DNA from: Hysterangium stoloniferum
Taxonomy: Eukaryota; Basidiomycota; Agaricomycetes; Hysterangiales; Hysterangiaceae
Assembly (NCBI GenBank): GCA_015178975.1
Contig: WHVD01000131.1
Span: forward strand, 62,001-126,000
Reading direction: 5' to 3'
Length of the DNA stretch: 64,000 nt
Both the position numbers and the translations under genes were made by a program. The notes under the pieces are model-generated. The model was not told where the DNA came from and did no database searches. It saw nothing but the letters and a program-made list of their open reading frames with translations. This document shows positions 1 through 64,000 of the stretch, piece by piece. Numbering within the stretch: the first letter of the stretch is position 1; each line of letters opens with the position of its first letter.

Positions 1-781
1 CTGTCATTCTTCCAGTCAGATTGCATGGAGTTTGGATTGCCGGTAGACAGGTTGTTGTTGTTAGTTTTGTTCACCATGGACTTATTGGATTTGTCCACAG
101 TTGTCTTGAAGGCAACTTCTGCTTGATGTTCCCAATAGCATGCATCTGCATTTTGAGCCTTGAGGGGCATCTGGGAAAGTGTCTTTGGTTTGCCATCCTC
201 ACCTTTTGAGACTTCATCCTTGAGGCAGGAAGGCAAACCAGAGTAAAACTGATGGGGTGGAGTGTGGAATCACCCCATTGACAATGTGCTGCAGGATTAT
301 TTAATTGGACAATAATGTGCTGGTTGTCCTTCATGCAAAGATTAGTGGGGCTATTCTTGGCTTCTCCAGTTGGGTCATACAGGCAAAAATTTGTTTTCAG
401 TTATTCAATACATGCATTCCAATCTTTGAGCCAGGTTGGCTCTTCCTCAGTAAGTCCATGAAAAGCCAGTTAAAACCATTTTAATGTGGATCCCAAGAGG
501 TAAGAGAGTGTAGTTGACTTTTCAGGAGTCCTTGGAAAATGGGGCAGGTTGATTGCAGAAGTTAGAGTGACTAGAGTGACACTGCATGAGGAAGGTGAAC
601 AGTTTGTTGGGGTTCGAGCCCATAAAGGGTTCCATAGTATGTAGAGGTTCTGCTCATTCTTCTTTCAATTTTCAAGCAGGTGCATCATAAATTTATCTAT
701 AGTACCTGCTAAACCTTCAGAAGTAGGGTCCTCAAGGGTTGTCATTCCATAGTTAGGGTGTTTTCAACACCTTTACCCTTG
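1..781 (-). pseudogene. Decayed Gypsy gag fragment (N-terminal and central part)
   Basis: Read on the minus strand, this stretch matches the Gag protein of the intact chromovirus at 28.3-29.6 kb. The run around 71-334 aligns with its MKDTQRITNYIVQFNN region, the CDWGDSALHY motif and the LKAQNADARYW segment. Positions 660-781 match the gag N-terminal region (the KGVENPP motif). Several frameshifts and stops make it non-coding. Its N-terminal end (781) abuts an integrase fragment of the same orientation at 785, so two tandem elements have been fused by a deletion that removed the end of pol, the LTRs and the gag start. The fragment continues off the left edge of the window. Confidence 0.8.
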
Positions 782-784
782 ATG

Positions 785-3700
785 GAATTCCACAGGTGTT
801 CTGGTACAGGAAGTTGTTTCCAAAGGCCATATGGCTTGTGATGCTGTGTTTGGAGCACAAACAAGTAATGAAAGATTTACAATAGTGCTTAATGAAATAT
901 TGTGGAGTCCAGGCCAAGCATATTCTCTGTGTAACATTGACAGAGACTTGTTGAGCCCAAAATGTCCCAGGAGTGGGTGCTCATGTGTTTATTGGAGGAT
1001 TCTGAGGTGGAGGCCATTGGAGTCCAGTACATATATTTGATCGTCAAGTCTAATGAAACCATGCTGGTCTAGGGACCACTGTGGTGGATCATGGTCCATG
1101 GGGTTATCGAGATGTGTCTTGGTTACTGGATCTAGCAGAATTGCTGATAGAATATCTTGATGTAATTTCTCAATATCCATAATGATAATTCCACATATGA
1201 CTGGATGAATGAGGTAGCATGGACTGATGTAATAAGTTACAAATTTGTAAATATAAGTTTCAAGTTGTGCAGGTTTACCATGGCATAGTCATTACTCCCC
1301 TCTTTGGGATAAACATCCCATCATCTAGTCAACATGTCAGGTTTTCCACCAAGGCAGCCAGGTCAAAAATGAATGATCATATTAAAAGCAGATAGATATT
1401 AAAACCACCAGGCTTGCCAGTGAGTCAAAGGTTTCATGGTTGAAAAATATTCCAGGTTTTTGTGATCTGTTACAACATCAACTGGAATTCCCATGCCCTC
1501 CAAATAGTGTCTCTACACTTTGAAGGCTTCTAAAATTGTGAAAAGTTCTTTATCATGGAGATCATGATTGAGCTCTGGTCCAGTAAAAGTCCAGGAGAGA
1601 AGTGACCAGGTGAATTTCTCCATCAGAGTCCTGGATAGACAAAATGGCTCCTACCACAGAGTCTGAGGTGTCCATTTCAACAATGAGCAGGAGGCCCAGT
1701 TTCCAATGTGAAAGGATGGGAGCTGAAGAAAAAGAATCTTTTGAAAGATTGAAGGTGGCATGACATTTATCATTGAAATTCCACAGGGCATCCTTCCAAG
1801 TGAGATGAGTAAGGGGAACCATGATTTTGGAATATTCACAGATAAACCATCAGTAAAAATTGGCAAACCTGAGGAAGGATTGGATTTCTTTAACTTTTTG
1901 GGGTCCAGGCCGATCTTTGATGACTTGTACTTTGGCTTTGTCCATCCAGGGCCTGTCAGGTCCCATAATGAAACCCAAGTATTCCAAGAGCCCATGTGTT
2001 ACATATGACCGGAATTCCCACTGGACTCTGGGTACTAACCTATACGCACCCATTGTCAGTTTACTGGAATTCCCACCAGACTCCGTACATCAGACTTGTC
2101 TACGTTCAACTTCATTACATTGTGTATCAGTCACCAGAATACCCGCCGGACTCCGTCCCTGTCTATGTCTGACCTCGTCCCATGCATCAGTCACCGAACC
2201 CCACTCGGAAAACCCATCACCCCTCTAACTGAGCCCTGTTTCCATTTTTAGTCAAATGACCTGTCACGATTCAGACTCCGCTCCCACTCCATTTCCCATT
2301 ATGGTTTATGATTTGTCATGATTCGGACTCCACTCCATTCTGTCCCATTCCTAACAGCAAATTTGGTGATTACTATTCTCATTTTATGTTTTGCTAGTTT
2401 CATTTAATTATTACTGGATTTGGTATGTCATTCATTCCACAGTCTATATAGTCTGGCAGATGTTGTGCATACAATCCAGTCAGAAAATCGGCTTAGATTC
2501 CCCCCAGTAATCTAATACATTTTCCACTCTAAACTCCTACTTGAATCACACTGCTCATGCTAGTCGGAGCCCATGGGCTCCGATGCATCTATCTCTCTTA
2601 TTTATCTCAACTCCTGACCTTTCGACCCATGACCTCTGACCTACGACCCACGACCTCTGACCTCCGACCTCTCGACCCAGGAACCCCGCCTGGACTCCCT
2701 GGGATTTCCATCCACCTGTCTGAAATTGGACAACACGATCTCACGAGGTGCAGCCTATAAGCTGAAGCCAAGTCCTACCAGATAGCCTGTGGGTTTCTCT
2801 GGAAACCTGCCATGTACGTACCCTAACGCCATGTCAAAAGTACATTTTTTCCCATTTGTGAATAATCCATGTTGCCAGAGTCTCTGGAGAACCTCATAGA
2901 CCTGTTCATTATGTGCTGTGGGGTCCTCAGAGTAGATAAGAATGTCATCCAAATAAACAATGATAAATACATATGTACATCAAGCATGTCAGAGAAATAT
3001 CATTAATAAAACATTAAAAAACAGATGGAGTGTTGGTTAGCCTGAAGGGCATTACCAACCATTCAAAAGCTCTGTAATGGGTCCGGAAAGTGATTTTCCA
3101 TTCATCTCCCTTGGAAATCTGGACCAAGTGGTAGGCATGTTTGAGGTCTGTCTTGGTATATATCTGGTCATTCTGTGGAGTGTTGAGTAGATCAGAAATA
3201 AGTGGGAGAAGATACCTATCTTTCCATGTGACAGCATTGAGTCTGTGGAAATTGACTCATAGTCTAAGGGATCTGTCCTTTTTTCTGTTTAAAAGAACAG
3301 GTGCTCCAAAAGGATACTTTGATGGCCAGATAAACCTATGGATAAATGCTCATCCAGGAATTCCCAGATTGTGGAAGGTTCAGTGGAGGACAGTGGGTAA
3401 ATATGTCTAAGGGGTGGCAGGGCTCCATCTTCAAGATCGATTTTTAAGTTGTACTGTCTATGGGGCAGAAGCCAGTCAGCTTTTCACTTACTAACAACAT
3501 CCACAAAGTTATGATATTTCTCCAGGATGCCTTCTAGGTCAGCAATGTGCTTGGATTCTGGAGTCACAAAATGTCTAGTTGCTTCATCAACTTTCAAGTT
3601 GATTGTGAACACCTGGGATCCATCCAATTTTGTGGCCCTAATAAAAGCTGCTGCATTAATGAGGGAAATGGATGGGATTCCTGTGGGTTCTGGGGAAGCC

Positions 3701-4196
3701 AAAGGTGCTATAGATGCCACAGGTGCTGAAATGGCCGGGGATGTTACAGTTATGTCAGGTGCCATGGGCATCCAGAAAATAATACTGCCTAATACCCAGT
3801 CAATCAATGGATTGCATCAGGTAAGCCAGTGATGTCCTAGGGTGACTGCACAACTTGAGTCCAACTGCATCACATAAAAGGTGACTGTCTGTAATGTTCC
3901 ACATGGGAACCAGATAGATAGGTTGCAAGCTTGGGTGATAACTGAATTGCTTGTACCATCAATGAATCAGAGTCTGACCAAGTTTATCCAATAGGTTGAC
4001 AATAGGTTTTTTGGAGTGAATTCAATATCTACAAAACAATGGGTTGAGCCAGCATCTAGAAGCACACAAAAAACTGAATTTAGGGTCATATCAGAAGTAA
4101 GTTTTACAAATAATGAGTCAGAGTTTGAAAGAGCAGATGCATTAAGATGGGTGAACTCGAGAATGCACAGAGAGGTAATGCAACCCTCAACCTCCA
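785..4196 (-). pseudogene. Decayed Gypsy pol (protease, RT, RNase H, start of integrase)
   Basis: On the minus strand the order is protease-like sequence (4196-3480, with DAGSTHCFVD in place of DSGSTHCFID), reverse transcriptase (3480-1850, with VYLDDILIYSEDP near 2950), RNase H (about 1850-1300, retaining VEMDTSDSVVGAILS), the pre-integrase region (1180-989, MDIEKLHQDILSAI) and the start of the integrase (to 785). All blocks align with the intact pol at 24.7-28.5 kb. The reading frame is broken many times and the copy is interrupted by a solo LTR at 1997-2828. Many CG dinucleotides of the intact copy are TG or CA here. Confidence 0.88.
1997..2828 (+). repeat. Solo LTR, family B, nested in pol
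   Basis: The 832-bp repeat starts TGTTACATATGACCGG and ends CCCTAACG, and is flanked by the 5-bp duplication CCATG (1992-1996 and 2829-2833). It is the reverse-orientation relative of the LTRs at 19521, 32633 and 51204. It contains a tandem GACCTCT/GACCTAC-type array (about 2617-2684) and the conserved stem-loop near 2747-2770. The surrounding RT sequence resumes exactly after it, which confirms the insertion. The terminal CA has decayed to CG. Confidence 0.9.
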
Positions 4197-5185
4197 TGGA
4201 GTCTGGAGGGTTGCTTACTCTTTTTTTGGATCAGGAGCCAGTTTCTCCTTCAATGGGGTCTCCATGGAGGAAGTATTGGCTGCATGACCCTTGGCAGAGT
4301 TCGCTGTTGCTAATGGGCATTCCAGAAAAGACAGAGGTTGTTGTCCATATAATGCTGTCTTTCTTGTGGGGTTAGCTTGCCATCAGGTCCAAGTTTGCCT
4401 GTAAGGTTGGGCTTTCCAGTGGATCTCCTGGATTGCTGACCTTGTTGGTATTGCCACAGAGTTGTTGTTATTGGAAAGATTTCTTGTCATTCTTTCAGTC
4501 AGATTGTGTGGAGTTCTAATTGCTGGTAGATGGGTTGTTGTTGTTGGTTTTGTTCATCGTAGATGTATTGGATTTGTCCATGGATGTCTCACAGGCAACT
4601 TCCACTTGACATTCCCAATAGTGTGCATCTGCATTTTGACCTTTGAGGTGCATCTAGGAAAGTGTCTTGGGTTTGCCATCCTCATCTTTCAAGACTTCAT
4701 CCTTGAGGTGGGAAGGTAAGCCAGAGTAGAACTGATGGTGGAGTGCAGAATTGCCCCATTGACAATGCACTGCAGGATTATTGAATTGGACAATATACAT
4801 AGTGTTGGTTGTCCTTCATGTGAAGGTTAGTGAGGCTATTCTCGGCTTCTCCAGTCAGATTGTACAGGATTCATTTCTAATTCTTCAACAAACACATTCC
4901 AATCATCAAGCCAAATCGGTTCTTCCTCAGTAAATCTGCTAAAAGTCAGTTCAAACCATTTCAATGCAGATCCTGAGAGGTAAGAAAGTGTGTAATTGAC
5001 TTTTTGGGAGTCTGGAAAATGCAGTGGGTCAATCACAGAAGTTGAAGTGACATTGCATGAGGAAGGTGGATGGTTTATTGGGGTTGGGAACTTGCAAAGG
5101 GTTCTGGAGCATTGACCTTTGACTGTGGAGGTTCCTGTTCCTTCTTCTTTCATTCTTCAAGCAGGTGAGTCATAAATTTATCTAT
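4197..5185 (-). pseudogene. Decayed Gypsy gag (nearly full length)
   Basis: Minus-strand gag of the same element as the pol at 785-4196. Positions 5153-4836 match the central Gag region (YLSGSALKWFELTFSRFTEE, compared with YLKDSAAAWFEPAF in the intact copy). About 4330-4200 corresponds to the zinc-knuckle and C-terminal region, with the knuckle degraded. The A-rich run before the gag stop is present as seven As (4226-4232). At about 5185 similarity stops within the N-terminal third, next to unrelated AT-rich DNA, so the 5' end and LTR are lost. Confidence 0.82.
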
Positions 5186-5440
5186 AGGAGGATATCTGAA
5201 AACTATTAAGTATACCAAATTCTAATATACTCTAAAGGTCATTTAAACATCTGGGATGTGATTCAAACATAATTTAGTTTTTAAAACTTTTTGAAAGTTT
5301 TAAACTCTCTCATACATTACAAACTAAAGAATCTTTCTGGACACGAGTAGACAATGAAAAAAATTAGTAGTTTGAAACACTAATACTTTTAAAAAATAGA
5401 TACCTTTAGATAGTCCATTCCATGCATATGTATATCATTG
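5186..5440. other. AT-rich spacer, nothing recognised
   Basis: AT-rich sequence between the truncated gag and a MITE. No coding or repeat signal was recognised. Confidence 0.5.
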
Positions 5441-5661
5441 CACTGCTGGGCTGATCCCCTATAGGGGACACTCAAAATCCTTCTCAGTGAGGTGAAATTT
5501 AAGAAATGGATTTTGTTTGCCACAAAATTTCAAATTGATTTCCTTATAAGGAAATTAATAGAATCTTGCAGTGCACAAAATCCATTTCTTACATTCTAAC
5601 AAAATTTGACATCCCTGCAAAGGATTTTGTGGTGCTCCAAAAGTGGTTCACCCCAGCAGTG
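5441..5661. mobile_element. MITE with CACTG termini (CACTA-like)
   Basis: This 221-bp element begins CACTGCTGGGCTGATCC and ends GGTTCACCCCAGCAGTG, giving imperfect terminal inverted repeats of roughly 40 bp that also share an inner CAAAATCC. It is flanked by the 3-bp duplication TTG (5438-5440 and 5662-5664). An internal 16-bp perfect inverted repeat (AAGAAATGGATTTTGT and its complement) gives a long hairpin. Termini starting CACT with a 3-bp duplication are typical of CACTA/EnSpm-type elements. There is no coding capacity, so it is non-autonomous. The superfamily assignment is inference. Confidence 0.65.
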
Positions 5662-5690
5662 TTGGCACCTCTAAATACATATGTATTACT

Positions 5691-6860
5691 TGTTACAACC
5701 CATTCCCAGATGTTTTAATATCCGACTCCCGATCTCCGACTACGGAACATCATAGTGTGAAGAGTCGATAGATTCTGACCACTCGATGTACAAAGAATAG
5801 TATTTATTCCACTACTATTATTAAGTATTGACCGTCCTGTACAATACTGTAAATTACTAGACTGATAGTACTAGTAAAGAGACGCACTACATGTCACAAG
5901 AGCAACTGTACAGTTGCTCGTGACGATAAGGACCGGAGAAAAGAAGAGTTGACCTTTACGGTACAACTTGTAACTACAAGTAAGAAAGATAGTCAACAAA
6001 AGACTGAATATCAGAGATAGAGATATAGCAGCGTGAATCGACTAGAGTGTCAATGAGCGCAAAGACTTGAGAGTGGGACTCGACCTTCGCGGTTCGAGTC
6101 CAAAGATTACTATTACGCAAGAAGTTGCTACCTTTATAAGTAGCTGAGACGTCACCATTGACACCTCTCGCTATTCGACGTTGGGGTCATTACGAGGTGG
6201 TGTCTGCTGGGTAAAAAGTGTCTGTCTTTTGGCACTGAGAGCACCCATAGGTATACACAAGACTTCGAACTAAGAAATATGGGTATGCTCGAAAGATATA
6301 GAGAATTAAAGAAAAGGAATAGAAACTAGATAATAAAGTACTATAATATGCATATTATTCCACTGTCCAATCATGCATATATGCATACCCTTCACACATA
6401 GTTACCGTATCTTCTGCATTCTTCCCTTGTTCTGCATTTGGTAATTTGTCCACTGACAAGTATTCACTCGTTTGTCTATTATATTCCCGTTTCGGAATAT
6501 TGTCTCCCCGATATGTCTTATTGTATTCCCGTTTTAGAATACTCCTACTTCCGTCTTATTATGGTCTCAGTTTGTAGTACAATAACGAGAAGACTTATAT
6601 TAGTTTCCACGAATTTGTACTTTACCTTAGATCTGATATCAACTTAGTTTCTTATTCCTTCTTCTGTCTTTCTGTACACTTGATATTCGGAACTCTGAAT
6701 ATCCATATCTTCCATTGTAAGTCCCACCTCTGAAATTGAGTGTTTGCGTAGAGGTGCAGCACATAAGCTGAAGCCAATATCCTGACCCTATCCGACAGTT
6801 CCTGACTTTCCGGTGACTTTCCGATAGAGCTGGAATAAGTTCCCGACATAGCACTTAACA
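5691..6860 (+). repeat. Solo LTR, family C, carrying a nested LTR
   Basis: The repeat starts TGTTACAACCC, ends GCACTTAACA and is flanked by TTACT on both sides (5686-5690 and 6861-6865). Outside the nested insertion at 5756-6396 it aligns along its length with the 578-bp LTR at 58153-58730. A TATATTA box near 6597 is followed about 35 nt later by ATCTGATATC, the position of the proposed self-primer in the other families. The conserved stem-loop is at about 6748-6772. Confidence 0.9.
5756..6396. repeat. Solo LTR, family D, nested inside the family C LTR
   Basis: A 641-bp block present here but absent from the sister LTR at 58153. It starts TGTGAAGAG, ends CCCTTCACA (TG...CA, short inverted ends) and is flanked by CATAG on both sides (5751-5755 and 6397-6401). 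The structure fits a solo LTR of a different retrotransposon family. No internal coding part of this family was seen in the window, so its superfamily and orientation are unknown. Confidence 0.8.
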
Positions 6861-6865
6861 TTACT

Positions 6866-7257
6866 TCAGAATATATCTGTCAATCTGAACAGATTTCTAC
6901 TTGATTCAACATACCCAGAATATATAGGTAATTTCACTTAATAAAGAAGGCCATAGGATGAAAAATTTCCAATGACACCTCACATATTTTACTAGGAAAT
7001 AACTACAGTTTAGTTTTTAAAAAACAAATTAGCAACAAAAGTATTAGCAAGTAGTTACATAAATTGGAAAACTATATACAATAGGTTCTATTAATTGACT
7101 CTGAATTATCTAGGATGTAATATGAAGAATTGTTTCTTATGATTGGTGGTTAACGATATAATACTCTCAGAGGATATGTCACTATTTAAAGATGGATTTT
7201 TGTAGCAATTTTGCTTTTATTAGTAAACATTTGATATTATAATGATTATGGACAACC
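6866..7257. other. AT-rich spacer, nothing recognised
   Basis: Sequence between the family C LTR and a gag remnant. No supported gene or repeat. Confidence 0.5.
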
Positions 7258-7293
7258 TCCATAGTACCTGCTAAAACTTCAGAAGTGGGGTCC

Positions 7294-8169
7294 TGTGAAG
7301 AACTGAAACTGATGGATGTCAGTAGACCGACAGGGATCGAACAGAAGGACTTGGCTTCAGCTTATGTGCTGTGCCATCACAAGTTACCATCAGGTGTCCT
7401 TAAATTTCAGGTGGGCGGAAACTAGTCCTGTCAAGTAAACCTCTCAGTAAACTACCGATCAGAAATTGAAGGATCAGTTGAGGGTTGGGCTGAGGGGTCG
7501 GAGACCAAGAGTTGGAGACTGAGAGTTGGAGACTGAGAGAGTCAGAGACTGAGAGAGTCGGAGATTAGAGTCGGAGACTGAGAGAGTCAGAGATTAGAGG
7601 TTGAAGTCATAAATGTAGGTTGAATCGTAAATCGGATGGAGTCGGAATATGGTGGTCGTGAATAGATAATGGAGTCGGAAATTAGAGGGGTATCTAAGTT
7701 GATCTAAGTTGATATTCTGATTGTCTAGTAGTTACATTACAGCGGGTCTATATATGAGTTATTGGCATCTAGAAACTACTAACTAAAGGAAGAGCGGAAA
7801 CACTATTTGACAAATAGACTTGACTAGAAACCGGAAGGTTACAATAAGATCGGAAGCTGAGATTTAGCTGAGAGCGGGATTATGAGAAAAGGGAATAGTC
7901 CATGGGCTACAAGTATATACGGGCATATGTGAAACATAGAGTAAAATGGATCATCATAATGAAAGGGGATGTATCAAAGCATAACCAGATGGTATGAGTA
8001 TATTTTGACAGGGGCATAAATGGGGTTTGATCACCTTAAAGGTATACGTCAGTGTCGGTGTTCCGAAGGTTGCCGAAATGATGACTTGATCAATAACTTG
8101 GAACATTGATAGACTGTATATTCTCAGAGACCATCGGGTTGTGACACAGGTTACGACACGGTCGTAACA
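7294..8169 (-). repeat. Solo LTR, family A, nested in gag
   Basis: An 876-bp relative of the LTRs of the intact element, starting TGTGAAGAACTG and ending GGTCGTAACA. It is flanked by GGTCC (7289-7293) and GGTTC (8170-8174), a 5-bp duplication with one change. It is longer than the 720-bp intact LTR mainly because of a GAGACTGAGAGAGTCG-type tandem array (about 7505-7610). The intact gag sequence seen at 715-750 confirms the empty site. Confidence 0.88.
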
Positions 8170-8423
8170 GGTTCTCAATGCATGGTCATTCTATAGTTGG
8201 GGGGTTTTCAACACCTTTGTCTTTGTTGGGGGCTGTGGACTTCTCCTCATGCTTGAAGTCATCCAGGTTCTCCAGGATTTCTTTGAAATGGGATTTGTCC
8301 ATGGTGTCTGGGTTGTGTCTGGATATCTGGCTGGTATACAAAATGAGTGGTGACCAGAATGTAGCAGGCTCCAGTTGTTCAGATGGTTTCTTTCTTGGAA
8401 GCATGATCAAGATAATCTGTGAG

Positions 8424-8438
8424 ATCTGATCAGAATAT
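8424..8438 (-). promoter_or_regulatory. Predicted self-priming primer-binding site
   Basis: Two nt inside the LTR boundary at 8441, these 15 bases (plus-strand ATCTGATCAGAATAT) are the exact reverse complement of plus-strand bases 8627-8641 inside that LTR, about 31 nt downstream of its TATATA box. This is the arrangement expected if the 5' end of the transcript folds back to prime reverse transcription. No tRNA-type primer site (TGG...) follows the LTR. Confidence 0.7.
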
Positions 8439-8440
8439 AC

Positions 8441-8920
8441 TGTTAAGCATGGGGTTCACAGGTGAGTCTCCAGGGAAACCCATGGAAGCTCCGGGAAAGG
8501 GCTTGGCTTCAGCTTATGTTCTGTACCCTTGCAAAATCATGTTGTCCAACTTCAGACAGGAGCAGATGGGAAACCCATGGGTTCCAAGAATACACAAGAG
8601 ACAAAAGACAAGTAGAAACTAAGTTGATATTCTGATCAGATTGTATGTACAATTAAATACTTGGCTATATAGACTAGATTATTGTACTACTAAAACAGAT
8701 ATACAAAAGACATAACAAGAGTAGAATCACACAATAAACCAGGTGTCAAATGGATTCAGAACAAGAGGCAGACTGAACCAGGTGTCAAATGGGCAAAGAC
8801 AGATTGGGAACAAAGGGTCTGGAATGTCCAGGCAGAGTCTGGTGGTTAGTTCATGTGATATAGAGGGTCAAATACTTGTAGGGCGAGTTCTGGGTCTCAG
8901 AAGGTTCCCCAGTCCTAACA
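8441..8920 (-). repeat. 5' LTR of a decayed Gypsy element (family B relative)
   Basis: Directly adjoins a gag leader on its left. It starts TGTTAAGCATGG and contains the shared stem-loop motif (GGCTTCAGCTTATG, about 8497) and a minus-strand TATATAG box near 8672. The far end is placed at AGTCCTAACA (8911-8920) because it resembles the ends of the other LTRs, but no duplication can be checked, so this boundary is uncertain. Confidence 0.55.
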
Positions 8921-9281
8921 TTACCTCCCTTCCTCCTCAGTTCTCATCTAGCATGCTTAGATGGGAACCCTATCTTGGTGCCCTTCCTCCTTTGGTCCTC
9001 CTGGTACTCTGCTTCCTCTTAATTTTATTTACCTCTGCCTCTGCTTTCACAGAGAAGTCCTTGCTCAATTGTTCATGTCTGATCCCTTCTGCTGTAGAAG
9101 GAAGAATGTACTGCAGTGTTGCCATATTTCAGAGGGCTGATATATGCCAGAGAGTTTATGGATACTCAGAGTTCTGGATATTGAGTGTACAGAAAGACAG
9201 AAGGGATGAGAAACTAAATCAAGGGAAATATTCCATGGAGTCTCTGGGAACATATCTTCACAACATGAGAGACAATGTATC
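8921..9281. other. Unassigned, with a family C LTR-like fragment
   Basis: Positions about 9148-9218 match the transcribed part of the family C LTR in reverse orientation (CAGAGTTCTGGATATTGAG and AGAAAGACAGAAGG). The rest is unrecognised. Confidence 0.45.
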
Positions 9282-9933
9282 TGTTAAGAACAGAAAACTG
9301 ACTGATGTCGGTAGACCAATGGGGGCCGAACGGAAGGACTTGGCTTCAGCTTATATGCTGTGCCCTTGCAAATTACCATCAGGTGTCCTTAAATTTTGGG
9401 TGAGCGAATACTAGTCCTGTCAGATAGTCCTCTCAGCAAGTCACCAATTGGAAGCTGAAGGATAGGTCGAGGGTCGAGTCAAAGGGGCAGAGACTGAGAG
9501 TGAGTGAGCATAAGCAGAGGCAGAGAGCGGAATATTTAGAGTGGGACTATGAGAGAGGTGTACAAGTGTTCTGAGTCGATATTCTGATTGTCCTAATACT
9601 ACAGTACATGAGTGGCATATATATGGAAATCTGGCACTTATCCGAATGAAAACAGAACAAAGGTATTTACTAATGGGGAAGATGGAACTACATATAGAGT
9701 GATGCAAAAATGGAGAGCGGTAGACGGAACATTACAAATCTAGACATAGACTACTATGGGGGTGGAAAAGGTGTAAGCTGGTTGTATAGGATAAAGGGCA
9801 GATGGAAATACTAATCGGGAACAATGAAGGTGCTTAATGGGGTTAGTTGGAATACTGACAGTTTGCGAGTGATTGGAGTTTTGCATGAGGTCCGATCAGG
9901 TCTGAAGGTGTGCTGAGCACATGGGTTGTAACA
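9282..9933 (-). repeat. Solo LTR, family A
   Basis: A 652-bp relative of the intact element's LTR, starting TGTTAAGAACAG and ending GGGTTGTAACA. It is flanked by a perfect GTATC duplication (9277-9281 and 9934-9938). It carries the stem-loop GGCTTCAGCTTATATGCTG (about 9342) and the self-primer site ATATTCTGATT. Confidence 0.9.
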
Positions 9934-9938
9934 GTATC

Positions 9939-12722
9939 CAACTTAGGTTATGCAACAAGCCTGTTTAGCCAGGAGGAGTGTTAAATTTAGGGACTTACAC
10001 AGGCTCATGGCATAACCCAAAGGAGAAGGACAATAGAGGAGATCAATAATGTAAATGTTTAACCTTGTTTGGACATGTAGGTAGTGGTTAATTTCTTTCC
10101 TTTGTTCCACTATTTGTTCACAAAGTAGTTATAACCATAGATAACACCTCAGTTGATTCTCATTATCCGTCAACTGAGACATATTATCTGTTATAGTTCT
10201 AATACTCCAGCATAAGCCCAGTGGTATCTCAATTACCCTTCTGCTGTCGGACTAGACTTGGATGGAATGAAGGGCAATGCTTGAACGGTGTTCGGGTTTA
10301 ATTTTCCCAGTTGCGGAAATTGTTTGGTCTCAGAGCCAGGTGAGGTAATGGTGGTTACGACCGTCTTTTACAGAGGAATGTGTATCGTGTCCTATCTTGT
10401 GCGTCTATGTCCCCTCTTTTCGTATGTCCACGTCAATTCGAAGACGCCAAATTCACCGAACCATGCCCTCTGAAATGACACCTTGTCCACGCATATCTCA
10501 TCCGCTGCATCGCTCCAGGCATTCACACTTTCGTCCGTGCCCAGATGTCGAATTCTTCAAGATTTGAGGATACTTTGGCTCGCCGCCGTTACGGACACGG
10601 GGCATTCATCCCTCCAATATGCTGCCCCGTCCGTCTCTGTGCCTTAGTCACCTCGCAATTGCACCCTCGTCACCTTCGCATCTACATCCCTCCAATACTG
10701 CCCCGGGCACCTCGCAACTCCACCCTCATCAGGCCTTCGCATCTACATCCCTCCAATACCTAACCTTTGCCGCTCGAGTATGGCCTCCTTTCTCAGTCCG
10801 CAGACTCCCTCACATCCCCAGCCCACGGCGACTTTACAATGGACAAATCTTGGCTCATCCATTACAACGTCCGCCGTTTCTCTACGCATCCATTCTGGCT
10901 ACATAACGCGCCAGTGATGTGCCTTTTGAAGGAGAGTGTGTTAGTGTGTGAGAAGGGAGCTTAAGAGGGCAGGGATTATCCCGAGGGCCGGTGATATTGT
11001 GCGGGATCCGGGTATCATAGATCAGGAGAATGTGGGGAGACTGGTTTGGCATGGCAGCGTATGGTTGTGAGTTCCGTTCCTTCTTTTTCTTCTTTCGGCG
11101 TTTTTTGCTATGATCCGGTCCTCCATTCTGTTCCTCGTGATCTAGACCATAGCTACAGCGCAATGGACGAACTCCAACGCCTCATGCACTCACTCTCCTT
11201 CCAACCGTCCTAGTTACCAAAGCAATTCGCATGAATGGGAGCCCGATATCAGTCGTTGTCTGCAGTTCTGTGCGGTCGTTGGAGGATAGAAGTATAACTG
11301 AAGCTTGAAGCTTGTGTGCCTTCCTCCTTTCCCATAGACGCCACAATTCTCACCATTGCCAATACTTCTGCTCATACCTCGCTATCCCCAAGGCTCAAAC
11401 CACACTGTCCTTGTTCCTCGGCTGGATTCACCGCTCCGGCAAATACTCCCCGGCACGCCGATCCCCGATGCCCGCTTCCACCCCGAGGTCTGGATCAAGC
11501 GCGTTGCAGAGAATGAGAGGATTACATCTAGGAGAATATAAAATTTAAGAAGGCAGATGGAGGCACGTGTCGAAATTGGAGGAAGCATGAATTATCAATT
11601 ATCCTAATGAAATCATTGATCTATCCAATTACTCACCGTGACCGGTTTGTTTCCTAAACGGGACAAAATATTGTTATCGGGTAGCCGCAAAGGCATCTCG
11701 GGCCTGAATAGTGATATTCATTTTAGCCTCCAAAATGGCGCGCTTGCCGACATAGGAAGGTACGTAACACAACACATAGCACCAACTACTGGAGCATGTA
11801 TGTTATTATAAAACTAAATTTGATAGACATATGACCTAATCTGCAATGTTAGAGAACATTAAATCAAATCACTTATCTATGTACTATGGGAGTGTGAAGA
11901 TGGAGGCCTCGTTTTGTGTAACAAATTTATATAATACTATCAAAATATTGATATTCTAAAATTTCTATTCAAATCAGTAATATATGTACAACAACTGGAT
12001 ATTGTACACGAGTTTGAAAGCATTTAAAGTATTTGCACCAGTTGCACTACCCTTCATGCCAAATTCTCCTGATCCCCAAGGCAATCGCAGTTTCATATCC
12101 TCTAACTTACCAGGTCAAAGTTACATGGAAAACGACCAACGTATTATATAGTTCAGGGCACGAGTGAGTGTGTAATTTTCCCTCTATCAAAATGTTCCAA
12201 CTCAAGTTTAAATAGTGGTTCCATATTTTGGGTTAGGCATAAAATGGTGATTCTAAATGTTGTTTTAAACTTGCTTTAAACTTTCACACAACATTTGGCG
12301 TGGGAATATAATGACATCCGCTCTCGCCACGTGCATTCTGGAAGCGCGTAATGCCGTCCGCCCTCAATGATTTATTTTTCTCTGGAGCCCCGTCGGTACG
12401 CCTTCATACGTTCACAAGGGGTAGCGGTTGCCCGCTAAAGCTTTCTCAGCACCTCTTAATGCGTGGCTTCAAATCCACGGCCTCGGAACGCCTGGCAGAA
12501 CTCCACCGTGTGCCACGTCGATAGGTAAACAAATAGCTTACTCGGGGATATAATGCTCAATCCATTGATAAGAGGTGAGGCAATGAAGCTCCCCATGGTA
12601 TTAATTACCTATCAGGTCCTTGATAACTACTTATCGATTGGACGAGATTCCTTGGCACACTACGCTAGCACGGCGTCCCGTTATCCCCCGGTTCATATCC
12701 CGCGACGCTGCCTCATCGCCTC
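9939..12722. other. Low-copy DNA, no gene supported
   Basis: The GC content and CG frequency rise here compared with the repeats on the left, which suggests ordinary chromosomal DNA. Short open stretches at 10545-10906 and 11312-11548 have no recognisable domain. The second is preceded by a pyrimidine-rich stretch ending CCCATAG that could be an intron acceptor. I cannot support a product. Confidence 0.4.
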
Positions 12723-12786
12723 TTAAGCTCACTACTAACTATGGTATCTCCTCTTCTTGAGGATCACTGGGGACCGTACGATTGTC

Positions 12787-14344
12787 ATGGAATCCGGCAG
12801 TGCTTCCCCATCGGCCCCTAAGCTAACCATTCACCACGGTATCTCCTTGAGGACCGCTGAGGACCATACGACCGTCATGGGCTTCAATGAAGAGAATCCC
12901 AATAGTCACAATTCCTTGGACACCCTCGACAACGCGCGGTTAAGTCGCACTGAACGACTAATGGATTTTTTATTTACTGATGTCGACCCGGATTCATCAA
13001 GTTTGCCGTTGGCTGCCTACTGTTACATGACTGGTTTCATGTGCGTTATATCTCATTCCTTATCGCATCTCCGTGAAGCTGACGTAGGGAGGTATTTTAA
13101 AGTGATTCCGTCACTTTCACTGCTGTCTCAGTATGGTGTGGGTTCCAAACGGTGCACATAAATTTTCTTCCTCATTGTTTATCCCGCGTAGTTAACGTTT
13201 GCGACGTGTAGGGTAACACTATAGAAGTGAGTCCATATTTCGATGTGGCTATCAGCAATGTGTAACATGACCAGCTTGCCCTAGCCGTTGCTCGATTGTT
13301 TGCCATGTCGGACGTCCCAGGGCGTCACTTCCGTCTTATTGACCAACAGTCGCTCGCCTCGATCCTAACTTTCCTGGGTGGAGCCTTCCTAGGCAGAATA
13401 GGAGATCATATGGGGAATAGGACAAGAGCGTGGCTTTTCTTGGGGACATTTATCCAGGCCTTATTTACCATGGTCGCATCCATTCTCTTATTCAAGGCCG
13501 GACAGTCGTCATTCAACACTCATGGCCCTACATGGACAGAACCGCTCGGATTTGCTGCTTTGGGTTTTGCGAGTGCTAGTATGGGCTTGCAGGGTATTAT
13601 GGGGAAGCGTGTCAACACCCAATTTGCAACAACGAGTGCGTATATTATTTGGATTCTTTCCGTTATTGCGGCCATGTTAACCGTGTCGTAGTTGTATTGA
13701 CGACGGTGTGGTGCGAACTTATGGCCGAGCCCAAATTATTTCGAGCGTCACTCGTGCGCTCTCGTGATTTAAAGGTGATCGCCGTAGCTTCTTTGTTCGT
13801 CGGTGGTTTTGCTGGCCGAGCACTAGTCGATAAATTCGGTGACAGCGTCACATTCGCTATTGGTGCCGGCATCAGGGTCATCATTGCTTTAATGTGGTTG
13901 TGGGTCCCTAAAAAGCGGCAATCAGAGAATGAGGATGGCGTGAAGGAGATCACGCCTCCCGAAGAGTGAGTGACTACTTTGGTTTATAATGTTAGCTAAC
14001 TCTTTTTTATCAGGAAACCTACATTGTCGGCCTTGCTGCCATGCGAGGCTTGCACTTCTGGGGGCACCCGATCTGCGGCAACGTTAGAGCCAGTTGTGGA
14101 GGTCCTGAAGGAGATGGTAGAGGTAATGCGGAGTTTCCGGCAGGAATACCGGGAGTCAACCGGAGCATGGGAGATATGGAGAAAGAAATGGGAAGATCGG
14201 AGTGAGGATTGGGAAGGAAGAAGTGAACAATTGGAAAGCCTGATGGATAAGGGGAAGGGAAAAGAGAAAGCGCGGGATAATTGGGAGATAGAAGAGTTTA
14301 ATGGGAAAGAAGCGGAGGGGCCGGAAAAGGAGACGTTTAATTGA
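12787..14344 (+). CDS. DUF1275 (YoaK family) membrane protein with charged C-terminal extension
   Basis: A six-exon model gives 427 residues: 12787-13040, 13103-13151, 13212-13226, 13275-13635, 13692-13965 and 14014-14344, all with GT-AG introns of 48-62 nt. Family hallmarks in order are PLAAYCYMTGF, VWCGFQT, the GNT motif after intron 2, LTFLGGAFLGRIGDHMG, GLQGIMGKRVNTQFATT, VLTTVWCELMAEP and GGFAGRALVDKFG. Several helices are hydrophobic, so it should be an integral membrane protein; the family's biochemical function is not established. The last exon adds about 110 residues rich in E, K, R and W (repeats around WEDRSEDWEGRSEQ) that are likely coiled coil and not part of the family core. The first in-frame ATG is 12787, but a near copy of this start region lies 97 nt downstream (ATG 12880), so the start is not certain. 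The frame is open throughout, making this the best-preserved host gene here. Confidence 0.82.
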
Positions 14345-14744
14345 ATAAAATTTGTTTGACCTTAAAATTTGTGTGAGTGTGAAGAGAGCAAGAAAACAAG
14401 AAAATCAGGAGAACCGGAAGGAAACAAGACAAAACAAGAAACGTAATCAAAGACTTCACTGTTGCCTCAATTCAACATACTAATGACTTGCTTGTTCATA
14501 GTTGTTGAGTTCATCCATCAAGCTTGAGTATAGTAGGCGGGACTGGTCGTCCAAACACTACAAAAAGGGCCTTATATCATTTCACAAATTAGTAGGCAAT
14601 TTTCATGTCTCGCTCAATCTTGATCAATAATATTAATGGCCAGTATACATTAATTCAATGAGTACTATGTCCCCCTGTACCATTCCCAGACACTTATATT
14701 AATGGAAATTTCTCCAGCGAAACCAAAGCCAAAGGGGTTTTGCA

Positions 14745-15222
14745 ATGTCATTGGTCCATACTGCTGTCCGTGGACGGGCTAAACAAGAACGCGCAAGTCG
14801 CAACCCACACCGAGGGTTTATTGATTACATCGACAGTCCATTGGAGATTGGCCAACACGATCCTGTTAAGTGGTGTAGGGCATGTTATCCAAGGCATCGA
14901 AGTATTAGAATTCTGGGTTTTACTTTCATTTACAGCGTTACTAGACGCAATTCTCGGCCCTTGCCGAGTGCACATGATTATTTAGCCTTTCAGTTCTGTC
15001 AAACCATGCATTCTCTTCGGTGGATTGACGGATACGAAGGCCCGACCCCAGTTCAAGCCGGACACATTTGAAGTGTTGCAAATCCTAAAGTGCTGCTATC
15101 ATGATACGGATACGCTTCCATTGCCGAGGATGAGACGACGGCATATGATCATACATGGGTTGCGAGAGATGTCGATGCTAATTGATTATATGACTATGAG
15201 TATGTACTCCTTGTACTCCTGA
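14745..15222 (+). pseudogene. hAT transposase C-terminal remnant
   Basis: Two frames contain pieces resembling the C-terminal dimerisation region of fungal hAT transposases: DSPLEIGQHDPVKW followed by a YPRHRSI segment (14825-14910), then FKPDTFEVLQILKCCYHD (15052-15105), compared with the usual ETFEALQ(I/V)LK motif. Frames change and no DDE region is visible upstream, so this is a decayed fragment. No terminal repeats were found. The assignment rests on motif memory alone. Confidence 0.5.
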
Positions 15223-17374
15223 ATTCTGCATATCTACTGGATCCTCTCAGTGCCCGCTCATTTCTGTTGGTAGGAGTTTTTTTGTTTTTTTCTAACTGGG
15301 CACTAAGGCTCGAACTAGCCTGAACCACACCGACCGAACGCAGCCCTCTTCTAGTTCGCGGTTCTCCCTATTGCCTTCCACCCGTCCGGTTCTTCTCGGT
15401 TTGGACGGATACCTCTCAGACCCGGTCCGAACCGAACTTTAGCATCCCTATGTAACTCAAACCATGCGAAAGCAGGGAGACATGTCTTTTGTAATCAACT
15501 CAAAGTAACAGCAGATACGTCGACAGCCACGCATCAATTCCTTGTCCAATAACAAGCAAAGTGTTCACAGACACTGCGCAGTTTGCATCCATGATATTGG
15601 GGAAGAAGCCTGTTCGAGGGGTTCGTGGTGAGGTGCATTTGACATATAGCATAGCTGTTCAATATTAGTACTTGTTTTTCTATCATTCTCGGTAATTCTT
15701 GCCTCAGCATCAGTAAAATATTTATTTCACACAAGACCTCCGAAGCTCCGGCACTCTATGAGTTCCAGGGGGGGACATCGAGATAAAAACGATTTTTAGA
15801 TCTACTCACGTCAGAGCAACAGCAGTAGTTATCCCGATAAACTGACCCTGCGTACATGGCTTCCCACATACCACCATAAACCGAGAGGGCGGGGGACTAC
15901 GTATGGCGACATGAGATCGATACACCCTCAATTTATTCCTTGGTCAAAGCCCGTGGCGGATGATGCTTTGTTTTATTGCGGAATGCGGTCCTGGAAGGGA
16001 AATTTAATTCCACGATGAATATTGTTCCCTTCAGCATGCGATCTGTTGCGCCAGTGAGAATTGTTTATTGGGCGTACATTTTCAAGAATTACATCCTGGT
16101 AGTTACTGTCATCTGAAGTATCAGGAACTTGGTGTCCTTAAAGACTGATATTCTTTTCAGCCACTATTGCTCATAGCAAGATTCCCTATAACGTTGAATA
16201 TTTTGTTGGGTCTATTGGGCTGTAGAACATTGATATTAGACTGACTCAATGAGGCAACACACTTGGTGGAAGTCATAAGACTCCCCCCCAAGAGTTAAAA
16301 TTTGATTAACTGTTCAATAGGATGAAAAGGTGTCTAAGATATATATAAATGAAGAGTAGCTTGGTGGGGGTGAAGTCAACCTCAAACTTTTTACCATCAA
16401 ATTTGGTGTGAATTGTGATGCCTATTGAGTGGTAAAAATTCATGACTTGTTCATTACCTGTTGTTGGGGAATGTGCCACCCAGGGCAGATGTCCCTTCCA
16501 CTTAAGGTGTGGGGGGAATGAGAGGGAACTAGGCAGAAGACTGGGAGGTCTGTACATACTTAACTGGGGGTCTGGGTCTACAAAACAAGTAGAGCTTGGC
16601 TTTAATGTATGTGTTGTGCCCTCACACAAACTGTCAAGCTGCTTCAGTATTTTGAAACAAGAAAATAGTATGCAATAGAATTAAAGTCAGCACTTAGCTA
16701 AATCAACCAGGGGCCAGAATGCTAAGGATTGAATGGGTATGAGTCTCCACTGGCTGAGGGCTTCTTGTCAAAGATTAAGTAGAGAGTAGGGTTACTTAAA
16801 TCAATATTCAAACTGAAGATAAACAGAATACAGGGTAAGGGTTTTATACTAAGGTGAGATGGGTGATCAGGAGGCTGATCATGGAGGTAAGAAGACAAAC
16901 ATGTCAGAAGAGGCAAGTAATGGAACAAGGGATAGAACAGAAGAATACAAAATGATTTGAGGTGGCAAACGAGGTGTACATGTAGAATGGATGAAGGGAA
17001 AGTGTCAGGATGGGAGTGGAATGTTAACATACATGTAATCTCATACATGTATTGCACAGTTGCTTACATAATCAATCAGTGATGTGTTCTTGATCCACTG
17101 TGTGTGTGCATTGTTTTAACATGGAATGGGATGACCAAAATGGTAATGTATAGAAAATGAAGTGGTGGGATGCCACAGGGAGTGTCACTACAACCAGGGG
17201 TACCAATATCAGATTGCTGGAGAGTTACCAGAGTGAGAACAAGTTGTAGGGGCCCCAAAAATGGGGTTCCTAACACTTAAGTGAATAATGTTGTTTTTTA
17301 TCATGCATGCCTGTTGAATATAGAAATTTGAAATTTGAAATTTCCTTTTCAATGACTCTTGTGCTTTCTCTTCC
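15223..17374. other. Unassigned; possible MITE at 15296-15452 and an LTR-like motif
   Basis: No gene is supported. At 15296-15452 the ends GGGCACTAAGG and CTTTAGCATCCC are weakly inverted and enclose CCGAACCGAAC-rich sequence, which may be a small MITE; no clear duplication is present. At about 16587 AGCTTGGCTTTAATGTATG resembles the conserved LTR stem-loop motif, so a very old LTR may lie in 16.5-17.3 kb, but its ends cannot be set. Confidence 0.35.
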
Positions 17375-17410
17375 ACTTCAGTGGAAGTCCAAAAGATGAA
17401 AGGTACCAGG

Positions 17411-18899
17411 TATTACGACCGTGTCACAACCCGACGGTCCCCGAGGATATTGCCACCTATCAATGTTTCAAGTTATCGCTCAAGTCATCGCATTCAAAAC
17501 CATTGGTCGCCCAATGCTGATGTATGCTTTCATGGGCATCAAACCCCATTTACACCCCCCATCAAAAATACTTGTACTATCTGGTTATACTCTGATATGT
17601 CCCTTTTTATTATGATGATCCATTCTACTCTATGTTTCACATATGCCTATATATACTTGTAACCCTTGGACGATTTCCTTTTCTCGTAATTCCGCTCTCG
17701 GTTAATCACAGCCTCTGAACTTATCATAACCTTCCCATTCCTAGTCAAGTTTATTTGTCAAATAATGTTTCTGCTCTTCCCTTAGTTAGTATTTTCTAGA
17801 TGCTGAATACTTGTATATGAACCTGCTGTAGTTGTAGTTACTAGGCAATCAGAATATCGACTCAGAACACCCACATACATCTCTAGAAGTCTTATACTAA
17901 GTATTCTGCTCTCCACCTTCGCATGCACTTGCCCACTCTTGGTCCCTGACCCCTTGGCCCGACACTCGACTTATCCTTTGGTCCCAATCAGTAACTGACA
18001 GTGAGGTACTTGTTAGGACTAGTCTTCACCTATCTGAAATTTAAGGACACCTGATGGTTATTTGCAAGAGCACAGCATATAAGCTGAAGCCAAGTCCTTC
18101 CATTCTGTTAAGACTGTGTCACAACCCTATCAGTCCCGAGGTTACTGCCACTTATCAACGGTTTCAAGTCACCACTTCGGAAACCATCGGCCCCCGAAGC
18201 TGACGTATGCTTTTGCGATGATCAAACTCCATTTACACCCACATCAAAATACTCGTATTGTCTGGTTAAACTTTTGATACGTCCCTTTCATTATGTTGAT
18301 CCATTCTATCCTATGTTTCACATATGTCTATCTATATTTGTAGTCCTTGAACTATTTCCTTTTACCTTGAACTATTTCCTTTTATCGTAATTCCGCTCTC
18401 GGTTATCATCAGCCTCCAAACTAATCATAAACTTCCCATTCCTAGTCAAGCTTATTGTTAATACCATTTTCCACCCTTCTCCCCGTTAGTATTTTCTAGA
18501 CACCTGTTACTTGTATATGAACCCGCTGTAGTTGTAGTTACTAGGCAATCAGAATATCGACTCAGAATACCCTCATACATCTGTAACGGTCTCATACTAA
18601 GAATCCCCCCTTCCGCCTTCGCGTGTGCTCACCTACTCCCAGCCCCGACCCCTTGGCCAACACACGACTTATCCTTCGGTCCCGATCGGTATCCCACCGA
18701 AAGGAACCCTTTAGGATTAGTCTTTGCCCATCCGAAATCTAAGGACACCCTATGGATATTTGTGGGGGCGCAGCACATAAGCTGAAGCCAAGTCCTTCTG
18801 ATCGGTCCCTGTCGGCCACCGACATTAGTCAGTTTTCAGTTCTTAACACATTCAGTCCCCGTTGGCCTACCAAGATTAGTCAGTTTTCAGTTCTTAACA
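17411..18899 (+). repeat. Solo LTR, family A (outer), carrying a second family A LTR
   Basis: Starts TATTACGACCGTGTC (first TG decayed to TA) and ends TTCTTAACA, flanked by a perfect CCAGG duplication (17406-17410 and 18900-18904). The last about 45 bp (18854-18899) are separated from the rest by the inner LTR. Opposite in orientation to the intact element. Confidence 0.88.
18106..18848 (+). repeat. Solo LTR, family A (inner), nested in the outer LTR
   Basis: A 743-bp LTR starting TGTTAAGACTGTGTC and ending TTCTTAACA, flanked by CATTC on both sides (18101-18105 and 18849-18853). It lies inside the U5 end of another family A LTR in the same orientation, so the locus looks like a tandem LTR pair but is a true nested insertion. 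Confidence 0.9.
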
Positions 18900-19520
18900 C
18901 CAGGTGAACTTCACCATTGGAATCCTGGATAGATAAAATCACACCTAGTACATAGTCAGAAGTGTCTGTTTCCACAATGACTGGTACATCTGGTTCTTAA
19001 TGAGAGAGAATCAAAGTGGAAGAGAAAGCATTTTTCAAAAGATTGAAAGCTGCATGAACTTGTCAGTGAAAACCCACAGAGTGTTCTTATGAATGAACAC
19101 AAGTAAGGGGAGAAGTAATGTTTGAGAAGACTGGTAAAAATTGGCAAACCTGAGGAAAGATTGACTGTTTTTAACCTTATGAGATTCAGGCCACTCCTTG
19201 ATGACTTGTACTTTGGCCTCATCCATCCAGAGTCCATCAGGACCCATCATAAAGCCTAGGTATTCAATAAAATTTGTGTCAAAAGTGCATTTTGTACTGT
19301 TTGCAAAAAGGCCATTTTGTTGGAGTCTCCAGAGAACTTCACAGACCATTTTGTCATGTACAGTGTGGTGATCAGAGTAGATAAGGATTTCATTTAAATA
19401 AACATAAACAATAACACATACATCAGGCATGTCAGAGAAAATATTGTTAAAAAAAACACTGGAAAACAGGGGGGCATTGGTGAGTGTGAAGGCATAACCA
19501 ACAATTCAAACACCCCATAG

Positions 19521-20267
19521 TGTTAAGGGTGTGTACATGGAGGTTTCTGGAGAAACCCACAGGAAAGCCAGTAGGACTTGGCTTCAGCTTATAGGCTGCA
19601 CCCTTGCGAGATCATCTTGTCCAATTTCAAACAGGCAGATGGGAATCCCAGGGAGTCCGGGCAGGGTTCGTGGGTCGAGCAGTCGGGGAGTTGAGATAGA
19701 TAAATCGGAGGTCGAGTGATAGATGCATTGGAGCCCATGGGCTCCAACTAGTAAGAGCGGTGTGATTCAAAGAGGAGTTTAGAGTGGAAAATATACTAAG
19801 ATTACTGGGGAGAATCTAAGCTGATTTTCTGACTGGATTGTATGTACAACATCTGCCAGACTATATAGACTGTGGAATGAATAACATACCAAATCCAGTA
19901 ATAATGAAAACGAGACTAACAAACATAAAATGAGATAAGTAAACACCAAACTTGGTGTTAGGAATGGGACAGAACAGAGAGGAGTCCGAATCATGACAGG
20001 TCATAAAACCATAATGGGAATGGAGTGGGAGCAGAGGCTGAATTGTGACAGGTCATTTGACTATAACAGGAATGGGGCTCAGGTAGAGGGATGACAGGTT
20101 TTCCGAGCAGGGTCCGGTGACTGACGCATGAAGTAACAAAGCCAAACGTGGACAGGTCTGACGTATGGAGTCCAGCAGGAATTCTGGTAAACTGACAATT
20201 GGTGTGTATAGGGTACAGGTGCATATACGTTAGTGCCCGGAGTCCAGTGGGAATTCTGGTCATAACA
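19521..20267 (-). repeat. Solo LTR, family B, nested in RT
   Basis: A 747-bp repeat starting TGTTAAGGGTGTG and ending CTGGTCATAACA, flanked by CATAG on both sides (19516-19520 and 20268-20272). The RT sequence continues across it. It carries the stem-loop (about 19579) and the self-primer complement ATTTTCTGACTG. Confidence 0.92.
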
Positions 20268-21215
20268 CATAGTAGGTACAGAACATGGAGTCCACTTGTC
20301 ACCTTCAGCCATCCAGACTAGTTGGTATACATGTTTGAGGTCTATCTTGGTTTAAATCTGGGCATTCTGTAGAGCATTGAGTAAATTGGAAATAAGTAGG
20401 AGTGGATACTTATCTTTCCATGTGACTGCATTGAGTCCTCTGAATTCAATACAAAGTCTGAGGGATCTGTCCTGTTTCTTGATGAAAAGGATGGGTGCTC
20501 TGAAAAAAGACTTGGATGGCCAAATGAATCTTATGGACAGATGTTTATCTAGGAACTCTCAGATTGATGAGAGTTCTTAGGAGGAAAGTGGGTAGATTGG
20601 TCCAAGAGGTGGCATTGCACCATCATCATGTTGATTTTTAAATCAAATGGTCTGTGAGATCCAAGCCAGTCAACTTTATGCTTACTGAAAATATCCATGA
20701 ACTCATGGTATTTCTCCAGGATACCTTCTAGGTCTGCAATAGGCTTGGATTTCAGAGTTGTAAAATATCCAATTGCTTCATCAACTTTCAAATTGCTTGT
20801 GAACATTTGAGAATCTTCCAACTTGGTAGCCCTAATAAAAGCTGCTGCATTAATGAGGGAAATACATAGGTCAAATCGCTGTGGGTTCCATGGAAGCCAG
20901 ATTCACCTTGGAGGCAAGGGGTGCCAAAAGGGCTATGGATGATACTGTACAATCTTTTCACCTGCCATGGGAATCCAGAGTGTAATACTGCCCAAAAGCC
21001 AGTCAATCAACAGATTGTATCAGTGAGCCAGTTATGTCCTAGGATGACCATGCAACTCAAGTCCAACTGCATCACATAAAGAGTGACTGTCTGAGGTGTT
21101 CTGCATGGAATATGCAGGTTGCAAGCTTGGGTAATAACTGAAGTGCTTGTATCATCAAAGGTCAGAGTGAAATTAAGTTTACTGATGGTTAAGTCTCCAA
21201 GAGGTCTTTGTTAGA

Positions 21216-21494
21216 GTATGATACTACAGCTCTAACATAGTCTATTATGTTGCCTATATCTTTCTGATATCTGTAGTATTTTTCCCAGCACTGTAGGTGC
21301 AGTATTTAGTGAGTTACTTAATTTAGTAACTTCTGTATAAGTGCTAAGGTAACCACCAGTACTGTAGGTGTGGGAAAGTCTCCTTAGTGTTTATTTTCCA
21401 ATCACACTCACAGGGATGTTCTGCAAAGCTATATTCAACTGTTTTAATAGGTCATGGGCCCAGCTTCTATGTAAACCAGTACATTCAATTGTTA
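21216..21494. other. Spacer, nothing recognised
   Basis: No gene or repeat was recognised between the pol remnant and the MITE. Confidence 0.45.
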
Positions 21495-21706
21495 CAGTAG
21501 GCAACAAAACCGTTTGGATGTTTCTTTGTTTTGGAAAGACCCTTTAGCATTAGCCCAAAATAAATTCTGGAAATTCTGAATAAATTATGATAAATGCTCT
21601 AATATCACAAAATGTTGATTACATAACCATGATGTCATATGTCCATTTATGGCAATGTAATAATAGGATTAATGAAGCTTGTACATCTGAACGGTTTTGT
21701 TGCCTG
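21495..21706. mobile_element. Mariner-type MITE
   Basis: A 212-bp sequence with inverted ends CAGTAGGCAACAAAACCG and CGGTTTTGTTGCCTG, flanked by TA on both sides (21493-21494 and 21707-21708). CAGT ends with TA duplications are typical of Tc1/mariner elements. There is no coding content. It lies next to the 3' end of a Tc1 transposase fragment, so it could alternatively be that element's terminal region folded on itself. Confidence 0.55.
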
Positions 21707-21731
21707 TATTTTATAAACCCTATATACTAAA

Positions 21732-22204
21732 CTAGTACTTGGTATACCCTCCCTTGGCCTTAATTACAGCTTCAACTCTTCTAGGCATATTTTTTACCAA
21801 GTTCAGACACACCTCTTTTGGTATCTTCTCCCATTCCACTTGACAGTGCTTCCAAAGCTCCTCCACTCCACTAGGTAGTGTGTTGTAGTCAGTTAGCCTC
21901 ATTTTCAAGGGTTTAGATTTGGAGACTGTGCTGGTCATTGCATAACAGTATAGCCATGGTCATCAAACCACTTTTGAGCAGTTTTCTGGTATGCTTTGGC
22001 CCATTATCATGTTGGAAGATGGTATCACATGGAGTTTCTTTGTAAAACTCAAGGGATTGCTGAAGTTCATCCTCCAAGATGGAGCAGTAAAGCTGTGGAT
22101 CCATCTTCCCTTCAATCCTAATGGCAAATCCAATGCCTTCCCAATGCATGCAACCACACATCATCACACTACTACCACCAAACCTCAATGATCCCTCCTC
22201 AAAG
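21732..22204 (-). pseudogene. Tc1-type transposase, C-terminal half
   Basis: Minus-strand fragment of a Tc1/mariner DDE transposase. It contains SVMMCGCMHWEGIGFAIRIE, ILEDELQQSLEFYKETP, the second catalytic aspartate in IFQHDNGPKHT, and the C-terminal MPRRVEAVIKAKGGYTKY. The segment with the third acidic residue (normally SPDLNPIEH) is frameshifted. The N-terminal half, with the DNA-binding domains and first aspartate, is absent: at 22204 it is fused directly to plus-strand gag. Confidence 0.8.
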
Positions 22205-22650
22205 CTCAAAATGCGGATGCATGTTATTGGGAATGTCATGTGGAAGTTGCCTGTGAGACCTCCACGGACAAAGTAAACAAGTCCATGGCCAATAAAAACA
22301 ACAACAACAACTTGTCAACCAGCAACCAAAACTCCACGCAATCTGACAAGAAGAACAATAAAAAGTCTTCTAACAACAATGACAACAAGGACAATAACAA
22401 GGGTCAACAGTCCGGCAAGCAAGCCGGAAAACCTGACTTCTCAGGCAAACTCGGACCTGATGGCAAACTGACCCCACAGGAAAGACAACATCACATGGAC
22501 AATAACCTCTGTCTCTTGTGCGGGAAACCTGGTCATCGAGTCCCGGAATGTCCGCTGGCAAAAGCAAACTCTTCAAAGGGTCGAACAGCCAAGACCTCCA
22601 CAGAAACTCCATTGAAGGACAAACCGGCTTCTGACTCGAAAAAAGAGTAA
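22205..22650 (+). pseudogene. Gag C-terminal part of an older plus-strand Gypsy element
   Basis: Opens with LKAQNADACYW, then an N/K-rich linker, and a zinc knuckle CLLCGKPGHRVPEC (CX2CX4HX4C), ending in SKKE and a stop after six As. It equals the last third of the intact Gag with moderate divergence. The N-terminal two thirds are replaced by the Tc1 fragment. The downstream protease of the same element resumes at 30400, beyond the inserted chromovirus. Confidence 0.85.
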
Positions 22651-22681
22651 GCAACCCTGCGGACTCCATGTGGGTTGGGGG

Positions 22682-23401
22682 TGTTAAGAACTGGAAACTG
22701 ACTAATGTCGGTGGCCAACAGGGACCGATCGGAAGGACTTGGCTTCAGCTTATGGGCTGCGCCCTCGCAAATATCCGCAGGATGTCCTTAAATTTCGGGC
22801 GGGCGAAGACTAGTCCTAGTGAGTACCTTTCGGCGTGATACCGATCGGAATCGAAGGACAAGTCGAGCGTCGAGCCAAGGGGTCGGGGCCGGGAGTGGGC
22901 GAGCGCACGCGAAGGCGGATGGGGGAAGTCTTAGTATGAGACTGATACAGGTGTATGAGGGTATTCTGAGTCGATATTCTGATTGTCTAGTAACTACAAT
23001 TACAGCGGGTTCATATACAAGTAACAGGCGTCTGGAAAATACTAATGGGGAGAAGGGCGGAACACGGTATTAACAATAAGCTTGACTAGGAACGGGAAGT
23101 TTATGATTAGTTCGGAGGCCGATGATAACCGAGAGCGGAATTACGATAAAAGGAAATGGTTCGAGGACTACAAATATAGATAGACATATGCGAAACATAA
23201 GATTGAACGGATCAACATAATAAAGGGGACGTATCAAAGTTTGACCAGACAATACGAGTTATTTGACGTGGGCGTAAATGGAGTTTGATCTTCGCGAAAC
23301 ATTCGTCAGCTTCGGGGCCGATGGTTTCCGAGGGGACGACTTGAAACGTTGACAAGTGGCGATAACCTCGGGGCCGATAGGGTTGCGACACGGTCGTAAC
23401 A
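22682..23401 (-). repeat. 3' LTR of the intact chromovirus (family A)
   Basis: 720 bp. On the minus strand it begins TGTTACGACCGTGTCGC and ends CAGTTCTTAACA. It carries the conserved stem-loop at 22741-22763 and the TATA box/self-primer region near 22974-23018. Confidence 0.95.
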
Positions 23402-23415
23402 GTATCTCCCCTTTT
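23402..23415 (-). promoter_or_regulatory. Polypurine tract
   Basis: Minus-strand AAAAGGGGAGATAC directly precedes the 3' LTR, the expected plus-strand primer position. It fixes the polarity of the element and marks 22682-23401 as the 3' LTR. Confidence 0.75.
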
Positions 23416-23518
23416 GGCCGAAATCCCAAGGAGGCCGAAAAATCTAGATCCCGTACGTAAAAACTTGTCGGGTACGGCTGGGTGTGTCAAACATCATGTG
23501 ACTCGGCAAAAGTTTGCA

Positions 23519-23525
23519 TATAAAA
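23519..23525 (+). promoter_or_regulatory. TATA box of the antisense gene
   Basis: TATAAAA on the plus strand, 51 nt before the ATG at 23576 and just outside the 3' LTR. A transcript start about 30 nt downstream would leave a leader of roughly 25 nt. Confidence 0.6.
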
Positions 23526-23575
23526 GTTTGAGAGTTCCTGGCGCTTGAAAATCCACTTCCCTTCCTCTAACCACC

Positions 23576-24560
23576 ATGACCATAGGCTCGGGGTCAAAGC
23601 CCTTTCCGGTTAGGTTAACAGTTGCGCCCATGTCGGCGCCGAGTGGTACGGCGAACGCGAAAGAGCGTCGGCGTATACTCGAGCAGAAGAAAAAGGCGCG
23701 TGAAGAGGAGGAGCAGAAAGAGAAGGAGGAGTTGGCGGCCATCGAGGCCGAGGAAAAGAAACAGGCGGCAGAAGAGGCCGCGCGCAAGCACTGGGAAGCA
23801 GTGCTTGCAAAGAACAAGCAGCAGGAGGCCGATCGGGCACGGGAGGAGGCGGCGAAAAAGAAGCGGGAGGGAAAAGTGAGTCGGCTCTGGTGTCTTTTGC
23901 GAACCTTACTGACAATATCTGTTAGCGCAAGGCTGCAACGCCTTCGGAGTCCGATGACGAAGAGGGAGAGGAGGACGAGGAGGATGCACCGGGGCCGTCG
24001 AGCCCCAAGGTGGGTTCGGTTTCCTAAAATAAAAACTTCCTAAATAATTTTTTATTTATTTATAGAAACAAAAGCAGGCCCCCAAGGCGGGGCCCGAAAA
24101 TGACCCCAAGTGCAATCGGTGCACGAAACGGGGTCGAACCTGTCATCCCGGGACCAATGGTCGGGGCCGCACTTGTCAAGAGTGCGCTGATCAGAAGCTT
24201 GGGTGTGTTTTTCCGGGAGCCGATGGCTCATTCCAGGAGCGACAGGCCGATGCTCTAGAAGAGCAAAACCGCCTCATGCGGACCTACTTCTCGGAGACGA
24301 GCCGGTACCGATATGAGATGTTGCGACAACAAGGGCTTGTAACTGAGCAATTGCGACTCTTGGGCGTCGGGCTGGAGAAACAGACCAGTGTTATCGAGTC
24401 TCTCGGTGGTCAACTTGAGCAGTATTTGGAAGTCTCGAGTTGCGGTGGGCATGAAATTGGGGTTTCGGAGAAGGTCGGTGATGTGGTATCGGTGGCTGTC
24501 GGTGCGGAGGTGGGTTCGGAGGTCGGAGAGGAGGGAGAAGTTGTAGAGGGAGAAAATTAG
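23576..24560 (+). CDS. Antisense accessory gene: Zn2Cys6-like coiled-coil protein inside the chromovirus
   Basis: Three exons (23576-23875, 23926-24009, 24066-24560) encode 292 residues. The 50- and 56-nt introns are GTGAGT...TTAG, with a TACTGAC branch-like sequence, and GTGGGT...ATAG; all junctions keep phase 0. The ATG sits in an ACCACCATG context after a TATA box. Residues about 30-100 form a highly charged helix (AKERRRILEQKKKAREEEEQ), followed by an acidic linker (SDDEEGEEDEEDA). Residues 144-175 have cysteine spacing CX2CX6CX10CX2CX6C, the spacing of fungal Zn2Cys6 DNA-binding clusters. Residues about 190-245 form a second probable coiled coil, followed by a V/G/E-rich tail. The gene lies between pol and the 3' LTR, convergent with pol (96 bp between stop codons). 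DNA binding or regulation of the element is inference; the domain spacing and gene structure are seen. An internal ATG at 23630 is a possible alternative start. Confidence 0.85.
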
Positions 24561-24656
24561 ATAGTGAAATATATCGGTTTTTCTTTTTAAACAAACAAAT
24601 CATAGCGTGAAAACATAAGGCATAGTCGGAAAAAGGTCGGGTACCGCGTGATAGTC
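24561..24656. other. Convergent intergenic gap in the chromovirus
   Basis: Ninety-six bases separate the stop codons of the antisense gene and pol. No AATAAA is present on the plus strand. Confidence 0.6.
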
Positions 24657-27600
24657 TTATAAGGAATTGAGAGGACCGGGTTTGTTCGGATAAGCTTGGT
24701 GAAACCCTAAAACGATTTCCGAGGCATTACTGAGCTCTGTAGCTAGGATCCATGAAGTTTCTTCATCTGTACCTTCATAGCCAGCCCATTTGACCAAATA
24801 AAGTAATTTGCATGAGCGTCGGCGATTGTCGATTTTTGAGTCTAGGATTTCTGATATCTCGAATTCGGGTTCCCCATCAATAATCACGGGTGGAGGTGGT
24901 GGCTGTATGCGATCCGGTATATTGTTAGGAACACAAGGTTCTAACATAGATACATGAAATACCGGGTGCACTGCACGCATGTTGTCGGGGAGCCGAAGCG
25001 TCCATGAAAGTGTGCCGGCTTGTGCTATAACTTCGAAAGGACCTAAATATTTTTCAGAGAGCTTCTTAGAAGGTCTAGTAGTTCGGAAAAACTCGGCTTT
25101 AACGAATACTCGGTCTCCGATCTTGAAATCAGGAGGTGGAAGTCGGTTTTTATCCGCAGACCGTTGGTATCGTTCTTGAGCCATTGCGATAGTTTTACGA
25201 AGTTCTTGATGTAGCTCGTCGAGGTTTGTAACAAAGTCTTGAGCACGGGCGGATGCGAGATCGCGTTCCGGGTGGATTGCGATGTTGGGGTTGTAGCCTT
25301 TATTTGCGAAGAAAGGCGAAATGCCAGTAGTGGCATTCGGTGCGTTGTTGTATGCGAATTCGGCCAGCGGTAGTAGTGATTTCCAATTGTCTTGTTGATA
25401 GTTGCAATAGACACGGATGTATTGCTCCAAGGTTTGATTCATGCGTTCGGTTTGTCCATCGCCTTCCGGGTGATAGCCCGAAGTGAAGTGTAACTTCATG
25501 TCTAGTGCTTTTCCGAGTGACCTAAAGAAGTGAGAGACAAACTCGGAGCCGCGATCGGATGTGACATGCGACGGAACGCCATGCTTGGAAAATACGTGGG
25601 TAACGAATAATTCAGCTAACTGTACAGATGTTATCGTGTCATATGTTGGAATGAAAATACTTTGCTTTGAGAGCCGATCCACAACAACTAGGATTGCTGT
25701 GTGACCTTCGGATGCCGGTAGGTGCTCGATAAAATCCATAGAAATCGAGTTCCAGGGTTTTTCCGGTATCGGTAATTGTTTGAGTAGGCCATATGGTTTG
25801 TGTCGCTGTGATTTAGAGCGTAAACACGTAGTACAGGATTTACAATAGTGCTTAACAAAATCTCGGATGCCGGGCCATGTATATTCTCTTCTAATGAGTG
25901 AGAGGGTCTTATTGAGGCCGAAATGTCCTGAGATTGGGTGGTCGTGCTTATGTTGTAGGATTTGCAGCCGAAGGGTGTCGGAATCCGGTACATAAATGCG
26001 ATTGTCAAGTCGAATGAAACCTTGTGAGTCTAATGACCATCGGGGCTGATCGGGGTCGGACGGGTTATCGAGGTGTGCTTTGGTGACTGGGTCTAATGGA
26101 ATTGCCGATAGCATGTCTTGATGTAACTTTTCGGTATCCATAAGGATAACACTTCGCAAGACTGGATGAATGAGGTAAGTGGCTCGGATAGATGCGGACA
26201 GTTGTTCCGATGAAAACATAGGTTTGAAATTATGCGGATTAACTGTGGCGTAGTCGCTACTCCCCTCTTTAGGATAGACGTCCCATCGTCTAGTCATAGC
26301 GTCGGGTTTTCCACCAAGGCGGCCGGGACGGAAGCGGATTACCATGTTGAAAGCGGAGAGGTATTCGGACCATCGAGCTTGTCGATGGGTGAGAAGTTTT
26401 GTGGTTGAAAAGTAAACTAAATTTTTGTGGTCTGTAATAACATCTACCGGGTGGGCCGAGCCCTCCAAATAATGTCGCCATGTCTTGAAAGCTTCAAATA
26501 TTGCGAGTAATTCCTTATCGTGAACGTCGTAGTTGAGTTCGGGTGCCGAAAATGTGCGAGACAGAAAAGCTACTGGGTGTACTTCACCATCGGTGTCCAG
26601 AATGGACAATATCGCGGCAAGCGCATAGTCCGAAGCATCAGTTTCCACGATGAGTTGAACGTCGGGTTTCCAGTGCGACAAGATAGGGGCGGATGTAAAC
26701 GCACTTTTCAATTCCTGGAATGCCGATCGGCATTCTTCGGAGAAATTCCACGGGGTGTCTTTGCGAGTAAGACGAGTGAGCGGAACGGTAATTTTTGAGT
26801 AATTGTGAATGAAACGGCGATAAAAATTGGCGAAGCCTAAAAAAGATTGAATATCTTTAACCTTTCGGGGTTCCGGCCAATCTTGAATGACTTGAATTTT
26901 AGCGTCGTCCATGCGGAGACCATCAGGTCCCATCATGAAGCCTAAGTATTCAACCGTGTCGACATCAAAAGAACATTTTTTACCATTCGCAAAAAGACCA
27001 TGTTTTCGGAGTCTTCGGAGGACTTCACGGACGTGTTCATCATGAAGTGTAGGGTCTTCGGAGAAGATGAGGATGTCGTCTAGGTACACAATGACAAAGA
27101 CGTCAAGGAGGTCGGAAAAGACATCGTTGATAAAACATTGAAAGACCGACGGAGCGTTGGTGAGGCCGAAAGGCATTACTAACCATTCAAAGGAGCCATA
27201 GCGAGTGCGAAAAGCCGTTTTCCATTCGTCGCCTTCGGCGATCCGAACCAAATGATAGGCGTGTTTGAGATCTATCTTTGTATAAATTCGGGCCTTCCGA
27301 GGGGCGTCGAGTAAATCGGAGATTAATGGTAATGGGTACTTGTCTTTTCGAGTAATCGCGTTTAGTCCTCGAAAGTCAACGCAAAGTCGAAGGGAACCGT
27401 CTTTTTTCCGAACGAATAGGACAGGGGCTCCATAGGGAGACTTTGAGGGTCGGATAAAACCTATAGCCAAATGTTCATCCAAGAAATCTCGGATAGCCGA
27501 TAATTCGGACTGCGAGAGAGGATAAACTGGGCCTAGGGGCGGATGTGAACCATCTTCAATATCAATTTTCAAATCGTAAGGCCTGTGAGGGGCGAGTCGA

Positions 27601-28469
27601 TCGGCTTTTTGTTTACTGAAGACATCTGCAAATTCATGGTATTTTTTAGGAACACCTTCTAAATCTGCGATCGGTTCGGTCACCGGGGATGCAAAGCGAC
27701 CGGTGACTTCGTCAACTTTAAGATTGACTGTAAATGCTCGGGAGCCGTCCAAATTGATGGCTCTCATAAAAGCTGCGGCGTTTATTAGAGAGACAGGCGG
27801 CGGAGAGCTCGGATTTGCCACGGGGGCCGGAGGTGCTGTAGAGGCCATATTTGCCGAAACAGGCGGAAACGGACCAGTCGTATCGGGTGCCGACGGGGTT
27901 CGGAAATGGATACTGCTCAATACCCAATCAATCAACGGATTATAGCGGGTGAGCCAGTTATGTCCTAGAACCACGGAGCAGCTCGAGTCCAACTGTGTTA
28001 CAAAAAACGTAACTGTCTGAAAGGTTCCACACGGGAACCGAAGTCGGAGTTCGCAGGCTTGCGAGATTACGGAGTTTGAGGTACCATCAAAAAGTCGGAG
28101 CGGAATCGGATCTATTGCATAGGTTTTCAACTGATTTTTTCTGGAAAAACTTGTATCTATAAAACAATGGGTTGAACCTGAATCTATGAGAGCTCGAAAA
28201 GTGAAACTCCCGAGAGGTTCCGAAGTAAGATTTATGAACAAAGAATTAGGATCATACAATGCGGATGCGTTAAGATGACAATTTTCCGGTGTGCGAGGAG
28301 ATTCAACGCAACTCTCCAACCGCACGGAATCCAGAGAGTTGCTTAATCTTTTTTCGACTCGGCAGCCGGCTTGGCCGGTTGTGAGGTCGTGGCCGTGTTG
28401 GCCGATCGGGCTTTTGTGGCTTTTGGGCATGCAGCGACTCGGTGTCCGGGATCTGCACACAACAAACAA
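24657..28469 (-). CDS. Chromovirus Pol polyprotein: protease, RT, RNase H, integrase, chromodomain
   Basis: A 1270-codon open frame, in the -1 frame relative to gag and overlapping it by 127 nt. Its first 40 or so codons are probably not made independently, because translation would enter by frameshifting near residue 40. Domains: aspartic protease with DSG at 96-98; RT (about 330-550) with YLDD at 462-465; RNase H with D611, E653 and D680; integrase zinc finger H844/H849/C879/C882; integrase core D912, D972 and E1008 (spacing 35 between the last two); the GPY/F module at YLGPF, 1141-1145; and a C-terminal chromodomain (about 1203-1260, EFEISEILDSK to LYLVKWAGYEGTDEETSW). The chromodomain places it among chromoviruses and in known members directs integration to particular chromatin. 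No stop or frameshift interrupts it. Confidence 0.95.
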   Translation of the reverse strand: MFVVCRSRTPSRCMPKSHKSPIGQHGHDLTTGQAGCRVEKRLSNSLDSVRLESCVESPRTPENCHLNASALYDPNSLFINLTSEPLGSFTFRALIDSGSTHCFIDTSFSRKNQLKTYAIDPIPLRLFDGTSNSVISQACELRLRFPCGTFQTVTFFVTQLDSSCSVVLGHNWLTRYNPLIDWVLSSIHFRTPSAPDTTGPFPPVSANMASTAPPAPVANPSSPPPVSLINAAAFMRAINLDGSRAFTVNLKVDEVTGRFASPVTEPIADLEGVPKKYHEFADVFSKQKADRLAPHRPYDLKIDIEDGSHPPLGPVYPLSQSELSAIRDFLDEHLAIGFIRPSKSPYGAPVLFVRKKDGSLRLCVDFRGLNAITRKDKYPLPLISDLLDAPRKARIYTKIDLKHAYHLVRIAEGDEWKTAFRTRYGSFEWLVMPFGLTNAPSVFQCFINDVFSDLLDVFVIVYLDDILIFSEDPTLHDEHVREVLRRLRKHGLFANGKKCSFDVDTVEYLGFMMGPDGLRMDDAKIQVIQDWPEPRKVKDIQSFLGFANFYRRFIHNYSKITVPLTRLTRKDTPWNFSEECRSAFQELKSAFTSAPILSHWKPDVQLIVETDASDYALAAILSILDTDGEVHPVAFLSRTFSAPELNYDVHDKELLAIFEAFKTWRHYLEGSAHPVDVITDHKNLVYFSTTKLLTHRQARWSEYLSAFNMVIRFRPGRLGGKPDAMTRRWDVYPKEGSSDYATVNPHNFKPMFSSEQLSASIRATYLIHPVLRSVILMDTEKLHQDMLSAIPLDPVTKAHLDNPSDPDQPRWSLDSQGFIRLDNRIYVPDSDTLRLQILQHKHDHPISGHFGLNKTLSLIRREYTWPGIRDFVKHYCKSCTTCLRSKSQRHKPYGLLKQLPIPEKPWNSISMDFIEHLPASEGHTAILVVVDRLSKQSIFIPTYDTITSVQLAELFVTHVFSKHGVPSHVTSDRGSEFVSHFFRSLGKALDMKLHFTSGYHPEGDGQTERMNQTLEQYIRVYCNYQQDNWKSLLPLAEFAYNNAPNATTGISPFFANKGYNPNIAIHPERDLASARAQDFVTNLDELHQELRKTIAMAQERYQRSADKNRLPPPDFKIGDRVFVKAEFFRTTRPSKKLSEKYLGPFEVIAQAGTLSWTLRLPDNMRAVHPVFHVSMLEPCVPNNIPDRIQPPPPPVIIDGEPEFEISEILDSKIDNRRRSCKLLYLVKWAGYEGTDEETSWILATELSNASEIVLGFHQAYPNKPGPLNSL

Positions 28470-29641
28470 AGGTTGTTGTCCATTCGGCGTTGCTTTTCCT
28501 GTGGTAGGAGCTTGCCATCGGAGCCGAGTTTGCCAGTTAGGTCGGGTTTGTCTTTGTCTTGAGACTTATTCGACTGTTTGCCCTTGCCTTTTTTGTCGTT
28601 AGACCCTTTGTTTTCGGACTTCTTATCGGAAGTCGAGTTGCCAGTTATATTGGTGTTTTGGTTACCAGACTTGTTGGCATTTTTGTTGTCCGATAATTTT
28701 TTGTCCGACGGGTTTTCGCGACTGATTTCCGAACATCGTTCCCAGTATCGAGCGTCTGCGTTTTGGGCTTTCAGGCGCATGAGAGGGAGGGTTTTCGGCT
28801 TGCCGGTCTCTCCTTTGGAGACTTCGTCTTTGAGGCGAGACGGAAGGCCGGAGTAAAACTGGTAATGGAGGGCCGAATCGCCCCAGTCGCAACGCGCGGC
28901 GAGGTTGTTGAACTGGACGATATAATTGGTGATGCGCTGAGTGTCTTTCATTTTGAGATTAGAAAGCGCGGTTTCGGCATCGCCGGTTTGGTCGTAGGGG
29001 CCGAAGTTGGTTTCGAGTTCCTCGACAAAGGCATCCCAATCGTGGAGCCAATCGGGGTCTTCAGAGGTGAGGCCAGAAAATGCGGGTTCAAACCAGGCTG
29101 CTGCGGAATCCTTAAGGTATGAGAGTGCGAAGTTTACCTTTCGGTCATCCGTTGCGAATGCAGCCGGGCGGTCCCGAAAGTTGAATCGACATTGCATAAG
29201 GAATGTCGGCAATTTCTTCGGGTTTGAGCCAGTAAATGGCTCGGGTTTGTTGACTCGGGTTTGCCCAGGTTCCTTTTCCTTGATATTGCTTTTAAGGAAT
29301 TCATTAAGGGATCCTAGTGTACCTGAAAACAATTCCCATGTTTCTTCAGGGTCGAGAGCCGGTTTCTTCTTTGCAGACTTCTTGGAGCCACTAGCCTGAG
29401 GTTGGTCGCCATCCTCGGGTTCGTGTTCCGAAACTGGTTGATTGTTAATCTCCTCAGTTGCTTCGGGATCGGTTGCTTCAGTTACTTCTTCAGCATCGCC
29501 GGTAATCTCCACAAAGCGAGATTCTTCGGAGGTTTCTGGTAGCGGAGTTTTCTGAGTAGCTCGGGCTGTATACAGAAAAGGAGACTTGAGAGTGGAAGAT
29601 TCTGCTTCGCCGCTAGGCTTGGCATTTTTCCTCGGAGGCAT
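28343..29641 (-). CDS. Chromovirus Gag with zinc knuckle
   Basis: A 432-residue protein that should assemble into the virus-like particle and bind the RNA. Residues 1-100 are acidic and low complexity. About 130-300 matches the retrotransposon Gag core (LKDSAAAWFEPAFSG, NNLAARCDWGDSALHYQFYSGLP). About 305-370 is an N/K/S-rich linker, and C392-X2-C395-X4-H400-X4-C405 is a zinc knuckle. The start ATG is 38 nt from the 5' LTR, with the primer-binding site between. The frame ends SKKD-stop next to a run of six As. N-terminal fragments of the same family recur at 8.2 and 32.4 kb. Confidence 0.93.
   Translation of the reverse strand: MPPRKNAKPSGEAESSTLKSPFLYTARATQKTPLPETSEESRFVEITGDAEEVTEATDPEATEEINNQPVSEHEPEDGDQPQASGSKKSAKKKPALDPEETWELFSGTLGSLNEFLKSNIKEKEPGQTRVNKPEPFTGSNPKKLPTFLMQCRFNFRDRPAAFATDDRKVNFALSYLKDSAAAWFEPAFSGLTSEDPDWLHDWDAFVEELETNFGPYDQTGDAETALSNLKMKDTQRITNYIVQFNNLAARCDWGDSALHYQFYSGLPSRLKDEVSKGETGKPKTLPLMRLKAQNADARYWERCSEISRENPSDKKLSDNKNANKSGNQNTNITGNSTSDKKSENKGSNDKKGKGKQSNKSQDKDKPDLTGKLGSDGKLLPQEKQRRMDNNLCLLCADPGHRVAACPKATKARSANTATTSQPAKPAAESKKD
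28346..28354 (-). promoter_or_regulatory. Candidate -1 ribosomal frameshift site at the gag/pol overlap
   Basis: On the minus strand TCG AAA AAA GAT TAA ends gag. The pol frame is reached by slipping back one base in the A run. The run is not a canonical X XXY YYZ heptamer in the gag frame, but an A6-A7 run followed by GA(T/G)TAAGCAAC is conserved in the older copies at 22.6 kb and 4.2 kb, which supports a function. Confidence 0.55.
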
Positions 29642-29666
29642 GTTTAGACGGAAAATGCGAGTGTGA

Positions 29667-29677
29667 AATCAGAATAT
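29667..29677 (-). promoter_or_regulatory. Predicted self-priming primer-binding site of the intact chromovirus
   Basis: Two nt inside the 5' LTR boundary. On the minus strand ATATTCTGATT is the reverse complement of AATCAGAATAT inside the LTR (29972-29982). No tRNA primer sequence is present. Confidence 0.75.
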
Positions 29678-29679
29678 AC

Positions 29680-30399
29680 TGTTAAGAACTGGAAACTGAC
29701 TAATGTCGGTGGCCGACAGGGACCGATCGGAAGGACTTGGCTTCAGCTTATGGGCTGCGCCCTCGCAAATATCCGCAGGATGTCCTTAAATTTCGGGCGG
29801 GCGAAGACTAGTCCTAGTGAGTACCTTTCGGCGTGATACCGATCGGAATCGAAGGACAAGTCGAGCGTCGAGCCAAGGGGTCGGGGCCGGGAGTGGGCGA
29901 GCGCACGCGAAGGCGGATGGGGGAAGTCTTAGTATGAGACTGATACAGGTGTATGAGGGTATTCTGAGTCGATATTCTGATTGTCTAGTAACTACAATTA
30001 CAGCGGGTTCATATACAAGTAACAGGCGTCTGGAAAATACTAATGGGGAGAAGGGCGGAACACGGTATTAACAATAAGCTTGACTAGGAACGGGAAGTTT
30101 ATGATTAGTTCGGAGGCCGATGATAACCGAGAGCGGAATTACGATAAAAGGAAATGGTTCGAGGACTACAAATATAGATAGACATATGCGAAACATAAGA
30201 TTGAACGGATCAACATAATAAAGGGGACGTATCAAAGTTTGACCAGACAATACGAGTTATTTGACGTGGGCGTAAATGGAGTTTGATCTTCGCGAAACAT
30301 TCGTCAGCTTCGGGGCCGATGGTTTCCGAGGGGACGACTTGAAACGTTGACAAGTGGCGATAACCTCGGGGCCGATAGGGTTGCGACACGGTCGTAACA
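29680..30399 (-). repeat. 5' LTR of the intact chromovirus (family A)
   Basis: 720 bp, one visible difference from the 3' LTR. Reading on the minus strand it contains the promoter (TATATGAA at about 30009-30016), the proposed transcript start and self-primer at 29972-29984, and the stem-loop at 29739-29761 in the transcribed part. Confidence 0.95.
29972..30016 (-). promoter_or_regulatory. LTR promoter: TATA box and self-primer / transcript start
   Basis: TATATGAA at about 30009-30016 is followed, about 34 nt downstream on the minus strand, by AATCAGAATAT (29972-29982). That puts the sequence complementary to the primer-binding site at or very near the expected 5' end of the RNA. Confidence 0.65.
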
Positions 30400-30912
30400 G
30401 GGGGTTGCATTGCCTCTCCACGCATTCAAGAGTTTACCCATCTCAACGCATCTGCTCTTTCACATTGTGATTCATTTTTCGTTAAACTTTATGTCTAATA
30501 TGATTCTGAAATTCATTTTTTTCAGCTCTTATAGATTCCAGCTCGACTCATTGTTTTTTAGATAAAAGATTCACACAAAAATTTTTTTTTTCAACTTATC
30601 TGATAAATCCCGTCGCTCTCTGCCTCTTTGATGGCACAAGTAATTCGGTTGTTACCCAAGCTTGTGATTTATCCATCTGTTTCCCATGTGGAACATCTCA
30701 ATTGGTCACTTTCTATATGACCCAGTTAGACTCAAGTTGCTTGGTGGTCCTTGGACACAACTGGCTTACCCGCTACAATCCGTTGATTGACTGGGTAGCT
30801 AACAGTATAACATTCTGGACCCCCGTAGCAGCTGAGGAAACTGTGCCCGACCTAGCCTCCACGGCACCCATCGCCATCCTGGCACCTGCAGTCTCGAGGA
30901 CTCCTGTGATCC
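30400..30912 (+). pseudogene. Protease region of the older plus-strand Gypsy element
   Basis: Resumes the element broken by the chromovirus. It contains HLNASAL, LIDSSSTHCF (protease DSG changed to DSS), LFDGTSNSVVTQACDL, TQLDSSCLVVLGHNW, LTRYNPLIDWV and a P/A-rich linker. Upstream frames are broken. It stops at 30912, where an LTR of family E begins. RT and downstream domains are not found on the other side. Confidence 0.85.
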
Positions 30913-32168
30913 TGTGAGGTATCAACCTCATCTCATAATATTCTCTTAATTTTCTGTGGATTATTTAATATTTTTTTGAATTTATTGTATTTTGATTATA
31001 TTTTTATTGTGAAATATAAGGCCTTATTCCTTTTAACTTCGCATATATGAGCTCATATAATGCTATTATATCTTATTTATTTTATTATAATTTTTAACTA
31101 ATTATTTATATTTTATTTACTTAGTTATTGCTTTTTGGCACCTTGCTGCAGCCTTGTTTGCGCATTTTTGGAGTCACGTGACATATTAGATAAGCCTCCG
31201 GTGTCGGGATATCACACAAGTCACGGATGTGACTACTCGAGTCATTAATTGATTCCGCCGACTCATCGTTTGCTTCCGTCCTGGGACCACGGCCTTGAAC
31301 CTTCATGTTCAAGCAAGAGGTTAGAACCCTTGTCTCAGAGAGGGGAATCACATGGTAAATAAAGGGTAAAAAATAAGTAGAATATGAGGTCATTATGACC
31401 TAAATAATGACCTCATAAAATAAATAAATGGTTAAATATTTAGTTATCAAAATGTATATAAGGAGGGCCAAGTTTCCAATAAAATCATCATATCACACAC
31501 AACTTTTACTGCACAGCTCAGAAGCTTATCTAATCACCCTAAGGACAATAATAGCCTTAGTCTGATACACTAACTGCAAGCACCTACACTTGCAGAATCT
31601 TGAATCTGTGTCAGCAACTCTTGAACTTAGCTAATCATCTAAGTTCCCTCAGCCTCACAGCTACCCTTAGCCTTATTAATTACATAATAAACCTAATAAG
31701 TATCTAAGTATCCTTACTGAAATTCCCTGCCAATACTAGATTATTCAAGGCCCAGCCCTAAGTTTATTGAATTAATCAAGTACAAGCACTCAAATAATCC
31801 AACACATATTATTGTCTCTATTAATAAATTATTTAACACCTTGTTAAATAACTATTAATAGTTATAAATAAGCATACAAGAATTAGAAGCTTTATATCAA
31901 GTCTCCGCTAAGTTACTGTGCATATACTCAGCTTCTAGCCCCTATTCTCAAGGAATAGTTCTTTTATTTGCTAAAAGAGTCATATATTGTTCTATTGAAC
32001 CTTTCAATAATCAAAATAAGCATTGATTTGAGTTGTTTAAGCTTAATAGTGCAGCTCATTAATCTATCAGTATTTAAATTACTGGACCTTTGCTTGTTTT
32101 ATTGTTGAAGCTCTGTGACACTATAGCATATATTGAGCTATCTAAGAGAAACCCCTAAATACATTACA
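30913..32168 (+). repeat. Solo LTR, family E, copy 1
   Basis: Starts TGTGAGGTATC and ends CTAAATACATTACA (1256 bp). A TATATAAGG box lies near 31453, and a 12-bp inverted repeat (31385-31415) lies upstream of it. Flanks are GATCC and GATCG, so only four of five bases match, and they belong to different elements in opposite orientation, which suggests recombination and not simple insertion. Confidence 0.85.
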
Positions 32169-32632
32169 GATCGATCACAGAAATTAAAGTGACATTGCAT
32201 GAGGAAAGTAGAGAATTTGTTTGGGTTGGAACCCGTGAAGGGTTCCAGAGCATTGACGTTTGACCGTGGAGGTTCTTGTTCCTTTTTCTTTCATTCTTCA
32301 AGCAGGTGCGTCATGAATTTATCTATAGTACCTGCTAAAAATTCAGAAGTAGGATCCCTCGAGTGCGGTCATTCAATAGGTGGAGGATTTTCGACACCTT
32401 TGCCCTTGTCGGGGGCCATGGATTCGTCCTCGTGCTCAGATTCGTCCTGGTTTTCCAGGACTTCTTCGATACGGGCTTCTTCCATGGTTTCCGACTGGTT
32501 CGCAAGCGTCTGACTGGTATACAAAGTTAATGGGGAATGAAGAGTTGACGGTCCAGGTAATGATGCCTGTGCACGTGTATTTCTTCTTGGTGGCATAATG
32601 AACACAATCTGCGAGTATCAGTCAGAAAATAC
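32169..32632 (-). pseudogene. Gypsy gag N-terminus and leader next to a family B LTR
   Basis: Minus strand. Gag starts MPPRRNTRAQASLPG at about 32595 and runs through KGVENPPPIE (about 32370) to sequence matching the intact Gag near residue 150 (32200). The first 75 codons are open. The 5' leader holds the predicted primer-binding site (plus-strand CAGTCAGAAAAT, 32619-32630), complementary to 32943-32954 inside the adjacent LTR. The rest of the element is missing beyond 32169. Confidence 0.82.
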
Positions 32633-33447
32633 TGTTAGGATACACACACAGGGTGGGTCTCCAGAGAAACCCATGGGATATCCAGTAGGACTTGGCTTCA
32701 GCTTATAGGCTGCACCCTCGCCTGATCGTATTGTCCAATTTCGAACAGGCAGACGGGAATCCCGGGGAGTCCAGGCAGGGGTTGTGGATCGTAAGGTCGT
32801 AGGTCAGAGGTCGTAAGTCATTGAGATAGTCGAGAGAGATAGATGTGCCGGAGCCCGTGGGCTCCGACTAGTGTGAGCAGTCTGATAAGAGTAGGGTTTT
32901 AGAGCGGAAAATATATTAGATTACTGGGGGGAATCTAAGCTAATTTTCTGACTGGATTGTATGTACAACATCTGCCAGTTTATATAGACCATGGAGTGCA
33001 TGACATACCAAATCCAGTAATGGCAAAACAAAACTAACAAAACATAAAATGGGAATAATAAACACCAAGTTTGGTGTTAGGAATGGAACAGAACAGAGTG
33101 GAGTCTGAATCGTGACAAAGCATAACCCATAGCGGGAAATGGAGTGGGAGTGGAGTCCTAAATCGTGACAGGTCATTTGACTAAAACGGGAATGGGGCTC
33201 GATTAGAGTGGTCACGGGATTCTAAGCAGGGACCAGTGACTGATGTGTGGGATGAAGACAGACATAGACAGAGACGGAGTCCAGGGGAAGTCCGGTGACT
33301 GACATGTGTCGTGATGAGGTCGAACGTAATGAGTCTTGACGTACGGAGTCCGGGCGGGAAATCCTATAAACAGACAATTGGTGCTTGTAGCGCGTGGGGG
33401 CGTACGGGTTAGTGCCCGGAGTCCAGCAGGATTGTCCAGTCGTAACA
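32633..33447 (-). repeat. 5' LTR of a truncated Gypsy element (family B)
   Basis: An 815-bp repeat starting TGTTAGGATACAC and ending CCAGTCGTAACA. It is closely similar to the solo LTR at 51204-52010. It carries the stem-loop near 32694-32716 and, on the minus strand, a TATATAAA box about 31 nt before the self-primer. The partner LTR is absent. Confidence 0.9.
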
Positions 33448-33889
33448 GAAAACGTCTTTATTCCCCCCATGAATGAGACCTCATTCACCCCTGCCCCCAT
33501 ATCCGTTCTTTTTTCCCTGCTTTTTCCTCCCACGCCCTCCTCTAGCCTCTGCCTCACCTTTTCCCGACACATTCCCACAGTTTCTATCCTTCAAAATACC
33601 AATCAAATATCTTTGTCGCCATTCATACACGTCATCACTGTTTGAAAACATCTTTGTCACCATTCGAAAGTGTCTCATCGCTGTTCAAAAACTTCTTCGC
33701 CATTCCAAAATCTCTTCATCGCTGTTCATAATGTCATCACTATTTGAAAACGTCATTGTCACATTTAAAAGTGTCTCATTACTGTTCAAACACTTCTTTG
33801 CCATTTATAAATGTCATCGCTGTTTGAAAATTTCTTGGTCACCGTTTGAAAATTTCTTGGTCACCGTTTGAAAATGTGTCATCGCTGTT
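33448..33889 (-). repeat. Minisatellite-bearing repeat element, terminal part
   Basis: Reverse-orientation copy of the repeat seen at 36.1-38.1 and 59.2-60.5 kb. Its conserved end (TTTATTCCCCCCATGAATG, then GAGACCTCATTC) adjoins the LTR, followed by tandem units around CTGTTCAAAAACTTCTTCGCC. It continues at 35212-35370 beyond a family E LTR. Confidence 0.7.
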
Positions 33890-35211
33890 TGTAATGTATT
33901 CAGGGGATTCTCTTAGATAGCTCAATATATGCTATAGTGTCACAGAGCTTCAACAATAAAACAAGCAAAGGTCCAGTAATTTAAATACTGATAGATTAAT
34001 GAGCTGTGCTATGAAGCTTAAACAACTCAAATCAATGCTTATTTTGATTATTGAAAGGTTCAATAGAACTGTGTATGACTCTTTTAGCAAATACAAGAAC
34101 TATTCCTTGAGAATAGGGGCTGGAAGCTGAATATATGCGCAGTAACTTGGCAGAGACTTGATATAAGAGCTTCTAATTCTTGTATGCTTATTTGTAACTA
34201 TTAATAGTTATTTAACAAGGTGTTAAATAATTTATTAATAGAGAAAATAAATTGTATTGGATTATCTGAGTGCTTGTACTTGATTAATTCAATAAACTTA
34301 GGGCTGGGCCTTGAGTAATCTAGTATTGGCAGGGATTTCAGTAAGGATACTTAAATACTTATTAGGTTTATTATCTAATTAATAAGCCTAAAGGGTAGCT
34401 GTGAGGCTGGGGAACTTAGATGATTAGCTAAGTCCAAGAGTTGCTGACAAAGATTCAAGAAGCTGCAAGTGTAGGTGCTTGCAGTGAGTGTATCAGACTA
34501 AGGCTATTATTGTCCTTAGGATGATTAGATAAGCTGGTGCTGTGCTGCAAATATGTGTGTGATAAGATGATTTTATTGGAAACTTAGCCCTCCTTATATA
34601 CATTTTGATAACTCAATGATTAGCTAACTATTTAGTTTATGAGGTCATTAGTGAGATCATAATGACCTCATATTCTACTCATTATTTACCCTGTGTTTAA
34701 CATGTGATTCCCTTCTCTGAGACAAGGGTTCTAACCTCTTGCTTGAACATGAAGGTTCAAGGCCGCGGTCCCGGGACGGGAGCAAACGATGAGTCGGCGG
34801 AACCTAATAATGACTCGGGTAGTCACGTTCGTGACTTGTGTGACTCGGGTAGTCATATTCGTGACTTGTGTGACTCGGGTAGTCACATTCGTGACCTTTG
34901 TGACATCCCGACACTGGAGGCTTATGTAATAAGTCACATGACTCCAAAAATGCGCAAACTAGCTGCACAAGGTGCCGAAAGGTAATAACTAAGTAAATAA
35001 AATATAAATAATTAGTTAAAAATTATAATAAATTAACTAAGATATAATAGCATAATATGAGTTCATATATGCTATTATTTATGCGAAGTTAAAAGGAATA
35101 AGGCCTATTTTTCACAATAAACATAATAAAAATACAATAGAAATTCGAGAAAATATTAAATAATTCAAAGAAAATTAAGAGAATATTATGAGATAAAGCT
35201 GATACCTCACA
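33890..35211 (-). repeat. Solo LTR, family E, copy 2
   Basis: A 1322-bp inverted relative of the LTRs at 30913 and 38867, starting TGTAATGTATTC and ending GATACCTCACA, with a perfect CTGTT duplication (33885-33889 and 35212-35216). It differs by three exact-length 30-bp tandem units (34811-34900; each begins TGACTCGGGTAGTCA) where the sister copies have one. It is inserted in the minisatellite. Confidence 0.93.
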
Positions 35212-35370
35212 CTGTTCAAAAACTTCTTGGCCATTCCAAAACCTCTTCTTTGCCATTCATAAATTGAAAGTGTCTTCATCACCGGTTGAAAGTGTCTTGG
35301 TCGCCAGTCGAAAATATCATTGTCACCATTTGAAAGTGTCTTTGTCGTTCCAAAAGCTCTTTGTCGCTGT
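35212..35370 (-). repeat. Minisatellite, remainder beyond the LTR
   Basis: Continues the tandem units of 33600-33889 (AACTTCTTGGCCATTCC, TTGAAAGTGTCTTCATCACC). Confidence 0.65.
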
Positions 35371-36150
35371 TCATAAATGTGATCGATAACTGCTACAGCT
35401 ACGTATTACATACTTATATTTGCCTTTGCCTTTACCTGTGCGCAGCTGCTCCTTTCAAACTGCGCATATCCACAATATGGACCTGTGAGGATGGAATGAC
35501 AATGTGGGTAGTGTCGGAACAGCGCCTGGTTGGTGATTCAGAATGTGGATAGCGTGGGCAGACTATGATTTGTGTGAATGAGAAGAAAATGGGATCTCAA
35601 TGGTATGACTGGCTTGACACAAGGTGAACAAGTTCCATCTTGATATCGGAAGGGGTAACTATTATGATATTAGGCAGGCAACTAATGAGAGAAAACTGTT
35701 GGTTACCGATAGAGTCTTGGGTGGGTTACATCATGCTAGAAGTGGTGGGGGGTGGAAGATGAGCTGGATGGGATTTTGAAGGAAGATTTGGCTAGACTGC
35801 CAACCCAGGATTGGAGGCTACGGTAACTTAAATGAAAAAGTAATATGACATGGTACATTTTTAATAATATCTGTATTTGAAAAATGAGCTCGAAGTGCAA
35901 TACACAGTTTCTCCATGAGACTTACAATGGGGGTGATATGGAGAGTGGTTAGGGAAAGCGGAATAATTGTTTATGCATTTTTTGAGGATCTATTTATCGT
36001 AACCAAGGTTAGAGGCAAAAGAAACCAACAAGACTGCTGGGTATTAATACAAGCCACGTCTTCAAGTTGGTTTTTAGAAATGGGTGTGGAAGAGCTTTTG
36101 GTCACAGTCACAAAGTCTGTCATCATGGATTTCAAAAGCCCCTGAGAGGT
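35371..36150. other. Unassigned spacer
   Basis: No gene or repeat was recognised. Confidence 0.45.
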
Positions 36151-38095
36151 ATTTAAATGGTGAAGAAGATGTTTTTCAATAGTGATGAAGTTTTTGAACA
36201 GTGATGGAGAGCTTTTCAAATACCAACACAGGTTTTTGAATTGCAAAGACATTTTCAAACAGCAATGATGTTTTGGAATGGCAAAGATGTTTTGGAATGG
36301 CAAAGATGTTTTGGAATGGTGAAGATGTTTTTGAATGGCAATGAGAGATTTTCGAATGGTGATAAAGACAATTTCAAACACTGGATGATGTTTACAAATG
36401 GCAACGAAGACATTTTGGAATGGCGATCAATGCCGGGGATGCCCACTATGAAGACTGAGTCTGGCGAAGACATTTTTGAATAGCAATCACATTTGTGAAC
36501 AGCAACCAAGACATTTTTGAAGGGTGATGAAGAAGTTTTTGAACAGTGATCAAGTTTAAAAATGGTGATGAAGAGCTTTTTGGACGGCAACAAAGAAGTT
36601 TTTGGATAGCAATCAAGTTTATGAATGGCAATGAAGAGTGTTTTGAATGGTGACAAAGACATTTGATCGTTATTCTGAATGGCGACGGAGATGTTTTTCA
36701 ATGCACAAGGCATTTTTGAACAGTGACGAAGAAGCTTTTGAACAGTGATCGAGTTTAAAAACAGCCATGAAGAGCTTTTTGAATAGCGACAATGAAGTTT
36801 TTGAACAGCAATCAAGTTTATGAATGGCGATGAAGAGTGTTTTGAATGGCGACAAAGACGTTTGAATGGTATTTTGAACAGTGATGAAGATGTTTGATTG
36901 GTATTTTGAATGGTGATGACAATAAGGTTTGCCAACTGTGAAATGGTGAAGAAGACCATTTTGATTAGTGTTTTGAATGGCGATGACCCAACCATGAAAT
37001 GGCGAAGAAGATGTTTGATCAGTGTTTTGAATGGTGATGAAGACGTTTGACAGGTATTTTAAATGGTGATGACAATAATGTTTGCCAATGGTGAAATGGT
37101 GAAGAAGACCATTTTGATTAGTGTTTTGAATGGCGATGACCCAACCATGAAATGGCGAAGAAGATGTTTGATCAGTGTTTTGAATGGTGATGAAGACGTT
37201 TGACAGGTATTTTAAACAGTGATGACAATAATGTTTGCCAATGGTGAAATGGTGAAGAAGACCATTTTGATTAGTGTTTTGAATGACAACAAAGACATTT
37301 GATCGGTATTTTGAATGGCAATGATGATAACATTTGCCAACCATGAAATGGCGAAGAAGACCATTTTGATCAGTGTTTTTGAATGGCAATGAAGACCATT
37401 TTGATTAGTGTTTTGAACAGCAATGACAATAATGTTTGCCAACGGTGAAACTGCAAAGGAGACAATTTGAAACAGTGATCAAGACTTTTTTATTAGTGTT
37501 TTGAATGCCGACCAAGGCATTTTGATCCGTATTTTGAACAGCAATGACAATAATGTTTTCCAACAGTTAGACAGCAAAGAAGATGATTTGAAATGGTGAT
37601 CAAGACCATTTTCATTAGTGTTTTGAACCATGACAAAGATGTTTGATCAGCATTTTGAACAGTGACCAGAATAATATTTGCCAATAGTGAAATGGCGAAG
37701 AAGACATTTGATCGGCATTTTGAATGGCAATGACAATAACCTTTGCCAACAGTGAAATGGCAAAGAAGATCATTTAAAATGGCGATCAAGACCATTTTGA
37801 TCAGTGTTTTTGGATGGCGACAAAGATGTTTTAGAGATGGCAATCAAGACAATTTTGATCGGTATTTTTGAACTGTGGATGACAATGATGCTTGCCAATG
37901 GCAATCCAAGATGACATGACCGTGATCAAAATTATGACAAAGAACTGTCAATGGCAAGATTGAAGTTTGAATGGCAAGGGCAAAGGTTTGAATGGTGAAG
38001 ACGATGTTTTAAATGGTGAAGGCGATGGTTTGAACCGCGAAGACACCCCTTTCAATCCTGTCTATGAAAAAGGTCTCGTTCCTGGGGGGAATACA
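36151..38095 (+). repeat. Large degenerate minisatellite with 153-bp higher-order repeat
   Basis: About 1.9 kb of tandem units around GATGTTTTGGAATGGCAAA (19-22 bp), grading into longer units. At 36927, 37080 and 37233 the landmark GTTTGCCAA recurs at exactly 153-bp spacing. The block ends in a conserved tail (GTGAAGGCGATGGTTTGAA, GAAGACACCCCTTT, GGTCTCGTTC, GGGGGGAATACACATAG) shared with the block ending at about 60530. Long open frames on the minus strand are by-products of stop-free repeat units. Confidence 0.8.
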
Positions 38096-38511
38096 CATAG
38101 GCTCAAATCCCCTCTGGCATTAGCTGTGTGAATATGATAAGAAACATGTTTTGCTGACACAGATTGTATTTCAACATATTTTCAAAGTGGGCCTTCATAT
38201 TACATCAGGGTATTCAACAAAATACTAACAGTTACAATCTATTCCATATGGATATGTAGATACCTTGAGCCACTAGTGAAAGCATTTCCCTGAGATCGGA
38301 CCAGCCCCACCCTCAGAATACTCAGTCTTCAGCACCATAGGCTAGCTATTTCAAGTTCATCTTTTAATTGCTTGCTTTGACTGATCAAAGATCAAGAGGC
38401 AAAATTTTAACCAATCAAATCTTAAAAGACTTGTTATTTGAATCATATACTAATTTTCTTCTTAATCTTAATAACTGGCTCTTAAATATATAAAATGCTT
38501 TCGATTAAGAT
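38096..38511. other. Spacer between minisatellite and FunK1 gene
   Basis: Nothing recognised. Confidence 0.45.
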
Positions 38512-38866
38512 TCATGAAGAGATATGCTTTCGAGTGGGAGGAGGAGTGGATAGATCACGCTGAACATGGTCACCATGCGCATTCCAACCTCTGTAATGCA
38601 GTTGTTAATTCCAATTCCATCCAGCCACTGCCTTTCAAATTGTCTTGTCAGTTCATATATTTCCTGAAAGGATTTTGGGCAATAAGCTGTTCCGATAACA
38701 ATTTCTCTAAAGGCATCCTACTTGCGGTGTGTTACTGGAGTATCACATTGTATTCAGCAATTTCTGTTGCTGTCCGGGCCTCTTTGTATCGTACTGCAAT
38801 CATTTTAGCCAATGTTTTGATTAACTCCTTCAACAAGACATTGAATAAACAAGAAACTTGGAAGGG

Positions 38867-40135
38867 TGTGAGGTATTCGCTTTATCTCATAAAGTTCTCT
38901 TAATTTTCTTTGAATTATTTAATATTCTCTCGAATTTATTGTATTTTTATTATATTCTATTGTGAAATATAAGGCCTAATTCCTTTTTTAACTTCACATA
39001 ATAATAGCATATATGAGCTCATATAATGTTATTATATCTTATTTATTTTATTATAATTTTTAACTAATTATTTATATTTTATTTACTCAGTTATTGCTTT
39101 TTGGCACCTTGCTGCAGCCTTGTTTGCACATTTTTGGAGTCATGTGACTTATTAGATAAGCCTCCAGTGTTGGGATATCACACAAGTCACGGATGTGACT
39201 ACTTGAGTCATTATTTGATTCCACCGACTCATCAATTGCTTCTGTCCCAGGACCACAGCCTTGAACCTTCATGTTCAAGCCAAAGGTTGGAACCCTTGTC
39301 TCAGAGAGGGGAATCACATGGTAAATAAAGGGTAGAAAATAAGTAGAATATGAGGTCATTATGACCTAAATAATGACCTCATAAAGTAAATAAATAGTTA
39401 AATATTTAGTTATCAAAATGTATATAAGGAGGGCCAGGTTTCCAATAAAATCAATCTATCACACACATATTTTACTGCACAGCTCAGAAGCTTATCTAAT
39501 CATCCTAAGGACAATAATAGCCTTAGTCTGATACACTAACTGCAAGCACCTACACTTGCAGCATCTTGAATCTTTGTCAGCAATTCTTGAACTTAGCTAA
39601 TCATTTAAGTTCCCCCAGCCTCACAGCTATCCTTTAGGCTTATTAATTACATAATAAACCTAATAAGTATCTAATTATCCTTACTGAAATTCCCTGCCAA
39701 TACTAGATTATTCAAGGCCCAGCCCTAAGTTTATTGAATTAATCAAGTACAAGAACTCAAATAATCCAGCACAAGTTATCTTTTCTATTAATGAACTATT
39801 TAACACCTTGTTAAATATCTATTAATAGCTGGAAATAAGCATACAAGAATCTGAAGCTTTATATCAAGTCTCTGCTAAGTTACTGCACATATATTCAGCT
39901 TCTAGCCCAGATTCTCAAGGAATAGTTCTTTTATTTGCTAAAAAAGTCATATATTGTTCTTTTGAACCATTCAATAATCAAAATAAGCATTGATTTGAGT
40001 TGTTTAAGCATAATAGTGCAGCTTATTAATCTATCAGTATCTAAATTACTGGACCTTTGCTTGTTTTATTGTTGAATCTCTGTGACACTATAGCATATAT
40101 TGAGCTATCTAAGAGAAACCCCTGAATACATTACA
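38867..40135 (+). repeat. Solo LTR, family E, copy 3, in a kinase exon
   Basis: A 1269-bp repeat starting TGTGAGGTATTCGC and ending TGAATACATTACA, flanked by a perfect AAGGG duplication (38862-38866 and 40136-40140). It carries the TATATAAGG box and the 12-bp inverted repeat. The kinase reading frame continues on either side. Confidence 0.95.
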
Positions 40136-41869
40136 AAGGGGTTGGAGAAGCATACTTTGACTTTCTTCCTATCTCCCCCCTTTGCTGCTCCTTTAGGGTC
40201 CAGATAATGGTTGTCGAAAGCTGCATGCAGCACCTTGGTGAGCCCACCCTGAACAAACCCATGCTCAGTGTATCTCAAGGCAATCCAGACAAGGACATAG
40301 AAGAAGGACTCCAAGTCGTCTGCCCAATCAGGGATTGCCAGTTGCTCTTTGGATGTGGGAATCACTAGCAAATGAGCAGCCATGAATTGCCAAGTACCCT
40401 GTCCATCACAGAAACAGATAATAAAATGCCAAACAAAAGTTCAGAACATTTCCCAATAGCATTCCGAGAGTAAGGAGGTACTCACAGTCCTTTCAATGTG
40501 TCCTTGTCCTTCATATATATATCTTGAAGTTTTTTGCAAAGATCCCAGTCAATTAACAATCCACCCCCAGTCTCAGTGATAAGAATATTCCCTGAGCTGA
40601 TATCTCTGTGAAGAATTTTAGCCTTGTCATAAGCATCCCCATGGGCTGTCGAAAAAGAGTCAGCCCCAATTCCATTAAGAGACCGACATACATACATACC
40701 TATCATGGCATCTCTCACTGCAGTCACCATCTCTTTTGTATTCCTAAAATCAGTTAGAGTCCTTCCAATTTCGTTCAGAACCAGTCAATAGTGCTGCAAT
40801 AACCTCAATGGCAAAGAAAGGTGTCTTGCCATTGACAAATCCTGCGTCTTTGTAACCTGATCCAACACATCACATCCCTCCTTGCACTTGCAGGTATTCC
40901 TGACTCCCTGTTTCTTCAGCTCTTCATATATTATATGTTCAGGACTCTGACTAGGCGAAACGACTTTCCATGTATCTTTCAGAAGGACCAAGTTCCCAGT
41001 TTCGATGCAGTAGGCCTTGAAAACACAAGTCGAGCAGCCAAGGGGGTATCCAACAGCCATGTATGTAGGACAATAAAATAGATAAGTGTCGCCTTTTGGA
41101 TCAAGTTTAACCTGAAACAGTCGGTCACCATCCTCGACACCAAGCAACCTTTTAGCCTTTACCGCCACAAGGTCGTTGTGTGGAAACTCTGTCACCGTAG
41201 TATCCACACCACGTATATCAGGTTTCACATGATTGAACCGCCAGAAGAACTCGACATAGGAGCGATTTGAGAAAGGGACTTCTTCTGTTACGATAACCCA
41301 ACTGCGATCCCAGCACATGAATCTTGCATAATTCAGGAACACAAGCACAAGGAACGCATGTGTCCGGAATTGTGCAGCTTGGTGCGCCGTCACATATAAT
41401 GTAATCTGACCCAGTGTATCATGTGCAGTGTTGGAACTATGCTCGAAGAAACTGGGTCCATTGTCTTTGAATGCATCATCCTCAGGGGTGAATTTAAATT
41501 CAACAATCATTTCTGTCTGTGTCACATCCGATAGGCCCAATCGCCTGCAATTGGCAGAATATATTTGTATGTCTGTCTTGACTTGTTTCCCTCCGAAGTC
41601 CACCGCAGGTGTGTTGTGAGCATCCACGAGTTCAAGGTTAGGACAAAATTTTGCAAGAAAATCAATCTATATCCTAAATAAATTCCAATGAACCCAAAGG
41701 CATAACAAAAGAATTGTTGGATAACACCATCGAAATACATGCGGCCCAAGTTGACCGATCCCAAGACCATGTAACATCGGACACAGGCACCCGGTATCCA
41801 CAACACGTTATTAGTGGTGCCTAGCAATGTACGTAGTCAAGTATATAATCTGGAATTACAGTAGTACTA

Positions 41870-42012
41870 CCTCAGTCCGTTATACGATAAACGTGACTGA
41901 GGTAAGTAAAGGTTGTTATGGATCTATACTCGATGTAACTAATAAATGTTTATTAGTTACATTTAGGTACATAAAATACTAGTCCGTTATACGATAAACG
42001 TGACTGAGTTAC
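41870..42012. repeat. Palindrome-rich small insertion in the FunK1 gene
   Basis: A 28-bp segment (AGTCCGTTATACGATAAACG, then TGACTGAG) occurs twice, at 41875-41902 and about 41982-42009, each near-palindromic. Between them is a 30-bp palindrome at 41933-41962 with 14-bp perfect arms (ATGTAACTAATAAA) around TG. Confidence 0.7.
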
Positions 42013-42380
42013 ATTTAGGTTTTACTTTCTAACAAGAATGTACCCAGGGCTTGTACATGGCAAACTCACTTCTAGATCTACTGAAAGTTGTATGTTTTTG
42101 AAGTGTTTCGGCGGTATGCTTCGGACAGGGTTTGGGAACTTTAGGGAGATATAGATTCAAGAAATCCTCTACTCTGACGGGACCAACTACTTGCCCCAGA
42201 TATTTCGTGGGACATCGTGGTGATCCTTTCATCTCTCACTAGATGCCAGGAAGAATACACCTGTGATGTTGATTCCTTCTTTAGAATCGGGGTGGCACCC
42301 AACTTGGTAGGATCCGCGGTAGGACGAGACAGTGGTGTTTTCGGGCGGAAATCATGAGGCGGTATCATGTTCTTCGGCAT

Positions 42381-43297
42381 CGAGTGTTAACGCAAGGTGA
42401 TCAAACAAGGTCTAGGTGGCGTCTGTCATAGGGCAAACAGAAGTCTCACAGCGCTTTGGATTATGTAAGGCCCGCACTAGAAAACCTGGAAATACTGTGT
42501 GAAAATTGTGAACCATAGCTGCCTCAAATGTTGACTGATCACCTTGTAAGTTTGTATATATATACTAATACATTATATATAGTGCATTGTTATGTCATAA
42601 CTTCATAATATGTTACTTTTAATGTAATTATGTAGTAATAAATGACCCCTCCCAGCTGTTTCAGTCCACACACCAGTCATAAACTCACCAGGTAAATGTC
42701 CACGCATTTTCGCCAAACAGCCTTGTTAGCCGCTCATTAACAGGTATAGCCAAGCAGTAGCTTAAATGTCCCTCTTCCACTTCTGGTCCGCCACCGCATG
42801 TGAAAGAAGCCGCTCTGAAGAATGGTACGTCTCTTTCCAACATCTGTCCTCTGTCACCGAGATCCAGATCCCCAAATGACTTGCCACAGCCGTCTCCACG
42901 TACTTGACTTAAACCCTACAATTCATACTTACTTGTGAAGTCTCCATGCGAACTCAGCAGAACCTTTACTTATAAGATAAGTAGGGGAATGTCTCACTAT
43001 CTAGCACATTTTGTAACCTGACATCCATATTTTCATTCTCATTTCAAATTACAGCCAAATCCTTGCGAATAATGGAAACACTTTTGAATTTGGACTGAAC
43101 ATCGAAAAAACGAGGAAGCTCCACCAAGAAAAAATACCTGCTACACAGGACAGAAATTCTCACGTAACTATAAGGAATATGGTGGATACAAAATAATGAA
43201 TCAAATATTGATTTCACACCCCCACTTCAACAACTCGATTAGTGTTGAGCCGTGCCTGACTCGATAGCAGGATTCAGCATAAAAAAACAGCGGCCAT
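42381..43297. other. Unassigned spacer
   Basis: No supported gene. AT-rich around 42540-42650. Confidence 0.4.
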
Positions 43298-45410
43298 CTA
43301 CAACTGCAAGGTGGAATACCCCTCACTTTGTAATAATGGTAGAGTGATGTCCACAATACCCACGGGGAGAATCATCTCCAACCAGTACCCGTCACCACGA
43401 TGATTGTACATCTTGCAATTCTCGTTCCATCCTTTGCGAAAGCGCCACGTCTTCGTAGGCTGCACGGGATCATTCTGTGCTCTTGGAGAGATGAGAACGT
43501 AGCCGACCTCCACCAGCCGATCTGAGACTCTCTGCTTCTTATTGGCCTTGGGCATTGTGATTTTTCTTTTTTTTTGGGGGGGGAGGGGCCTCGCCAAGTT
43601 GCTTCTTCAAGCCAGCAACAATTTTGCGGATCACTTGATAACCCACCGCCGACCCTCCATCCCACCGGGACATGGTCATCTGTAGAATCCAGAGAATGGC
43701 CGAGTGTCTTGAAGTATACAAATCGACCGTGAAAGCATCCAACAACGGCAAATTCGGCGCAACAGGCTGGTAATACTCGTGTTCCTTAAAACATGTAGGC
43801 AAGTCAGTGGTCGATTGGAATTTGACAACCTTGCCTTGGACTTGGGCAAACTTCACGTTATTAGGTATAGCGATTGAAGGGTCCGAAATCACCTCCGGGG
43901 GGGGTAGCCCCATTCGATGTCATTGTCACAAGAGGCCACAAGCCCCCATAGAGCCCGCCGCGAGCCGACGATCAGCAAGCCACTCAAAGTACCACCCTGC
44001 CAGTGCTGCTCTTTGCCGCATCTATCGAAACATATTCATTGTCTTCCAAATATCGATATCCCCTGAAATATGCAGCTGCTTTAGCATCCTCCTGCCAATC
44101 CAGTCTGACTTCAAATTCAATGTCCAATTATCCGCCTCTAGATACCCGCAAGGGATAGGGTGCATAATGAGCATCCGATGAGAAGCACGGGAGTTGACAA
44201 CTCTATTACCAGGGGCAACGACGGCTATGGTCTCTTCCAACGCTTGGTGACTTATCTGGAAAGCTTGCTTATCGTCCTCGCTCATCGAGTCGAAAAAATA
44301 GATCGCATGGAAGACATCACGAGCAGCATATCCAAAATGTTCGATTGCCGCATCTAGGAGAGCATTCAGGGCATCCTCGGGGCATGGTGAAATGGGATCT
44401 TCTATTGTCATTGCATAACCTTCTTGGACAATTCTACCGGTGCCAGGGAACCCATTTAGCGCGATAATGGGTTCCATCCGATACTGAGAGGAGTCTTTGT
44501 CGCGATAAATCTGGTGCAATATCTCCAGCAAATTAACATAATAGTCTTGATATTATAACCTGGGACAATGTACGCCCAGACATGAACAAAAGCGTCCTAT
44601 TGGCAAGTGTAAACCCACCCTAGTGAGACCTCCTCACCGGTCTACAACCGAAAGCCGCCGATCAGAGCCAGTGTCTCTTTCATCCAGGTCCTATATTAAA
44701 TGGCATCCGGGGAAGCCGTCAAAACAGGGAAGCAGTGGCCAGAGAGCAACGCCCATTGTGGCTCCTGTCTGACGGAAATCTCAAACAAGGACCAAATAAA
44801 AACCTCAGGAGATGATGACTTGGTGGTAGGGGGGGGGTTGGGTCCATTCCAGTGTTTGCCAAATAAACATCGTGGAAGAAGAGGAACAGCTGGTGGTCAT
44901 CCAAACAGAAAAGCACCATTTGCTTCTGCTGCAGAAGCCGGACAAGAAGGTAGTATAGGAAAAGGGTCTTGCCTAAAAACACCATTACTATCTTGCGCAA
45001 CATTAGAGGTATAGAGTACTTACTAGTGCCAGGCTGACCAGTAATAAGAACTCCTGCACTTTTAGCGCCGGATGGTTTCAATGCACACACCCAGACGCGG
45101 TGAAACATCTCAGTATAACACTTGCGGACTAAAATTGCCACATGAAAGTTTCTAGGATAACCGAGTGAGAGGTGCAAGAGACAGCTTTGGAGAGCTGGGA
45201 TCGGCGAGCGAATCGCACTCGGAAGCTCCACGCCATTTCGTGAAGAAGCTTTGCCACTCCGGTTCAGCCAACTCTTTGTCTTTTTCTCGCCACAGCCAAT
45301 TGTTAACATCTACAAGAGTGAGGATTAGGTGGTGATGACGATAGATGATGATTGGAGAATCGGGCCTCACCGAGCACAACAAACTGGCGAATGCAAACAC
45401 TGCCAAGGTC
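43298..45410 (-). pseudogene. P-loop NTPase of an Agaricomycete-expanded family, decayed
   Basis: Minus-strand multi-exon remnant. N-terminal WLWREKDKELAEPEWQSFFTKW (about 45300); the Walker A region GVLITGQPGT, interrupted by an intron (donor at 45024), then KTLFLYYLLVRLL (about 44940); EVFIWSLFEI and QYRTW-like region (44820-44690); ASHRMLIMHP and LKSDWIGRRML (about 44160-44070); and a C-terminal TKTWRFRKGWNENCKMYNHRGDGYWL (about 43420). The spliced Walker A reads GQPGTSKT, with Ser for the usual Gly. A stop follows PDAI near 44700, and a C8/A9 homopolymer at 43562-43588 separates two frames. This architecture resembles the crinkler-like P-loop proteins abundant in mushrooms. The family name is from memory. 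Confidence 0.65.
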
Positions 45411-45835
45411 TGGTATACCGAAGACAGGACGGGTGGTGGGCAGGAACGTAAGATGAAACGGGGAGTTTGTCTGCATATCGAGATAATTTCAAGGACCCAA
45501 TTCTGATGGCCATTTGAGAGACTGGAACTGAACCTCCACTCAAGGTTGTCATTAGTTACCTCACTTAATGTTCACAGCGATTTGGATGACAGGATGAGGG
45601 AAGAGTTCTAAGTCGATAATGTAGCTGATAGGTTATACCTAGCGCCTTCACAGCTGCTTGGTGCCTCACCTTCACGAACATATCTCGCCTTTTTCTTCCA
45701 GTATGTCATATCTTAGCACCCACTCTGAGATTACGCCGTATTATTTATAGTACACAAATTGATCGGATCATAGCATGAAACAAAAAGACGTGACCGATGA
45801 GAATGAAGCTGAACATAAGTGGAGGGAGGGCCAGA
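45411..45835. other. Unassigned spacer
   Basis: Probable 5' region of the NTPase remnant. Nothing else recognised. Confidence 0.35.
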
Positions 45836-47600
45836 TCAGAGTGGAAACACACAAGTGTGTGGAAGAAAATATAAAACTGAATTTAATAAGTAATCAAATA
45901 CGGGAGAATAACAAGACTCGATCGCGCATGGTGATACAAAGGGACGAGGAGGTTTAACGCGCAACGACGGCATTTCAAAGTGATCACGAAGACCCGGGGG
46001 GAAAGCCTCCTCGACGTGGTTTGTCACAGATCTCAATTCCGCCAGTGTGTTCCCTGCACTTGACGCAACAAATTTCTTCACAGCCGAAAGCTTCATCGCT
46101 GCATCGGTCTCACCACTAAACTTCGTCGCTGCCATTGTCGCCGTCACCTCCATCCCCTCTTGCTCTTCATACACCTCTACCCTATTTCCAATCCCACTAT
46201 CCTTACCCTTACCCTTAGCCCCAGAGTCCGCGTTCGTTCCTCTCATATACGCCGGCCAGGATGCCCCAGGCGCGCTTGCAACCCCCTTTGGAGAGAGCTG
46301 TAACTATCGTACTGCCCTATCTTCCGTACCGCCAGTACTTGTACTCGCACTTGGAATTGGTTGAAGAGGTAACTTGGAATATGACGAAGTATAGTATGGT
46401 GCAGCGCCAATTCCTATCCCTCTGGGCTGTGCGGAGAGCGGGACGGAAAACGAGCGAACGCCATTTGTCTCTGGCTTGCGCGTCGATCAAGTCGTTGCAG
46501 AGGTCCTGGTGCATTGCGACCGGGATGCCAATGGTGCCGATGACAGGGCGGCAGATGACCGGGCTTGTGCTTGAGTCTGTGGTTTGTACAGCGGGTACGG
46601 CTGGTAATAAGGCCGGGCGGTACATCTGATAGGCTTGAGCAGGCATGAGTGGCATGATAGTCGGGGTATGGGCATGGACATAACGGTGGAAGCTGCGATG
46701 ACAGAGAATTTGGTGGCAGTGGAGGTGGAAATAGCAGCGGTGGTTGAGGCTGGGGTTGATGTTGATGGGGTAGAGGACGTGTCACCCCCGGTGGCAGGTT
46801 GTGGCGCTACGTGGAACTGACTCATTCCTTGATACCATGCTCATCCGTTCGTGTTTGATACGGTCTGTTGGACAACTGGGGGCGGGGAAATTCCACCCCA
46901 TCCCTGTCCCTGCTCTCGTCCCAGTTGCTGCTGCTGCTCGAACAACTGCGTCTGAAGTGAGAACAGCTCAGCCGGATAAGTGTCGTAGATTGGGGCAGAG
47001 AGTGTTCCAGGTGGACGGCATCGTACTGTCGATGATGTCGATGCCACATGTTTGGGTGTAGGTTTCGATCGTACCAGTTTCGTAGCAATTTCTGTAGAAG
47101 GTGCAAGGTGATGCTATGAGACGATGAATAGGTTCAAAAGCCCAGAGATAACGCACCCTCAGCCGTTGGCTTCCTCCCCGTTTCACCACTCCAACTCCAC
47201 ACAATACTTCCCCACTTGAACTCACCCTTTTGTCCTCTGTCCCAGAGGACCTCGTCTGTTCGCCGATCTTTGTTGACCTATAATCCAACAGCGAGATCAG
47301 AAGACAATGCGTTAGATGACAAGTCATGCAGAAAACTCACTTGCACAAGAGAGACCTCAAATACACCTGGGCATAATGGAAGAAGTGGTGAGAATGACGT
47401 GGAAGTCGCATGAGGCATCTCTGCATTGGCCAGTGGGAAGGATGGCCATGAGGCCACTGGGGAATGAATTTGTAACATGGAAAGGATGGCAGCAATGGAA
47501 CTGGTTGCCCAATAGACATATGTGTGTACGGAAGGTAACAGTGTTCTTAAGCGCATTGCAGACTTGTCCAAGCCCTCACCAAGATAGACGTCAATGGCAA
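45836..47600 (-). CDS. Unrecognised Q/P/S/T-rich protein, possibly broken
   Basis: I do not recognise this gene. Minus-strand open pieces include an S/T-rich stretch (PATGGDTSSTPSTSTPAS, about 46790), a Q-rich stretch (SLQTQLFEQQQQLGREQGQG, about 46930) and a more ordinary piece at 46246-45960 (ATKFSGETDAAMKLSAVKKF). They could be exons of one low-complexity protein, but a TGA separates the Q-rich and S/T-rich parts and I could not build a convincing splice model. GC content is higher than in the flanking repeats. Weakly supported. Confidence 0.25.
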
Positions 47601-47766
47601 GTATGTGAGAGCACCTGAGCCACTCTGATATGACAACGAAAGGCTTTACTTTGGGTATGTCGGCTCAGGTGCGATGTCGGCATAATTGGGGTGTTGTCAA
47701 TGCGACGTGACCCCGTTTTCTGTGAATTTGACTGGGTAGGATCGGTGCTGTGGCGGTGGCAATGAT

Positions 47767-48006
47767 TCAATACAGGCGGGGGACTACTTCACCACTGTTG
47801 CATAGCTCAAAGATCTGCCTGATGGTATCTGGTGCGAGCTTGCGAATAGGAGTGAGGAGAGCTTGCTTGACGGTTGAAGAGTGGAGAATGGCCCTGTCAT
47901 TCTGAATGGAGTTGGAAGAGTTGAGCTTCAAAGGTGGCAGTGTGCACGTCGAGATCACAAAGAGGCATTTGTGTCTTGGACTGTGATCAGGAAGATTTCT
48001 GAGCAT
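47767..48006 (-). pseudogene. Possible F-box protein N-terminal fragment
   Basis: The minus-strand segment ends with VKQALLTPIRKLAPDTIRQIFELC, which resembles the L-x-P-I-R-x-L-P-P-E-x-L-x-x-I-F start of Agaricomycete F-box proteins that recruit substrates to SCF ligases. Only about 80 residues are open, and no downstream repeat region was found. It may be a truncated copy. Confidence 0.35.
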
Positions 48007-48307
48007 GCATAAGGCCTAATTTGTGATATAAATTGAGTGGTTGGTGATAGTAAAGAGGTTAGTTTAGAGAGGAAGCAGATTTACGGATTGCATTAGGACA
48101 CTCTTGTTATCATAGAGAGTAACCACTGGAAGTAATGAGAACAGGTGAGCAGGAGCAAGACAGTCAGGATATGTGCAGTGAATACATAATGGGAGAACAC
48201 TGTTGGAAATGCAGAGTTGTAGTTCATGTTAACAGCTAAGTCACATGTTTTGACACCACTCACTGCCAGTCACTACAATCTCAGTGCCCTTCACTTGGTA
48301 TCTTGAT

Positions 48308-50022
48308 GCCTCAAAAAAAACAATATAAGCCACGTCGTGAGAGTTATTGTATTATCAATGTTTTCATCTTATCTGATTATATGCATTTCAGCACCAGATG
48401 AGAGTATACAGGAACCTCTCCGGCAGTATTACGAGCTTGGTTTGTCAGATGTAAAAATCACTGAACTGCTCAAGGAACGCTATGACACTAACAATTATGG
48501 ATTGAGGTATGTTGGACCTTTTATGTCATTGAAATCTCATCGCTGGCTTTGTTCTTACAGTGTTATCACTATTCAAAGGCTACGAAACAGTGGGGCATGC
48601 TCTCAACTCGTCAACAAAATCATACTCCAGAAACCATTTACAATACAATATATGAAATCCAAAAGCGCTTTCCTCTATGTGGGATTGAGGGTATTTGTAA
48701 GTCACTTCGAATAGAACATGACATATGTGCATCTCGGTAAGTCAATCTTGTAGCTGTGTAATAAAATTTTTCTCAAACAGGTCCAGTCAAATGATCAGCC
48801 AGCTGCTCAGGATGGTAGAATCTGATGAGGTCAAACAACATCGTCGTTGTGGATTTCACAGATGCCGTCTTTGGGCAGCAGGCATCAATGATGTATGGCC
48901 TCAAGATCAGCATGACAAATGGGGGCCATTTGGTCTGTGGTTGCATGCTGGGATAGAAGCATTTTCCAGTGAAATCAATTGGCTTAAAGTCTGGTGGACA
49001 AACAAGAATCCAAGGCTTATTGTGAAATACTACTTAGACACTTGTTGGTGAATTAGAGGGATGTACTCTGTAGTTGGCACTGGGAATATTTCATATATGA
49101 CTCAATAGGGTTCCAATCATAACTCAAAGTGACTGAGGAACAGAAAATTATGGTGTTGCAAATGCACACACGTCAATTCGGCACCATCTCAATCCAAACC
49201 TCTCGGGTACTCTTCAGCATCACTTTGCAACAGGACACAATAACATTCTTTCTGAAATCAAATGGTCAATCTTTCAAAGGGACTTCTCTCCAGGTTTTGA
49301 AGATATCTTATAACATGGTGTAAATAGTGGTTGGTATGATGTGAATGATATTCCAGAAAAGTAAGCATGTCAAGTATGTTGAAATTGTTGGGCCCCTCTA
49401 ACCTCCACACAATAGTTTTATTTTTTGATGGGTTGCAATCCCCTGGCTGCAGACTGAAGTTGACTGTTGGGTTAGTCTCAAGAACAAGTTAGCTCCTCAT
49501 GCTTCTCGACATAAGCTCTTACCGCATGGCATCCCTGCATTGATACATGCCAATCTATCACACTTCAGTGCCATTGACTTCAAAATACCTGTCCCTCCTG
49601 AGTTGTTTGATAAGATGGAAGCACGGTATGCTCCTCCTGACCATCCTGTCTTTGAATTAGTTCCACAGGTGTTCCATGAACATTTCAGCGACCTCTATTC
49701 TGCAATCAGTCAACTGGAGGTTTCCATAGAGACATTTTGGGACTTTTTTCGTAATCTTTTAGGGCATTTGTGTAAAGGGCCTAATGAATGGCTTACAGAG
49801 ATTATTACCCACCACAACACAACATATGGACAAGAACTGGATAACATGCCTCTTTTGCCAAACATGGAGGCTTTCTGACTGGGTCAACCACTTGACCTTG
49901 GTATGAATACTAATTACATTGGTGGCTTGGATCGTTCTGCATTCATAAATAGTATGGGACCATCTCCTGAGTATGCAGACTTTACTGATGATGAGTCAGA
50001 GGATGAGGTAGATGATGGATAA
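48308..50022 (+). pseudogene. Integrase-core domain protein of basidiomycetes, decayed
   Basis: Plus-strand multi-exon sequence: start MPQKKQYKPR at 48308, intron, DESIQEPLRQYYELGLSDVKITELLKERYDT, intron, then a one-base shift before WGMLSTRQQNHTPETIYNTIYEI, intron, WAAGINDVWPQDQHDKWG and NWLKVWWTNKNPRL (48890-49025). TQSD-stop-GTENYGVANAH (about 49110) has a stop where the family has Pro. Then FSPGFEDIL, HGIPALIHANLSHF, YAPPDHPVFELVP and an acidic C-terminus. It matches my memory of an integrase (rve)-core family common in Agaricomycetes. Two stops and at least one frameshift make it non-functional. It converges on the alpha-kinase pseudogene. Confidence 0.72.
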
Positions 50023-50786
50023 TGCATTTTAAATGATATAATTGTTGGTAAAAATTAAACCTTAATGGCTTCATTCAGAATAAAACATTGTTTCTAAGAA
50101 TTACTATCCATAAATGTCTCTTTCCTTCTAGGTGTGAATAGCAGAAGCCATTGAGTCTGAAAATACTGCCAGTCCAAACAGTTCACAAAATTTGTTGCAG
50201 GTATGATCAGAAGTGAAAGAGATGTAAGCTGAACTGAGATTCCCATCTGAAAATATGGAACCCAAATCACTGTACAATCTAAATTCAGTTCAATCTGAAG
50301 GAGATTTCATAAACTTATGGTGACCTTATAAGTTGAGGATCAGTCAATAAGTGATGTCCACCTTGAAGAAAATATATTAGAATAATATATCACATCAGTA
50401 TGATGTACTGACATACAGTGACTCAAAAAAAACCCTTTGCATGTTTCACCCTTCAGACTTATATCCCTGATAGCTCAAAGAGTAAAAATGCAAAAATATC
50501 AAGAATATTTGTGAATATGCACTATCATATCTAGATTATGGAGGGGTGATGCCATTACATAAGCTCCAAATATGGAAATATTACAAATATTTATATACAA
50601 GAGACTCATGTGAAGAGTTTTTTTGCTGGCAACTTTGATGACTATAATGCTTACAGTCATGTGACCTTGTTGATTGTTTACCTCCAATTGGGTCATATTA
50701 ACAAAATCATGTGATGTCACATGACCATGTTGTACTGGAGTATAAATATATGGTCTTTAGCAACCAGCAATGCTCCAATTCCCAAA

Positions 50787-52577
50787 ATGCACACTTTGTC
50801 TCGTGCCAGCCAGAATCATATCCTCTCATTGCTTGATGTTAGCCATTCAGCTAGCCACATTGCAGCTTTTACTGGTCATAGCATTTTCACAGTCTCTAAG
50901 CTTCACTCTAAGCATTGTTCTCATCTCTCTAAGTCCATTGGTGGTCATCCCTCAAAGCTTTTCCCTACCAACATTCATTATGCACAGCACCTCATCAGCT
51001 CTGGGAAGGCTGACACTGCTGTTGATGTGGCCAAAGCTCTGAGGAGTGTCACCAACCAGTTCATCTGCACCCAAACTGTGTACAATAGTCTTAATATGGT
51101 TGGAAATGCCTCAATAACCCTTCTAATGTTTGGTACTTCAGATTTACATCCCTGATAACTCAGAGAATAAAAATGCAAAAATATCAAAGATATTTGTGAA
51201 TATTGTTAGGATACACACACAGGCCGGGTCTCCGGAGAAACCCGCGGCATATCGGGTAGGACTTGGCTTCAGCTTATAGGCTGCACCCTCATTAGATCGT
51301 GGTGTCCAATTTCAAACGGACGGACGGGAAGCCTGGGGAGTCCGGGCGGGGTTCGTGGATCATAGGTCATAGGTCGTAGGTCGTGAGTCGTGAGTCGAGA
51401 TAGTTGAGAGAGATAGATGTGCCGGAGCCCGTGGGCTCCAACTAGTGCGAGCGGTCTGATAAGAGTAAGGTTTTAGGGCGGAAAATATATTAGATTACTG
51501 GGGGGAATCTAAGCTAATTTTCTGACTGGATTGCTGCCAGTTTATATAGACCATGGAGTGAATAACATACCAAATCCAGTAATGACGAAATGAAACTAAC
51601 AAAACATAAAACGGGAATAGTAAACACCAAGTTTGGTGTTAGGAATGGGACGGAATGGAGCAGAGTCTGAATCATGACAAAGCATAACCCATAACGGGAA
51701 GCGGAGCAGGAGCGGAGTCCTAAATCATGACAGGTCATTTGACTAAAACGGGAACGGGGCTCGATTAGAGCGGTGACGGGATTCTGAGCGGGATCCGGTG
51801 ACTGATGTGTGGGACGAAGACGGACATAGACAGAGACGGAGTCCGGGGGAAGTCCGGTAACTGATATGTGTCGTAATGAGGTCGAACATAACAACTCTTG
51901 ATGTAGTGGAGTCCGGGCAGGAAATCCTATAAACAGACATTTGGTGTATGTAGGGTGTGATGGCGTACATGTTAGTGCCCGGAGTCCAGCGGGATTGTCC
52001 GGTCATAACAAATATGCTCTATCATATCTATATTATGTAAATACAGTGCCATTACATAAGCTCCAAATATGGAAATACTACAAATATTTATATATAGGAG
52101 ACTTATTGGAAGGGATTTTTTGTGAGGTTTGGAGAAGGATTTGTGATGTTATGGGCTACATGCTGTGGGAAGGACCTGGGTATTCTTTCAAGATAGATGA
52201 GAGAATGGATGGGGACCTTTATCTTAAGATTATAGAGAAGGACCTTCAAGCCAGCTTCAGCTATTATAGAAAATATGTGGGTGATGTCATCTTTCAGCAA
52301 GATCATGACCTTGAACATACCTGCAAGAAGGCCCAGACTTGTTTTCAAGATAATGATTTCAATGTTCTCCCATGGCCAGCACAGTCTCCAGACCTCAACC
52401 CCATTGAACACTTGTGGGACTATGAAAAGAGGAGGCTAAGGGATACTGGTGTTGTGGGAGAGGGTGGAGGAGGAGTGGACCAAGATTGATGCAGAGGTGT
52501 GTCAGAATTTGATTGAAAGTATGCCTAGGAGGGTTGTAGCTGTGTTGAAGGCAAAGGGTGGCTATACTAAGTACTAA
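50787..52577 (+). pseudogene. Tc1 transposase, internally deleted and interrupted
   Basis: The N-terminal part 50787-51127 contains the paired helix-turn-helix region (MHTLSRASQNHILSLL, HIAAFTGHSIFTVSKLHSKH, KSIGGHPSKL, ISSGKADTAVDVAKAL). The middle, with the first catalytic aspartate, is replaced by a copy of the terminal repeat plus a solo LTR. The C-terminal part from about 52126 carries MGYMLWEGPGYSFKIDERMD, the second Asp in VIFQQDHDLEHT and the third acidic residue in SPDLNPIEHLWD, then a frame change before AKGGYTKY. It cannot encode an active enzyme. Confidence 0.88.
51204..52010 (-). repeat. Solo LTR, family B, nested in the Tc1 element
   Basis: An 807-bp LTR starting TGTTAGGATACACAC and ending CGGTCATAACA, with a perfect AATAT duplication (51199-51203 and 52011-52015). 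It lies inside the internal terminal-repeat copy, so it is the youngest of the three nested layers here. Confidence 0.95.
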
Positions 52578-55294
52578 ATAAAAGTAGTTTTGTGGGTCAG
52601 AGTGGTCAGCAAAAAAACCCTTCACATGAGTCTCTTGTATATAAATATTTGTAATATTTCCATATTTGGAGTTTATGTAATGGCATCATACTTCCATATT
52701 CTAGATATGATAGAGCATATTCACAAATATTTTTGATATTCTTGCATTTTTATTCTTTGAGTTATCAGGGATATAAGTCTGAAGGGTGAAACATGCGAAG
52801 GGTTTTTTGAGTCACTGTACCTTGAAAATCACTTACAAAAGCAAGTCCATCTGTCTTCAGGTATTGCAGATGCTGAGAGAAACTGAGGAATTCAGCTCTG
52901 TGAACATGATCTCCTTCAAGAAAACTGTATGGCTTGGCAGATCTATTTCCAATATACTTGACAAAGGCCCCATTGGCAGTGTCATCAATAACCTCTTCGA
53001 GTAAAAATGCATTGTGACTATCTTCAGCTATAGCAAGTGCACTTTTGACAAAACATATTTGGGGAATTGCAAGTGGTGCTGGACCATTTTGTTTTAATAA
53101 CTGTTGATGTGGTCATATACAAGACCCATTAAGGCTGATGCCCAATGCAGGCAATTAATTTCACTGCTGAGCTTTGTGACTTGAGTGTGACTATCGTAGG
53201 TAAGGCGGGCCCCCATAGCTGTGTAGGTATACCAACACTGTTTAACAATAACAGAATTAGAATTTCCAAGTGCTGGGCAGTCCAAATGCCCAAATGATGC
53301 TTGCTTGAATGTACCATATTTGGGTTTAGCAACCCAGTCATACATCAATGTCAATATTGTAGGGCCGGAGCAATCCTTGACTGCATCAAATGGACATGTG
53401 TGACTGATAAGACTTAAAAAGAAAAAGTCAGCACCCCCCGTTGGATAGAAGGTGCACTTGAATGCCTTGGTATTAACTACAATTGGGATGATGGTCATAA
53501 TTATGGCAGGTAAATTGAGTATTGAGACATATACACACAAATAGATATAATAGTCTTTTTTGAGGGAGCTGTCTGAGCTTGAAGTGCACGATGCACATCA
53601 TCAGTAGTTGGTGAGCTTGATTTCCCATGAGAAAGGTGTGCAGACGGCTGTACTGAGGGGCTGGCACTTGTAGCTGCAAAGCCAATCTGAGATTGGATAA
53701 TAGTGCATGTCTGGATGTGTGGTGGAGATTGAGTGTCAGATCCCTGTTATTTTATTTCAATTAGAGTTGTTTTGAGTCATGTTGGGTGGAATGCATTGGC
53801 TGTCATACCAAAAGTTGCCGCTTTCTTGGGGGAGCTCCCATATCATTCTTAGCTGCATTAATGTATTTTATGAGGCCCATAGAACTTGGAAGGGTTGGAG
53901 TCATCAACTTGGAATCAAACAAGTTTTTGGAACTGTCATTTCCATACTCGCTTTCAGTGATATAGGATATCTTCATCTTTCCTGACTGCTCCTGAACTAC
54001 AATCTACACCAGGTTTGTGAGAAATTTATCATCCAAATAATTGGTGATATAATGGGCACACCTTTTCATTTTGCAATTCCTCCAAACAGTCTAAGGCTTT
54101 GGTATATGACTCATAGCTTATCTCCAGATATATGTAAATCCAAGACTTTGTTTGATTGAAATTGCAGCACTTTTGATTTTCCTTTTGGTGCAAAGAATTT
54201 GCTCAAAATCACATTGATGTCCTCATTGTCAGATCCCAAAGGAATTAATTCCACCCAATCTTTAAAACACAACCATAAGTCATTAATGGAGAGAGGCTGA
54301 TTTTTAGACCACTTGGTGAAGAGGGGTAGCAAGGTAAAGTATGCAACTGCTTTGAGATCCCTGACACCAATATGGAGAGGGATGTTTGATATTGTTTCTG
54401 AGATGTTCTGTTAAAGTCTTTGTATTAAATGATGAAGCTGACAGCACCAGTTCCTTTTACTTACTGAGATGATATAGGGATTTGTTTTGTAACCTGGTTT
54501 TAATGACACCATCGTAACTTTTATCACCACGACTTCATTCTGATATCCTGAAGATGCCTTTTGGGTGAAGAACTGTCACATCTCATCATACAGCTTATGT
54601 ACTTCCTGATAACCATAATCTGCTTGCACTTCACAATTGGATACAATTTTGGGACAACTGGTGGTTGAATCCCTCCTCAAAACATATTCTGATAAGCATG
54701 TCTTTCAAACTGTAAAACATCAGAGTGCTTTGGCCATGGCAGACTCTGGTTACTTGGCTGCCTGCATGACCTGGAGCTGATCTGAATACCTGCGATACCA
54801 CCACAGCTGCAGAGTGGACCTGTGTGCTAACTCGTAATGGATGGTTGTTACCTATCAAATATAATTTTCAGCTCTGCTTGATGCCCCATAAAAATCATAA
54901 TCAGGAATCCATACCCTGCCTTTGAGCTACTACAACTGCCTTTTGTGTACTGGTGACATTGATCATCTGACACTCCAGAGTAATCTGCTGATGATTGGAC
55001 TTGTGGCCTGCAGCCCCATGCATACTTAAGTCATAACGGAAATGGTGTGATAACTGACCTAAGGTGTATTTTTTGATTGCCTCAGTTTTCCTGAGGTAGT
55101 ATTGATGGCAGCCTATGCAGATATGTTTCCCCGGACCATCTCCTTTTCTGTTGTGCATAAAAATAGTCCCACTTTCAAATGACTCTGAACATCACTGGCA
55201 GATAACAGGTCTAACATCCTTTGTAGTAAAATCCGCAAATTCATCCTGAGGCATGATGTGTCTGACTTGGAGTTTACCTAAGGAAAACCAGAAC

Positions 55295-55735
55295 TTTCTT
55301 TGCATTTCACCTATGCCCATTGGCACGTTTCCCATCATGATCATTGAGCTGTGCGAGCGATTTGCATACTATGGTGCATTTTTTGTCCATCTCTGGTTCA
55401 TTCGTGGTGCATGTTCATTCATATCTAGGGTTGTCTGGGCCATTCCAGAACTACCTGCAGAACCTACTGCCGCTGGGGTCTACATCTGGGGCTCCTCTCA
55501 ATGGTGTCAATGGCATGGCAGGTGCACTCAACATGGGCCAGACTGCCATGACGGGCCTGCAAGATATGTTTTCCTTCCTGGTGTACATGATGCCCATCGT
55601 CTGCGGGATTATCACGGACATCAAGTGGGGCCAGTTTGTCACACAACCTGTTCGGGTGAGCTTTAACAGGAACTTATGCTTCTTCTGTGCTGCTCCTAAT
55701 TACAATCTCAAATTCCAACAGAAGCTATTGTAGTA
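55295..55735 (+). pseudogene. POT/PTR2 peptide transporter, N-terminal fragment
   Basis: Two exons joined by a GT-AG intron (55372-55428). The first has IMIIELCERFAYYG, the hallmark of proton-dependent oligopeptide transporters. The second has LSGPFQNYLQN, SGAPLNGVNGMAGALNMGQ and MMPIVCGIITDIKWG, covering the first two or three membrane helices. After a possible further intron (GTGAGC at 55655) the frame stops at about 55733. The remaining helices are absent, so it is a truncated duplicate. It lies head-to-head with the alpha-kinase gene. Confidence 0.75.
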
Positions 55736-56554
55736 TGGCATTTCATGTGGCATAGTATTTCACTCAAAAGCTTGATGACATGTTTTCATGTTACTGCATA
55801 ACGAACCCTCATAGTCACACTTTCCTCCCTTCCTTTCCAGATATCGCATTCCTTTCTCTCAACTCATCCTCTGTGGCATTCACCCTAACATAGATGTTCC
55901 AACACCCTACTCGAACTCTTTGAACTATTCTCAACTTAATCAAATCAAGTATTCCCATCCTTCTGTGACATTTAGATCACTCTCTCTGTGTTCTATTCTT
56001 CCTCATGTCAAAAAACATCCTATCACATCCTTTATCTTTCACAACACCCACATTTGTGGTCACTGTGGTCAGCACGTCCCTTCTACCAGCAACCAATTTA
56101 GAGAAACCAGTTGAAGTGACACTATACTTGTGACTGTCATCCTATGGGGTTTGGCCACACCATTACAGTTTGGTGTGGGTATCTACCATGCCACTGCTAT
56201 TTGCTGCTGCCGAGTATATGTAGCTAATGGTTACACTCTCATCTCCCACCATGACCATCGTATTAAGCCTACTTTCTTACTATATATTTAGTCAGATTCT
56301 ATGGGAATCCGGTTAGATAATCAACTTTCATGAGTAATACTATGTTTCTGTGCTACACCTTGTACTTTTCTGCTTTGTGATGCCCTGCTTGTTATTTGCA
56401 CTCCTGACCTGTTTATCCTGTAACTTTATAGCCGAGGGGTATATGAGGTCCTACTATTTGCCGTTACGGCAGTTCAAAATTGAGGCTGATCACTCCGACT
56501 TGCCATACTTCGCTTTCAGGGGTCATTCTGACCCCATGGGTCCAATGAGGACTT
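55736..56554. other. Unassigned spacer
   Basis: No recognisable continuation of the transporter. Short open frames have no recognisable domain. Confidence 0.4.
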
Positions 56555-58060
56555 CTACCTTGCATTTCTTATTCGGCATGCTCCCACTCTGGCGTGTTCA
56601 CTTCCTTTGTCGGTCATAACCCCGTGACCATTCCACTCTATTTCCCTCTCTTTCAAAACCCTTACAATGTCAATTTTGATTGAATCTTCAATACTGGCCC
56701 AGTACCCTGCTTTTTTCCCCAATTTGATCCAACTTTCCAATGCAAAATTCATGCTATCAGTACAATTGAAACCAAGATTGAAGCCGGCATCGTAGCCTCT
56801 AGGGAAGGTGACCACAAATTTGCCTGCATGTTGGATGAGTGTATTTGGATGTGCCGGCTCGAGCTTTGGGGGAGAGGTGAGAAATGATTTATGGTGGAGG
56901 AATTGGGGACAATTAGATATGTCACAGGGAAAATAACCTTTCATGGTTGTTTCGAGATTTGATGCCTGAGATTGGGGTATGGCATACCAACTAGAGAAGG
57001 AAAGAAAGGAAGTGATATTAGTGAAAATCATTGTATGAACACAGGAGTAATGGACAACTTGGGAGCACCAAAGTGAATGTAATTGATGGAAAATAGATCT
57101 ACATCTTCCACATCCCATGTGAAGGTTGCCTGCCACATGCCGAAATACAGATAAGGAGTGTTAATGCCTGAAATTTGTGAGTCAGAACCCAAAAGGTGGG
57201 ATAGCCTGAAGGGTAAAGTGGTGACATTCCAGTGCTTGGTATCAGGTGTGAAAGCGATCCTGTCAGTTTACTAGTAAAAACAAAAAACATTGGTGTAGAG
57301 ACATGGCACATTGTTCACCTTTCATATCAGCTCCGTACCATGGTGCCTTTCCAAAACCACAACTTCTCCAATACATCCTCTCAAGCATTCTACAAAACTC
57401 TGGGGTGTAGTCCCCAGGCTTCATGTCCTTCAGCAGCCAATCATTGTGTGGATCAAATGTCATTAGGAACCCGTCCTCAACAATCTCTTTTGCCCATTGA
57501 CGTTCGTTTGCTGTGCATCTTCTCCATGCTGTAACAGGGGTGGATGCAGGTGAATTGTAATTTTCGGCAGTGACTGGCGGAGAACCAGTGGCATTGGGAG
57601 GAGAATGTGAGGTGGTAGTTTCTGGTGGAGTTGGAAGGGTAGAGGTGGGATTGACGTCAATATCAGTGCATGTCTCACTATGGGCAGCAACATCAGCATC
57701 GTCATCGCATTTGTGGTCATTTAGTTCTCCTTCAGCATTCCCTTCTTCTTCAGTCACTGCTTGCTCTGTGTCCTCCACATGTTCAGCCTTAATTGCTTGT
57801 TTAGCCCTACTCTTTGAGCCTCTTGGGGAGGGTGTGGCATATCTGCAGCCACCTTGAGCTTCTTCAATGGTGGGGGCCCTCATATCCTCCCTCTTGCATT
57901 GCTCCGCCCACTCCCTAATGCTCATTATCCTCCATTTCTCGATATCCTGCTGACGGAAGAGACTGCCACTGCCTGAAAAGTCCTGCTCGATGGGGTTGTG
58001 CAACTTGACATGTTTAAGCTGAGGTTTTGTGGATGGTAGCGAGTTTGTCCTTTAGGTGAT
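56555..58060 (-). CDS. KDM4-like JmjC protein with both Fe-binding histidines replaced
   Basis: Exons on the minus strand: up to 58060-57319, 57259-57059 and 56990-56555, with 59- and 68-nt GT-AG introns. The first exon carries the end of a JmjN-like region ([21 protein letters not shown]), an acidic low-complexity linker and [20 protein letters not shown]. The JmjC core reads [73 protein letters not shown] and [10 protein letters not shown]. In KDM4 enzymes the Fe(II) ligands are H-x-E in WHxED and H in GYHAGFN. Here both His codons are GAT (57112-57114 and 56789-56791). The frame is open through both introns. The JmjN N-terminus is not found; a family C LTR lies just upstream (58153). Either a catalytically dead paralogue or an early-stage pseudogene. 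Confidence 0.78.
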
Positions 58061-58152
58061 GGAATTAGCAGCTAGGATTGCACATTTGGGATCTAAACAG
58101 AAAGTATCACCTGTCGAAATCAGTTATTGGGTGAATTTCTGATTGCGGTTAT

Positions 58153-58730
58153 TGTTACGACCCGTTCCCGGATGTTTCAATATCCGACTTCTGATCTCCC
58201 ACTTCCAACTTCCGACCTCCGACTTCCGACTTCCAATCTCCGACTACGGAACATCATAGTTACCGTATCATCCGCATTCTTCCCTTGTTCTGCATTTGGT
58301 AATTTGTCCGTTGACAAGTATTCACTCATTTGTTTGTTATATTCCCATTTCGGAATATTGTCTTCCTAATATGTCTTATTGTATTTCCATTTTAAGAATA
58401 CTTCCGTTTCCATCTTATTATGGTCTTAGTTTGTAGTACAATAACGAGCAGACTTATATTAGTTTCCGCAAATTTGTACTTTACCTTAGATCTGATATCG
58501 ACTTAGTTTCTTATTCCTTCTCCCGTCTTTCTGTACGCTCAATATTCGGAACTCTTCGGAACTCTGAATATCCATATCTTCCATCATAAGCCTCACCTCT
58601 GAAATTAAGGACATTACGTAGAGGCGCAGCACATAAGCTGAAGCTGACGTCCTGACCCTATCTAGTAGCTTCCAACTTCCCGGTTACTTCCCGATAGTTC
58701 CGGAATAAGTTCCCGACACGGCACTTAACA
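58153..58730 (+). repeat. Solo LTR, family C
   Basis: A 578-bp LTR starting TGTTACGACCCG and ending GGCACTTAACA, flanked by a perfect GTTAT duplication (58148-58152 and 58731-58735). It has a TCCGACTT-type tandem array (58190-58250), a TATATTA box (about 58453) and the stem-loop (about 58625). It lies directly 5' of the JmjC gene and may have separated it from its first exon. Confidence 0.93.
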
Positions 58731-58735
58731 GTTAT

Positions 58736-59254
58736 ACAAGAAATGATTATTAGAATGAACAAGGGAGGTGGATGCTCACGACTAGAAGTGCAGGAACTCA
58801 GACACAGAAATGAAGACCAAGGAGCGAAGGATAGTTTGATGAGTGGGCACTATGGACCCACAATTGTCCACAGCTTGTAGCTACTGCGAGTGACTCAGTC
58901 TAAGAATGAGGGGGTCAGAAAGGCTGAGAAAATAGAGAGATTGATTAAGAATAATACGGTTATAAATTAATATACCTGATATGTGAAAGCACCAGGATGA
59001 AAGGAAGGATTAACATGTGGCATGAAGGATAGCATCATATAATATATTCAAATATTCACTCATCAACAAAATGTGGATGAATGGCCACACAATGACTATT
59101 GCTATAGTGACCCATTGCCCAAAATAGATGCCAGCATGATTTTCGCAAACATAACTTTGTAGTTCCGGGCAAGAAACACCCCCACAGGAAAAATATATAT
59201 ACATGATGCCTAATAACCAAGTGATTCTGAAAAATAGGAATAATGGACCTTGAA
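58736..59254. other. Unassigned spacer
   Basis: Nothing recognised. Confidence 0.4.
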
Positions 59255-60530
59255 GTTTTGAAATGGTGATGAAGTTTTTGATGGAGAGGTTTTCGAATAG
59301 TGACACAGGTTTTTGAATGGTGAAGACATTTTCTAATGACGATGAATAGGTTTTTGAACAGCGATGAGACACTCTCAAACAGTGACAAAGATGTTTTCAA
59401 ACAGTATGAATGGCGATGAAGATGTTTTTGAACAGCGTTTCAAATGGTGACAAAGACATTTTCAAACAGTGATGACATTTATGAACAGCAACTAAGGGAT
59501 TTTTGAATAGTGACAAAGAAGTTTTTCAATGGTGAAGACAATGTTTTAAACGGCGAAGGTGACAGTTTGAATGGCAAAGACACCCTTTCAATGCCATGCA
59601 CAACAATCATCACGATGAAGAGCCATTGGCGGCAAATATTGGAGGTTGAGTGGCATCTGAGATGGCAATGAAGATATTTTGGGATGATGACAAAGATGTT
59701 TTGGGATGATGACAAAGATGTTTTGGGATGATGACAAAGATGTTTTGGGATGGTGATGAAGATGTTTTGGGACGGCAACAAAGAGGTTTTGGGACGGCGA
59801 TGAAGAGTTTTGAGATGGCAGTGAAGATGTTTTGGGTCAGCGACAAAGATGTTTAGAATGGTGAGGAGAATTAATGTTGCCAACAGGAATCGAGACAATG
59901 GTGATCAAGATCATCAAGATGAAGAGCCATCAATGGCAAAGATTGAATGTTGAGTGGCATTTGGGATGGTGATGAAGATGTTTTGGAATGGCGACAAAGG
60001 GGTTTTGGGATGGCGATGAAGAGGTTTTGGGACAGTGACGAAGACATTTTGGGATGGCAATGAAGAGGTCTTGTCTTGGGACAGTGATGAAGAGGTTTTG
60101 GTGTTTTGAATGGTGATGAAGACATTTGATCGGTATTTTGAATGGCGACAACAATAATGTTTGCCAATGGTGAAACAGCGAAGAAGACTATTTTGATTAG
60201 TGTTTGAATGACGACGAAGATGTTTGATTGGTATTTTGAATGGCGATGACAATAACGTTTGCCAATGGTGAAATGGTGAAGAAGACAATTTTTATCAGTG
60301 TTTTTGAACATCGACAAAGGTGTTTTTGAAATGGGGATGAAGACAATCAGTATGTTTGAACCACGGACAATGATAACACTTGCCAACAGCAATTGAAGAC
60401 AAAGACAAAGACGTGTCCACAGCAAAGATTGGAGTTTGAATGGTGAAGGCAACGGTTTGAATGGTGAAGACACCCCTTTTGATGCCATGCCCGAACGAGA
60501 CCTCGTTTGCAAGGGGAATATACATAGAAA
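59255..60530 (+). repeat. Minisatellite element, second locus
   Basis: Same family as 36151-38095. It includes three near-perfect 22-bp units (GATGTTTTGGGATGATGACAAA, about 59690-59755) and two copies of an ATGAAGAGCCATYRRYGGCAAA segment (about 59614 and 59920). The end is GAAGACACCCCTTTTGATGCC, GAACGAGACCTCGTT (inverted repeat AACGAG/CTCGTT) and GGGGAATATACATAG. Confidence 0.78.
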
Positions 60531-60654
60531 GGGTAGACATATAATTTTGATGTGGGACAAATCACATTTTTGTAGAAGACTCCAAATGTAGACCCTCCAC
60601 CTCAGTGGAGAATAAGTATAAAAAAAAAAAAAAAGACTGACCTTTTTGGTTTTA

Positions 60655-60935
60655 GTTGTGCTGTTGAGCGCATCATTGCCTATTGGAGCCACACGCTCAA
60701 GAAAGCAGAATGTAACTACTCAGCCACGGAGTGAGAGGCATTAGCCACTAAGGAGGGACTAGTCCATTTCCATCCCTTTATCAAAAGAGAACATATACTT
60801 CTGATCACTGACTATGTGGTGTTACAATGGGCCAGAACTTATAAGAACACCAATCGTCGACTGGCCACATAGAGGGTGGTATACGCTATATACCCCGGGC
60901 TGGAAATCCTACATCAAGTGGGATGAATACATAGC
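60655..60935 (+). pseudogene. RNase H remnant of a second Gypsy lineage
   Basis: Plus-strand sequence in one main frame: SHTLKKAECNYSATE, stop, EALATKEGLVHFHPFI, LLITDYVVLQWARTYKNTNRRLAT, stop, then a PGLEI segment. This is the RNase H/connection region of a Gypsy lineage distinct from the chromovirus (which has NYDVHDKELLAIFEAFK). Two stops are visible and flanking domains are missing. Confidence 0.75.
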
Positions 60936-61009
60936 AATGTTGACCCACTGTCTAGACTTGTTAAGGATGCAACAGTCACTTGTTGTGACGAATGTCACCT
61001 GTTGTGACA

Positions 61010-61923
61010 CCAAACTATGACTGATTCACCACCAAACTTGTCCCTTGAACAAGCCTCTCATTCAGGCATTCCCCAGTCTTTTTCCATGCCCATTTCCTCC
61101 CATCTGAGCCAAGGTGATTTATTTTAGTCTCATCAGACCACACAACCCTCCTCCAGTCATCTAAAGTCCAGTGCTGATGGGCTAAAGCAAAGTCAAGCCT
61201 CTCCTTCATATGTCTCTTAGACAAAAGTGGCTTCTTCTTCTTCACAACTGCTTTCATCCCTGCTTCTTCAACCTCCTCTGAACTGTCTCAGCTGAAATAG
61301 GGTTGTTGGTGATGGTCTGAAGTTTCTGGGCTATGTTCACTGCAGTTTCAGCCTTTCCAGATGTGATTAGAAGGACTGCATGACGGATATTGGTAGCAGA
61401 GAGCTTCTTGGGATGACCTCCAGTTGATTTGGGAAGGGTAGGAAGGTGCTTAGAGTGAAGTCTGGAGATAGTACCAATGCCAAAACCAGTGATTGAGGCA
61501 ATGGATGGAGTGGAACGGCCAGCTTCAAGTAGAGAGATAATATATTGTTGTTGAGCAGGAGAGAGGGAGTGCATGATGGATTGCTGGCAATGTGAAGAGA
61601 CAGTAATATCAAAATTGACTATAAATCAACAAGTCATGTGACCATATTGAATAGAATCAACAAAGACATGTGATTTGGCCAGTTTATATAGTATATATTG
61701 TATCAAAATCATCAGCCACAAAATCTTTCCAATGATCAGGCCTGACTAAACTATTTGTAGCATACCCAAAAATGCATATTATGTAATGATACTCTAGACC
61801 ATGATTCTATACATGTTTAGCTATCCAGTGTGAATTTTTGAAATTTATTGCTATTTTCTCTCCCCTGGTAGCAGTCTGCCAATATGCAAACTCCAAACAT
61901 TGGAAAGGTTTTGTGAGTCACTG
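61010..61923 (-). mobile_element. Truncated Tc1/mariner element
   Basis: The intact end is at 61923 (CAGTGACTCACAAAACC on the minus strand), next to TA at 61924-61925. The other end is lost near 61010, within the transposase. Its terminal sequence differs from the element at 50416 after the first 10 bases, so it is another family. Confidence 0.78.
61015..61574 (-). pseudogene. Tc1 transposase, N-terminal half
   Basis: Starts MHSLSPAQQQYIISLLEAG; the helix-turn-helix region includes ITGFGIGTISRLHSKHLPTL and KSTGGHPKKLSATNIRHAV, and continues RRLKK. A one-base shift then leads into MKAVVKKKKPLLSKRHMKERL, FALAHQHWTLDDWRRVVWSDE (first catalytic Asp) and DGRKWAWKKTGE. The catalytic second and third acidic residues are missing. 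Confidence 0.85.
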
Positions 61924-62109
61924 TACTTCTGATTTTTTTCAGATTTTTATCTATTTTATTTCTAGAACTGTAAATTTCTCTTTTCAACTTCACCAAATAT
62001 CCAGACACTTTTTTGGATCACTATAGTTTTCATAGCTGATTGGCCAGTTATACTTCAAATTCAATCCCTCTGGTCATTTTTGCTTCCATTCTCAGGCATC
62101 TTGGATATC

Positions 62110-62800
62110 TCTCATAATTCAAGTGGGTCCAAACCTTCAAGTTGTGGAGAAAGCTAATAACATCATTATGGAGTCATAAAAACTTCTAATAATTCCCTTA
62201 TTTACTTATTTGTTTTATTTAGATATTTAAGCAAGTATTTGTAGATATATAAAAGGAGGCTTAATTCTTTGAATACAAGAGACAATTTTTACTACTATCA
62301 ACAGCACAGCTTAGAAGCAAACATCTCCTTCATACCAAAGACAAAATAATAGCCTTAGTATGAAATTATCTAACTGTAAGTACATACCTACACTAGCAGA
62401 TTTTTGAACTCTTTATCAGAAGTTGTGAAAGTTATTCAAGAGTCCACTTTAATAGCACAGTTAATCAATCTCTAATTAAATGCTTAGATATTTGACTCTC
62501 AGACTATTTATCTATTTATAAAATTTTTAACAATTTGTTAATTCTTTATAAATAGTAAACTAAAAGGCTATAAGAAAGTGAAGGCCTAAAACAAGTTTCC
62601 ACTGGTGTTATTGTGTATACATTCACTTTTATTCTCAAAAAGAACTTAGTGTTTGTAGAGCACATCATTTCAAATTTACCTGAATTTATCAAGAGACTAA
62701 ACAAATATTAAGTTTAGTTGTTTAAAATTAATAGTACAGCTAATTAATCTATCAGTATTTAAATTACTGGGCCTTTATTTGTTTATTTCTTGGAAATTTT
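62110..62800 (+). repeat. Divergent relative of the family E LTR
   Basis: Shares with the E copies, in order: a TATATAAAAGGAGG box (62250), an ACTGCACAGCTCAGAAGC-like segment, an ATAATAGCCTTAGT segment (62345), a leaf of ACCTACACT-GCAG (62386) and ATCTATCAGTATTTAAATTA (62747). Spacing is similar but identity is much lower, and the ends could not be fixed. Confidence 0.65.
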
Positions 62801-63452
62801 ACCATTTCAATGTTTGTTAAACTATTTGAGAGAGTAAGTAGCAGAATCTCTTACAGAGGGCCAAAATTCTCTCACTGGAGACATTCCAAAATTTTTGGAG
62901 TTGGAAAATCTTGTTACTCGGCCAAATTTTCTAAGCATTTTTTACATAAACTAAAAAACTTTTTAAAAACTGTGAGTTTTAGTAGGTTGTTCTGGAACTA
63001 AAAATTATATCTGAAATATTCCTACACATTACAAAATACTTCTGCAAGGCCAAAGTTACTTCTGCAAGTGCACAAAAACTTCCATGACATGGAAAAAAGT
63101 CCCTACAACTGCAGGACAAAGCTTGCTGATGAATATAGTACCAATTGACTTATTATACACTACTTGCCCAGTCTCATTTAGTATCCATAATCCATAGCCT
63201 AACTTTCATTTGGTTGATAGAGATGATAGAGCATGCTGACAAATATTTTGATGATTTTTACTATTATATCTACTAAGATATAAGATATGTATAGAAGTTT
63301 GAATAATGCAATATTTGATAGTATATACATAAGTACATAAGTCAAGGACTCAGAATCAACAATCCTAGTAGTCTATATGATCAAAGTATATTTGATTACA
63401 ATCAGAGCTAATCAATGGGAAACAAAAATGCATGAATCATAAACCCTAAACA
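62801..63452. other. Unassigned AT-rich spacer
   Basis: Nothing recognised. Confidence 0.4.
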
Positions 63453-63965
63453 CTAAAATGTTCTCAATAGTCCGTGTTTATCCATTTCCAGAATAAACCC
63501 CTCAATCTGTTCAAACGGAATACCCTCCGTATAATGTATAATGAACGATACAATCCCAACAATTTCAAAAATACTAGGGTTCAAAACAAAACCTACAAGA
63601 TTTTGAACCAATCCATTAAAAATCATACAGAGAAACACTTACTATCATGCTCAATGAGAATTTCCACCATCCGGCCATAATCTCGTACCGGAGGTTCAGG
63701 CAAGTAGAAGCGGCAAACTGCAGAGAGGATTACCCGCAGCCTTAGCTTCGCAGAGTGACCTGCAGCACAATTAAAGAAGTTGCCACTGTAAAGAAGTGAA
63801 ACATACCATATTTGGCAGACACTGCAAACAATTTTGCACCAGGTGAAAAGAATTCAGGTTTATCTACACCAACAAGCGATCCGCAGTGATATTCTAGTTT
63901 ACGCTTAATAATGTGATCGCCAAGCAAATCTTTGAAACATTCATGACAAAAAAATGTTGAGGTTC
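63453..63965 (-). CDS. Hypothetical protein, 5' end outside the window
   Basis: I do not recognise the product. The minus-strand exons appear to be CHECFKDLLGDHIIKRKL to LFAVSAKYG (63965-63810), intron GTATGT...CTGCAG (63809-63761), then HSAKLRLRVILSAVCRFYLPE and VRDYGRMVEILIEHD (63760-63650), and, after a GTAAGT donor, a last exon ending MDKHGLLRTF (about 63590-63453). Two clean GT-AG introns and an uninterrupted frame support a real gene. A CxxC pair near the visible N-terminus is notable. It continues beyond the right edge or has its start just there. Confidence 0.45.
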
Positions 63966-64000
63966 ATGTCAAGCCACGAACCATGGGGCATAAGCTTAGC

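What the first reader, a model, noticed from the sequence alone, without database searches (positions are those of the whole stretch)
23519..24560. A spliced Zn2Cys6-type gene encoded antisense inside an intact chromovirus
Between the pol stop (24657) and the 3' LTR (ends 23401) the element has about 1.25 kb that a standard chromovirus does not need. On the opposite strand this stretch holds a complete gene: TATAAAA at 23519, ACCACCATG start at 23576, two short phase-0 GT-AG introns (one with a TACTGAC branch sequence), and a 292-residue product with cysteine spacing CX2CX6CX10CX2CX6C flanked by two coiled-coil segments. The LTRs differ at a single base and gag and pol are open, so this is part of a recently mobile unit and not random decay. 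Established: Zn2Cys6 clusters are fungal DNA-binding modules; antisense genes in LTR elements are known from some plant elements and from a few retroviruses. Inference: the protein could regulate the element's own LTR, silence or license gag-pol through convergent transcription, or be a captured host regulator. Such elements may also seed the many short orphan Zn2Cys6 proteins annotated in mushrooms. I know of no description of this arrangement in fungal chromoviruses but cannot search.
Basis: partly seen in the sequence, partly recalled or inferred. Interest (0 to 1): 0.92.

Follow-up and report, generated by a model that had tools for sequence, protein, structure and literature searches.

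The report
Antisense zinc-cluster gene in fungal retrotransposons
A jumping element in a fungal genome carries, on its opposite strand, a small spliced gene for a probable DNA-binding nuclear protein, and at least three element families have kept this gene under natural selection, so it is a real accessory gene of the element and probably helps regulate it.

Summary
Window 22682-30399 is a chromodomain Gypsy element (720-bp LTRs, one difference; open gag and pol). Between pol and the 3' LTR, antisense, lies a three-exon gene (292 aa; CX2CX6CX10CX2CX6C). It is not a one-off: in 40 copies scored in this genome both GT-AG introns are kept in 40 and the full frame in 26. Two further families (F2, F3), whose antisense proteins are 31-38% alike to ours over the alignable part, carry it at the same place with the same two phase-0 intron positions, basic blocks, six cysteines and a TATA box 57-58 bp before the ATG. 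Codon models give omega 0.23-0.42 for diverged sets and 0.63 for close copies; omega = 1 is rejected. Two more distant families show no such cluster. Antisense accessory genes are known in Gypsy elements (Grande gene23, Retand, fungal Boty brtn), so the arrangement is not new; a spliced, zinc-cluster version kept across families appeared in none of the papers listed by my searches. Zn2Cys6 membership is plausible, not proven: Pfam scores are below cut-off. Expression, DNA binding and occurrence in other species could not be tested.

The parts
22682..23401 (-). 3' LTR of the element (sense = minus strand)
   Evidence: 720-bp direct repeat, one difference from the other LTR; GGGGG on both sides of the element
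23402..23419 (-). polypurine-tract-like stretch (GGCCAAAAGGGGAGATAC in sense)
   Evidence: read directly; function inferred from position
23416..23435 (+). 20-bp block GGCCGAAATCCCAAGGAGGC, nearly unchanged in F1, F2 and F3 upstream of the antisense TATA; candidate upstream element of the antisense promoter
   Evidence: alignment of one copy of each of the three families; function inferred
23519..23525 (+). TATAAAA, putative core promoter of the antisense gene
   Evidence: 57 bp from the ATG; F2 58 bp, F3 57 bp
23576..23875 (+). antisense gene exon 1 (100 aa, highly charged)
23876..23925 (+). intron 1, phase 0, GT-AG, TACTGAC branch-like site
   Evidence: GT-AG in 40 of 40 copies; same position in F2 and F3
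23926..24009 (+). exon 2 (28 aa; acidic stretch between RKA and SPK)
24010..24065 (+). intron 2, phase 0, GT-AG, length 47-63 among 40 copies
24066..24560 (+). exon 3 (zinc-cluster-like domain, long helix, acidic tail, stop)
   Evidence: codon tests
24111..24206 (+). six-cysteine cluster CX2CX6CX10CX2CX6C
   Evidence: sub-threshold Zn_clus likeness
24657..28469 (-). pol (PR, RT, RNase H, integrase, SH3_Tf2-1, chromodomain), 1270 aa as listed
28343..29641 (-). gag, 432 aa
29660..29679 (-). primer-binding-site region; 11 nt complementary to a site inside the LTR (self-priming candidate)
29680..30399 (-). 5' LTR

Best explanation
The element carries a true accessory gene on the strand opposite to gag-pol. 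Shown from sequence: it sits between pol and the 3' LTR with a TATA box just inside the LTR; it has two introns oriented for its own strand, kept at the same places in three families; and it is held by purifying selection in all three. Inferred: because sense genomic RNA does not splice these introns, they survive retrotransposition; from the integrated copy, RNA polymerase II makes a spliced mRNA whose product enters the nucleus through the basic blocks at the exon junctions (GK|RKA ... SPK|K.K), pairs through its helix, and binds DNA through the cysteine cluster, most likely the element's own LTR or the chromatin it inserts into, thereby tuning gag-pol transcription. In layout this is like HTLV HBZ or maize Grande gene23, with an unrelated protein.
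For: Forty close copies scored in the same genome (40 of 300 candidates); GT-AG kept at both introns in 40 of 40, full 292-aa frame in 26 of 40, all three exons at reference length in 32 of 40, while intron 2 varies 47-63 nt. Antisense to pol in 20 of 20 copies fetched with longer flanks (20 of the 40, window copy included). F2: exon-3 match 31% over 96 columns, E 7e-6, opposite to pol. F3: cluster at the same place. Same two phase-0 intron positions in all three. Of 42 pol copies with an open frame of at least 800 aa that I took by eye from the 150 listed rows, 35 have an F2-type exon 3 downstream on the opposite strand and none on the same strand. Omega: F1 40 close copies 0.63; F1 nine rows with diverged copies 0.36; F3 0.42, exon 3 alone 0.39; F2 exon 3 0.23; 2dlnL against omega = 1 is 13.3, 96.2, 149.9, 118.9 and 154.0 (which refined). 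Same 17 copies: pol 0.33, antisense 0.45. F3 exon 3 has no stop in 110 of the 150 rows listed (counted by eye) at 73-100% identity; neutral simulation gives 8-43% without stops at 75-90% identity. Cluster profiles of F1-F3 resemble each other beyond the cysteines: 0 of 30 cysteine-preserving shuffles reach the score in each of three pairs.
Against: No expression, splicing or binding data. Zn_clus scores are below the Pfam cut-off in all three families, and none of the genome's 42 Zn_clus matches lies at an element place listed or 43 (compared by eye). Beyond the cysteines, likeness to host Zn_clus is clear for F1 (0 of 30 shuffles) but weak for F2 (1 of 30) and absent for F3 (8 of 30). Foldseek found nothing useful. 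CGG/CCG are not enriched in the F1 LTR (28 seen, 27.5 expected). The close-copy signal is modest, and among variants shared by two or more close copies the frame test is not significant (255 of 1000). The mirrored reverse frame of F3 exon 3 also gives a low omega (0.44), although it holds 51 stops in 21 rows. In 13 of 40 close copies the frame is broken. One copy (L059) has the pol end open but the zinc cluster deleted (pol frame 1304 aa). Two distant families show no such cluster (L056, L061).
Confidence: 0.55

Rival explanations
1. Silencing rival: the antisense transcript itself matters. It pairs with the 3' part of the genomic RNA, feeds small-RNA silencing or dampens gag-pol by convergent transcription, and the protein is incidental.
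For: The two stop codons face each other with 96 bp between them (24560 and 24657), so the exons of any antisense mRNA are complementary to the genomic RNA. PMC7264820 raises this role for plant elements (parts 1 and 2 of 3 read).
Against: A role of the RNA alone does not predict omega 0.23-0.42, mostly in-frame exon indels in F3, kept splice sites and kept cysteines. It may act besides the protein.
Confidence: 0.15
2. The protein serves the replication cycle rather than transcription: through its basic blocks, helix and zinc cluster it helps the pre-integration complex enter the nucleus or choose sites, together with the chromodomain.
For: NLS-like basic blocks at both exon junctions in all three families; the review PMC7264820 discusses nuclear import of the pre-integration complex for antisense ORFs.
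Against: A separate promoter on the opposite strand suits an early nuclear regulator better than a particle component; no interaction data exist.
Confidence: 0.2
3. A captured host transcription factor gene carried as a passenger without function for the element.
For: F1's cluster resembles this genome's Zn_clus domains beyond the cysteines (0 of 30 shuffles); antisense introns would survive as in a captured gene.
Against: Shared by three diverged families under purifying selection. No closer host gene was seen, but the lists stop at 150 rows and would hide one.
Confidence: 0.07
4. Chance open frame or annotation artefact.
For: The zinc-cluster call rests on spacing; Pfam is below cut-off.
Against: Same gene structure in three families; omega = 1 rejected.
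Confidence: 0.02

Closest known systems
Boty-like elements of Botrytis with antisense gene brtn (Zhao et al. 2011, Virology; paper not seen, cited in PMC7264820, PMC8365987, PMC4227169)
   Same: Fungal Gypsy element; PMC4227169 lists a CHROMO domain in gag-pol; PMC7264820 puts its additional ORF antisense between pol and 3' LTR
   Different: The passages I saw mention no zinc cluster, introns or cross-family selection test; sequences were not compared here
Maize Grande gene23 (Gomez-Orte et al. 2013; seen only through the review PMC7264820)
   Same: Antisense gene between pol and 3' LTR, own promoter, nuclear protein
   Different: Plant element; the review says no clear similarity to other proteins is known for such products
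Plant Retand antisense ORFs with TRP28 domain (PMC11963269; passages read, parts of the abstract among them)
   Different: TRP28 domain, non-chromovirus lineage; words beginning with intron or zinc do not occur in the main text
HBZ of HTLV-1 (recalled; the HTLV antisense promoter is mentioned in PMC7264820)
   Same: Spliced antisense gene near the 3' LTR for a nuclear regulator with a coiled coil
   Different: HBZ is a bZIP protein of a retrovirus; here a cysteine cluster and no bZIP match
Zn2Cys6 fungal transcription factors (Pfam PF00172)
   Same: Six-cysteine spacing in the usual range (recalled); F1 resembles host Zn_clus beyond cysteines; a helix follows the cluster
   Different: Below the Pfam cut-off; encoded by a retrotransposon

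Membership tests
Chromovirus (chromodomain Ty3/Gypsy LTR retrotransposon) | LTRs, gag, pol with protease-RT-RNaseH-integrase order and a C-terminal chromodomain | tested here: met
   RVP_2, RVT_1, RT_RNaseH, Integrase_H2C2, rve, SH3_Tf2-1, and Chromo at 25.5 bits against cut-off 25.1
Antisense accessory gene (aORF-3R) of LTR retrotransposons | Gene between pol and 3' LTR on the opposite strand | tested here: met
   opposite to pol in 20 of 20 copies examined
Antisense accessory gene (aORF-3R) of LTR retrotransposons | Present in most copies, conserved like the element's other proteins | tested here: met
   omega 0.45 against pol 0.33, 17 rows; 35 of 42 open pol copies; F1 copies were found through the gene itself, so one search does not test presence
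Antisense accessory gene (aORF-3R) of LTR retrotransposons | Transcribed from its own promoter | not testable with these tools
   TATA at a kept distance in three families only
Zn2Cys6 binuclear cluster (PF00172) | CX2CX6CX5-12CX2CX6-8C spacing (recalled) | tested here: met
   F1 and F3 X10, F2 X9, in the 81 of 94 scanned loci where an open cluster was retrieved; the search pattern itself fixed the CX2CX6C halves and allowed 8-13 between
Zn2Cys6 binuclear cluster (PF00172) | Pfam Zn_clus score over the curated cut-off (21 bits) | tested here: not met
   8.9 (F1), 10.1 (F2) and 8.8 (F3) bits
Zn2Cys6 binuclear cluster (PF00172) | Profile likeness to genuine Zn_clus domains beyond cysteines | tested here: inconclusive
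   F1 0, F2 1, F3 8 of 30 shuffles reach the real score
Zn2Cys6 binuclear cluster (PF00172) | Binds two zinc ions and CGG/CCG-type DNA (recalled) | not testable with these tools
   no binding data; triplet counts mixed
HBZ-type retroviral antisense regulator | bZIP domain (recalled) | tested here: not met
   no bZIP family among Pfam hits of the F1 protein up to E 1

The most novel reading that the evidence does not exclude
A lineage of fungal chromoviruses encodes its own antisense zinc-cluster transcription factor. DNA-binding protein and LTR diverge together while the end of pol stays about 84% alike, so each family is wired to its own regulator, an HBZ-like strategy reached independently and the first self-encoded zinc-cluster regulator of a retrotransposon.
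Probability: 0.33. Interest if true: 0.85.

Novelty: new variant of a known kind. Interest (0 to 1): 0.63.

Why it matters
Antisense genes of LTR elements are known but unexplained. Here is one with a recognisable domain type, two introns that orient it, three diverged families with many copies in one genome, and selection measured on it. That makes the open question, what antisense accessory genes do, directly testable with one recombinant protein per family and the matching LTRs. It also warns annotators: genes of this kind in fungal genomes may be counted as host zinc-cluster proteins.

Tried and rejected
Chance frame: rejected. One-off insertion: rejected. Sense-strand coding in the same stretch: for F3 exon 3 the three reverse frames hold 97, 51 and 186 stops in 21 rows. 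Relatives in viral contigs: none confirmed by tblastn with pol or exon 3. PDB sequence search and Foldseek: nothing informative. CGG/CCG enrichment as a sign of self-binding: mixed; the F2 and F3 stretches tested are the inner 700 and 589 bases up to an LTR edge set by likeness to F1, their outer LTR ends were not mapped. Deletion copy L059 as a spreading derivative: only one match spans the whole query (40 of 927 candidates scored). First frame test on 40 close copies: 2 of 1000 for singletons, 255 of 1000 for shared variants, so diverged sets were used. The iqtree omega was missed in its report file and then read from its log. A first likelihood test with few kappa values was repeated with more; the values moved by less than 1. 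Host taxon: four other window ORFs gave one Pfam hit, DDE_3; that the host is a fungus rests on the element type, Zn_clus genes and intron style; the species is unknown.

Rows dropped: L009 equals the window copy and was left out (40 rows = window plus 39); L095 from the F3 whole-gene test; L064, L070, L073, L074 (4 of 12 diverged loci) from the diverged F1 test; L058 from the F2 test for length. F2 rows include one locus twice (L051 = L078), one frameshifted copy (L054) and two codons past the stop; three F2 fetches missed exon 1. The 20 F3 copies were chosen from rows without stops in exon 3, which favours open frames. Stop codons were masked for the codon models, which also favours low omega slightly.

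Full report
What is there. The window holds a 7.7-kb chromodomain Gypsy element at 22682-30399, read on the minus strand: LTRs of 720 bp with one difference, GGGGG on both sides, gag 28343-29641 and pol 24657-28469 open, with the expected Pfam domains including a chromodomain just over its cut-off.

It is part of the element. A DNA search of the same 111-Mb genome scored 40 copies (of 300 candidates), identity 94-100%, three of them partial. The antisense gene lies opposite to pol in 20 of the 20 copies fetched with longer flanks (the window copy L009 also touches an older element on the other strand), and the eight in which two LTRs were compared differ by 0-14 bases per LTR pair. Among the 40 copies, both introns keep GT-AG in 40, the full 292-aa frame stands in 26, one more (L045) has an in-frame deletion (286 aa), and 13 are broken; 32 have all three exons at reference length, whereas intron 2 ranges from 47 to 63 nt. 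The exon-3 protein has at least 150 matches in the genome, down to 68% identity (150 of 478 candidates scored).

It is older than this family. Using old remnants in the window as bait, I found a second family, F2 (L050), whose pol end is 85% identical to ours over 116 aa but whose antisense protein is only 31% identical over 96 columns, E 7e-6. Its gene has exons of 327 and 57 nt and a third exon, introns of 49 and 49 nt, and a TATA box 58 bp before the ATG. A third family, F3 (L062), has a pol end 84.6% identical over 149 aa and an antisense match of 38% over 53 columns, introns of 51 and 47 nt and TATA at 57 bp. In all three the introns cut the protein at the same points: EGK|RKA ... SPK|KQK (F1), AGK|RKA ... 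SPQK|KARK (F2), EGK|RKA ... SPK|KPK (F3). The fetched copy L062 has one in-frame stop in exon 1, but other F3 copies such as L086, L099 and L102 show none. F2 and F3 antisense exons each fill the 150-row list (1376 and 976 candidates). Two more distant families, with pol ends 37.6-38.9% identical, show no such cluster in the roughly 2 kb read beyond pol (L056, L061).

Selection. Codon models (iqtree2, GY+F3X4; stops masked) give omega 0.633 for 40 close F1 rows, 0.357 for nine F1 rows (window plus eight diverged), 0.421 for F3 (20 rows), 0.386 for F3 exon 3 (21 rows), and 0.228 for F2 exon 3 (11 rows, one locus twice). Twice the log-likelihood difference to omega = 1, on the fixed best tree, is 13.3, 96.2, 149.9, 118.9 and 154.0. 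Four of the five other frames of F3 exon 3 give 1.39-1.94; the mirrored frame gives 0.44 but contains 51 stops in 21 rows. In the same 17 close rows pol (last 800 codons) gives 0.334 and the antisense gene 0.447. F3 exon 3 has no stop in 110 of 150 listed rows (counted by eye); a neutral simulation expects 8-43% at 75-90% protein identity, with the caveat that ranking by score favours intact rows. Exon indels in F3 are mostly multiples of three. Against this, the first test on variants shared among close copies was not significant.

Association with pol. Of the 42 copies with a pol frame of at least 800 aa that I took by eye from the 150 listed rows, 35 have an F2-type exon 3 downstream on the opposite strand, none on the same strand. 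Of the seven others, two run into a contig end; four were read: L057 and L060 hold recognisable but disrupted parts, L058 holds a diverged open exon 3, and L059 has the middle of the gene deleted, zinc cluster included; the seventh is the distant family L056.

What the protein may be. Exon 3 is predicted (AlphaFold2, single sequence, best of five models, the other four much poorer) as short helices in the cysteine region at low confidence, then one 72-residue helix, confident over about 60 residues at pLDDT 83-91. Zn_clus is the only Pfam family to appear in all three families, always far below cut-off. The genome's own Zn_clus matches (42) served for comparison: 19 of the 20 short stretches fetched held the motif, and profile alignment finds F1 more alike to these than all 30 cysteine-preserving shuffles, F2 more than 29, F3 more than 22; between F1, F2 and F3 no shuffle of 30 reaches the real score in any pair. 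So the three clusters are homologous, and kinship to Zn2Cys6 is likely for F1 but not settled. Basic blocks flanking the acidic exon 2 look like a bipartite nuclear signal (inference). A 20-bp block next to the polypurine tract, upstream of the antisense TATA, is nearly unchanged in the three families while the DNA around it has diverged.

How it probably works. Introns in the antisense strand are not removed from the genomic RNA, so they persist through reverse transcription (established principle); their presence at the same places in three families argues for a gene read from its own strand over a long time. The likeliest role is a nuclear DNA-binding regulator made from the integrated copy, acting on the LTR or local chromatin; this role is inferred. 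Fast divergence of the antisense protein and of F1 against F2 LTR sequence (only a 39-nt block of the F1 LTR matched the fetched F2 stretch L050), against a steady pol end, would fit regulators tuned to their own LTR. CGG/CCG triplets, recalled as Zn2Cys6 half-sites, are enriched at the inner LTR edge of F2 (47 seen, 34.4 expected, 0 of 500 shuffles) and F3 (20 seen, 10.5 expected, 2 of 500) but not in the F1 LTR (28 seen, 27.5 expected).

Known ground. [quoted passage not shown] PMC11963269 (passages) finds antisense TRP28 ORFs in plant Retand elements and proposes regulation. PMC8365987 and PMC4227169 (passages) mention brtn; PMC4227169 lists a CHROMO domain in the Boty-like gag-pol. The fungal survey PMC3248453 (passages) has no occurrence of 'antisense' in its main text. 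Searches listed no paper that by title, start of abstract or passages seen describes a zinc-cluster antisense gene in a fungal LTR element; several lists were cut (20 of 58, 20 of 28, 20 of 80, 10 of 983, 12 of 37), and most subscription papers are not held. The arrangement is therefore known; the domain, splicing and cross-family conservation look new. I file it as a new variant of a known kind.

Noticed in passing
window 22198-22650 and 30385-30914: The element is nested in an older related Gypsy element on the plus strand: gag end on the left flank, start of pol on the right; the piece 30519-30914 is 80-88% alike to at least 149 other genomic places.
   Followed up: partly
window 29660-29679 and LTR: The site after the 5' LTR is complementary over 11 nt to a site inside the LTR, some 30 bases after a TATA-like stretch: probable self-priming of reverse transcription of the Tf1 kind (kind recalled).
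   Followed up: partly
window 22730-22768 (LTR): A 35-39-nt LTR block is nearly unchanged in F2 copies and other remnants although the rest of the LTR has diverged; possibly an essential cis element of the sense transcript.
   Followed up: no
L059 (G000:C2:324916-327300): F2 copy with pol open to its end but the middle of the antisense gene deleted, leaving one open frame of exon-1 sequence plus the tail, without the zinc cluster; only one match spans the junction.
   Followed up: partly
L064-L075: Older F1 copies carry many R to W, Q or C changes and TGA stops, as expected from CpG decay (base changes not tallied).
   Followed up: no
window 17413-18848: Two older related LTRs in inverse orientation (86.6% and 77% to the element's LTR) lie left of the element.
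   Followed up: no
window 51902-52486: Open frame with a DDE_3 transposase domain.
   Followed up: no
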